NCBI GenBank assembly: GCA_964036295.1
Contig: OZ038462.1
Span: forward strand, 2,115,501-2,179,500
Source: Plumapathes pennacea
Taxonomy: Eukaryota; Cnidaria; Anthozoa; Antipatharia; Myriopathidae
Reading direction: 5' to 3'
DNA length: 64,000 nucleotides
Part shown: positions 1 to 64,000 of the stretch, one piece after another
How positions within the stretch are numbered: position 1 is the first letter of the stretch
Layout: every line of letters starts with the position of its first letter
Position numbers and translations under genes: made by a program
Notes under the pieces: generated by a model
What the model was told of the DNA's origin: nothing
The model's input: the letters and a program-made list of their open reading frames with translations, nothing else
Databases searched by the model: none

Positions 1-97
1 CGACACTCTCGCTGAGTGATCCAGTTCTCTGAGCAACCCAGACAGGGCCTTTCTCTCTACAAAGTACGCGCCATTTCCCACACATAGCGGCCGCCAT
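1..97 (-). CDS. Possible first exon of a leftward gene (partial)
   Basis: A minus-strand reading frame opens at ATG 97-95 in a GC-rich setting and stays open to the window edge (32 codons). It begins Met-Ala-Ala-Ala-Met-Cys-Gly-Lys-Trp, and an ATGGCGGC start context is also seen at the CaMKII start in this window. I do not recognise the protein and no second exon is visible, so this could equally be an open stretch in a promoter. Confidence 0.25.
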   Translation of the reverse strand, partial: MAAAMCGKWRVLCREKGPVWVAQRTGSLSESV

Positions 98-1316
98 GTT
101 GGAAAGGCTAAACTAGTCCCAGTCCTTCAGGAAGCTGAATCGTTCTCAGGTCTTTCCGTCCAGCCACACAAAGAGTCTGGTAACATAAATCAGGAAACGT
201 CACTTCCGGTTGTAGGAATGAAATACATGCATACTGGTGGCTGAAAAGGGCTGACTTTCGGGGACCCAGACTTGATCACCAGAGTAAATTTAGGGTGTGA
301 ATTCTTTTCATTGTAATATTTTTGTCTTACAGAGGCACTGAAGGCATTGCTTTTGAAGAACAGTATAATTCCCAAGATATCTGAGCTACGATGATCTGAT
401 GATGTAACAAAGTCATCATTTTCAATACGATGCCATCAACATCCAGTGAGTGATCAACTTCTGTTTTCTTATGAATAATTCTCACCAGAAATTTCATACA
501 GTATTGGAGAACTTGGCATTTGATAGTTTGCATAGGAAAGCTCACCTATATTATTAAAATTTTATTACATAAAAAAAAAGTATAATAAAATATACATATA
601 CTTTTTTTTCTTCATTGAACTGAGTAGTGGATGGGGTATCATCAGAGAGCCTGGTCATGGGGAATTTTTTCCCAGGCTTTGCTCATGGATGATTGCAAAA
701 CATCTATTGAGCCTTATCCAAAGACAGTGTCAAATATAGAGATAAAGCATTTATTTACATGCAGTGACAGTGATGTGCTAACATAATTGAATGCTAGTAC
801 TTGTGAGAACTACCAGTAGCTTTAGACTGCACTGGTGTGGAGATAAAATGTATGAGAAACCAACTAAAGTAGTTGTTCTTGCTCCACAAGGGCTAACGCT
901 AAAAACATCAGCTTAACTACTTTCAGTGTTTAGCTTTCCTGCATTAACTTTTAGTTGATTTATCCACATACTAAAACGATAATAGTCAATCAAGATGTCC
1001 CTACTATGAGTGATCCTGCATACAAACTGAAAAAATTAAAATGCTTTACAATACAAAATTGTTTACGTTGCTGCATTTGACACAGATGCAGCTTATTCCC
1101 AGGATTTAATGGAAATGTTCACTGCATCTCCAAAATGGCCTATTTTGTTTCTTCAAATTAATTTATCCTTGAAAACTTTTGTCAAATGACCTGTCACTAG
1201 TAAGAAACAAAAACGCAATAATATTATTGGGCAAAGCAAGTCCAAATACTCTAGCAGGACATAGTTTGTTTGTGGAAGTGGATGGAAGAAACCCAACATA
1301 ATGCTGCACTAAATCA
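98..1316. other. Intergenic stretch including the PP6 3' flank
   Basis: No gene could be supported. On the minus strand, 325-545 contains two short open stretches bounded by plausible splice sites (acceptor near 546, donors near 485 and 330). The encoded residues match nothing I recognise. The part next to 1317 should hold the PP6 3' UTR. Short A/T runs occur at 555-610. Confidence 0.4.
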
Positions 1317-4300
1317 TCACAGAAAATATGGTGTAGTTGTCCTGGGTGGGATAACCCGCTCGTTGTCTGCCACAGCCATAAACAGTTTGGGCTGCCGGTT
1401 ATCAGGGTCAGTGAAAGCCAGTATTGATGCAATGTTGCCACAGCGATAACAGTAGTTAGGAGCTGACCACACCGTCACCAGCTTCTCATCAAACATGTAT
1501 TTGTATCCTTCGTGGACCAGTTGGTGTGCTCGACAAATTAGCTTCAAGTTGTTTAGATGGACAAACTAGAAAACGACAAACACAGAACAACATCAGGTTG
1601 ATTCAAATATTACTGTAGATCAAAGATGGATGCATCATTGTATACTGCATAAGAACAAAAATCTTAAATATCCCACTGCACATCCCAGTCAGTTTTCACA
1701 TATAAAGAGTGGTCTGAATATTGTGCTAACAACATTGGCCAAAATAGGAGGTAAAAGGCAAGTCAGGTATTTTCACTAACTTGAAGCAAATTGGGCAACT
1801 TTCACACACATACAGCATATACAGTAAGAACTGCCAGAGAAGTTACCAACACAATACTCTGATAACTTTCTGGGTGCTCCTTGGGAGCCTTGGAATGAAC
1901 CAGTGAAAAGGTGAAACTTCTCCAGCATGGGAACCAACAAAAGTTGGCAAGCATACACACAAGGATACTGTGATGCACAGCAAGATATTAGAACCAAATA
2001 TTGAAGATATCAATACAAATTTTAACTTTGCTTCAAATGACATCAATAGTCAGAATAATCAGAGTCTTGATGGTGTGTTCTACCTCATTGGTGACTTTAG
2101 CTCCAAAGAGCCAGCCTGCACCTCGGGGACTGATAGCCCATGTGTCAACATCCTCAGGGTCTGACCAAACCAGATGTGCTCACAGTCAAGGCAAAAAAAC
2201 CACTGGACTGTTCATTGGTTGGTAAGTCGTTTTTCTCACCAGGAGTGTGTACTGTAAAGTTTGTTGTGAAATAATAAATAATTAAAAATAATGTACTTTA
2301 TATGACTGTACATTATTGTAAAATTACATGCTTTTCTTGGTTTTATTTGTCTGTCCAAGTACACAGAGAGGAAGAGACAGAGTGAGAGCATATCTACAGT
2401 GTGTTGTCACCAAGTCTTTCTGCATTACTGAATACTGGTCAACCCACACATTTTAAAGCTGACTCCACAGACAACACTATACAAATTAAAAGGATATCAC
2501 AAAATGCTCCTTTGTGCGGAATTTCCATGTTACGATCAATGGTTCGGATCTACAAGATTACAAAAACATGTCAGTAGGGATCCAACTGCAACTAAAAATG
2601 AAATATTTACTAGTTCACAATTCTGCATATTTTGAAATGATTCTTTATTACTTGCAACTTCCTGCACAGTTCACAGCCAAGACTGGATAGCAGTAAACAG
2701 TATGACTAAAATAGTGTTCTATTACATGTATACTCACACAACTATCAGATCCATACCCTACTAAAAATCTTTCTCTCACCTGATCAAGTGTTCTGATGTC
2801 TGGTGATAATCCCCCATGGACACAAAGAATCTGCCCATCAATGATCTGCAATAAGAAATCATAAGTACAGGTAATATTCACTACATCATTATCAATACAT
2901 ACATGTACAAAAATATGACATAGCTATGTCCCAGGAGGAGCAGAAGAGTATACTGTAGTGCTTACCGCTGCTATAGTCAGGAGGTCAAACACTTTACAGG
3001 TGTACCGCCAGGCATTGGCATTACCATATTTTGATTGGCACTCATCTGGAGAGTAATAATATTATTATATAGTTGTCAGTAAATTAAATTTGAACATGAG
3101 TATGCAGTAGGTACAAGCCATGGAGTGAAACAATGATGTATCTTACTCCACCTATATTGTAATTACCACTCAGCCTGGCTGTATATTATAAGTTTCACAT
3201 AATTTCACAACTTAATTTAGGGGACAGAGAGATATGAACACCAGACACACTTTAACTTACCATAGAAGCCATATACTTGAGTAATCTGTCGGCTTTCATG
3301 GTTTCCTCTCAAAAGGGTAATGCGATCAGGCCACCTGGAGATAAATGAAACCCTCAAAAACTATATAACATCACACTACTGTGCAAAGAAAGTGAAACAA
3401 ATTCTCTGAATTATTCAAAGAAAAAATGTCTAATATTAATAACTTAAACTAGTTGCCACTGAAGCAAGCTATCAAGCTACCTCATTTTTTATACCTCCCA
3501 CAAGTCAAAAAGAGAAAACTGTAGTTGATCAGCAACTTACTTGGCTTTGAGTGTGAGTAGCCTTGTAAATGTCTCTAGGCTGTAATAACCTCTGTCAACA
3601 AAATCACCCTGAAAGGAACAAGCATTCAGGTCTTTGTAAACAGAGTTAAAGTTAGAGAAACATGCACAGTTGCCACATGATAATAGCTAATATTCGACAA
3701 AACTTCATTTTAATTACATATTACTTACCAATGTTTTGTAAAGAAAAAGAGGGGTTAAAGTGGCAATGGTGTGGTCTCTAGGGGGCTCTGGAAATGGCTT
3801 TTTGCAATTTATTTTTAATGTGAACCAGTAGGACAGTTAGGTTCAAACAACTAGCCTACAATCACCTAAAGCAGGAGTTGGTATGTATGCAATTATGTCA
3901 CTTATTCATTTAATACACACTGACTAAGACAAAACAACCTTAGTTAACATATTACAATGTGATACTCACCATAAATACATAGGATGTGTCTGGTACCTGT
4001 CCACCGGTTTGGAACAATTCCTCCAAGTCGTAAAACTAAAACAAAAAAGTGTTTGTTTATGATTTTATACTAAATCTTGGATCTCCAAATTTGTCCTGCA
4101 AATTCAACGTGCATGGGACACAAGAAGTACTGTACATGGTCATAGATTTCATAAAAGCAGCTGAACACCTCTAAGACAGAAATACTTTGGACATGCATGG
4201 GGGAAGAACTATTTAATTGACGTTTGATTACAGTCATATGCCACTACAGGACGTTTTCGTTGTAAAAACAGGTACTTCTGCACAAATAGTGCATTGCAAA

Positions 4301-4673
4301 AATGATCGAAACTGCGAGATCACAACAGAAAAAAGACTTAAAAAGCACTTAAGTGGCTCGATCGGCTCACAAACAAGATATCAAGAGTTTAAAATTTGGC
4401 CTGTACGTATAAAGATGCTTTAAGTGCCTACCTGTCCGTGGATGTCACCACAAACCGTCACAGGACACGAAACAGGCTGAACGTTAGATTCCTCCAAGAG
4501 TAAATCACACACATACTCGCACAGTTTCTGAATTATAAGGGAATAATTTAGTAAATTAACTATTAAGTAACTTTTTAAAAGCGTTTATCCAAGTTACTAC
4601 CCACCTTTAGATCGTTTTCTGGGAGATATTTGCACTCTTTCGCGATGTCGATCCACCGATCTAAGTCCGCCAT
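1317..4673 (-). CDS. PPP6C: Serine/threonine protein phosphatase 6 catalytic subunit
   Basis: Metallophosphatase of the PP2A/PP4/PP6 group; in other animals it removes phosphate from Ser/Thr with SAPS and ankyrin regulatory subunits. Ten coding exons on the minus strand: 4673-4605, 4527-4432, 4035-3970, 3608-3541, 3334-3261, 3045-2966, 2845-2780, 2549-2498, 2175-2084, 1565-1317, totalling 912 nt (303 aa; human is about 305). The metal-site motifs are intact: GDIHGQ at about residues 50-55, GDFVDRG at 78-84, RGNHE at 109-113. So is the C-terminal TTPYFL tail that is carboxymethylated in this family. The N-terminal [10 protein letters not shown] favours PP6 over PP2A or PP4. Nine introns; eight are GT-AG and the eighth is AT-AC (separate entry). 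The start codon is the only ATG that gives the family N-terminus. Confidence 0.97.
2176..2497 (-). other. PPP6C: AT-AC (U12-type) intron of PPP6C
   Basis: No GT donor gives an in-frame junction here. The exon ends at 2498 and the intron opens with ATATCCTTTT, the U12 5' splice consensus. It ends in AC at 2176, preceded by a CCTTGAC branch-like motif (minus 2191-2185, branch A about 11 nt from the exon). Joining at AT/AC restores the conserved residues Ala-Phe-Cys-Asp-Leu-Val-Trp-Ser-Asp. The intron is 322 nt. This predicts removal by the minor spliceosome. Confidence 0.9.
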
Positions 4674-5054
4674 TTTTGTTTGTTGGATGCTCTGCGACCG
4701 CGTAGGACTAAGACTGGGCAACTGGGGCACTGCGAAGGTGACGTCATCGGTCGAAAATAGTGGGGTCAGTTTCATTTATTTACGTCACAAGGCCCAAGGA
4801 TGTAAAGCTCTTTGGTGACGGAGTGCTTCAGTCTATTTTTTTCTTTCATTTTTATATTTATCTTTTATCTTCCATAATATATAGCACCACGGTAAAGAGA
4901 ACGCCTTGTTCAGATGCAATGCAAGCTTGTTTACGCTTATCAACTGAGAGGATATCACTGATTAATTCTATATTGTAGGGAGAATTACTGTCACAACTGG
5001 CTAAAATTATCGCGCACGAGTTGAGAGGATTTTTCTATTCTTGCGCGCATAAGC

Positions 5055-5060
5055 TTTATT
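5055..5060 (-). terminator. Poly(A) signal of the acid lipase gene
   Basis: AATAAA on the minus strand, 26 nt past the lipase stop codon. This gives a very short 3' UTR before the PP6 promoter region. Confidence 0.6.
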
Positions 5061-5086
5061 CAGGTGCAAGGCAAATTGTTTCTAAA

Positions 5087-8000
5087 TCAGACGAGTTCCT
5101 TCATCATGTCCACCATTCGTGAGTAAAGAACCTTTGCGGCGTCCATTCCATACAGGAAGTCCAGGTGATTCCACTTAGGTATTTCTTCCACGTGAGTGAG
5201 ATTTTTGATCAGAGCCTTCAGTGCCAACACGTCAGCGGGGTCTGCCAATCCGTCCGTCTCGCCGTAAAACAGCGCGGTCGGTGTCGGCATGTCCTGCACG
5301 TGACATACCGGTGGGGTAGGCTGGGGGAAAAATGTAATACAGAATGTTGATGGAGTAGTACACGGCAGCATACCGACCCTCCCCTACCCTCCCAGTGGAT
5401 ATGGCGTTTTCTAGCACTGCTGATTGGTCTCTCATCATCAAAGTAAAACAAAAAGAAAAAAAAAAAAAAAAAAAAAAAAGGAAAAAACAGAAGACATAAC
5501 GAAAGGTTCCCATTTTCAGCACAAAGAAATATTAGACCAAACACAGGTTTTAAACCTAGTCGTGCAAAAACTGTCCAATCAGTATTGCGTGTCAAAACTT
5601 CACCGCACAAACCGGTTCAGACCTGTTTGTAGTGTATTTGGTTCCCTTCTTCGCCGAAGTCGAATTTCGAGCACTTTTCATCAACAATCATCTGTGAGGA
5701 AAAAAGAGAAATTAATTCGTGACTCGGCGCGCGGTTCATGGAGTGAAAGCATTGCTTCAACTGGTGGCCCGTATTTCTTGCCGGCTTACCTGACCAAAGT
5801 GAACGATATCTCTGAAAGATGTTCCCTCCATGAAGTGGGCAAGATAGACAGGTACCCGCGACTGCAACAAAGGAAGACCTCGTCAAGGCAAGGACAGGAG
5901 AAATGTTTGAAAAAAAGATGGTTTGAGCCCACAGGTAAGAGTAGTCTTCACTCAGTCGTCACGTCATGGTATTTGTCTCTAGTTGCTGCTGTGATTGGTC
6001 GTGATGTGATTGATTGTCGAACTCAACTGTACCTCGTTTTCCTGGTTGGTCAGTTGTTGAGTATTATCACACACGGTCTTTGGTCCGTCTGTTTGTCGGA
6101 GTTGGCTTGCCAACTCTTCACAGTTATTTAAAGGTCAAACTGATGAATAGTTGTGGAAAAATCCTTGTTACTAGGTGGTAAAATGATTCGTCAAAATAGG
6201 CCATTTCTGAGAAGAAAGCTATAGCAGCCTTCGCTTTTTTTTTCCATACACCACGTGATCTCTTCACTTACTTTATTGACGTTCTCGCTGTCAAATCCAA
6301 TAACAGTTTCCATGGCAGCATAACAGAGACTCTCAGACCACTCCCCGACATTGCAGAAACCAAGTTTGATCAAGGCGCGAAAAATATCTCCAGGAAGCAT
6401 ATCAAAAGTTGAGTTAAGAAAATGCTTCTGCAGAAGAAAAAGTCGAAAAAGTCCCAGTGATCAATTTGAATTTCTCCTTCAGTTTCTCACCAGATAGGTA
6501 TTACGTCAAATTATAGAGACCTTGACTCCTGATTGTTCAAATAGAAGCTGACTAAACTACTTGTGCTGTTCGTTGACTGTGGTTTAATTCACCATCACAT
6601 GACGTCATTCGACTAACCTGGATCACTGGATATATCACGTGGGCAGCATCCTTGGCTATCTCGTTGCAGTGGTTAAGAGTGTACACTGGCGCCAAAGCAA
6701 AGAACTGCTTGACTTTTTTGCCGAGTTCAGGATTGTCAGAAAATCCCGTGAAGCCCATGAGAGTACCCTGTGAGTGACCCACGTAAAACAGCTGCTTCTG
6801 TGACGTTACGTTCAGCACGTAGTTAAGCATGGCTGGAAGATCGTAGTCCGCCATTTCTTGCCAGCTGGAGAGAGAATTGCGGAGAGAGCACAGAACTGAG
6901 AAGGAAGATGCAGCCACGGGGGAGGGGGTGGGGCTCGAGCGTGTTGATGATCACCAGTAAGAAATGGTAAAGACGACCATGAAGAAAAACGAAAGGGAGA
7001 AAAAGGAAAAGAACAAAGTGTTTATTACATCAATGAAGAAGACTGATGGTGATAGATTAAGATGATGATGATGGTGACATTGACCATATGATAGCAATGG
7101 TGATGATGATGGTGATGGTGACGATGATGAAGATGATGATATTGATGGTGATGGTGATAATGATAATGGTGATGGTGACGATAATGATTTGACGGTGATG
7201 GTGATGATGATGATGGTGATGGTGACGATGATGATATTGACGGTGATGGTGACGGTGGCGAGGATGGTAGTGGTGACGATAATGATGGTATTGATGATGG
7301 TGATGATGATGATCCCTGTGATGGTGGTGTTTACAAAGTATGAATTACATTATGGTAACTTAAATGCTTCACACCTCCAATCCCAGAATTCCCTCTGGCT
7401 GGGCTGGTACTTCACGTGACGCCGCGAGCAATCGTTTCCCCGCGCGTTCCCCAGCCAAACATCAAACCCGTGATCTGCTAAGATGTACGCGAGACTAGAC
7501 GACGGCTGGTCCATGATCCAGTTGGTAGAGTCGGCAAGGAGACCATGCTGGAGAAAAACTACGGGCTTCACATCGAACACAAGCTCATTCAGCCCTCTCC
7601 CGTTAGGGATTCTTTGTAAGCCAAGAATGAAGCCGTCCTGTGTGGTCACGTGGTGGATTTGTACTGGGTAACCGCGGCTTAGGATGATCTGGGACTGTAC
7701 AGCACGAGACAAGCAGAAACTGAAACATCAATTCTCACAACGTCACCAATTCACTTTGCTTTGGAATAGCTGGGAGAATTCGCATTGTGAGATTTCCGTT
7801 TCGCGAAGATTCCGAAGAAGCGTCACAGACCACAACTGACTATGGTAAATCTCGATCCCTCGCGATTTTACCCCTCCCCCTCCCCCCGGTACCGAATTGC
7901 CTTTCACGCACTGACAAGCCACGGCATGGTTACAACGTGGACAGTCAATTTTGAGGCCGCTTCTTGCTCGAGTTTTACATGGGCGTGATACTAAACTGAC

Positions 8001-8385
8001 AAGCGAGTAGATCAGTACTTAGCCTGCGCAACATCCGAACGTTTAACAAATTCAGATGCGACGCCGGATCGGATCGAGTTGGCGCATTATTATGAGCGTT
8101 GGGACTCGTAGTGGCTTGCACAGCACTGCGTCTCTTATTTTTGCCGTGGTATCGAACTACTTTGCGTCAGGAAACTACACCACTTGTTTCAAAAACGATA
8201 TTTCCGGCGCTCATCTTGTTCCGAAATTAACTTACCGCATTTCGGCCGATGTCTGGGTCCGACGAAGTCAGATGGTGAACGCTGCGGAATCTTTGCTTTG
8301 TGAAACGGCCACCATTACACAATCCGAATAACGTGACCGCTACACAGATGCACAGGGCAGCTAGCGAGTGCTTATTTTGGTTCAT
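5087..8385 (-). CDS. Lysosomal acid lipase / gastric-lipase family enzyme
   Basis: Secreted or lysosomal alpha/beta-hydrolase of the acid lipase family (LIPA, gastric lipase), which cleaves cholesteryl esters and triacylglycerols. Seven coding exons on the minus strand: 8385-8236, 7694-7375, 6864-6618, 6427-6272, 5861-5790, 5691-5623, 5320-5087. All junctions are in phase; 1248 nt, 415 aa (human LIPA about 399). Exon 1 encodes a hydrophobic signal peptide (residues about 7-24) and the conserved DPDIGRNAS lead of the lipase domain. FLQHG at 97-101 forms the oxyanion loop, Ser188 lies in GHSQG, Asp365 in GLAD and His390 in WNHLDF: a complete triad. Intron 2 carries a long GAT-rich repeat and intron 6 a poly(A) run. 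The start codon is 508 bp from that of the divergent exonuclease gene. Confidence 0.95.
5454..5479 (+). repeat. Poly(A) run in lipase intron 6
   Basis: A-rich homopolymer, about 20 uninterrupted A preceded by AAAAGAAA. It makes the plus-strand frame look artificially open. Confidence 0.8.
7063..7325 (+). repeat. GATGATGGTGATGGTGAC-type minisatellite in lipase intron 2
   Basis: Imperfect repeat built from GATGAT and GGTGATGGTGAC blocks for about 260 bp. Read as protein it gives only Met/Val runs, so it is not coding. Confidence 0.9.
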
Positions 8386-8841
8386 GAGCAGCCGGAGTTG
8401 CCCGCGCCAGGAAGTGCAGAACTGTTTTATTCCTTTGGGATTGCGTCAGTGTGTCAAAGTGTCGTATTTCCAACCTCGTGACCTTCACGCAAGGGTGTGA
8501 GGCGTCGACAGGTATTCGCCGGTTCTCTGCAGATTATAAATGGGGAACGATACTTTGACTTTCCATCGCGCAGGCTCTCCGGACGGATGACAGGCTAGAG
8601 AAGGCGCAGGTCCAAATTAATATGCGCATACACCTTATTTCAAACCTAAGGTAAGAAGGGGGCGCCTATTCGAGTGGGGGCGCGCTTATTTCAAATTTTG
8701 GTTGAGGGGAGGGGCGCTTGTTCGAGGGGGTGGGGGGTGCTCATCCCAGGATTTACGGTACTAAACTTAACATGAGGTCGAGGCCATAGCCTCGTTCTTG
8801 GGCTCGCGCCACGCTCCCTCCGGCGGCGTGTTGTGTTCAAA

Positions 8842-8865
8842 ATGGCGGCTCACCAGAGAAAATGA
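8842..8865 (+). other. Upstream ORF 1 of the exonuclease gene
   Basis: Seven-codon frame ATG...TGA, 28 nt before the main start. It uses the AAAATGGCGGCT context that would otherwise look like the best start here. It ends before the main ATG and could lower translation. Being in the mRNA is an assumption. Confidence 0.4.
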
Positions 8866-8878
8866 AAGTTTGCTAAAA

Positions 8879-8890
8879 ATGTACTTTTAA
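8879..8890 (+). other. Upstream ORF 2 of the exonuclease gene
   Basis: Minimal frame ATG-TAC-TTT-TAA ending 3 nt before the main ATG. Its spacing would disfavour reinitiation at the main start. Confidence 0.35.
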
Positions 8891-8893
8891 AGC

Positions 8894-10775
8894 ATGTTCT
8901 TCCACACTGTGGCGACAGTTTATGCAAGCAGAGGAACCTATGCAACTTCCGTTGGTCGGCTGTGTGTCCGATCTCTTTTCCGACCATTTTGTCACTTCCC
9001 ACATGGTTCGTCACAAAATGGTTCAGAAGAAACTACGAAACACCACAAGTTTGTTTTGCCAGATAATTGGACAGAACAAGTTCGAACCAAGGCCGATTTC
9101 ACCGAGTATAAAGGCAAAGTATACCTTGTGAGAAGCAAAAAGGACGAAAGCGACCTACTACGAACTACCGGTGTGTTGCAGGACTTTCAAAAGCGAGAAG
9201 CATTAGGTCTGGATGTTGAATTTATGCCTTATCGTGGAGGAGTGAAGGTTTGTTTGGTGCAGTTAGCATGTCACGATGTGGCGGTGCTATGGCGCTGTGG
9301 ACATCTTCTGAACCAGCTGCCTCCCGTTCTGGTGTCTCTCCTCATGGACAGGAACATACTGAAGGTATATTTATTAATCCTTTCACTCCCAAGCTCAAAA
9401 TGCAGATTCTCTCAAGCCTTTAAGAAAAAATGTATGAGTGATGTAGTGAGAATTGATGGGTACAATGTAACAAAGTATTATGAACTTATGAGTAAAAGCA
9501 CTGTACAACTTGACCCTTAAATGCATTGGGCATGTTGCATTGTTGTCGTGATTCCTGTCCCCTGGTGTTTCCTGCAGGTCGGCCATGCTTGTCAACAGGA
9601 TGCGTGCTACTTGCACCGTTACTGTGACATAAATGTGCATAGTATTGTGGACACATACACTTGGGCAAAAGACATGGGCTGTTCACATCAATCTCTCCGT
9701 GCAATGTGTGCCTTGTTTTTGAAATTAAGACTGGCCAAGGATATGCAAACTTCAAACTGGGACCTTGAAGACCTGAGTGAACGACAAATCCGTTATGCAG
9801 CAACAGACGCATGGGTCTCCCTCCGTGTGTTTGAGGAGATGAGAAGGTAATAGAGTGGTTTTCGGATGACTGTCGAAATTCTGGTTTTGTGTTTTCTATG
9901 CTTTCGAATCGGTCCAAAGAAGTTTAGAAACATCTTTGGCCAATCAGGAACAAAAGCAAATTAAACGTGATTACAACCTTCTCAATCATATAATCAAGCA
10001 AGTGGTACATACGTTTCTTTGCACTGCTGATTGATTATTACTAGTATTAGTATGATTAATATTTAACCTGCAACCTTTTATAGATAATACCTCATGCTCG
10101 TGTGGCTCAGTTCTGTAATCTCTTATTGTTCAGTTCAATAAAGCTTTACAACCCCATCATATCCAGCCTACTCAGTGATGGTAATTTGGCTTGTGATTGG
10201 TTGAAAGTGTTTATTACAGCCTCTGTGATTATTGGATGGCAATTACTTTGTATTTGGTTTTGAGTCATTGTATCTGACACTAAAAGTCTATTATTTTACT
10301 GTATGTTGTACATACCATAATGTTTTTGAACTGCTCAAGGTGACATTCTTTTGTTGGTGTTGTACTCTTACACATTCTTTTTACTGAGAAAATAAGACAT
10401 TTCTGTTTGTTTGATAGGACAGCAAAAATGTTCAGTATACCATTGACGCCAATGTTTGAGTCATCTGAAACCATCCTGGAGGAAATTACGGTAAATAAAC
10501 GAGAAGGAAGGAAACGCAGAGAAAAAGCAAGAAAAGTCCGAGCGAGAGAACTGAAGGAGTGCAAGAGTACGACAGATAAGCAAGAATTAAGTGAGCAGTC
10601 AATGGTGTGTGAAACTGACAGCTTGGGTGATATGAATGTTGATTCATTTGCTGAAGAAGAATTTACAGACTCAGTAGAAGAAACAAAACTTTGCCGGACT
10701 GAAAAAAATCGCAGGAAGCGATACCGCTACAAAGCCAACAAAAGATTGAGGAAAGCAAAAGCTTTAGCTGAATGA
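8894..10775 (+). CDS. 3'-5' exonuclease (DEDDy family, EXD2/WRN-like)
   Basis: Exonuclease removing nucleotides from 3' ends with two metal ions. Three exons: 8894-9364, 9578-9846, 10418-10775; 1098 nt, 365 aa, all phases match. DEDDy motifs are complete: Asp107 and Glu109 in LGLDVEF, Asp165 in ACQQDACYL, Tyr230 and Asp234 in RYAATDAW. The SNWDLEDLSERQI block before exo III resembles EXD2. The first 45 residues are rich in Arg, Ser and hydrophobics with no acidic residues, as in a mitochondrial presequence; human EXD2 is reported mitochondrial, so import is a reasonable inference. The C-terminal 110 residues are highly charged with two Arg/Lys clusters and no domain I recognise. Two short upstream ORFs precede the start. 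The exact orthologue within the DEDDy family is uncertain. Confidence 0.88.
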
Positions 10776-10867
10776 TGTGGGTCAGTGTCTTGGAAACAAG
10801 AGCTAGAGTTGCTGTTTTCTTTTTGTTATTGTATTGTAAAAATTGCCCTCAAATATTTTTATCTTAG

Positions 10868-10873
10868 AATAAA
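10868..10873 (+). terminator. Poly(A) signal of the exonuclease gene
   Basis: AATAAA 93 nt after the stop codon, the first one on this strand. Confidence 0.6.
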
Positions 10874-11631
10874 CTGTTGATTGATACAGGATTTTAAAGG
10901 TGATTTATTTGTTGCAGTTTTGTTCTTATGTACTCAACTGATTTTAGAACCACGGAGTTGTTGACCTCAGCCTTCTCACAAGTAATGGATTTTCCTAGAA
11001 AGTTGTAGGTGCAGTAGATAAGAAACTGTGAAACTGCTTACTAAGAGTGGTGGTCTATGACTGGATGCATGAAATTGTGCAGAGTCTATGACATGGAGAA
11101 AAGCATGCAAACTGCATGGAGCAGATCATTTCATGTATATAGATTACCGGTAGTTCTTCAATCTTCTGTATTCATTTCCTATATGTGAATATATGTGTAT
11201 ACCTCCAGAGATAGGTATAGATAGTAAAACAAACAGGCAAATGAACGAATGGGCGGAAGGAAGGATGGATGGACACGTAGGTTACAATGTAGGTACAACA
11301 ACAACAGGCAGATCCAGGAGAAAGTGTGATTGGTTTCAAGTGAAGAAGGCGCGAGCTTCAAGAAAGCTTTAAAAAAGTTTAAGGTTTTCCATAACGCCCT
11401 TTCTGAAGGCTGAGAACGCAATTCAGAAAATCTGATCGATTTCCATGAGACAGACACAATTTATCACTAGTCCGCTGTTTGACTTTGTACAAAATTGACA
11501 CCAAACTCTCCTGATGTTTGCCATACTACCTCACTAGACAAGCGAATACCTCGATTTGTGTCGACATTTTGAACGTACAGCGCAACACGTCAGCCTGGCA
11601 TGAGCCTTGTTTAGTATGCTTCGTCCTATAT
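10874..11631. other. Intergenic, no gene seen
   Basis: Only short unconvincing frames on either strand. No splice-linked coding pattern was found. Confidence 0.5.
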
Positions 11632-11822
11632 TTAATAAATTTCCACTGGTTTGCCGTGGTGTGGATTCTTATTTACCACGATTTACGTCATCACATGGTC
11701 AAAATTAGTTGCGGACTCACTCCGCGAAGCGCCTCGTGAGTCCACAACATTTTGACCATGTGATGACGTAAATCGTGGTAAATAAGAGTCCACACCACGG
11801 CAAACCAGTGGAAATTTATTAA
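11632..11822. mobile_element. Foldback MITE family 1, copy A
   Basis: Near-perfect 191-bp palindrome. Each arm is about 90 bp and starts TTAATAAATTTCCACTGG, meeting at a small loop around GCGAAGCGC. The same arms recur at 45155-45340. There is no coding capacity, so mobilisation would be in trans. Confidence 0.85.
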
Positions 11823-11912
11823 TTTTACTCACTCGCGAAGCGCTCGTTCGTAAAATATTGTTTTTACCACTCGAAAATAAAATTCATATCTTCGCGCCGC
11901 CGTGTAATATCC
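11823..11912. mobile_element. Partial foldback element family 2
   Basis: Abuts the preceding palindrome. It ends in the sequence around ATATCTTCGCGCCGCCGTGTAAT that also closes the complete copy at 49391-49520. Confidence 0.6.
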
Positions 11913-12237
11913 TCTATATATTGAGTAACACCAATACAGTTTAGGAGCGCTAATATAGATCTGGAGTTTCTTGTTTGATTTGCAGAGGAAAGGTTACGAT
12001 AAACGGGCGCTACTGCGTAGCACTAATTGGGACGGGTTGAATGTCCCACAAAATACTTTTTTCTGTCATTGGTAGGTATTGGTTGGGCGAACAGTTTGTA
12101 AGAAATATCTCGGCGTACGCGGATAAAAGTTTTAACACCCGCTCTCTCCATGCACTCATGACACTCCTAAACTTTTTCATCCCTAATTTCTTGTTTGACT
12201 TTAAGCAATCAATACTATCAACTCTCTTAACACTGCT
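11913..12237. other. Intergenic, no gene seen
   Basis: Open frames on both strands at 12010-12262 are short, without recognisable residues or splice support. Confidence 0.4.
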
Positions 12238-12735
12238 CATACATTTCGTTCAGGGCAGATGAGGAGAATTAGGTGATCTCTTGCTTGGGTTCAAGCTGGT
12301 CAGACTATCATGCAATTCTACCAACACTGCTCATACATTTTGTTCAGGGCAGGTTGGGAGAATTAGGTGATCTCTTGCTTGGGCTCAAGCTGGTCAGACT
12401 CTCAATTCTAACACTACTCATACATTTTGTTCAGGGCAGGTTGGGAGAATTAGGTGATCTCTTGCTTGGGTTCAAGCTGGTCAAACTCTCAATTCTCATA
12501 CATTTTGTTCAGGGCAGGTTGGGAGAATTAGGTGATCTCTTGCTTGGGTTCAAGCTGGTCAAACTCTCAATTCTCATACATTTTGTTCAGGGCAGGTTGG
12601 GAGAATTAGGTGATCTCTTGCTTGGGTTCAAGCTGGTCAAACTCTCAATTCTCATACATTTTGTTCAGGGTGGGTTGGGAGAATTAGGTGCTTGGGGATT
12701 GAAGGGCTGGTTTCTCTTGCAGGTCACGCAGGGGA
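12238..12735 (+). repeat. 78-bp tandem repeat (minisatellite)
   Basis: Six units start with CATACATT at 12238, 12332, 12419, 12497, 12575 and 12653. The last three spacings are exactly 78 bp; the first two are 94 and 87 and diverged. 78 is a multiple of 3, so a frame stays open on the plus strand through all units and would repeat a 26-residue peptide (ILIHFVQG...). There is no start context, splice support or homology, so I treat it as non-coding. Confidence 0.9.
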
Positions 12736-14888
12736 AGTGCTCTGTAGTTTCATCGAAATGGTCGCTTCATCTGTGGGTTGATGCATGATCTCGATAACTG
12801 GCCAATCAGCGCGCAACACGTCACGTTGGATTATTGGAGTAAAGGGGAAGAAGCACTTGAGGCTGGTTGTGACGTAGAGGGATTGGGGACTAAAAATAGG
12901 TAAGGCAGGTATTTTAGTTACATCTGAATATGTCGTGTCAAAAAATTCAAGGCTGTATTGGGATCCCGACAGGAAAAAAATGGAATACAAAGTAATGGCA
13001 GGCAAATTGGTAAATTTCGTTTTGCACTGAGATCAAGATACGCGGCGTGAAATTGCGCGCAGCAATAATTGCGCCGTGTGTTCATCGGATATTGCGTGCA
13101 ACATTGTGAGCCGAGTGTCCATCCGATAACACGTGTAACATTGCGTGTAACATTGTGCGCCACACGTACCCTTCGAGACCGGCGCCGTTGCATTTGCGCG
13201 GCACTGTATTTCGTGATCACGCAAGATGATGTTTACATAAACTATATCATGATTAAAGTTTCCGTACAAGAGCTAACACTAATTCAGAGCGTCTCCGTGA
13301 TGCTCAACGTCTCGGATTTAATCAAATACATTTCGTCAAATGTCGTGACCATCCTTCTTGTCCAAACCACTCAGTTTATCCGCTTCCTTTTAGTGTGTAT
13401 TTTCCCAGCTGCCAGTTCATAGTTGTTAATTGGTGGTTTACGATTCGTGTCCTTTCATAGCGCTTGCCGCGTCTCAGATCTCACTTGTCAACTAAATAGA
13501 ACTTTTCACTCACAAAATAACTGTTTTTATAACCTAATAGATGTTCTTTACGCCGTGATGTCGGAGTATTGTATGAAACAAAGCTTTTACTGGAATTTCT
13601 TGTGATATATATATATATATATATATATTTACTGAGTGACAAATTCTTTTCTCGCCCACACCTACACGTTTGCATTCGTAAACGCTCTCCAAAGTATATA
13701 TTTTCGTAAAGCAGCCATGGCTTTAGACGTGCTTCATGACGTATATTTTCGTAAACGCTGACCTCGCCGAATCGGACCCAGTCTGTGATACCGCTTTGGC
13801 TGCCTCCGAGCTTGATTACGTACACACAGGTTTATACTGTTCTGCTGAATGTAGAGGCCGACTATATTAGAACGAGACTTATCCTTGCAATGTTAGTCCC
13901 ACCTGTAACCACTAAACCATGCTTATATAACTAAGACCTCGCGTTCGACCAGGACGTGCGATCTCTTGGTGGGATAATTTTACCGCTCAAATTGTTCTTC
14001 CAGAAGAGTTATCAAGTTATCAAGTTATCTAATGTGCATGCACAATGCACGCATGTTTTTAGCGCCGCTTTTGGAATCGTTTGGGAGTTGTCGTGTGGAC
14101 TACCAATAATTGCGTTTTAGATTTTAAAAAATATGCGTTTACGAACGTAAATGTACACTCAGTATATACGTGTGGACGGGACCTAAAAGTGTGCAGTGTT
14201 GATAAAGCAGAATTACGAAAAAATTATATCCACTAACTGAAGTGTTCGAGAAAGGATTATTTGGTTGTTACAAGATTATTAGGTGGAAAAAAAATCGCAT
14301 TGATATCTTCCAAAGTGCGAAGAAAAAGCAAATTTACCTCAGTTCAAGGTTTGTTTGCATCTATCTAATAATACTCGAAAATTGATAGGAAAAACGGTTT
14401 TTGCAAAAATGAAGTGGTTCAGCTGCAATATTTGACAGGCGGACGGACCGTACAAATAATAGGATTCACGCCAATTTACATTAGCATAGATTACGATCCA
14501 TCTCCGCAAATTGAATCCTTTTACAATTTTACGTTTTAGTACATTAACTCGAAACGGCGCATAAGTTTATGGAATAATTAATTGATGTACTTTCCTTTTA
14601 TTGGCACAAGCTAGCAATAGAACCATTTCGTTCAAAGATAAGAATGAGTTCTCGTCAATATCTTTTTTTACCAAAATTTGGAACAGTGACATGCAGTTAT
14701 AGGTTAACATTCAAAAGAGTTTTTTTATGAATGAAAAATAAAAGAATTAATAAATCGTCTTTCTAAGGGTGCAATATCCTAAAGGTGATATTACTGAACA
14801 TATACGTGTATACAAACATATGGATATTGAGTTATACATTTCCACGTTAGATATAATTACTTGCTGCTTTCAGGATATACGTGTTACT
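12736..14888. other. Intergenic with AT microsatellite and repeat fragments
   Basis: No gene supported. An (AT)n tract lies at 13605-13628. Around 13690-13760 the motif TATATTTTCGTAAA occurs twice, and 14088-14185 carries GTGTGGAC motifs typical of a dispersed repeat also seen at 55550 and 59820. The 3' UTR of the next minus-strand gene should lie at the right edge; AATAAA on the minus strand occurs at 14597-14602. Confidence 0.45.
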
Positions 14889-15959
14889 TTATAACACTCG
14901 GATTCTCTTTGTTTGAGTCTTTGAATGGTTTTGGCGAGTTTTTTTAGCCCGCTTTTGCGAAGGCGTTGCTCGTCGGCAGCCTGCAGCGATTTCTTTCAAC
15001 CCTTGACGGTAGTTTTGGTTAAATATAAAATAAATAAAAGGATTCAAGGCAGCGTTAGAATGCACGATAAACTTGGTTGCGAAGAAATATCGTGCATAGA
15101 AACATGTCAAAATGAAAAGGGAACAGAAAGCTAGGATAGTGAATGGCATGATGCAAAAGATAAACAGCGCTACAACAGTGACGACTTGTTTTAAAACATG
15201 CTTGTTTTCCCTCTGTCTTCGTTGTCTTTCCTGATTTGTCTGGTCGCCTGGGATTCGCTGACAGAGTATTTCAGCCGCGATCAACGAGTAAAATACAACC
15301 AGAAGAGCTACAGGAATGACTGTTAAAGTTACCAGCACGAACACCGCATAATAGCGCTGGGTTGATCTCGAGTCAAGGGCCGGCTCCCATTTGCTAATGC
15401 AAAATGTTTGATTTCCATCAGAGACAACTCGAAACGTGTAGAAATACGGTGAGTGAATGATTAGAGCTATAACCCATGTCAGGAATATTATCCACCGTGA
15501 CTTCTTGGGGGTGATTACGGGCGGGTTTAGTGGAAATTTTACCGCATAGAACCGGTCAACCGCTATCACTACCAGGCTTTGAATGGATACGGCGGTGGAG
15601 ATGTCCTGAAAAAGACTGATCAATTTGCACAAGATATCGCCAAAGAGCCCTCCAACGACCCAACTCATGCGGCCCAGGAATACTTCACTGATCTCCTTCG
15701 GGAAAGCGAAAATAGGGAAGAGAAGCCCCGAAACCGCCATGTTTGCAATGAAGAAGTTGGTCGTCGTACGCATTCTCTTCTTGCGGTAGATAATCGCCAC
15801 GACCAAAGCGTTCGCAACGAGAGATGTAACGAGGATGAGGCAGTAGAACGTTGTTTTAATAACTCGGGTCTCTTGGCTGTCCGTTACAACTGGACAGTTC
15901 GTTCCTAATTGCGCCTTCGTCGAGTTGTTCATCGTGATCTGTTGTGGTCCCGACAACAC
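14889..15959 (-). CDS. Class A (rhodopsin-like) GPCR, neuropeptide-receptor type
   Basis: Single-exon seven-transmembrane receptor, 356 aa from the first ATG. A second ATG at 15932 gives the start MNNST, matching the MNNSS start of the paralogue at 61426, so it may be the true start. Visible landmarks: N1.50 in LVANALVV, Cys before TM3 (DILCKL) paired with Cys in loop 2 (TFCISKW), DRF for DRY, and NPFIY at the end of TM7. Two canonical residues differ: the TM2 acidic residue (usually LAVAD) is Gly in MAVSG, and TM6 reads CIMP rather than CWLP. The C-tail is strongly basic. It resembles small invertebrate neuropeptide receptors, but ligand and G protein cannot be predicted. Confidence 0.93.
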   Translation of the reverse strand: MLSGPQQITMNNSTKAQLGTNCPVVTDSQETRVIKTTFYCLILVTSLVANALVVAIIYRKKRMRTTTNFFIANMAVSGLLFPIFAFPKEISEVFLGRMSWVVGGLFGDILCKLISLFQDISTAVSIQSLVVIAVDRFYAVKFPLNPPVITPKKSRWIIFLTWVIALIIHSPYFYTFRVVSDGNQTFCISKWEPALDSRSTQRYYAVFVLVTLTVIPVALLVVFYSLIAAEILCQRIPGDQTNQERQRRQRENKHVLKQVVTVVALFIFCIMPFTILAFCSLFILTCFYARYFFATKFIVHSNAALNPFIYFIFNQNYRQGLKEIAAGCRRATPSQKRAKKTRQNHSKTQTKRIRVL

Positions 15960-17308
15960 TCCACCCTTCCTGTCAAGAGTTCTTCCACCGCGCGGTTGAA
16001 TTCAGTGACTTAATCAAATAGCAGAGGGAAAGGCGACAGGTTGATTGGTAAATACGACGACCTTATTTGCTCTTTCTTCCTCCGCTATTCGTGGGGATGC
16101 CTGAAACAATCAGAGTTCAACTCGTAGACAGCAAATAAAACTCGTTTAGCATATGGTGTTGAGCCATGTGATTGTGTATTCCTGCAGCTCGAAGTTATAA
16201 GCCCTAAAACTTATGAGACAAGAGTAGTTCAAGCAAGGTGTCAATTTGATGTGACCCCCTGTGCACCTGTTATCGCAATTTAAACTCGGGTATAAATGAA
16301 TTCGGCCGTTGCAGTTGTATTAGAAGCCTACAGTTCACAAATTAAAAAGAACCCTGTACTGCGCGCAATATAATACTTCTAAAAATAATTATTTTATGTA
16401 AACTTAAGCAAAGAGGCGGATGCTTTCATTTGTCAAAATGAAATAGTAATTTCACAAATAAAATTATTATCTCGGCGAAAGAAATTATCATTTACTTTTC
16501 ACAAGACTCAAAAGATGTTGTCAGAGGGATGAATTTTATTGGTTGGCGCTTCTGAAAGCGTGAATCCTTTGAAATAGAGGGTGTGATAACAAGTCATATA
16601 ATTTGAAGCAGTTCGAGCTGTCTTAATGTGACACTTTTTTCATTATTGTTAGTGCTTACATCTTTTTGGCCAATGAAAACCTGACAGGCTCGATTGAGGT
16701 GTTCACGAGTTGAAAGTGTAAAATCTAATCAATCCAAGTATCCCTTATTTATGTACTCAAACTCGAAGCTGTTCGGACATTTTTTAACTCAATAGCTCCT
16801 TTATCTATACCACAAATAAACGATGGAGAGTACTTCTAAAGGCGCCGATACACTGTCGTTTATTCGCTACAATTCAAAATTAAAAGCTTGTAATGCGTTT
16901 TATTGAGATGTAATCGCGAAAGAGAAATGCTCGAGACATCACTGGATATTCCATTTCTCGTGGCGCTTACAAAAATGGCCGATTTTTTTCTTTTTGCACC
17001 TGTCTCTCTGTTTACTTATAAATAGAAACCACGAACAGTTTGAAAACTATCAACTTGTGGAAAGCGTTCTTTAACCCATGTTAGTGAATTCGTACATTCT
17101 TGTGTAAACTAGAGGTGCAGATTCGGTGCAAGAAACACATTAAATAGGCCATTTCCGAGATGCCTTTATTTCAAGACACTCCTTTGTAAGGTATTACACT
17201 GCAGAATGTAGATCTGGTGTTATCTTTTTCATGCATTTTATATAAGTGGAGTGCGATTTATGCTTGAAAACGTGACTGTTTCGCAAACGAGACTTGTCAG
17301 TTTCATTC

Positions 17309-17380
17309 AAAAATCCTAAAATAACTATTTTCCTCTATTTATTAAAATAAGCAGAGGAAAATATCATTTTAGGATTTTTT
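17309..17380. repeat. Hairpin 1 (AAAATCCTAAAATA arms)
   Basis: Imperfect inverted repeat with arms beginning AAAATCCTAAAATA and ending TATCATTTTAGGATTT; the inner stem is TTTTCCTC / GAGGAAAA. Confidence 0.7.
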
Positions 17381-17444
17381 GAAAAAATAGTTGCTTTTTC
17401 GAGGCCTAATGCATTAGGCCCCGAAAAAGCAACTATTTTTCCCC
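17379..17444. repeat. Hairpin 2 (AAAATAGTTGCTTTTTCG arms)
   Basis: Near-perfect inverted repeat of about 64 bp centred on the palindrome GGCCTAATGCATTAGGCC. It directly abuts hairpin 1 and both share the word ATAGTT/AACTAT. Confidence 0.75.
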
Positions 17445-18600
17445 GTTATGGCATTCCGTCTACTCTAAGCCGGACTAAAGCGCAACTTTTTGAAAACGCT
17501 CTCCAGAGTGGAATTTTGAAAACTGCTTTTTCCAGTAGTCATGACAGAAGTTTGACTGAAGCTGCAAGCAGAAGACACTCAAGTCTACTAGAAAGCCCCC
17601 CCCCCCTCTCAAAAAAAAAAAAAAAGAAACGGACGTGGGATTGCGAGTTATTATAATTACTCTGTACTGCCTATTCCCTCCCTCCGTCTGTTGTCAACAA
17701 TGGATTTCCAAATAAAGAAATAAAGCAGTTGCGGTTCTCCAACTTTGGTCATGATCAAGGTGACTGAGTGTTACAACGCAGTTCAAAAAACAATATAAAG
17801 TTGTTGTAGTGGTTGAGAAATGAATTGCCAGTCGATCTGATGCATTTCAGAACCATTATCACGGAGGTTTTGGTAAAGCGGTTCAGCGAAAGTGGAGGCC
17901 CGCGGAAACGGATGCGAACTTCTACATACTTATACTAAAATTGAGCAAATTCTAAAATGTGACTTTTAACCAGTTTTACAAATTCGCGAGCTCACAGCTG
18001 CCTTGATGATTTATTGAGGCCCCATTTACACTTGAAAACTATTTCGGATTCAAAGTAAACCATCCGGATACAAACTGTTTCCACTTTCGATTTCAGATTC
18101 GTTTTCTGTCCGGAGTCACAAACACTAGTGTAAACGCTTTCACGAATCCGGAAACAAATGTCTAGAATCCGGATAAATTTGCTCTGGAACCGGCCTGATT
18201 CTTCTTCAAAAGCGTGGAATGCGTCTGGGACGAACTTTCCCACGCCACGCCACGCCCACACAAGATGCGTGCGCAGACATCAATACGTCATGTGCTTTAA
18301 GTACGTTGCGGAGGGTTGTGCCTAGAAGGACAGCCGCGCAAGACTGAAAACGAGTTTAGACCCTCCCACGACCGAGAATCGGACGATGTCGGTAAATCCA
18401 AGATGGCTGTCTTCTGTGTATTTCATCAAACAATGAAATGAACAAGCCTTATCGAGTTAAGTGAAACAATGTACGCTGTCTTTGGATCGTTTTCAGTCTA
18501 GGCACAACCGTTGCGGAGATGGAGTTACCCCGGGAGGGAGGGGGGGGGAGTTACGCGCTGTTCATTTTGTTACACTTATATTTGCTTCGATCCCGTCCAG

Positions 18601-21104
18601 TTCTGTAGCAGTTGTAGCGCGCCTGGCAGGTTTAGATGTGTTCTCGTACAACTTGACGGCGGGTACAGCGTGTGACCAGATACAGTTCCACTTCAAAACC
18701 GTCGCTTCTTCTGGACTGCTTGTATTCTGCAGTGGAACGAACGGCAGTTCCTTTAAAGTGGACATACTCGATGGAGAACTGCGGTAAGTAGCAAAATGTA
18801 GTCAGTTTTCTGTGTTTTAGAGCAGCAATTCTGGTACGGGTTCGAGTTTGTAGAATCCATCAAAGTCTTTCAAGGTATGATCAAAACTTATGCAGAAAAA
18901 TATCCACCTAACAAGAAGCAAATCCTTTATGAAATGGAAGTCGGCGGCACCAGTCGTGTCATGATTGGGCGGAGAACTTCTGGATTTACAGAATTACTCA
19001 TTTCAGCTACATTAAAGAAATGGATTCCATATAAAGCGATGGGTCTGTCTCAAAATCACGCATTTTTCTTGGTAAGATATTTCGGGTTAATTAATGAATA
19101 CCACTTTTTCTGATCCAGTAAGTGGCGATAAATAATCCATTTTTGAAGGCCTTCTTAATTCCAACTATGCGACATTTTCTCTTTAATTTTAAAATGATCG
19201 ACACTTTGACAACTTGAAGTTTCGAATTCCTTGTCGTGTGCGACAGTTGAGCGGCGTTGAATAATCCCTGTCGTGCTTCCTTCACAGTTCGCTCACATTT
19301 GGGTAGAGGCAAATCTTTCTTAACATGCCACACAGCTGGTGAAAGGAAAGTCGTACATTGGTATCTGACAGGATCCTCTACTGAAAGCTTGCAATCATCG
19401 CGTTACAGAGTTGTTGTGTTTTTTTAGACATATTCCTGTTCAAAAGTATAAAAAGGAAGGAAGTGTATAAAAGAGTCGCTATTTTGATGACCAGGATAGT
19501 ATTCAAAGGGTAAAGGTTGAAATGGGTGAGCCAGAACAGCCAGTACAACCAACAATGGAATAATAATTCTTGCATGCTGTGTTCTTCAGAGTGACTGTAG
19601 CTTTGATGCCGGGTTACTATACAGCTGCTACAGTTGGCAGTAAGCTGAATGACAATAAGTATGTCAAACTTGATATGCTTCACCCTCGGAACATTCTGGC
19701 CATAACTCTGGACAACACAAAAGTTAATTTACCAGACAAACGTCTGCAGGCCCTTCATCTGACCAGTGCTTTGTTTCTTGGTGGACTGCAACAGAGTGTA
19801 ACTTATGGAATTGCAAACTTTACTGGTTGCTTCAAAAATCTCTGCATTGGCAAGCCATGTGTGCAGGTAACTACAATAGTTAATCCTGATGGAGGGTTAT
19901 GCCTGGCTGTATTGCACAGTTCTCAAAATCCAGAGCAAAGTAATTCAATTTTCCATACATATTTTTTACCTGTCCCCAAAATTGCTAGTCCTTATTTGTG
20001 GCCTTTTGCAATACATCGCAAAACCATAACCACAGCCACACTAGTATAACAGACAAAAAGACAAGAATATTTTAATTTAGTATATACCACACAAGTGAAT
20101 AGTGCTTTTCGCGCGCTCTGATTGGTTCCTCAATCTCGGAATATCAAGTACTATTCACCTCCTGGCGGCTTCCGGTAAAACAAAATGGCGCGCGAACCCA
20201 ATTTTTGCCCACTTTCGTCGGAAATAAAATAGCTATTTGGGAGTTGGCTATTAAACTTGTGTGGTATATACTAAAACAATTATTCGCCTCAATGTCGGTG
20301 AATAGCGGTGGATATTTACCTCGCCGAAACGGCTCGGTAAATATCCACCGCTATTCACCTCCACCTCGGCGAATAATTGTTAAATATTCCAGACTCAAAC
20401 AGTTCGTTTCACACCCTGATGGAAACATTTAATCAGAAGGACAAATTTACTTGCAGATTCTTGAACATGCAATGAGAAGGAAGTGCCAATCGTGCTTGGA
20501 AGTGGCTCTGCCAGGAGGCTGCGTGTTTCGTCTAGCCTTCTTAGGTTTTGTCACTTCAAGGTCGAGTGCAAGGTACCACAGTGAGAGCAACCATAATTTT
20601 GTGCTGCAATTTAACTTCCGCACATACCAACAGGATGGCTTCTTGGCATTTAAAGTGATGGACAAATCAGTAATGTACCTCGCGCTCAGGTCTGGTTGTT
20701 TTGAATTTTACCACAACACATTAGTTTCTCGCTCTCTGATTGGTCGATTTAGCGTGGTAAATAATTTGTTTTTTAGAATACCTATTTTGTTTGGTCCGCT
20801 GTAAGTTCAATTATTTCTCTTCTTTTCCGGTTTCAGGTCTAACTCCAGCCTTAATGTTGTGTTATTAGTTGTGGAAGCAGCTTCGATCCGTTTGTTGGTG
20901 CATGGCGTTGTTAGAACTCTGCCCCGCTTGAAAAACAAAGATAAAATAAAACAACAACAACAACAACGAGAAAGAAGAAAAAGCAGAAAAGGAGTGAAGC
21001 CTGGTATAAATGCTGGCTACACATTCAGTATGTGGACAGGAGACTTTTCGATTGGTGGTGCCAGAACATGCAGAAACCCGTATATGTTCAATTGGTTGTT
21101 ATGA
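18601..21104 (+). CDS. Laminin-G-domain protein (partial model)
   Basis: Exons 18601-18783, 19590-19866, 20457-20689 and probably 20837-21104 join in phase. The first two give a convincing LamG domain: FKVDILDGELRV, then VGSKLND, LAITLDN, LFLGGL and a closing FTGCFKN. Exons 3-4 start another LamG-like strand pattern (HNFVLQFNFRT, QDGFLAFKV). They end in a Lys/Gln-rich tail after a CAA repeat and a TGA at 21102. The donor at 20690 (GTCTGG) is weak, so the last junction is tentative. The 5' end is unresolved: a hydrophobic stretch upstream of 18601 would be a good signal peptide, but an ATG at 18520 is in a different frame, across a G-run. Likely extracellular; no specific family can be named. 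Confidence 0.6.
20077..20276. mobile_element. MITE with TTTAGTATATACCACACAAG ends
   Basis: Perfect 20-bp terminal inverted repeats flank a 200-bp non-coding element in an intron of the LamG gene. One end recurs at 46890-46996. Confidence 0.8.
20276..20382. mobile_element. Foldback element abutting the MITE
   Basis: Palindrome with arms AACAATTATTCGCC / GGCGAATAATTGTT and a stem around GGTGGATATTTACC. The same arm is fused to the MITE end at 46890-46996, so the two pieces probably belong to one composite element. Confidence 0.75.
20693..20780. mobile_element. Solo end of the foldback family seen at 45000
   Basis: Contains TTTTACCACAACACA..TAGTTTCTCGC and CGTGGTAAATAA, matching 44990-45050. 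It lies in the last LamG intron. Confidence 0.55.
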
Positions 21105-21222
21105 TATTCATTAAGTTTCCGTTACCCAATTTTGGTAAAATTTGATTGGAGCAACGGACTGAGGGGACATCCTGCCAAGCGTTTATCAGGCTCTCGCCGT
21201 GTTGAGTTTGGTTACTAAGTAC

Positions 21223-21247
21223 AAAAAAAAAAAAAAAAAAAAAAAAA
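21223..21247 (+). repeat. Poly(A) tract
   Basis: 25 consecutive A residues downstream of the LamG gene. Confidence 0.9.
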
Positions 21248-21608
21248 TAGAGCGAAGCGGGTTGAAATTAGGATGTGAATAGCAGCCGGATTTTTCAAAG
21301 ATGGCCGGGAGAGCTAAAGTGACGTTGTGATGCGGGAACTGTTAAATTATTATTGCACATTCATTTCCTATTAGTTGTTTTCAAAGAGTTTACACTTTAT
21401 ATTCATCAAACCATTGCAGACTCGTGTAGATGCGTTCAGTGCTATACTTTTATACTGTTACATCAATCCCGGTACTCGTTCTCGTCCATTTCTGGTCGTG
21501 TTTTATCGTTTCTATTACCTTTTGTGCCGTTTTTAATAAGTGTTCTTGTAAGTCCACTCGCTGCATCCTGTTAAATTATTTAGGGCGAAACGGCTCGCGC
21601 AGTGTGAG

Positions 21609-22015
21609 CCCGGGGGGTGGGGGGTGGGCTGGGGGGCACTCGTTATAATTTTGGGTGGGGGTGTGCCGCCCGGTCCTGTCAGACCAAAATACCTGATTTT
21701 CTATACCCTATTTCAGACCTGACTCCAAAATGTATACCCTATTTCAGACGTTTGTTTAGAGATTCTTTTGTTCTTTTGCAACGATTTCCGCCCTGTGTTT
21801 TCTTCCATTTGCCGTGCAATGTCCGCGGCGACATATTTCTGTTAAAAAGTCATACCTATCCCAAACCAAAAAGACAGAATCGATACCCTATTTCAGACCA
21901 AAAAGGCAAAATCGATACCCTATTTCAGACTAAAAATGCTTGAAAACAATACCCTTTGGGGCGGCACATACCTATATGGCTTATATATGGGAGTACCCCC
22001 CCCCCCCCCCGGGAG
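21609..22015. mobile_element. G-run-bounded element, copy 1
   Basis: Starts CCCGGGGGGTGGGGGG and ends GGGAGTAC followed by a C-run and GGGAG, so the ends are inverted G-rich arms. Inside, TACCCTATTTCAGAC occurs four times. The same end design is seen at 58481-58936. Confidence 0.65.
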
Positions 22016-22408
22016 TGTGAGTGACTTGTAATGTGCCCATTTTGAGACTGCGACGCTTTCTGAGTTGGTTGTGACTTGCCGTTGACCAAACTATGTTCAT
22101 TTTTTAATACACGTATACGGCAAGCAAACTAGCGTCTGAGAGGCAGACAATTCATGAAATGGCTTCTGATGTTATTATAAAGTTTCGTATACAGTCTCTG
22201 TGATTGGCGGTGCGTACGTACTTGGCTTTGGTTTTCGACGGCTCTACTGTTTTGAGTTTGTCCAAACAGTAGAACTTTGTTGGCCATTTATGAACTAAAG
22301 CAAACCCGATCTGCTCACTCAAGCAAGCAATTTCTCGCACTGCTGATTGTTTTCTTGGTGTGACCGTTCGTGATTGGCGTACTTTGACTCATCCGAAAAC
22401 CGCTTTTT

Positions 22409-22427
22409 GTGTGTGTGTGTGTGTGTG
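22409..22427 (+). repeat. (GT)n microsatellite
   Basis: About nine GT dinucleotides, 170 bp upstream of the 7SL RNA gene. Confidence 0.85.
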
Positions 22428-22522
22428 ACTCAAATTTTTAATTTATTTCATTTTCGTCTTTACAATAATCATACAAATCATACAATTGATAGTCGTCTGG
22501 TTCTTCACACCTTCCTGAGTGA

Positions 22523-22530
22523 TGACGTGG
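22523..22530 (+). promoter_or_regulatory. CRE/ATF-like site upstream of 7SL
   Basis: TGACGTGG about 70 bp before the 7SL start. The human 7SL promoter depends on an upstream ATF/CRE site, so this is a reasonable candidate. A second related word, TTACGTCA, lies at 22583-22590. Confidence 0.35.
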
Positions 22531-22593
22531 CTCAGCATGGGAATGAGGCTCAAAACAATGTCCCAGTAGGTAAATTTCTCCTTTACGTCATCA

Positions 22594-22888
22594 ACCGGGT
22601 GTTGTGGCGCGCACCTGTAATCCAGCTACTGGAGGTTGGGGTTGTTGAATGGCTTGAGGTCGGGATTCCTGAGGTCCGTTGTCCTATGTCGATCGGGTGT
22701 CCACGCTAAGTTAGGCGTCAATATGGTGACTTGGGAGGAGTCCTGGCTCACCAGGTTGGTTAAAGAGAAGCGCACGGCCCAGGGCGGAAACGCAGCAGGC
22801 AAAAGCTCCCACGTCAAACAGTAGTGGGATAGCACCCGTGAATAGGTGGCGGTTCTCAGCCCGTTCAATACAGTCGAACTCAACTCTT
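22594..22888 (+). ncRNA. 7SL: Signal recognition particle RNA (7SL)
   Basis: RNA scaffold of the signal recognition particle, which targets secretory ribosomes to the ER. The sequence aligns along its whole length with the metazoan 7SL pattern. The 5' Alu domain opens CCGGGTG..GTGGCGCG and has CCTGTAATCCAGCTACT. The S domain has GATCGGGTGTCC, AGTTAGGCGTCAATATGG and CCAGGTTGGTT. The SRP54-binding loop is GGCGGAAACGCAGCAGG, followed by AGTAGTGGGATAGC.CCGTGAATAG. Length is about 295 nt, as expected, and it runs into a T-rich pol III stop at 22887. CRE-like upstream words fit a pol III gene with an external promoter element. It appears intact; a 7SL pseudogene cannot be excluded without expression data. 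Confidence 0.93.
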
Positions 22889-22975
22889 TTTTTTTTTTTT
22901 TCTTTTTTTTTTTCTTTTTCTTTTTATTTCGGCTGCTTTTTTTTTTTCTTCTAATTCTTCTTCTTCTTTCTCTGA
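22887..22975 (+). terminator. T-rich pol III terminator tract
   Basis: Runs of 10-14 T separated by single C residues directly after the 7SL RNA, far longer than the four T needed to stop pol III. Confidence 0.7.
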
Positions 22976-23339
22976 GTTTCTTTTCAGTTTCAAGTTCGAA
23001 AGTAATTTGGCAACAGTATTCGGTTTCTCTTCGGAGAGAAAACTGCTGTCAAAGTGGAGACAAAAGGAGTGCTCGGGCTCAAACCCTCTCGGCTCCCATA
23101 ATCCTTTTTTAAACAGCGTCCAGTCTGCACACCTGTCGACTCATTTTTCAACGTAAAAACGGATGACTTCGAAAACGGAGGTTTGGTTTTCAAGTAAAAG
23201 CTGGACGTGGCTTTCCGACGGGATTATGCGGGAGCGATTCGGGGATATTCGTGAAAATCTCGGTGACAGGTGTTCATCACCCGACGACACAGCGAAGTTT
23301 TGTCACGTGAAGAGGCGATCATAAACAAAGTCTGTGGAG

Positions 23340-26300
23340 ATGGCGGCGGTTCATGGTGCAAGGCCTTTTCGCGAGACATATGACATCAAAGAAGAACTGG
23401 GAAAGTAAGGAGAACTAGCTTTTAATTGTAGTGACCTGCACGTGTTTCATCTCCGCTGATTTTGTGTGAATTTATCCAGAGGAGCCTTCAGCATTGTACG
23501 CCGTTGTGTACACAAGGAGACAAAAGTTGAGTATGCCGCGAAAATTATCAACACGAAAAAGATGTCCTCTAGAGGTAAGCTGAAATGTGTCAATGTGTTC
23601 CACTTTTGCTAGTTGTATATCCAATATTAAAATTATACAATGTACAAATCAGTCGAGAGTAAACTTGGTGCATGGACTGCCGTGATCGAGAATATGGCGT
23701 CCAAATTTAGATTTCCTCGAGGATAAATATTCTCGACACATCTTTGGTGTTAGAGGAAGGCAGGGAAAGAACACTATTAATTTGTGTTCAGACACTGTTT
23801 CATGTGAGAGTCCTCACAAAAGCAAGCTTTTTAACACTCGACCCGACTCATGGACAAAGAAATTATGTTGAAACAGATGGTGTTTCGTCACAATGATTTC
23901 TTAGCTCTAGGGCTGCAATGGAAGTCCTGGTCTTAATGTTATTTTCTGTCATACTCAGATCTTCAAAAGCTGGAAAGAGAGGCAAGGATCTGCCGCCGGT
24001 TGAAACATGCGAACGTCGGTAAATATGAAGTTCCCACCCGTTGTGGTTTTTAAATTGTTTTTAATGCACCTTCGCTCTAGCAGCTTAAAAATTTATTCGA
24101 AATCAGGAATCTTGCTACAAAAGTTTGATATTTCCTCAGAAAGTAGCTGTGATTTTCAGCGGCTTCTCTGTTGTGTATTTTCTTAAATTTATAACCCACA
24201 AATTCAAAATCATTAATATTTGGCAAGTTTCTTCTGATTTTGTTTTAGATAATTTATATGGCGAAGATTTTATTATATTCCCTTGGGAGTTTCGTGACTT
24301 TCGCTTGTCGAACAGTGAAGTAGCGTAATAAATTTGACTTCGTATTTGTAACTTCGGCTAAAAAGTCTTACGTTACACTGTACAGCTGCAAATCCAGTGA
24401 TCTGCTCGGCGATTGAATGTAATATAATTTTAACGCCACATATGTCTGTGTGGTTACGAACATTTGTGAAAACACGAACATCAGTTGAAGAGACCATGGC
24501 TGTGCAGTACCATCTGTTCCGACCCATCTGATCGACCATACATCTTGAATTTTTAATCGGTTCGCTGTCATCGGGTGCTAATTGATTTCACAGTGTGCGC
24601 CCATGATCAGAAACGCAGTGAAATAGTAAATCCAGTCAGATGCATGCAAATGATTATTAAGTGTTGCCGAGGTCTTTTCTACTCGATTTGGCTCCGTATG
24701 AATAATGTAAACATCAGGAGACCTCTTAAAACAAAACAATATTTATTACATTAATTTATGATAAAGCCTGAAAGCACTATGCAGATCTAAGATGGGTACA
24801 AACTGTATAATTTTTTAGTTTCAATCTTTACTGGTGCAAATCATAAAACAGTACTTCCTATTATACCTCATCAGATCAGAGTACAGCTTATTTGCAATTT
24901 CAGTGCTGTTTTATGAATTCTCTTTTTTTATCTGGCTAATTTTTATGGAAAATAATACATGGGCGTACGGAATTATGAAGTTGATTTTTGCTCACTCGTG
25001 AGATATCGAGATGAACACGAGAAGATAAATTTCACATCTCGAAGTGTCCATGTAGAATTTTGGTCAGATACTGAGATTGTGTGATAACATGCAAGATCCA
25101 TTGCTTGGCTGATATCAACACACATAAAAATATTGTATTTGTGTCATAATCCAAATGGCTGCAATGGAACAGAAGAGCTAATTTGGATATCAGATGGGTT
25201 GATATATAAAGTGGAAGCATCAGGTGTTGACTGCCAGAATTATTGTCAAGCAATTATAAATGCTCTATGTAGGGGGCCAAAATATATTTCCATGGGGTCA
25301 TCCAGCTTTGAGTCACAACCAATATCAATAAATACAACAGAACCCCACTAACTTGAATTCCCAAGGGAAGTGCGAAATAGTTAAAGTTAGCAGGAGTTCA
25401 AGTTAGCTGATAGTAAATGACTGAAAGGAAAATCCAAGGGAAATGGGTTTGAGTTAGTTCTACTGTACTACTAACTGCAGCTTTCAAACTCTGAGTTGTA
25501 AAGAAATAATAACCCTTCATCTTGCAATGTCACATCACATCCCCTTTGAGAATATTTGTTGCATATCGAAATCAACAGAAACACTTAATTTGACTGAGGG
25601 GAGGGGGACCAATAATTGGTAACTTGTTTCAGGAGGTACTTCCTGAAACAAGTTTCCAATAATTATTGGTATGCTCACTACTGCAACTAATGTTTCAATA
25701 TTGAATGAAAATATAGTTGGTTGGTGTAACAGCTTTATTGGATGGCAGGAACATTTTAAATCCTCTGGGAAAGAAAAGCTATTGTTTTGGAAGTTTCATT
25801 GTTTGATCCAACATGGTCACCAAGTAAACCTCTATTGATTGTGCCCTTGATTGACAAACCCTTTGTTTATTTGTTTGTTACTTTACAGTCCGTCTGCATG
25901 AAAGTTTAGCTGAGGAAGGCTATCATTATTTGGTCTTCGATTTGTAAGTTAGTGAAGCTCACAGAATTAAACTTGCATTCATGTTTCTCTTTTACATTCT
26001 TCGTGCTTACATGTAAACTGACATTTTTGTTTTGACAGCTGTTGACCATGTATCTGTAAGCCAAATATTATTACTGTACTGTTTGTCCCAATGAGTTTTT
26101 GTTAAACATTTCTCACATATACCTCACTTTTCTAACAAAAAAAGGTATCTGTGATTGGTCCAGAAGAGGAAATCGAGGTCTCCAGATCAGACACTGAGGG
26201 GGGAGGGGTTGGGTTGCGTGCAGACGTCAGCTTGATGCATCTGAAAATTAGGCTAGCCCTGTACAAACTGCCAAATGATTATTTATATCCCTGACTAATA

Positions 26301-29300
26301 TAATTTCACATAATTGGGTACTTTACATTGTATGATGTTGTTCTAGGGTCACTGGGGGAGAACTCTTTGAAGATATCGTAGCAAGGGAATATTACAGTGA
26401 AGCTGATGCAAGGTATTTATATATTGTGATTATTCTGATTTTGGTTGTGTATTCCCTGACACACCAATCCAACATAACACAGTGGATTTGCATTACTGCC
26501 ACATTACACTTCCTTGACCTAATAATACATTCCAATCACATGTCGACCAAACTGACCAATTTCTGGAGAGACCACACTAATATTAAATTGTCTGATGATG
26601 TCACTGAACTCTGAAGATGATTACTTCTGCACAGGTGATCAAAATGTCAGTCACCAATAACAGTTTCTCTGAAGACTGTACTCTCACCCTAACCTGCAAA
26701 ACAGACAGATTTCACCTGCTGCTTTGCAAGGCTGAAAAATACTGTCTTGGAAACCGAGCTGACAGATGACTTCCATGATGTCATGGTAGCTGTGTCAAGA
26801 GTGACCAATCAGAAATCTTTCTTTGATCTTACTTCTTGATATTTGAAAGCTAAATTTCGATTGGACAAAACCTATGTTGTCATGGAAATGGTTTGTTGAC
26901 TCGGTTTCACAGATGGTATTTTTTGGCCTCGCAAAGCAACAGGCAGGAAATTCGTCCATTTTTTGCAGGCTGGGTGCAAATAATTTTTCTGATAATAATT
27001 TTGTTGTGTTTTTATTTTCAACCAGTCACTGCATTCAGCAAATCTTGGAAAGTGTTCAACATTGTCACCATAACAATGTTGTTCACAGGGACTTGAAGGT
27101 GAGAACAGCTTAATTAGTTTGTTTGGACCAATCCAAAATTGTAGCTATTTTACAAACTCAAAGAAGTTACACTATTACTTTCAACAGTCATCCATAAATG
27201 GCTACAAAAGTATCTCATATAGTGTAATTTATCCAACTATTCGTTTTTCATTGATGCCCAGGTTGGTGATTTTGAGCACAACATTGCATATTTTGTTTTC
27301 GTAGCCTGAAAATCTCTTGTTGGCCAGCAAAGAGAAGGGTGCAGCAGTGAAACTGGCTGACTTTGGTCTTGCTATTGAAACTGATGGGGACAAAATGGGC
27401 TGGTATGGTAAGTAGAGACCAGCGTTTGCACACGTGCATTATGTACAGTGTAGTTTCTATTAGGGCCCTAACAATCACTTACCAGCCAGTCAGTGGCTAT
27501 TCTGCAGGGTGCGTTAAACACTTTGTTTACTAAATGGCACTTTAATGCAGGTCATGGCAATTCATGTTTCCACGGTGATGAACCCCAACAAGTGTACAGG
27601 ACCCAGGATGCAGCTGTGCTCTCCCCAGTACAATGTTCTGTTCACACCCTGTCAAATAACTTCTGAAAATGTGCACACCCTCATGCAATATTACAAGACA
27701 TTCTTTCTCTTGAGCTTGTACAGCAGAGTCATACTGACAGACACTAAGCCATTACCGATTTCCTAAATAGTAAATGCACTTAATAGTTGTGATGAGTGCT
27801 TTAATCTGTTTCTGTTGCTCAGGGTTTGCTGGAACACCTGGCTACTTGTCTCCTGAAGTGTTAAAGAAGGATCCTTATGGCAGAGCTGTTGACCTGTGGG
27901 CATGTGGTAAGTTAATGCAGATTATTCCAACCATTTGAGAAGAAAATGTATGAGTAATGTAGTGATAATATTGATCATTCCTGTGCAAGTTGCAACTTTT
28001 CCATATTGCACGTGATGATTGCACTGATGAGAGACTGAAAGAGGAAATATTGAAGATGATTACTTTTGGGAGTGAAAGAATACATGTATGGTAATTTGGT
28101 AACACCACACCGCATGTAAAACCTTTTTTTCTTCTAAATATAAGATAAATTCTGATTAATGGAAATATTTTAGTTTCATACAAAACTTCAGAGTGCAGAA
28201 TTTAGCTAATTTGTATTACAAAAGTTGCATGATTATAGGGGACATTTCAAATGTGCTGCTGTCAGTTGGAGCAGACTGCTTATGGTATTTACCTTGTGTT
28301 AGGTGTCATATTGTACATTTTATTGGTGGGTTATCCTCCATTCTGGGATGAAGATCAGCACAAGCTTTACCAACAGATCAAGTCTGGTGCTTTTGATGTA
28401 AGTAATGAATATTGAATGCCATATCCAAGTCCTGGGCCCGGTTGCGTAGAACGCTAACGCCCTAGCCTGCGTGTTCACGGGCGATGTCGCCCGTAAATAC
28501 TGTTCAACCACATCGAATGAGACCGCCAGCTACGCAGGCTAATATAAGGCCCTGGAGAGTGAGCTTGAGTTCCCTGAATTCGGCCTACCACAAGTTGTGT
28601 TAACTACTAGCCCATATGGCTCGTGAGGACCAAGAACAATGTTCGAGCCCTTGCTCATTGCATCATATTTTCGTTGTATTTTTATATTTTCTTGTTCTTC
28701 CTTAGTATCCCTCCCCTGAATGGGACACAGTTACAGATGAAGCTAAGGTGATGTGTTGCTGTCCTGTCCTGTGTTGTTTCTATGCACAAAAAAGCATTTT
28801 TCCCTCAGTATCTGAGACATCGGAAAGCTAGTAATTGGGATAACTAGTTTTGCTCCGATGAAGGGCTCGAAGCGCCAGCTCAAAAATCTTAACGGCGTCC
28901 AGTTATCATACATAAACCCCTAGTCTGTGCATCATACGTTTGTTTCCCCACGCCGACGAATCAAACACTATTTCTCCCAAGTAATAACTTTGATGTCACA
29001 GTACAATAACTTCATGGTTGTGAGAAGAACACTTTTTCAACAAGTTATAAGCCAAAGGATACTGGTGGCGTTTGGAGAAGAACCCAATTAAATAGAAGTG
29101 CGGGCATTAACCGCGCACGTGTGCCTTGTACTTGGTTGCGTGAGCAGATCACACGGGGGTTTCCTTTTGTTCCTGATTCAAGAATGATGCCAATCCAAAA
29201 GCGTAGCAAACACAAACCCGCTCTATCACCGGGATTTCACGTGCTTCTGTTGATGCTGTTTAGTTAACTGCTGTCCCGTAACGTTTGTAGGAGTTGATTA

Positions 29301-32300
29301 ACAAGATGCTGACAGTGGATCAGAGCAAAAGGATCACAGCAGCTAATGCGCTCGTGCACCCGTGGATTGTGGTAAAGTTTTAAATGTTTTTACTCCAAAG
29401 TGAAAATCACAGCAGATCTAAAGTACCTGTAAGTTTGAGTAAGATAATGCGGTGTTACGTTCGCGTACACGTTTGAAACGTCGGGGGTTTTTTTTGTTTT
29501 GTTTGTTTGTTTGTTTGTTTTTTTTGCCTGTTTGTTTGCGGTCGATTTAGCTCCGTTGTTAATCGATTTATTTCCGTTGTTAATTCTAGAATCGGGAACG
29601 TGTTGCCTCTAAAGTCCATCGCCAAGAGACACTTGATGGATTAAAGAAATTCAACGCCCGAAGGAAACTGAAGGTTTGTGCTTTAGACGACTAAGAGATC
29701 GCCCGGACACTGAGTTTCTGTCAAGCCTCGTTTTCCTTGTGCACAGCTGATGTTATAAAAAATGCATCGACCTAACTTCTAGTTGAGTATCGAGTCCTAG
29801 TATTGAGCCGGTTTCTGCCTTGAATTTTTGCGAACGTTAGACTGAACTACAAACTCTGCTTGAATCTTGTGCAATGACCGCTGACTCAAAAATAAGCTGG
29901 GCGCACGTGCGTACGCACACTCACTGATTTGTAAACGCGGAGAATTCTGTTTGTGTTTTACCAGGGTGCTATCCTGACCACACTCTTGGCTACAAGTCAT
30001 AGCTGGTCTTCAGGTATACAACACTGTGACCTTATGTTTGTTGTCTTTTCCAGGGCGCCATCTTAACGACCATTGTGGCCCGTAGGTTTTCAGCTAACTC
30101 AGGTATAAAATTAAATCATAAACGATAAATATTTGTACATAATAGTATAAACCACAACACAACTATGCTACGATAGCCACAATAATCATCGTCTATCAAG
30201 AAAAGGCATCAGGCCGTTTATGACATTTGTTTGCACATAACTGTTAAATCATGCACAATCTCATTTACGGACGGTAATAATTATAAATCATCTAACACAC
30301 GTGACCAAATCAATTGACAAATAACACGGCACTTTCGAGTTGACTGTTTTTTATTTAATAAACCAAGTTGTCTGTCTTTCTCTCTAGCAGCCTCATATCT
30401 GCCTAACTAAACCTCTGGGAGGTTTTGAATATAAGTCCGTCATGAAGTACTGAACTAATTGTTATAATTGCGTAGAAATGTAAAGAGATAACCGATGAAC
30501 TATTTAAACCCCAAAACGTTGCTACCAGTTTACTCCAACATTTGAAAAGATCTGAACGCTGCTGATTATATCCATAACTGCACTAAATATTATAATACGT
30601 GAAAAAACTTCCTGTCATCTAACTCGGCTGAAGTATACTGTCTTGTACTGTGACTCACTGTTAAACCTTTCGGACTACTGTTACGTAAATGTAATATTTC
30701 TCAATATAAATACCGTATACTGGATACTAATGTGAAGTCTTGTGCAAGTCGCTCTAAATGTCCAGGTTTAAGTATATTGCTTTTGTATTTCATAGTTCGT
30801 CCCCTCACAGTGGGCAGAAAAAAGGTGAGGTTTGCTATCCGGCGTTGTTGCTTTGAAGCTTTGAATTATCTGAATCAGTCTCTTCTCGTCATTGTATTGG
30901 TTTGGTGTTGCCGTTGTCTTCGGAAATAACGTATTAAGTGATGCTATTGTCCACAGGGTTCTGAGGAAGAGTTAATGACTCATTCGGAAGATGAAAACGA
31001 AAACGTAGACATTTCTGCTAAAGGTTTGTTACTTAAGTTTACCCACAATTCATTCGCTTTTAATAGGCCATTTTCTCAAGGCAACGTGCGCATCTGAACT
31101 TTACAACGTTCACGCATGAGTGCTCGCTAAACAATTCTCATATCGAAGGTTGTGACCCGTCAAGCTTGGATGCGCGCGCAACCTTGAGATAATGGTCTAT
31201 TGACTCGTGATTTTGTATTTGTCGACAGCGCGCGAGCAGGAGATCATTCGTCTGACACAGAAACTTATCACCAGCATAACCGCAGGAGACTTTGAAACGT
31301 ACAGGTCAGTACACTGCACGTGTTGCTTAGTAACAGGTCACGTGATGTGTGTTGCTTAGTAACAGGTCACGTGATGTATGTTGCTTGATCTCTTCCTCAG
31401 TAAGTTGGTGGACACTCGTCTGACCGCGTTTGAGCCGGAGGCGAGAGGGAACCTCGTGGAGGGGCTTGAGTTCCACAAGTTTTATTTCGATAATCGTGAG
31501 TCTGTTGTACTTTTAATTCATCGTCGCCGCTTTTCTCTCGTCCGTTTCGTTAGATCTTGTTCTTCAGCTGTTTTGTCTGTCCTGGCACGTCTCCTGTTTT
31601 TCCAGCTTCCCATTCTTTGGTTCCTTTACTCGCGTATTTGTTTGTTTGTTTGTTTTGCCATTCTTTTCGTGTGGTACAGTTTTTCCCCGTCCTTCTCTTT
31701 TCTTTTTTCACCCGGTTACGTTTGTTTCCCTTCCATTTTCTTTTTGTAATTATCAGTACCACCATCCTATCTCTGTCTTTTTATCTTTTTATCTTTTTAT
31801 CTTTTTATCTTTCTATCTTCCTTTTCTTGTGGTACCGTGTCCTTCTGTACATTTTGTTTGTGTGATTTGTCGCTGTTCGTTGAGTCCCATCACTACCACC
31901 ATCTTATCTGTCTTTCCATCTTTCTTTTCTTGTGGTACCGTATCCTTCTTTACATTTTGTTTGTGTGATTTGTCGCTGTTCGTTGAGTCCCATCACTACC
32001 ACCATCTTATCTGTCTTTCCATCTTTCTTTTCTTGTGGTACCGTGTCCTTCTTTACATTTTGTTTGTGTATTTTGTTTCTTCAGTCTACAGTAAGAGAGC
32101 GACTCCCGTCAGCACTACCATCTTATCTCCTCACGTGCACATGCTGGGCGAAGAGGCCGCTTGCATTTGTTACGTGAGACTCACTCAGTACCTCGACAGG
32201 TGAGAGCTATTGTGGCCATTTACCGCTCTGTCTGTTTGTTTACCCGTCTGTCTGTTTGTTTACCTGTTGTTTACCCGTCTGTCTCCTTGTTTACCTGTTT

Positions 32301-32624
32301 GTTTATCCATCTTGTTTACCTGTCTGTGTCTCTTTACCCATCACAAATTTACTTTGTTCTCAAGCTCTTTTCCTACCCAGGGAAAACAGCTTGGGAACAA
32401 GGGTGGGTGAGGGACTGGTAATGAGTTTAATCACACCAAAACTTGATTTAGTCAATATTTGATTTGGTCAATATTTATAAACCTTCAATTCACGTGCGAT
32501 CCTTAGCTCCAGTCTCCCGTGCACCAAGCAAAGCGAGGAGACCCGCATCTGGCACAGGAGAGAGGGCCGATGGGTAAACGTGCACTTCCATCGCTCCAAC
32601 ATGACGGCGTCTACAGGAAGTTGA
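23340..32624 (+). CDS. CAMK2: Calcium/calmodulin-dependent protein kinase II
   Basis: Multimeric Ser/Thr kinase activated by Ca2+/calmodulin. Exons: 23340-23404, 23480-23574, 23959-24018, 25889-25943, 26347-26412, 27026-27098, 27305-27407, 27823-27906, 28303-28397, 28706-28747, 29291-29371, 29590-29673, then either 29965-30013 or 30054-30102, then 30811-30824, 30957-31023, 31229-31304, 31401-31495, 32085-32199, 32507-32624. Every junction is in phase: 1437 nt, 478 aa. Kinase domain: GKGAFS at 21-26, Lys43, HRDLKPEN around Asp136, DFG at 157-159. Autophosphorylation Thr287 lies in HRQETLD, followed by the calmodulin helix FNARRKLK and Thr306/Thr307. A short acidic linker leads to the hub domain (about 345-478). 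The oxidation-sensitive Met-Met before HRQET in vertebrates is Lys-Val here. The 14-nt exon gives a VGRKK linker. Confidence 0.97.
26693..26969. mobile_element. MITE family 3, copy in CaMKII intron 5
   Basis: Inverted arms CCTGCAAAA..TGCTTTGCAAGGC and GCCTCGCAAAGCAACAGGCAGG..TTGCAGG. The same arms occur in erlin intron 11 (52830-53072). Confidence 0.7.
28463..28541. mobile_element. Short inverted-repeat element in CaMKII intron 9
   Basis: Ends TAGCCTGCGT and ACGCAGGCTA are inverted copies 79 bp apart, with an inner GGGCGA/TCGCCC stem. Confidence 0.5.
29965..30013 (+). CDS. CAMK2: CaMKII alternative exon 13a (calmodulin-binding helix)
   Basis: 49-nt exon with acceptor TTTTACCAG and donor GTATAC. 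It reads [16 protein letters not shown], the C-terminal half of the calmodulin-binding/autoinhibitory segment, including the Thr306/Thr307 pair. Same length and phase as exon 13b. Confidence 0.88.
30054..30102 (+). CDS. CAMK2: CaMKII alternative exon 13b (calmodulin-binding helix)
   Basis: 49-nt exon with acceptor TCTTTTCCAG and donor GTATAA, starting 40 nt after 13a. It reads [16 protein letters not shown]: the GAILTT core is the same as in 13a but the following residues differ, with Arg-Arg replacing Thr-Ser. 24 of 49 bases match 13a by hand count. Confidence 0.88.
31062..31201. mobile_element. MITE in CaMKII intron 15
   Basis: 140-bp element with ends AATAGGCCATTTTCTCAAGG and CCTTGAGATAATGGTCTATT, imperfect inverted repeats. 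The end motif AATAGGCCATTTC is also seen near 6200 and 17145. Confidence 0.65.
31320..31384 (+). repeat. 32-bp direct duplication in CaMKII intron 16
   Basis: TGTTGCTTAGTAACAGGTCA..GATGT block occurs twice back to back, next to the exon 17 acceptor. Confidence 0.7.
31783..32075 (+). repeat. Tandem repeats in CaMKII intron 17
   Basis: A short (TCTTTTTA)n tract at 31783-31815 leads into a 102-bp unit repeated about 2.5 times (TGTCGCTGTT at 31869 and 31971). 102 is a multiple of 3, which keeps a long false reading frame open. Confidence 0.85.
32220..32340 (+). repeat. CTGTCTGTTTGTTTACC repeat in CaMKII intron 18
   Basis: Imperfect repeats of a 16-17-bp unit, about six copies. Confidence 0.75.
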
Positions 32625-33228
32625 GTCAGCGGTATTCAGACTGCGTTGTGTGGCTCTGAATGTGGCCAATTGAATGTGAGTGACGAAGCATACAATGGAG
32701 TGGAGCTGAGAGTGACGTCACCAGTTTACCAGCCGAACGTACAAATGACTTTGAGTCACAGGCTGAGGATTGTCCTTGAGTTTCAAATATTTAAATTGGC
32801 ATCTGCAGCATAGCCAGGCGCTATTGAATTAAGTTATACCGTGTAAATAGATACTTTCTCAATTTTAGGTAATATTGTCAGTTTGTTAAAGGTGGAATAT
32901 TCAATGCCCAAACGATTTAGTTTCGCTCTTTAGAAAGAACTCCATTCCAAATACGCATTCATGAAGTCTGACTGAAGAATTCGCTCTGGTTTATAACATA
33001 TCGCATCATAAACTGTTTTCCCGAGTAACTCCCGAGTATCTTCCGAGTATCTTCTGAGTATCTGCCCAATCAGCTTCTTATAGTCGCGAAAGAGTATCGA
33101 GTTTATTACGTAATATACGACAGTAGCAAGCGAGGTAAATAATTGCGAAATGTAATGCGTCTTTGTCAACACTGCAAAGCAACTCATCAGAGAAGTGTAA
33201 AAACCTCTGAGAATATTACGTTTGAGCA

Positions 33229-33350
33229 CGCGCTGTCATGTGTGACGTCACTGTGTAGGAACACGTGCTGTCAAATGACGTCACTGTAGAAATATGTTTT
33301 AATACGCCCGTCATGTGACGTCATTATGTGTAGGAATATGTTTTCACACG
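33229..33350. repeat. Degenerate 33-40-bp repeat carrying CRE palindromes
   Basis: TGACGTCA occurs at 33243-33250, 33276-33283 and 33316-33323 inside diverged repeats that share ACGCG/CGTG..TGTCA and GTAGRAAYATGTTTT. Whether the sites bind CREB/ATF is unknown. Confidence 0.6.
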
Positions 33351-35645
33351 CGTTGTCACATGTGAAATTTGCTATCCGACATAAACACCGATCGAAAGTT
33401 TGCCATCGTGTTTCGGTTAGAACTTTTGACGAAGGATTTTGAACAAGTGAATGTCGTTGTGGGCTTTGCATTTCACCTTTAAAAACTAAGTTGCTAATCG
33501 TTCACAATTTCATAGACACTAGAGTTTAGCAGACAGTTATTTATTGCGTTAACAGATATCTAGGTGTTAGAATATGAGGAATTTAAAGAGCCTTGCACAA
33601 TTCAGGCAGAGAATAAATACGACCAGAATATTGCTATTTATTTCCTGGAGGCAAACTTGTGACGCGTAACGAGAAGCCTCACCTTAGATTCAGGTTCTGT
33701 ATTAAAGACTCTAAAAGTCCTATACCCACTTCATTGCGTTGAATTGCCTCCTGCGACCGGGAATTCATATCCAGTTGAACTATGGGAAATCACGATAAAA
33801 AGCCCACAATCCTTTGCGCGCACACTCGTGCGGCTGGAGTAAGCTTGGCGTTTCCGCTGATATTTACGTACTTGACAGTGTTTTGAAGATCGCGAAATGC
33901 AGAGTTCCAGTCTCTCCCAGGCCCCAGCGCACCTGATTGCCAGGCCTTGCTCGGACTTCAACTTTACAGACCGATTGCCTCCCTCGGTGCCTTTCTCTCT
34001 AAAGAAAAGGGTAATTTCCCTACAACATGTATAGTTCCGTTTCTGGCACTAATGAGCGGGAACTTGTTCCTGCAGTCTGAACGGAAAATTATGAAAAAGC
34101 CTTGTAACGCAGTAACTGACTCGACGGACACTGCGTTGTCTCAACGGATTTTCCTGTACATCCGTTGTTTTACGGTTTGCGTACTCAGGAAATTGTCGGA
34201 GGGGATTGATTCTTAGCTGAAGAATGCATGCAACACTGAGTCATACACGCCATTTGCCGAATTTAGCAACCTAAAACTGCATTCGTGATTGAAATGTAGA
34301 CAAGAAAGGGCTCCCCGTGGGACGCTGCGCGCTCGACAAAATGAAGACGCTTTGACCGTAAAGTGTCTAAGCATGACGCCACGAACCATTTCTGCCCTAA
34401 ACGTATCTGAGTCAGTGCCAATACACGAACACAAAATCCTCCCCAAATAACTGCAAGTGTTTTGCGGTTATGGATCGTCAATCTCCAGGAAGGCGAGTTA
34501 ATCATGTGACCAATATGCCCTGCTCTGAACACAAAGAGTTTTGATCCAGCGTTTTTTGTTTTTTTATGTTTTTGATTGCGAACATGGACTTTGGTAAAAA
34601 TTATTCCGCAATTAGTGAAGCTCTCTTGGTCAAGTCATTGATTTGTTGTGTTTGTACACATCCGTGACTTTCTTAGCATAGGCTCTATATGCAGCTGCCA
34701 ATATCAGAGCGGCATCGATATTATAAATAACTTAAGAACAAATTCACGAATAGCTCTTTTGCTTTATAAGGCTTGAGCAATTACTTTTTGTGGATTAAAG
34801 CCTTATTTTCTAAATTGTTTTGTCTATTTAAATAAATACAAAATTTTCTCCTGCAATTGTAAGCTTTTAATCAGTATTTCGTGATGTTCACCTGAAATGT
34901 AAACACTTTAAAAGCCAGCGGTAGGGATAAAAACAACGGTGTCGACTCAATGTCCCCATGCGTTGAGTCACCTGCACAACCGATCACAAGAGATAATGGC
35001 TTTGCTTTAAAAAAATCTGAAAATAAAACGAATCTACATTATTTGTCTGGGCATTATCATTCCTGATGCTCACGACAAACATAATGATCATTTGAGCGCG
35101 TGTCTCCATAATTTGTAAAGCGTTTAAGCCAAGTGAATTTGAAAGATTTGCGAAACTCTGTGAGCGCAGCGGGGGACTTCTAGTTCACACTTGTTTTGCT
35201 CACTAAACCTCTCGTGCGGCGGCGCTCATGAGCAGGGTGGCTCTTCAAGATCTCTATCTACGGTTCAGACCAATCGTGCAATCCAGGTATTCCCGATATA
35301 TAACATCTTGAAAAGACAAAGAGAACTTGTTAAAACAGATGAATATATACTCTGTTTTTAAACACGGGATAATGATGTTGCATCTTTGTTTCCGCCTCAG
35401 TAAATTGGGGAATTTCATAGCGCTGAAGGGTCAGGCTAGCTATGCACGACATTCAGATCCTTCCAGAATATAACCAGAACGCCTCAGAATTACTTTCACG
35501 GAAAACAACCAAAACATTCAATTATAGCTAGAAATTCAAATGGAAACGTATTTTCAGTATTATACTGACTTAATAACCTAATGATGGTGTGGTTCAATAG
35601 TGCGTGCAAGGCAAGGCTGAAAACTAAAATATGATCGACGAGATC

Positions 35646-35653
35646 TATAAATA
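35646..35653 (+). promoter_or_regulatory. TATA box candidate of the FoxQ2-like gene
   Basis: TATAAATA 166 bp upstream of the start codon, the best match in the region. Confidence 0.4.
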
Positions 35654-35811
35654 CACTCTGTATGTGGCCAGAGCTTAGCCTTCCCACGACTATCGCAATC
35701 GCCGGGTCTTCCCAATTATAGGATCAAACTTGGTATTGGCCTCCAAGGAATACATAAAAGAGGGTCTGGCTTGGTTTGAGAGTGGACTCAGAAGTAAGTG
35801 CAAGCACGGAC

Positions 35812-36558
35812 ATGTCTGCGTTCACGCCCGTCTTGAGCTACGAGAACCCTCCCACTGGCTATGCCACGGCTGCAGGCAGAGCTTTGGCTTCCTGGCCTGG
35901 CGATGCACAGCCTTGCGAACTTCCTTGGCATTCGTGGCCCGCGCTGCACAGTCCTAATGCCATGGAGTACGCTAGCTATTGGTCTCCCCTATCAGCCAGG
36001 GGAAGTTATGGTTACTTGAGTTTCCAGCCGACGAGTATTCCCTTGAACAGGTCATATGAGAAGCCAAGCCAATCCTACATTGGTCTGATCGCAGAGGCAA
36101 TCCTCAGCGCACCAGAGAAAAAGCTTGTTTTGAGTGACATCTACAACTACATTCTGACAAACTGGCCTTATTTTCGCACCAAAGGTACCGGCTGGAGGAA
36201 CAGTATACGCCACAATCTCTCACTGAACGATTGTTTCGTAAAGACAGGCCGGAGTCCCAATGGAAAGGGACACTTTTGGACAATCAGTCCATTGTATTAT
36301 GAGGATTTCTGCAATGGGGATTACGGGCGCAGATCTAGTGGCAGGAGGGTGTCGAAGTATTTAAAAATGGCAAAGATACTCCCACAAAACTGCCTCCACG
36401 ACGAACAATTCAGCTCTTTTGCATTCGCCAACCAACTGAAGGTGCCAAGAACTTATAATACATCGTCAATCTGCAGTAAACCAAACGTGGCAGAAAAAAC
36501 TGACCGCGAACCGCAAGACAGCAAAAAACCATTTGATGTCCAAAGTATTCTAGATTGA
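35812..36558 (+). CDS. Forkhead transcription factor, FoxQ2-like
   Basis: Single-exon gene, 248 aa from the first ATG in frame; the frame is open upstream without an ATG, so this start is the natural one. The forkhead (winged-helix) domain covers about residues 84-172: KPSQSYIGLIAEAIL, LVLSDIYNYIL, the recognition helix GWRNSIRHNLSLNDCF, then GKGHFWTISP. The EKKLVLSDIYNYI and LNDCFVKTGRSPNGKG blocks are closest to FoxQ2, which patterns the aboral/anterior pole in cnidarian and bilaterian embryos. The last residues, KPFDVQSILD, contain an EH1-like motif (FxVxxIL) of the kind that recruits Groucho/TLE co-repressors. Next to the start codon a strong donor-like GTAAGT (35794-35799) raises the possibility of an unannotated 5' exon. 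Subfamily is inference by eye. Confidence 0.9.
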   Translation: MSAFTPVLSYENPPTGYATAAGRALASWPGDAQPCELPWHSWPALHSPNAMEYASYWSPLSARGSYGYLSFQPTSIPLNRSYEKPSQSYIGLIAEAILSAPEKKLVLSDIYNYILTNWPYFRTKGTGWRNSIRHNLSLNDCFVKTGRSPNGKGHFWTISPLYYEDFCNGDYGRRSSGRRVSKYLKMAKILPQNCLHDEQFSSFAFANQLKVPRTYNTSSICSKPNVAEKTDREPQDSKKPFDVQSILD

Positions 36559-38399
36559 TATAACGTACAATCTTGTATACGACACTCTAAACTATATAGG
36601 TACTTCTACGTTGTTTTTTCAATTTCACTAGATGGATTCTAAAGGGAAAAATCAGGATAAATTATGTCAATGGAACACCTGCGTTTATTTTACAAAATAT
36701 TCTTAGTTTATAATGAAAGTGACCTATTCATCAGCAAAATTTTTCCGGTTGGTGATTAAAACGTTAGATATTCTAACTATCTTGCAAGGAGTTATATTGG
36801 GTTTTACGAAGGCAACTGCACGATAACACACGGAACGATAAACAGATGCATAACCGTAGGGGAGACTGTTACACAGTCTGGCAGGGAACTTCAATAATAG
36901 CACTGCAGTCTGAGAGACAGCTCTTGTCGTGGAGCGTGGTAACGGTATGAAAAGTGGCGCCAATTTGCGACAAAGTTTAGCTGAATACGGCCGTAGTGTA
37001 GCGGTGCTATATATCATGAATAAATCAATTAATTATTTGGGTTCCTGTATCTCTTGTATTTGACCATGCAGTTTTGTTTCAGCCCATGACGTTTGCAGAA
37101 ACTGATCGTGTGTCAAACTTAGCCCGCCAGTCAAGAAATTTCAGACCGGAACTGAATCAGTTTGTCGGTCCTGCCATGGATGACAAACGAGGCAGTGAAC
37201 AGTCTGCCACACACGACTGTCATTTATCACTCGGATTTCTATTAACTCTCAAAGCATTATTTCAAAGGAGTTTCCGCCCGGCATAGACAGCAGTCTAGGA
37301 ATAGACGATCATAATACATTTGTCTACAAAATTAATATATCACGACACAAGTCCAAAAAAGACCGCATCATCTACATTGTTATGCGGATGCTTTTAGGAA
37401 CAACAAACAAATATACAGCTTCATAATTACATTGAGTGTTCCCCGTACAATCTCTGCAGTAAAATTAAGAGCTTGTAGGTATAGCCGGCTAGAACTGCAT
37501 GGGACTTTTACCCTGACCACTTGTCAAGTGGAACTGATTGACTGATTCACAAACCAACCACACCTCGATGTGCTCATAGAAGCAAAAAATGAAAGCAAGA
37601 CAATCCATATTCTAATTAAAAGGGTCTCGTAAGACCACATCACCGATAGGCACAAACGGTGCGTTTATATTTTATTACAGCTCGCTATTTATCTTTTTCG
37701 TGATTTGGTAATCTGGCAAGCAAAGCTGTCTAATGATTGTACTTAGTGCTGAGTCATCTTCTCTTCCAGAAAAGTAGTCGCACATATACGCCGCCGAGAT
37801 GTTGAAGCCCGTTGATGACCCTCAATGACAATAACTTTGCTGACCTTCCTATCTGAGCCATTGCTTTGTTTGAAATCTTTCTAAAACGTTGTGGATCACC
37901 ACTTTAGCGCGGGCGTATCTTAAGATGATAACAGATAAATTTCGGGCTCCAATATCAGAAATATTCAGTTCATAAACTCAAACACGAAGTATCGAACACT
38001 CTCCAGACTTTTTCAACCCTTCAACAAACTGAATCGTATTCCTTTAACTAAATACATCAAATATTTTAATAGCCCGACGCATTCTCACAGACAGGCGCGT
38101 ACTCCATTTGTGGGGCTCTTCCCGCGCGGATGGTCCTGGGGACGAGGTGGAGCGCGCGGTGTCGTAAGGGAATGAAACATGGCGATGATGTGATGATGTG
38201 AAGCGAGGTGTTTTCGTTAATCCGTTTCTTGTTCTTTGATTCCAACAAAATGTGGTAGTTAGGATACTAAGACAATGAGATAATAAGTCAAGTTGATCAG
38301 CAGTGACTATGTCCAGGTAAATCTGGGAAAATGTACTACATGAATTCTGGTGTACAAAAATAATGACTGACTGTAATCCCTGATGTTATGTTTTTACAG
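36559..38399. other. Intergenic between FoxQ2-like and MFS genes
   Basis: No coding exon recognised. AATAAA at 37019-37024 could end the FoxQ2-like transcript. The 5' exon(s) of the MFS gene should lie here or just after, but none is evident. Confidence 0.4.
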
Positions 38400-38558
38400 C
38401 CAAGAGAGCGAGGATGGTTCTGGAGTTAGGCAAGGTGCGTAAGAACGCTTCATGCAGCCTATTCTGGCTTTAAAATATGTATAGTTCAAATATAAAACGC
38501 TAAAATGCTGTTTTTGCCGGAATTGTTATTTTCAGAGGAGCAAGTGGAATTGAGACAG
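38400..38558 (+). CDS. Two tentative N-terminal exons of the MFS gene
   Basis: 38400-38434 and 38536-38558 have good acceptors and donors and join in one frame to a short acidic peptide (QESEDGSGVRQ then EEQVELRQ), plausible as the cytosolic N-terminus. Their phase does not match the next clear exon at 39628, so an exon between them is missing from this model. Confidence 0.3.
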
Positions 38559-38985
38559 GTGGACAAGAAATCGGAGCACTCTGATGTCCAGTTGAGTTTT
38601 TCTGGTCTATAATCGGTATTTTGATATTCTAAGACGTATCTCAGTAAACGTGTTTTTCATTTGGTGGCAGATAAAAGAAATATCCACAGTGGAATATGGG
38701 TATCGATCAATATATTCATACACATTTATTTTATACAGTTATTTAATATGTTGAATTATTAACTCAGGTAATGTGGTAATTACTGTATAAGCTTAATACG
38801 GTCACATTATCTATCTGTTATCTTCACCTGCCATAATTTGTTATCCATCTACAGTATATATGTATGCTGCAACAAAATAAAGTTAAAATACTGCATTAAT
38901 TATTCTGTCATAAGTGCATTTACAAAATTTGTGAACTGATCAATTGTTTACATTTATAATTGTCAACCTCTGGAAATCTGGAGAG

Positions 38986-39357
38986 TCAAGTGTGAACATT
39001 TTTCTGGGGGAGCATGTAAATTTTGCAAATTATCTCCCTGTGACCAGAGAATTGTTGTGCAAAGTTCCCAGGCCACACAGGTTTGACAATTCCAGGGTTG
39101 TAGAGTAGGGAGGGTGATGGTATACTTGTAGCAGATGGTGTAAAAACAATGGAATTGATCAATGCATTGTTATTTTCAAGACTTGAGCCATCTGGGCCAC
39201 CTTTGCTGTCCAAGTCGCGAGTGTTTTTCCTGAACATTTCTTGGTTTGGGATGAATGTGATGTACTTGATCCTGTCAGTAGAAGGTATAGTATGACAACA
39301 AATTCTCTGCATTTTCTGTATTTCAACAGTTTTACTTTGTTGGTTGAGGGTATCCAC
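38986..39357 (-). CDS. Unrecognised 123-aa open frame
   Basis: Continuous minus-strand frame in AT-rich DNA between MFS exons. The composition is not low-complexity (Asn, Ser, Pro and Ile rich) and I recognise no domain. No splice partners are evident. It could be a small gene, a decayed retroelement piece or chance. Confidence 0.2.
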   Translation of the reverse strand: MDTLNQQSKTVEIQKMQRICCHTIPSTDRIKYITFIPNQEMFRKNTRDLDSKGGPDGSSLENNNALINSIVFTPSATSIPSPSLLYNPGIVKPVWPGNFAQQFSGHREIICKIYMLPQKNVHT

Positions 39358-39627
39358 TCTATTGAAATACCTACCTGTGTGGCATTACATTTTATTAATT
39401 AAATTACTAAATTTATTTATTTATTTTTTATTCTCTCTTTTTTGTCTTCTTTTTTTGCATTTTGCATATACTGTTGCATGGTGTATAAAATTTAGATATT
39501 AATAAGCTTCCTCGATGAGCTTTTAGCTCCTGAAGCAAATGTAAAGTAATATTCAAATAAATATAAAAATACATTTTACTCTTGTTGTAATACTGCAGTA
39601 GTAATGTTTTGCCCCAATATTTTTTAG

Positions 39628-42600
39628 TTGTGCCATCCCAGGTTCATGCGCTGGTTGGACCAGAAAACAAGGGGCAGGTTCTTGGTGGAATGGTTGCAGC
39701 TGGAGCAGGTTGGTATGGGTGTAGAAAATGTCTTGTAAAGTTCTGACTATACTGGAGATCTCCATTGGCAGGAGTTTGACTGTGCATTTATTAAATACAA
39801 AGCAAAAAAAGTTACTAACGGTACTTGACATGATTGATATTTTTGTTTTGTAGTTGTGACTTTTTTTCTGAGTCCTCTGGTAGGAATGAAGAGGTGTGTA
39901 TTTAAATGTGTACATGTACTATATGATTGTGTAGTCCTGGTCTTTCAAAATGAATTTTACCCACTTAAAAGCACTCTCCTCCATGAATGTATGTGACTAC
40001 TCTTGAAACATACTGACACAAATGACACAAATGATTGAAAGTTCACCAATAGCTTGTTTTCAAGACCCTTTAAAGAAATGAAAGTCCGATACAGTATCTC
40101 CAACAATGTCTAGAGCACACTTTTCAAATAAACAACCTCGAGTCATTTATAGGCTTTGCTACATTTCCTTGTGTTTAATTTACAGTACACTGTATGTTTA
40201 GTCAACTCTTTGAAATATTATGTACGTACATGGGGTACGGTATACAAGTTACAACAACTTCTTGTCCTTGTTGAGTGGTGTACTGCATTATTTGATTCCA
40301 GTGATAGTTGGTCCATAGTTTCCGACTGGTGGTGATGTGCCGGTGTCGTGTCTGTTTGGATTTGACTGAGAGTAGAATTTGTATTTGTTTCAGTGATCGT
40401 CTGGTGTCTCAGTATGGAAAAAGACGCCCCTTGATGTTTGGTGGAACTGTGCTATTATGGTAATATCTTCACGTGATACTGTGATTTCTTCCACAGCTTG
40501 ATTTTACAGTGTGATTTATTTGCAAGCTAAAGCTTACACTTGGCCATTTTAGTGGGGTTGTTTGACTTCTGATCAATACTAAGTGGAGTCCATTTGGTTT
40601 GTAAAATCATACACATGTAAGTGATTATCTGGTACAAAGTTAAATGGCCACAAAGTGGGAGCTAGATTTTATGATCTGTGTATAGTATACAACATGAGTT
40701 AAGTCTGTATATAAAAACCATGATTGAATTTTGTTCTTTTTTTATGATCATGTATTTGCTGTATAGTGAATGGGTCAATATTGTCTCATTTGTGGTCACC
40801 ATGTATATTTTGTGTTCCCTTGGTTTAAGTATTGCTTTGATTTCCTCTACGCAGCATTGCCTTATTTGGCATGGCCTTCAGTGCCCCAGATACTGAGAGG
40901 TATATTGTCATTGTTTTACACATACCCCTTGTTAATGAAATGTTATCCAAGAAATATACTGTTTTGTGTACATATTGAGTGTCACTAGACTGCAAATATT
41001 TGGAAAGTTTGGTGATTGAAGCAATATTTCAAGTCCTGGAAAACTTTAAATATGTGAGACCTGATTGAGCTAGTCCAGTCTAGTCATCCATTCTATAGTA
41101 CTTTGTTCTATAGAATTCAGATTAAAGTTTTTGTGCTGACAGCATAATTGATTCTGTCCTGCTTCATTCCTTTCAGTGAACAAAATAACGCAACGGTAAG
41201 TACACACTGTTCAGTGGGTTGTTTTGTTAAGTTCACTGCTGTTGCATTCTCTAGTTGAAGTGCTTAACTGCTTTTTTCTCACTTTTATTATTTTATTTCT
41301 TTGTCTTGCAGTGTGCAATAGACCTCAAGATTCGTCGCTGTGTTCCATATTTGAATATTTCTATGCTTGAACAAAATCAGAACGAGTCCTATTCTGCAGA
41401 CACAAGTTTCCTTGTGAGCCTCTTGATGCAGAAGGAAGATGCCAAGGGAAATATAGGTGAGTGTTGAGGTCACACAAGTATATTTAGAGAAGTGTAATAT
41501 AATTAAATGGAAAAGAAAGGATTCACAATATTATATTAGGCCTTGCTTGGGACAACATGCATCTCAGACATGGCCTACACCATGAAATTCTGTTAATAAT
41601 TGGAGGATCGGCTATCGATCATAAGGGAGTGCAAAAACAAGATGGTACATGAAGATGGCATGTCTTGAAATTTTCAGGAGGTCAGGAAATCCCAGGGGGT
41701 GGATGTGGTGTGAAATATAAACCCCTGGAAAATGTAACTTCTGAGGGGAGAGGGGGTCATCAAAAGGATTCCCTCTGTGGTGGAGTGTGGACAATATCCA
41801 GACTATAATCAATGATAACATCCATTTGTCTCATATGGTAAAGGCCATTGGTATTTGGGTGCTGACTGTCAGTTGTGCTTTGTCTTTACACTGCAGGTCT
41901 CTATTGTGCTTTTTATCTGTGTGTCATGGCTTGCTACTCTGTCATCAGTGTACCATACAATGGACTTATTGCGGATCAGACTCCTCCATCACAAAGGGGT
42001 ATAACTGTAGAACAACAACTTTATTTGTACATTAGAATTTTTATTATTAAATAAATACAACATAAATGTACAGCACATATGTAATCATGTAATACATCAT
42101 CATGCTGAACTAACATGACTGTTTTTACATTTCACAAAATAACCGAACTCATTAAAAGTAATATCACACAAGGTAACTGTTTACCATAATTTGATCATAA
42201 ATAATAAACACATTATTGGATGACAGACATTTATAAGTAGTATTACAAAATCATAATAATACAATATTATTCCAATAATAGTAATATAAAAATTGGTATA
42301 AGAGATGCTTATATTCAGTGCCTGTACCAGGTTTTAGCTCTGGCGTGATGGGAGCAATGACACTTTTAGGAAATATAACAGGGGCTGCTATCGGTTTCTT
42401 TTTCCCGGTAAGTTGAAAAGAGTGTAAATTATAAACTTTATTGAAAGTCTGACTTATTCAATAATAAAACATTAAAATGAAATGAGTAAAGTTTAATCTG
42501 AAGCAGCCATGGATAAATACTGTATAATGTCCAGGTTCCTCTGCTGATTGATAAATCCAGAAATAAACTAGTATCAATGTTGAAAATGTACAGATTTTAA

Positions 42601-45600
42601 GACTGTGGGTTTCTTTTCTTGAATAACCAAGTTATGCATAATTTAGGTAAACTTGTTGAAAATAAAATGTGCCTATTTTTTATTAATTTTTAAATAAATT
42701 AATGTTTAATATGTTATACCTACTGTACTGTTGATTTGAAAGTCAGTATGCATGCCCATTTATGTACATAAAGGTCTGCACATTTCTTTTCTCTATATAA
42801 TGCTACAGTTGCTTACTGTAGCTCTCTTTGTTGAAGTGGCAGTGTTGATCAAACGTTTAAGTGTTGTTTACTCTTGTTCATTGATTTATAGAAACTTGGT
42901 GTAGTTGGCACTTATTCCCTGGTGGCTGTGCTCTATTTTATATGTGTGCTGTTAACTGTCATTTCCTGTCCTGAACACCCTGGGAAGAAATTCCATGAGC
43001 CAATTGGTGAGTGTAACAGCTCTTCAATCAGGGCTGTGGTTTATAAAGGGTTGAGTATTAGCTAATGGCACAGAATTCTTTAATTACACAAATTCTTTAT
43101 CTTAGTTTAGACCTAAATCCAAGATTATCCTAAAGAAGGAGCAGTTCTAGTTCAAGAAACATCTTTTAATATTTTGGGACAATCAAACATGGAAGTTCTT
43201 CATATTTATGTGTTATTTTGTAGTAATGTTGCAGTTGATACCTTACAGAATTACCATATTGATAATTATTTTAGGTTTGAAAGCAATATTTCGGGCTTAC
43301 TGGGAACCATTAAAAGGTATGTTGCACTTTGGTGTTTGACTTCTGAATTAAACCTTGTTTTGCTGTCTGAATGATTGAGTTGATACAGTTGTTTAATAAT
43401 GACACTTGTCTTTTGCTCTTGACTTAATCAATTTTGTTGGTTTCAGAGAGAGACTTCAGATGGGTGTTTCTGACCAGATTCTTGATGCAACAGGGAGTTG
43501 CCACCGTTCTTGGGTAAGTATTGTAGAGTAATGATGTACAAGTCCATGTGGCATACAATGTATATCATGTAAATTTACTATTCACAAAAGGGCTTATTTA
43601 GACTATAGTAGTATGTGATATGAGAATAGGTTAACACACAGCATGGTCCCAGAAGGATGTCATTTTATAACAGAGACAATAGTGATGATAATGGTGCCAC
43701 ATCATTTTTACTTTTGGGTATTTTCACCTTCAGAAGAAACTGTAAAGTTGGTAACTATGAAACTGTTTCTTGTTTGTTTGTTTGTTTGTTATTGTTTTCC
43801 TGCTCAGTTTCCTGGAGTTCTGGTTAGGTGATATGGTGGTTCTTCCAAACTGCTGGTCTCCAGAGCGGAGTGTTGCAATGCTGCTGTTGCCGCTGCTTTT
43901 TTCTTCAGCCCTGTTGTAAGTTTTCGTCATATTTTAATAATTTTTTTTTGTTTGACTGTACAAAGGAGTCATGTGATTAATTTGTTTTTTGGTTTTTATA
44001 TAAAATAAAGAAACAGAAGTATAACTGTCACGCACGTTTAGTGTCATGTCACATTTCAGAAGATACATGTAGATGATTTCCATGTTGAGTTAAACTTGCA
44101 ATTGGCACTGATATGGCTTTAAAAAACTCAACAAGCCATCAGGGTATCGCGAGGTCACGAATTCGATTCCCGTTGAAGCCCAGACTTTTTTTGAGCTATC
44201 CTTGCAACTGCAAAGATCCTTTTTACCGACATTTTCTGTCCGCAGCTCATGTTTACAGTGTGTACAGTTACAATACAGTACTTTATGTACTATACAAATC
44301 ATACAGTACTTTTTAACTGGGTGTTATTTTTCCATTGCAGCTCAGTAGTTGGAGGTTTCTTATCTGACAGACTTCAAAGAAGGAAGCCTCTTGTAATAGG
44401 ATCAGGTACGTGCATTGTATATATATTTTTCGGTCACTGTTTGTCACTGTTTCCCATCACGGATAAAGATGAAATGCTGAAAATAAAGTCACTTGCTCCA
44501 TTTTTCTGGCCTGCTAAAGGCCGAGTTATACACGGTGCATCATTGGTTACGATTGTTACATGTGACCTTTCGACAAGGTTTCGACGGGGTATGACACGGT
44601 TACGACAAAGTTACGACAAGGTTACGACAAAGTTACGACAAGGTTACGAGACGGTTACGACAAGGTTACGAGACGGTTACGACAAGGTTACGAGGCGGCT
44701 ACGACAAGGTTACGACGTGATCACCTGTCGTAGGGTTGATTTACATGACGTGATTCACGTCGTTAGACGAGGTCGCATGCGACAATCACAATGAATATCG
44801 CACTATGTAAATCTGCCTCCAGCTTGCAGACGTCTCAATCGATTAACAGTCACTTTTCCCCGCTCCTTGTTGCAGCAATATTGATGAGTGTGTGTGCCAT
44901 AATCCTGGCGGGACTGCAGGGAAAATACGCCTTTTATGCAGCAATCCCAGTGTCATTGACATTTGGTTAGTAAGCATTTGTCCGTAAAACTTTTTACCAC
45001 AACACACTAGTTTCTCGCTCTCTGATTGGTCGATTTACCGTGGTAAATAAGAGTCCAGACAACGATGCTGACGCCAGCTGACGCCAGCATGTCACGTTTT
45101 GCAGCGAAATACAACGAAAGTTTTCTGTATATTTCTAAACGTTGTGGTAAAAAACAAATTTCCACTGGTTTGCCGTAGTGTGGGCTCTTATTTACCACGA
45201 TTTACGTAATCACATGGTCAAAATTAGTTGCGGACTCACTCGGCGAAGCGCCTCGTGAGTCCACAATATTTTGACCACGTGATGACGTAAATCGTGGTAA
45301 ATAAGAGTCCACACCACGGCAAACCAGTGGAAATTTATTAAATTGAAATACATAAAGGGAGCTGAGTTGAGTAAGTAATTGTGCCGCTTATGACAGACTT
45401 CCTTATTTGGTGCATATTGTGCAGTGGACTTTGACCTAGATCATTGTTCTTTTTCCTTGCAGGGGTGGGGTTTGGTGCTTATTGTGCAGTGGACTTTGCC
45501 CTGGTTATGGACGTTCTGCCTGCAGACAAAGACAAAGCCAAGGACCTCGCGGTCTGGCATCAGGTAAGTACAAACTGCGCAAATGCACAGCTAGGAAGCT

Positions 45601-46558
45601 ACGATTAGACTTTATAGTATTTGAGTACTGGTGGTATATGAAACGCATGTTGTATAACGTTATGAATAAGTTAATATCTTTATCAATTTTACATAAATTG
45701 TGCAGACTCATATACCAAAGGCTATAGGTCGCACGTGATGTACATTCGATAGCCGATGACTACTGAGTAAAGCTGGTGCCTTAAGGTGGTGTTACACTGG
45801 TCGATTTGCAACGACGACTTGCAACGCCAACTGTCTCCAAATCCACGCAACGGTGTTGCAAGTTTTTGAAAAAATAAATAAATAAATCACTTTATTTAAG
45901 TCTCAATGTATTTAGCACTGCCGTGCTAATTGGGGAGACTTGAAATGCAGAAATGAAATATCATAAACTGAACGCAAATTCATTAAGAATCCCAACTGGT
46001 CGGAGGCTAACCAGTTGGCTATTTACATAGTGTGGCCGAGGATTTGAACTCAGGGCTACCGTGTTGCAAATTCAGCTAGTGGTCAGAGCGGGACTTGAAC
46101 CTGGGACCTCCGGATTTCAAGTCCGGCGCCCTAACCACTTGGTCACACTGCCTCCATTAATCATTTGAATTGTTTTCGAAAACTTGCAACGCGTTGCAGC
46201 ACTGCAAACATCGCGAAAAATTGTTCGCAATGGGGTGTTATACCTCAACGATTATTAGCGCAACATCGTATCATTGCAAATTGTCGTTGCAAATCGACTC
46301 ATGTAACATCACCTTAATGGTGTATTTCCATGTTGTCATGTAACAGGGCCTTTACATGGACAATGATGCTTGACTGTTTCTCCCCAGGCTCTTGTATTGC
46401 CGCAAGCTATAGCCACACCAACTGGTGGAGTAATCTTGGACGTGTTTGAGAAGATGCGATGCGACATTGGACTGGGATACATCATCCTTTTTCTTGTGAC
46501 ATCTCTTTATTTTGGATTAAGCGGCATTTTTGTGGTGAACATAAAAAGGGCAAAGTAG
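39628..46558 (+). CDS. Major facilitator superfamily transporter, SLC45/GPH-like (5' end missing)
   Basis: Multi-pass membrane transporter. Sixteen in-phase exons: 39628-39708, 39854-39893, 40394-40459, 40855-40899, 41177-41195, 41312-41456, 41897-41998, 42331-42407, 42892-43006, 43275-43316, 43447-43513, 43808-43915, 44341-44405, 44876-44965, 45463-45563, 46388-46558; 443 residues plus a split first codon. The MFS signature loop is present in both halves: SDRLVSQYGKRRP after TM2 and SDRLQRRKP after TM8. PYNGLIADQTPPSQRG before TM5 and LLGNITGAAIG resemble SLC45/GPH sugar symporters. A long outward loop with N-glycosylation sequons (NAT, NIS, NES) lies between TM3 and TM4. The model begins at VVPSQVHALVG, the end of TM1, so the TM1 exon and start codon were not found. 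Substrate unknown. Confidence 0.85.
44100..44230 (+). mobile_element. tRNA-like SINE remnant in MFS intron 12
   Basis: Contains GCGAGGTCACGAATTCGATTCCCG, a B-box-like word followed by GTTGAAGCCC and CTTGCAACTGC. The tail part resembles 48305-48360. Degenerate. Confidence 0.45.
44597..44718 (+). repeat. 12-bp GGTTACGACAAA minisatellite in MFS intron 13
   Basis: Ten or so near-perfect 12-bp units with AAAG/AAGG/GACGG variants. In frame, hence a false open frame (LRQGYDKVTT). Confidence 0.85.
44990..45340. mobile_element. Foldback MITE family 1, copy B, in MFS intron 14
   Basis: 45155-45340 repeats the palindrome of 11632-11822, with ends TTTCCACTGGTTTGCCG and CGGCAAACCAGTGGAAA. 44990-45140 has a further end pair (TTTTACCACAACAC / GTTGTGGTAAAA), suggesting a longer parental element. 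Confidence 0.8.
45781..46317. mobile_element. TTAA-flanked MITE in MFS intron 15, split by a SINE
   Basis: TTAA at both borders. Terminal inverted repeats GGTGGTGTTACACTGGTCG and, reversed, GGTGATGTTACATGAGTCG, both followed by ATTTGCAACGAC. TTAA duplication is typical of piggyBac-type transposition. A SINE sits in the middle. Confidence 0.8.
45871..46155 (-). mobile_element. tRNA-derived SINE
   Basis: Read on the minus strand it begins with a tRNA-like head: A box TGACCAAGTGG, an anticodon-like stem-loop CCGGA-CTTGAAA-TCCGG, and B box GGTTCAAGTCC (46101-46091). A unique body follows, then a short TTTATTTATTTATT tail. It interrupts the host MITE between its two GCAAG..TTTTTGAAAA / TTTTCGAAAACTTGC arms. 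Confidence 0.8.
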
Positions 46559-46642
46559 ACAAAGTAGGACAAGGTGGACAATTAAACAGAATGAAGTGTA
46601 CAAAGTGGGTTTGTTAAACAAATGTGTAAAGGTGCGATGAAA

Positions 46643-46648
46643 AATAAA
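46643..46648 (+). terminator. Poly(A) signal of the MFS gene
   Basis: AATAAA 85 nt after the stop codon. Confidence 0.55.
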
Positions 46649-46836
46649 TGGCATCTTGCCAAACTGAAGCCAAGACACAAGAAGCTCAGATACTGCAGTT
46701 AAAACAGCTTTCTTCTCAACCGCGGCTCCTGCTTGAGCTCTGAAATTCCTGTAAGTAACCGCTCTTCCTTTCGCTTCCGCTCAGTTTTTAAGGAATTCTA
46801 GTGAGCAGCACACGGTTGAGTAAAAAACGTCGTCAC

Positions 46837-46878
46837 ATTTCTCTGCAAATATTCTCTGATGAATATTTGCAGAGAAAT
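46837..46878. repeat. Perfect 18-bp hairpin
   Basis: ATTTCTCTGCAAATATTC, a 6-nt loop (TCTGAT), then its exact complement, between the MFS and erlin genes. Confidence 0.85.
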
Positions 46879-46889
46879 CCTTGTTACTT

Positions 46890-46996
46890 AACAATTATTC
46901 GCCGAAGTGGAGGTGAATAGTACTTGATATTCCGAGATTGAGGAGCCAATCAGAGCGCGCGAAAAGCACTATTCACTTGTGTGGTATATACTAAAA
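46890..46996. mobile_element. Composite MITE end between MFS and erlin
   Basis: Joins the AACAATTATTCGCC arm of 20276-20382 to the CTTGTGTGGTATATACTAAA end of 20077-20276, in reverse orientation. It sits in the likely erlin promoter. Confidence 0.75.
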
Positions 46997-47245
46997 GGTG
47001 ATAGACTCGAGTTTGTCTGTTCTTGTTGCCTGCAAACTATGCGTTGTTTTCTTGCTATATCTCGTCAACGGCTAAAGAAAATGTATTACAAAAAGTCTCA
47101 CGGGTTTTGAAGTTTTCGTCAAAATGGACCTTTTTCAGAAAAAGCATGGGCTAGAGTCCTCGCCCGTTCCCAGAGCTCCTCTCGCTCTCGGTCGGAAATC
47201 TGATCACCACTCAGCCCGCGTTGCATGACTGTCTTAGCGATCAAG

Positions 47246-54286
<7,041 letters not shown>

Positions 54287-54425
54287 CTGGGATACTAGGG
54301 ATCTCGTGTTTGTTCAAATTCATTGCGTAAACTAATCACAGAAAAAAGGTAAAACAAGACAGTTAACTGATGAATAACACGAGCAAGCCCACGACCTAGT
54401 GAAGTACTCCAAGTACTCTGTACTA

Positions 54426-54533
54426 AAAGGACAGACAACTGTAACAATAGGCAACAGTTATAGGAAGTGACATAAAGGACAGACAACTGTAACAATAGGC
54501 AACAGTTATAGGAAGTGACATAAAGGACAGAAG
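54426..54533 (+). repeat. 48-bp tandem duplication 3' of erlin
   Basis: AAAGGACAGACAACTGTAAC..GTGACAT occurs twice, exactly, plus the start of a third copy. Confidence 0.9.
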
Positions 54534-54775
54534 TGTAACGTCTGTAGTAGGAAATTGCTGTGAGCTAAACCTTGTTGGATTATTACGCGTCTACATGAAC
54601 AAAACTTAGACATTAAACTTGTTTTTTTGTTTTTGTTTTTTTTCAATCTGGGATTGTAAGACTAATGGAGTCAGTAAACGTGGTATAAAACGTGGTCAGG
54701 TAGCGGGTTAATGCTAGGTACTGTTAGCCTGACTAGATTAAGTAGAAGTTGAAACAAAGTGTTTTTCAGTATTTT

Positions 54776-54799
54776 GAAAAAAAAAAAAAAAAAAAAAAA
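54776..54799 (+). repeat. Poly(A) run
   Basis: More than 20 A residues about 490 nt downstream of the erlin stop. AATAAA occurs further on at 54908-54913. Confidence 0.85.
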
Positions 54800-55679
54800 G
54801 GCATGTAGTGTAACTGAACCACGCGATAAATTCCTCAGCCAATCAGATCCTAAAAAAGGACGATCCAGGAATAAAAAGTCCACAAATCTTTGCGTGCATC
54901 GTACTTCAATAAAACAAGACATCGATTAGAACGGAAGTTTTATTTACTGCTTTGCGAAGTACAGGAATAAACGAAAAAGATATACTCTTCTGCCATCTCT
55001 ATTAAAACGCGTACACACATTATCCGCTGTTTAACCGCATAATACGAATACGCGCAAAGAATTATGGGCCTTTTTATCTTCGTTACCCACAAGTCAATTG
55101 GGTACGAATAGAATTAACAAGAAACATGTCGATCTGTAAAATCAGACGGTGTCACTTTCAAATAACTGGCTTGATTCAAATTGTACTGGCTTGAACAAGT
55201 GCGTACACAGCATGTCCTTAGGTTAGCGATGTTGTTTTACAGTTCTCAATAAATTTTCTTTAAACGTTCGAACGAAACAATTGTTATGGTGAATTCATTT
55301 TACTCTGTGTAGTGTGTAGGGTAGATGGAAAAACGCGTGATTGGTGAGGAGGGAGTGTGGGGGCGTGAGCGTTTGGCTACGAGGAATGGAGACTCACAAG
55401 CTTTTATTCATTTTAAGAAACCACCGTTACCAGTCCACAGTGATTCGTTTTCGTTTGGAAATTTATTGGTTTTCGAAAGCCTTGCACTTTAGGATCTGTT
55501 TTTCTAAGTCTCCGTTTCCTTTTCACGTCTTCTGTATAGTGTGGACGGAAAGCGAAAACGCATCAAAAAGGCAGTGTGGACACGTGACTTGTTACGTTGA
55601 AAAAAAAAAACTGCTGAATCGCTGGCTTTGATGCCAAGATATTGTATCACATGTCAAGTTTTCGTTACTGTACTAAATT

Positions 55680-55990
55680 CTGGTTAAACGTTGAATTGAC
55701 AGATAATGTTTCACATGACGAGTCATCTTTACTACAAGTTCTCTTCACTGTACAGTACCATCTGGTTAAACGTTAAATTAATGGATAATGTTTCATATGA
55801 CAAGTTCTCTTCACTGTACAGTACTATCTGGTTAAACGTTAAATTTTAATGTTTCACATGACAAGTTCTCTTCACTGTACAGTACCATCTAGTTAAACGT
55901 TAAATTAATGGATAATGTTTCACATGACAAGTTCTTTTTACTGTACTACAATCTGGTTAAACGTTGAATAGATAATTTATCACATGACAA
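55680..55990 (+). repeat. TGGTTAAACGTT minisatellite, copy 1
   Basis: Units of about 60-70 bp built from CTGGTTAAACGTTGAATT..ATAATGTTTCACATGACAAG, about five copies. Copy 2 has about three at 59930-60130. Confidence 0.8.
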
Positions 55991-56166
55991 GTTCTTTTAA
56001 ACGATGAAAAAATCTTTAGCTTGGACTTGTACCAGAGTTTCACGCTGTTGTGTTCCCAAGACAAGACAACCCCCAGCAGATGCTTGTATTACAAGTTTCA
56101 TTGATACTTCTAACACAGAAAGCGCGCCTATTGGTTGAAATACACGAGCCTCGGTCTCTCAGCTTT

Positions 56167-57165
56167 CTATAGCACAGTTTCAAATTCTTGGCCCAGGTCC
56201 TCTGGGCGAGCCGTGTGAAATGTCATTCCCACTGAGACTCGACCCGACGCCCTTGAAGTCGAGTTGCCTTCTTCTGTGCTGGGCCTCTGTGATTGGTCGA
56301 GAGACAGGGACTGACTCTGGCGCCTGAAAAGCGGTCGGAGGATTTTCTTGAACCCTCTGCGATAATCGTCACTAAATGTGACGTAAATGCAGCAATTGAT
56401 CGCGGTGTTGGAGTGACCAAGAAGAAAGCCGGCCAGTTGGAGCTCCCAGGGAATCCCACACGAATAGAAGACGCGGCTGACGTAAAGGAGGAAGTAGTTG
56501 ACGTACGTTACGAGCCAACAAGCTGCAAACGCCAGTACTGTGGCTACCAGCATCTTTAGCACGTTCATCTTAGAGCGTCTGGCGAGCCGTGCATTAGCTG
56601 CGGTGATGTTGCCCGGGATTTGTCTGCGCCAAACCTTGTTGATGATGATGTAATAGAGAGGGCAAATGATCAGTAACGGGAGCGCGTATTGAATCACGAA
56701 CGAGGTGACCGTGAACACTGCAGGCGCCGTTACCCGGTCAAACGCGGGAGACCAGTCCTCTGTACAGTAAGGAACACCCTTGTAAATAACCACCTTGGAT
56801 GCGTAAAGAAGCGGGGCGTTGGAGCAGAGAGAAGCAAGCCAAACAGCGATGATCAGCTTGTTAGTATTTGACTTGTTCACGAGCCGCTTCATGGGAAACA
56901 CCACCGCCAGAAATCTCTCAAATGCGAGGGCTGTCATCGAGAATATGGAGCATGAAATGGATACGTTCGGGGTAAATGCGAACACTTTGCAGAGAATATC
57001 GCCGGCCAGTCCGTCAATCCACCTGTACGAGTTGAGCAGCATGGACACAACTGTAGGGATCATGGACAAAAAGACCATCAGCAGGTCTCCTACCGCGATG
57101 TTCACTATCAAGTAGTTTGTAGGCGTTCTCATCCTTTGATGCGCGAAGACGACCCTGATAATCAT
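56167..57165 (-). pseudogene. Truncated class A GPCR (duplicate of 60302-61426)
   Basis: 332 codons, open throughout, beginning at Met equivalent to residue 43 of the intact copy. The lost part is the N-terminus and most of TM1, and similarity to copy 2 stops exactly at the duplication border, so the loss came with the duplication. Only three residues differ over the shared 332: V/F, Y/S and S/P in the loop after TM6. ERF, CWLV and the Cys pair are unchanged. Recent origin explains the lack of further decay. Whether a new 5' exon supplies a TM1 is unknown; upstream DNA shows only CATGATTCTTGAT short repeats. Confidence 0.8.
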
Positions 57166-57168
57166 GAT

Positions 57169-58480
57169 TCTTGATTCATGATAACTATGATTCTTGATGA
57201 GAAGTGGATTTAATGGACCCTGTATAGAAGATTGTTTTCAATTCGTACACAGAGAGCACTTTCGTTTTTCTCACGCTCAAAATTAGGACACTACCCGGGA
57301 GTCTTATGTAGAATATAATACTTTCATTCATAAAGAAATGTTGTTTTAATCTACATAAAGTGAGACTTTAGAACTTTTAGATTATTTAAAAGGCTCATAC
57401 GTTCCGTTCAGGCGCTTTATTTGAAAAGTCTGTTCCCTTTAAAGGGTATACAAATCAAAGCTCTTGAAATGTCAGAGGTAATGTCCACAAATTGCGTGTT
57501 GCAGGAGTTGTAATTACTTGAAACGGAAAACGCAGTACTGTGTGTGTAATTGGCTTGAGATTTTAAACACAGCAGCTTTCCAATTTACAATGCCGCGCGA
57601 TCTTATCGAGTCTACGCCCTTTTTTCATTTTATCCACTCGGCACGTCCTGCGGTGTTGCACACGTTACTGACGGCGCACACAAAACAGCTGCTGTGTACA
57701 GTAATAAGCCCGTCTTTTTTGCTTTGTTCTGTTTTCTCGTCTCACTCACTGCTCCCCGTATGGAGTCCTATTTTCAGAAGCCAATTAATGTTTTCCATTG
57801 TGCGTGAAGTTTTCCGCAGGAGATGCTTTGGTTGAACAATGAAGGTCTATAGGAGCTCATTGTCTCTCTCGCTTGTGTGATTTAGATTAAATTTATATAC
57901 ACAGCAGCGCCTCGGAACATATTTTATTTCCCACACGAACTGTTTGATGCGATCATTAATACTTGAAAGGAAAACCATTTACAATTTTAATATCTAGCTT
58001 CATTCTTTGGCGACAAATGTTCCAAATAACAGTCTTTACACGTCAACAAAGGCTATGGAGTTAGCTTTAGCTAGAAGTCAACACTTTACGTATACCATTC
58101 CAGAATCAGTATACCTACATAGGTGGAATTAGGAAAATATATATTGACTGATTTCCATAGGCGGGAGCTGTCCGCGCAAAAAGTTTGTTATTTGGCTCTG
58201 CAAACACCATTTCCCGCCAAATCCGGAGATTCAGAACTTAAATCTAAAAACTCTGAGTGGTTTACGGAAACGGACGGATGTACGCCCCCTGATTTTCGTC
58301 ACTGTCTTTCTTTGAAGCACTCTCTTCATTCTTAGTGAATGTGCTAATCAGAAACTGCGCCGATAGCATCGCCGGTCTGATCAAAATCTAATGAGAAGTT
58401 GTAAGACGTTTTAGTCGGAAGTGTGATCAGTTTATATATCTAGAATATTTGACGTTGGCTTAGACATTTAACAAGGTGAA
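57169..58480. other. Unique spacer of the duplication, no gene seen
   Basis: Several frames of 60-105 codons on the plus strand lack recognisable features or splice-linked partners. Confidence 0.4.
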
Positions 58481-58936
58481 GCCCCGGGGAGAGGGGGGGG
58501 GGGGGGGGGGGGTACTCCCTATGATCGGCTATAAGGGGAGGCTCCGCCCGAAAGGGGTGTATTTTTACGATCGAGGTATAAAAATGGGTATAGGAAAATG
58601 ACGTTTTTTAGGTATTTTAAAGGGTCAATAAAAAGGGTGGAGTGAGGAAATAATTTTGGTATTTTAAAGGGGTACGAAAAACGCCAGGAAAAACCGGGGA
58701 AAAAAAACGGCGGAAGACCGGAAACTCCGCCTTGTTAAAAGTGGGAAGCCCCCCGCCGTGGAATCGTCTGCCGGACGCATCAAAGGTATAAAAAAGGGGT
58801 GCATTTGTACTGGAGGTATATAAAAGGGTCCCGATTTTGCCCCCAGGATGGTATTAAAGGGTAAGTTGTTGACAGTCCGGGCTGTGCCTTCCCGTAGAAA
58901 AGTCCTTTGAGTACCCCCCCCCCTCCCCCCCGGGGG
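58481..58936. mobile_element. G-run-bounded element, copy 2
   Basis: Begins GCCCCGGGGAGA followed by 20 consecutive G (58493-58512) and GTACTCC; ends GAGTACC, a C-run and GGGGG. Internal GGTATAAAAATGGGTAT-type repeats. Same architecture as 21609-22015. Confidence 0.7.
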
Positions 58937-59694
58937 TAAAGCACATCGTAAATTAGTCAAGTTTTGTACGAAAAAACTTCTCTTAAATAGGTAAGAAGTT
59001 CTTGATAGTTAGCAAGCTAGTTTTGGGATTAGAGGCATTAACGCGATGCGTAACCACAGCATGGCCATAAATCTTTCCTCTAGCTAAGGCGTGTAGGCGT
59101 GTTGCATTAGAAAACATAGAGCGCAGAAAATGACACACGATTTTATTTATTTTGTACCACACAGTAATGTATAATGATAAATTAGCGCGTCCGTCTAACT
59201 TTACACTGGAGTGCAGGTATATGCTATTCTGTGTACTAACCATTGTCAGGACCCATTCACCTATGCATCCAGAGCAAGGCGAAGGGTTCCATAAAGTTCG
59301 GAAAAGATTTACAAAACATTTCGGCGACAAAGTGCCGTTCATTGTCAAGTGTCGTAAATGTTGACCTGAATCTTTTCGTTAAATTTCACAAGTGCGAACG
59401 GAGCCTTAATCGAGTCAGATTGCACACGGATACTGCTACAGGTGAATGAGTTTGAGCGTTCTGAGTTAAAAAACGTTATTTAAAAATGTTTGCCATGGCG
59501 TTTTTGACTTGAGGTTTTTAGCGTGTTGAGTTTTCCGCCAAAGGTTATGCAACAATGTTTGGAAGGCATTAGAGCATTTTTTCCTTCGTCGTGGGTTTTT
59601 AGCGTTCGGAGTTTACAAAATACTTGTGTATGTTTGAAGGCAAGCTTGCTTAAGATTGTGTCCTTTTTGCACAATCAATAAAAATGGTGTACTA
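58937..59694. other. Spacer, no gene seen
   Basis: Overlapping short frames only. The words TTTTTAGCGT and GCGTT..GAGTT recur loosely at 59500-59620. Confidence 0.4.
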
Positions 59695-61303
59695 TTAAGA
59701 AACCACCTTTACCAGTCCACAGTGATTCGTTTTCGTTTGGAAATTTATTGGTTTTCGAAAGCCTTGCACTTTAGGATCTGTTTTTCTAAGTCTCCGTTTC
59801 CTTTTCACGTCGTCTGTATAGTGTGGACGGAAAGCGAAAACGCATCAAAAAGGCAGTGTGGACACGTGACTTCATACGTTGAAAAAAAATCTGCTGACTC
59901 GCTGGGTTTGATGCCAAGATATTGTATCACATGACAAGTTTTTTTTACTGTACTAAATTCTGGTTAAACGTTGAATTGACAGATAATGTTTCACATGACG
60001 AGTCATCTTTACTACTACCATCTGGTTAAACGTTAAATTAATGGATAATGTTTCACATGACAAGTTCTCTTCACTGTACAGTACCATCTGGTTAAACGTT
60101 GAATAGATAATTTATCACGTGACAAGTTCTTTTAAACGATGAAAAAATCTTTAGCTTGGAGTTGTACCAGAGTTTCACGCTGTTGTGTTCCCAAGACAAG
60201 ACAACCCCCAGCAGATGCTTGTATTACAAGTTTCATTGATACATCTAACACAGAAAGCACGCCTATTGGTTGAAATACACGAGCCTCGGTCTCTCAGCTT
60301 TCTATAGCACAGTTTCAAATTCTTGGCCCAGGTCCTCTGGGCGAGCCGTGTGAAATGTCATTCCCACTGAGACTCGACCCGACGCCCTTGAAGTCGAGTT
60401 GCCTTCTTCTGTGCTGGGCCTCTGTGATTGGTCGAGAGACAGGGACTGACTCTGGCGCCTGAAAAGCGGTCGGAGGATTTTCTTGAACCCTCTGCGATAG
60501 TCGTCACTAAATGTGACGTAAATGCAGCAATTGATCGCGGTGTTGGAGTGACCAAGAAGAAAGCCGGCCAGTTGAAGCTCCCAGGGAATCCCACACGGAG
60601 AGAAGACGCGGCTGAAGTAAAGGAGGAAGTAGTTGACGTACGTTACGAGCCAACAAGCTGCAAACGCCAGTACTGTGGCTACCAGCATCTTTAGAACGTT
60701 CATCTTGGAGCGTCTAGCGAGCCGTGCATTAGCTGCGGTGATGTTGCCCGGGATTTGTCTGCGCCAAACCTTGTTGATGATGATGTAATAGAGAGGGCAA
60801 ATGATCAGTAACGGGAGCGCGTATTGAATCACGAACGAGGTGACCGTGAACACTGCAGGCGCCGTTACCCGGTCAAACGCGGGAGACCAGTCCTCTGTAC
60901 AGTAAGGAACTCCCTTGTAAATAACCACCTTGGATGCGTAAAGAAGCGGGGCGTTGGAGCAGAGAGAAGCAAGCCAAACAGCGATGATCAGCTTGTTAGT
61001 ATTTGACTTGTTCACGAGCCGCTTCATGGGAAACACCACCGCCAGAAATCTCTCAAACGCGAGGGCTGTCATCGAGAATATGGAGCATGAAATGGATACG
61101 TTCGGAGTAAATGCGAACACTTTGCAGAGAATATCGCCGGCCAGTCCGTCAATCCACCTGTACGAGTTGAGCAGCATGGACACAACTGTAGGGATCATGG
61201 ACAAAAAGACCATCAGCAGGTCTCCTACCGCGATGTTCACTATCAAGTAGTTTGTAGGCGTTCTCATCCTTTGATGCGCGAAGACGACCCTGATAATCAT
61301 GAT
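59695..61303. repeat. Segmental duplication, copy 2
   Basis: Counterpart of 55413-57168. Contains the GPCR coding sequence up to TM1 plus about 600 bp of its 3' flank, including a GTGTGGACGGAAAGCG repeat that makes a false plus-strand frame in both copies. Confidence 0.9.
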
Positions 61304-61426
61304 GTTCCCCACGAGAGCCACCAACACAATAGCGAGGTAGACGATAGTTTGGAGCCATTGTACCGTTACAGAGAGTCCTACGGCTGGACACTGGAGAGTG
61401 TTGTTTAGTTCACTGCTGTTGTTCAT
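60302..61426 (-). CDS. Class A (rhodopsin-like) GPCR, neuropeptide-receptor type
   Basis: Intronless seven-transmembrane receptor, 374 aa. The N-terminus MNNSSELNNTL has two N-glycosylation sequons. TM1 ends LVALVGNIM (N1.50), TM2 has NIAVGDLL with the normal acidic residue, TM3 ends ALAFERF (ERF for DRY), the disulphide Cys lie at DILCKV and VPYCTEDW, and TM6 has CWLV. TM7 reads AINCCIY, so the Pro of NPxxY is Cys. The start MNNSS and a following CP motif (CPAV) resemble the 14889-15959 receptor (MNNST, CPVV), pointing to a common lineage-specific family. The N-terminal 42 residues are absent from the duplicate at 56167-57165. Ligand unknown; peptide receptors are the nearest pattern. Confidence 0.95.
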   Translation of the reverse strand: MNNSSELNNTLQCPAVGLSVTVQWLQTIVYLAIVLVALVGNIMIIRVVFAHQRMRTPTNYLIVNIAVGDLLMVFLSMIPTVVSMLLNSYRWIDGLAGDILCKVFAFTPNVSISCSIFSMTALAFERFLAVVFPMKRLVNKSNTNKLIIAVWLASLCSNAPLLYASKVVIYKGVPYCTEDWSPAFDRVTAPAVFTVTSFVIQYALPLLIICPLYYIIINKVWRRQIPGNITAANARLARRSKMNVLKMLVATVLAFAACWLVTYVNYFLLYFSRVFSPCGIPWELQLAGFLLGHSNTAINCCIYVTFSDDYRRGFKKILRPLFRRQSQSLSLDQSQRPSTEEGNSTSRASGRVSVGMTFHTARPEDLGQEFETVL

Positions 61427-63469
61427 TCTAACCCTCGCCGCGAAGACGTAGTGAGATCTGGGAGGATTCCACCAACTTCTCCCTCTTTAATTCCGGGCGC
61501 GCCTTTCAGGTTGATACAGTGTTCTCAGTTCTTTCGACTTTCCTTTCTCTTTCCACGTTTAATTCTTTGACGAAGCTTACAGGCTTCTTTTAGATATTCT
61601 GATACCGCTCGTTTGGTGGCAGAGAGTTATGTACGATGCTCTCTCAAACAGCGCTTGATCCTTTAGTTTGGCGTCGTTGTTTCTCACTTCTGTTTTCAAA
61701 CCACTTTCGGCAGAGGAAATGCATCTGGACATTTTGGCGGCAGAACAAGTAAGATTGTCACATTACGTTTAAATATTGATTTGTGGCGAGATTATGCTTG
61801 TCGTCAATTGATTTGAACAGATTTGGGAAGTCACCATTTTGTGTAGGATATTTGGCACTGAATTATCTGTTCACTAAAACATACTGATTGTTCTGTCTTC
61901 ATACAAGACGCGGTTTTTGACTCTTGCTAGCGACGATACAATCTGAGCACATAATTAGCTTGGCAAAGGCCTGGAGGACTTGCTGTCTTTACGTTAAATT
62001 TCTTTAATAATAGAAATCTACTTATGATCTATCCTGTTATAAGCTTCGTCCACTTTATTTTGTTGATAACGATCAAAAACTTAGGTTTTATATGGCTAAA
62101 AAAATGTTATTTCCAAATGAAATTTTCTGTTATCCGTCACGCAGAAGCCACACAGCTTTTCGGGCTCCACTCATTGTCTTGGCAAACTCTTGTTACTATA
62201 GCAACGTATTTTCTCTTTCGGGGGCGGGCTTCGTGTTTTCTTATAAACGACGCGGGCTGCAGGAGACGAACTGTCTGTAGTTTAAGTTTCCAGTACATTA
62301 GGCGTCAAGTACATTTGATTATCAGAATAAGGCGCCACTTATGTGTATGAAAGTAGGTAGTGCATTTGTTTCACTAATGTATCAGTTGATGACCGGCTAG
62401 TGGTTGAGATAAAGTCAAGTAGGGCAGGTGATATTGGTTTCCCTGTCATCAGTGTTGCTCTGTCAGTTTAAACAATCAGCTGTTGCTGACAAAAAATGTT
62501 TGGACAAGAGTGAGTGGATATTGCGTTGTAACCACAAGAGCTGTAATTGTTTCACTGCATAAATTGAACACAGAAAACAGTTCAGTTTAGTTGAATGACA
62601 GCTTGGTGTAATTTTTCTGTGTGTTTACTGGTAGGTCTGGTGCTACAACACAAAAAATATTGGTCACTGCCAGTGGATTGTAACCACATGAACAGTTTAA
62701 TTCTTTCATTGTAAGAATTGAATACAGAAAACAGTTGAATGACGCGAATATTAACAACACCATGATCACTGCCAGTGTTCGCTCGGTTTTACTATCTTTT
62801 AATGTTATGTCTTATCTTTTTCTGGCTTGTATAACAGTTTTCTAGATATTTTTGCTGTCTTTTCCTTAGTTTGACTGCAGAGTATACAATGTTTGCATGC
62901 ATGTTCTATTTTATTGAATCAATTCTTACAGTTATTCCTCTACACCGCATAGTCCTAATGTACAATACTATAATAATAACTTGGTCTGAGTCCCTCGTGT
63001 TTGGTACCGCGCTGGTACCATTACACTTGGTTTCGCATTATTTACATGTATATAAGCATTATTTTAATACGTATAATGGTCATGTCATGGTTTTTATGTT
63101 GCGGGAGCTGCGCGCGTGGTGAACTATTCGGCAAGGAGAACGACCCTCAGCCAGTTTGGTATTGAATGACAGAGCTTTTGTGTTCGGTCCGATAGACGAG
63201 TTTGCAAGTCGCATTGTCTGAATTTCCATTTTGCTGTTTGAGGTTGCCTCTTCAAATAACATACAGAGCTGTTCTTTTTTAACAGTTACTTGTGATTGGA
63301 TTTATTAGTTTATTGAGATGCCTTCAACTACGTTATTACGAACTGTGCTTATAGACAAGTATTGGTTGGTCCTGTGTTCTACTGAATATCTTCTCGTCTC
63401 TGTAGCATCTTTCATATCTTTTGGCACACTTTTTTTCAGTGGTTCTGAGTGTTTCATCTCTGCAGTATA
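61427..63469. other. Upstream region of the GPCR, no gene seen
   Basis: No recognisable gene. An imperfect duplication (ATTGTAACCACA..GAACACAGAAAACAGTT) is present at about 62520-62600 and 62680-62745. Short frames on both strands look like chance. Confidence 0.4.
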
Positions 63470-64000
63470 TCTCATTCATTCTGTTGAGTTCGTTTTTGTT
63501 TCATCGCTACTATGTTCTTCTGAAGTTTGTTATCTTTTATTCTGTTGATTTCATTTTGGTTTTACCGCTTCTGTGTTCTTCAATCTAAAGTTTGTAGTCT
63601 TTCATTCTGGTTGAGTTCATTCTTGTTTCATCGCTCCTATGTTCGTTTGAAGTTTGTTATCCTTTATTCTGTTGAGTTCAGTTGGTTTCACTGCTCTTTT
63701 TTCTCCTGAAGCTTGTTATCCTTTATTCTGTTGAGTCTAGTTTGGTTTCACTACTGACTGCTCTTGTTTTCTTCTAAAGCTTCTTATTCTAGTCATTCTC
63801 TTAAGTCCACTCTAGTTTGGTTTCACTGCTCTTTTTTCCTCCTGAAGTTTGTTATCCTTTATTCTGTTGAGTCCAGTTGGTTTCACTGCTCTTTTTTCTC
63901 CTGAAGCTTGTTATCCTTTATTCTGTTGAGTCCGGCTTGGTTTCACCACTGACTGCTCTTGTTTTCTTCTAAAGCTTCTTATTCTAGTCATTCTCTCGAG
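63470..64000 (+). repeat. Tandem satellite running off the window
   Basis: Units of roughly 60 bp (TGGTTTCACTGCTC..CTGAAG.TTGTTATCCTTTATTCTGTTGAG). A distinct ACTGACTGCTCTTG block returns at 63753 and 63948, giving a 195-bp higher-order period. Confidence 0.8.

Follow-up and report, generated by a model that had tools for sequence, protein, structure and literature searches.

The calmodulin-binding helix of CaMKII in Plumapathes pennacea is encoded in part by two adjacent 49-nt exons, 13a and 13b, and only transcript models carrying exactly one of them keep an open reading frame to the end. The explanation that we consider probable is that exon 13 was duplicated in tandem long ago, that the copies are spliced in singly so that the end of the helix is swapped, and that the resulting isoforms should differ in their grip on calmodulin. 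The usual diversity of CaMKII comes from linker variants, and to our knowledge the calmodulin-helix segment is thought to be identical in all splice forms. If our explanation is true, the natural pair offers a ready-made experiment on the residues that determine how calmodulin is gripped and trapped and which partners are chosen, in an animal that is probably outside the bilaterians.

The CaMKII gene in the window

The window, i.e., the whole stretch of 64,000 nt that was analysed, corresponds to G000:C1:2115501-2179500 in a 290-Mb genome of 24 contigs. We have located the CaMKII exons with a human CAMK2A query and have placed their borders by AG/GT. The features discussed below are, in window positions:

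23340..32624, plus strand: CaMKII gene, coding span from ATG to stop, a spliced model with a continuous frame
29590..29673, plus strand: exon 12, 28 residues that include Thr287 and the basic beginning of the calmodulin helix, AG/GT borders
29965..30013, plus strand: exon 13a, 16 residues in 49 nt, phases 0/1 (in/out), AG/GT borders
30014..30053, plus strand: 40-nt spacer with the polypyrimidine tract of 13b, shorter than all 66 sampled introns
30054..30102, plus strand: exon 13b, 16 residues in 49 nt, phases 0/1 (in/out), AG/GT borders
30796..30824, plus strand: exon 14, 29 nt, peptide (V)RPLTVGRKK, keeps the frame after 13a or 13b
30957..31023, plus strand: exon 15, acidic linker, 22 residues, AG/GT borders
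31229..32624, plus strand: exons 16-19, hub (association) domain, PF08332, best match 5ig4

Joined with one exon 13 copy each, the transcript models have 19 coding exons and encode 483 aa. They contain a CaMK-type kinase domain (Pfam PF00069, E 4.3e-75, residues 14-272) and a C-terminal hub domain (Pfam PF08332, E 1e-51, residues 351-477), and the best solved match is CaMKII alpha (6w4o, E 1.3e-223, with the 13b form without exon 1 as the query). T287 (in HRQET), T306 and T307, computed for the 13a form, stand at the positions of vertebrate beta, gamma and delta, and the 13b form is equally long and shares the GAILTT. With kinase, hub, Thr287 and Thr306/Thr307 all found, the window gene is, by its sequence, a complete CaMKII. 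The best match of the hub is Nematostella CaMKII-A (5ig4, 203 bits), followed by CaMKII-B (200 bits) and human gamma (197 bits), and these scores, only slightly apart, would fit a cnidarian. A search for GFP genes as a sign of a cnidarian gave no match, which does not prove that such genes are absent.

Exon 14 is needed for the frame, as leaving it out causes a frame shift and an early stop; its peptide is, by eye, akin to the LTKKK found at the equivalent place of a second CaMKII gene described below. Further downstream, two copies of a short SPITTTILS stretch (31883-31909 and 31986-32012) lie in the intron preceding exon 18 and resemble the exon 18 peptide, though these two 9-residue matches (E 0.98) may be due to chance.

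Layout and splice sites of the exon pair

An earlier sequence-only reading had described two 49-nt exons, each with its own acceptor and donor, in the same phase, both starting with GAILTT and separated by a gap of 40 nt, and we have confirmed the coordinates, borders and phases. Adjacent, homologous and in the same phase, 13a and 13b have the layout of tandem-duplicated exons; they are identical at 9 of 16 residues and at 24 of 49 nt. No other 49-nt AG...GT segment in the interval from exon 12 to exon 14 (29674-30795) is open in phase 0.

The splice sites were scored by a leave-one-out procedure against the gene's own sites, where 13a and 13b raise each other's score since each belongs to the reference set of the other. 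The acceptors score 10.4 bits for 13a (third of 19) and 13.5 bits for 13b (first of 19), while the two donors are rather weak (5.0 and 5.15 bits, respectively; fourth and fifth lowest of 18). TGTGAC at 30025 in the spacer is a possible branch site. No Rbfox-type TGCATG is present in 29674-30795.

A choice between the copies forced by the frame

In the spliced models, the frame stays open to the end when exactly one of 13a and 13b is included. The claim that both exons together would shift the frame has been borne out, as 13a plus 13b leads to a stop at codon 328; the model with neither copy stops at codon 317, ahead of the hub, and retention of the spacer brings a stop as well. Inclusion of both copies or of neither breaks the frame.

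The sequence-only reading had further held that the gap is too short for normal splicing. Its length is indeed below that of all 66 introns sampled, i.e., the 18 introns on the 13a path, which range from 75 to 1870 nt, and 48 estimated introns of myosin genes, the smallest of which is about 77 nt; none of the 66 is under 75 nt. The myosin introns were estimated from pairs of myosin-head matches adjacent in the profile, with match ends as inexact borders and some weak rows (E up to 7); pairs separated by wider gaps in the profile were excluded. This control took 100 of 101 myosin-head rows, and the absent one (C1:21667170-21667403) would fail the adjacency filter by its profile range. Introns near 40 nt are functional in some animals. 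From the sampled intron lengths we infer that distance would block the joining of 13a to 13b.

These stops bear on another reading, in which the pair serves to regulate dose or truncation, with transcripts that lack the hub or decay as its intended products. Both outcomes, the stop at codon 328 with both copies and that at codon 317 with neither, do come before the hub and speak in its favour. We nevertheless regard it as very improbable, since the joining of 13a to 13b requires an intron of 40 nt, below all those sampled, and skipping alone does not call for a second copy whose own peptide is conserved.

For the single splicing of either copy, the explanation that we prefer, the steps would be as follows. 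After an old tandem duplication of exon 13, the splicing machinery would be unable to join 13a to 13b, the donor and the branch site being too close, and transcripts with both copies or with neither would be lost. Either choice would preserve the Thr306/Thr307 module as well as Thr287 and autoinhibition and would swap positions 308-317, giving two isoforms that differ in calmodulin grip or release and in how the Ser314/315 position is controlled. In alpha-tropomyosin, exons 2 and 3 exclude each other because the donor lies too near the following branch site; that branch site is far upstream of its exon, whereas the whole CaMKII spacer measures only 40 nt.

Chance, age and constraint

We have searched the 290-Mb genome for AG followed by GAILTT and have found three matches, all in CaMKII genes: one belongs to the second CaMKII gene and the other two, 89 nt apart, to 13a and 13b. 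The reversed control pattern has five genome matches. Single matches of this kind are expected by chance, but an in-phase pair 89 nt apart at the correct place of CaMKII is not. When one 16-mer is compared with the window by tblastn, the other copy appears with an E value of 0.069 only, whereas chance matches of unrelated exon peptides go down to E 0.025. Because chance matches reach such a level, the evidence for the pair is its position, phase and codon pattern rather than the BLAST score. Among the 19 exon peptides tested (exon 1 omitted), only 13a and 13b match a neighbouring stretch over the full length, which is in each case the other copy. At the DNA level, the exon pair has one match in the assembly, namely itself.

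Codons 1-6 (GAILTT) show six synonymous and no amino-acid differences between 13a and 13b (pS about 1, pN 0). Six random changes leave this peptide intact in 0.0115% of 200,000 trials, under a simple null that ignores mutation bias. For the remaining ten codons pN is 0.60, which agrees with the earlier statement that the residues past the Thr pair differ sharply between the copies, and which is high enough to be compatible with loose constraint on the tails. Compared with the second CaMKII gene, the two copies are identical at 23/49 and 22/49 nt, against 24/49 between themselves; their mutual distance equals that to the paralogue, and therefore the duplication should be old. Overall, the pair looks old, with both copies apparently coding. 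Over 39 nt the copies match at 77% (E 0.003) in a block that takes in acceptor-tract sequence, and this tract looks like a part of the duplication, although pyrimidine-rich tracts are alike by nature.

Conservation of GAILTT, which any CaMKII copy should display, is no proof on its own that both are used. One may suppose that only one copy is used and that the old duplication has left the second as an exon in decay or of very rare use, as the strong divergence of the tails would allow. This we consider improbable, though less so than a truncation switch, since, although synonymous change is saturated, both copies retain GAILTT, an open frame, their length and phase, and AG/GT, and a functionless copy is expected to lose such features over that time.

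What the choice changes in the protein

The segment with Thr306/Thr307 sets calmodulin affinity and inhibitory autophosphorylation. The exon choice leaves these two residues fixed together with I304 and L305, all of them within GAILTT, and swaps positions 308-317, i.e., the C-terminal half of the calmodulin helix. In this numbering the tails are aligned without gaps, and the alignment is ambiguous by one residue. The tail of 13a is neutral and contains Trp, with Leu at the usual calmodulin anchor position, that of Leu308; 13b has Val there and two Arg. RRFS, a basophilic phosphorylation-type motif, is present in 13b and absent in 13a. Relative to the human F-S, the F-S of 13b comes one place earlier and the W-S of 13a one place later. 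The net K/R charge from FNARRKLK on is +4 for 13a and +6 for 13b, compared with +5 for both the human protein and the paralogue.

In CaMKII-delta, residues 296-316 are reported to contact calmodulin, and anchoring by I304/L305 lets T307 reach the substrate site (PMC2910593). The swap, as had been claimed, falls within the calmodulin-contact region (positions 308-317 against contacts 296-316; PMC2910593), and exon choice is likely, judging from these positions, to affect calmodulin grip or release.

Partners other than calmodulin may also be the target of the swap, since 308-317 holds the Ser314/315 site and the Phe that binds alpha-actinin-2. A reading built on this accepts a true either/or pair but sees its main purpose in other partners (alpha-actinin, hub docking, CASK) or in a phosphorylation site instead of calmodulin affinity. 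The phosphorylation motif R-x-x-S/R-R-x-S occurs in 13b alone, in line with this idea. Phe313 (alpha numbering) contacts alpha-actinin-2 (PMC10484527), and phosphorylation of Ser314 is reported both in vitro and in vivo, activity in vitro being unaffected (PMC9913510); both findings would also favour it. The same residues, however, are inside the calmodulin contact 296-316, and an effect on calmodulin is hard to avoid. We hold this purpose to be possible but rather doubtful; as it includes the same splicing part as our preferred explanation, the odds of the two overlap and do not sum to one.

More tentatively, single splicing of the two copies could amount to an ancient switch in the calmodulin helix that makes two kinds of CaMKII, with or without a basic phosphorylatable end (RRFS), in which case splicing would set calmodulin grip, binding of actin partners and perhaps control by cAMP kinase.

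Relatives in the same genome

The second CaMKII gene (L020) is located on the minus strand of the same contig (G000:C1, at about 94-98 kb within 92400-100400), about 2 Mb from the first. It is matched at few places only, and hence most of its introns are gone. Unlike the window gene, it has a single version of the segment, GAILTTILATHNFSRHS, in one fused exon, and it carries HRQST instead of HRQET at the Thr287 site. Because this single-version paralogue has an ordinary tail, ILATHNFS, neither 13a nor 13b is, as far as the sequences tell, simply the ancestral form.

A further relative is a CASK-like gene (L017), presumably CASK itself as judged by eye. Here a border stands at the equivalent place, after FNARRKLK, and a single 40-nt exon, GAVLAAVASRKFP, has by eye the same borders and phases, and the exon unit should therefore be old.

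Other kinase sequences were noticed in the same assembly. At G000:C2 ~9809117-9819634 (L016) there are CaMK-like kinase pieces that perhaps belong to one exon-split gene, with an 18-residue segment noted past the kinase, and at G000:C3 ~14.0-15.9 Mb at least 29 kinase-domain matches are clustered, most of which fall in open frames some 260-310 residues long.

Comparison with known systems

The linker variants of vertebrate and insect CaMKII (CAMK2A/B/D/G; planthopper, PMC6627886) belong to the same family and arise by exon choice past the regulatory segment. They alter the linker or variable region, whereas in the Plumapathes pair the calmodulin helix itself changes. In the planthopper enzyme, Thr-287, Thr-306/307 and Ser-315 are described as well conserved (PMC6627886). 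Among CaMKII genes, human CAMK2D likewise has a tandem-duplicated one-or-other exon; there, the substitution apparently affects the part of the kinase domain close to the ATP site and not the calmodulin helix (PMC9741552). This kinase-domain substitution contradicts the sequence-only reading on one point, namely that vertebrate variants are confined to the linker. Exons 13a/13bc of C. elegans calcineurin A (tax-6) are also mutually exclusive and encode the regulatory region of a calmodulin-regulated enzyme, but tax-6 is a phosphatase and the choice alters the linker LR2, not the calmodulin-binding helix (PMC12503234).

Titles and abstract openings among the open-access matches listed mention no duplication of a calmodulin-helix exon of CaMKII, and PMC3261145 and PMC9013439 gave nothing relevant to it; such a case may still be described behind a subscription or in a database gene model. 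Tandem mutually exclusive exons are a known kind, and their place in the calmodulin helix is new as far as searched.

We have also looked for relatives of the gene in two contig collections, neither of which gave an animal CaMKII. Among viral contigs, one stretch fits the pattern and none is confirmed. Prokaryote genome contigs gave five loci out of 44 matching stretches, all five in planctomycete MAGs. One of these MAGs contains, at L025 832-1233, a stand-alone 133-aa protein that is closely similar to the hub of CaMKII, with 69% identity across 54 residues, and its gene adjoins, by eye, a dihydrofolate reductase-like gene. In three other planctomycete contigs (L026-L028), the hub portion is matched at 58-66%.
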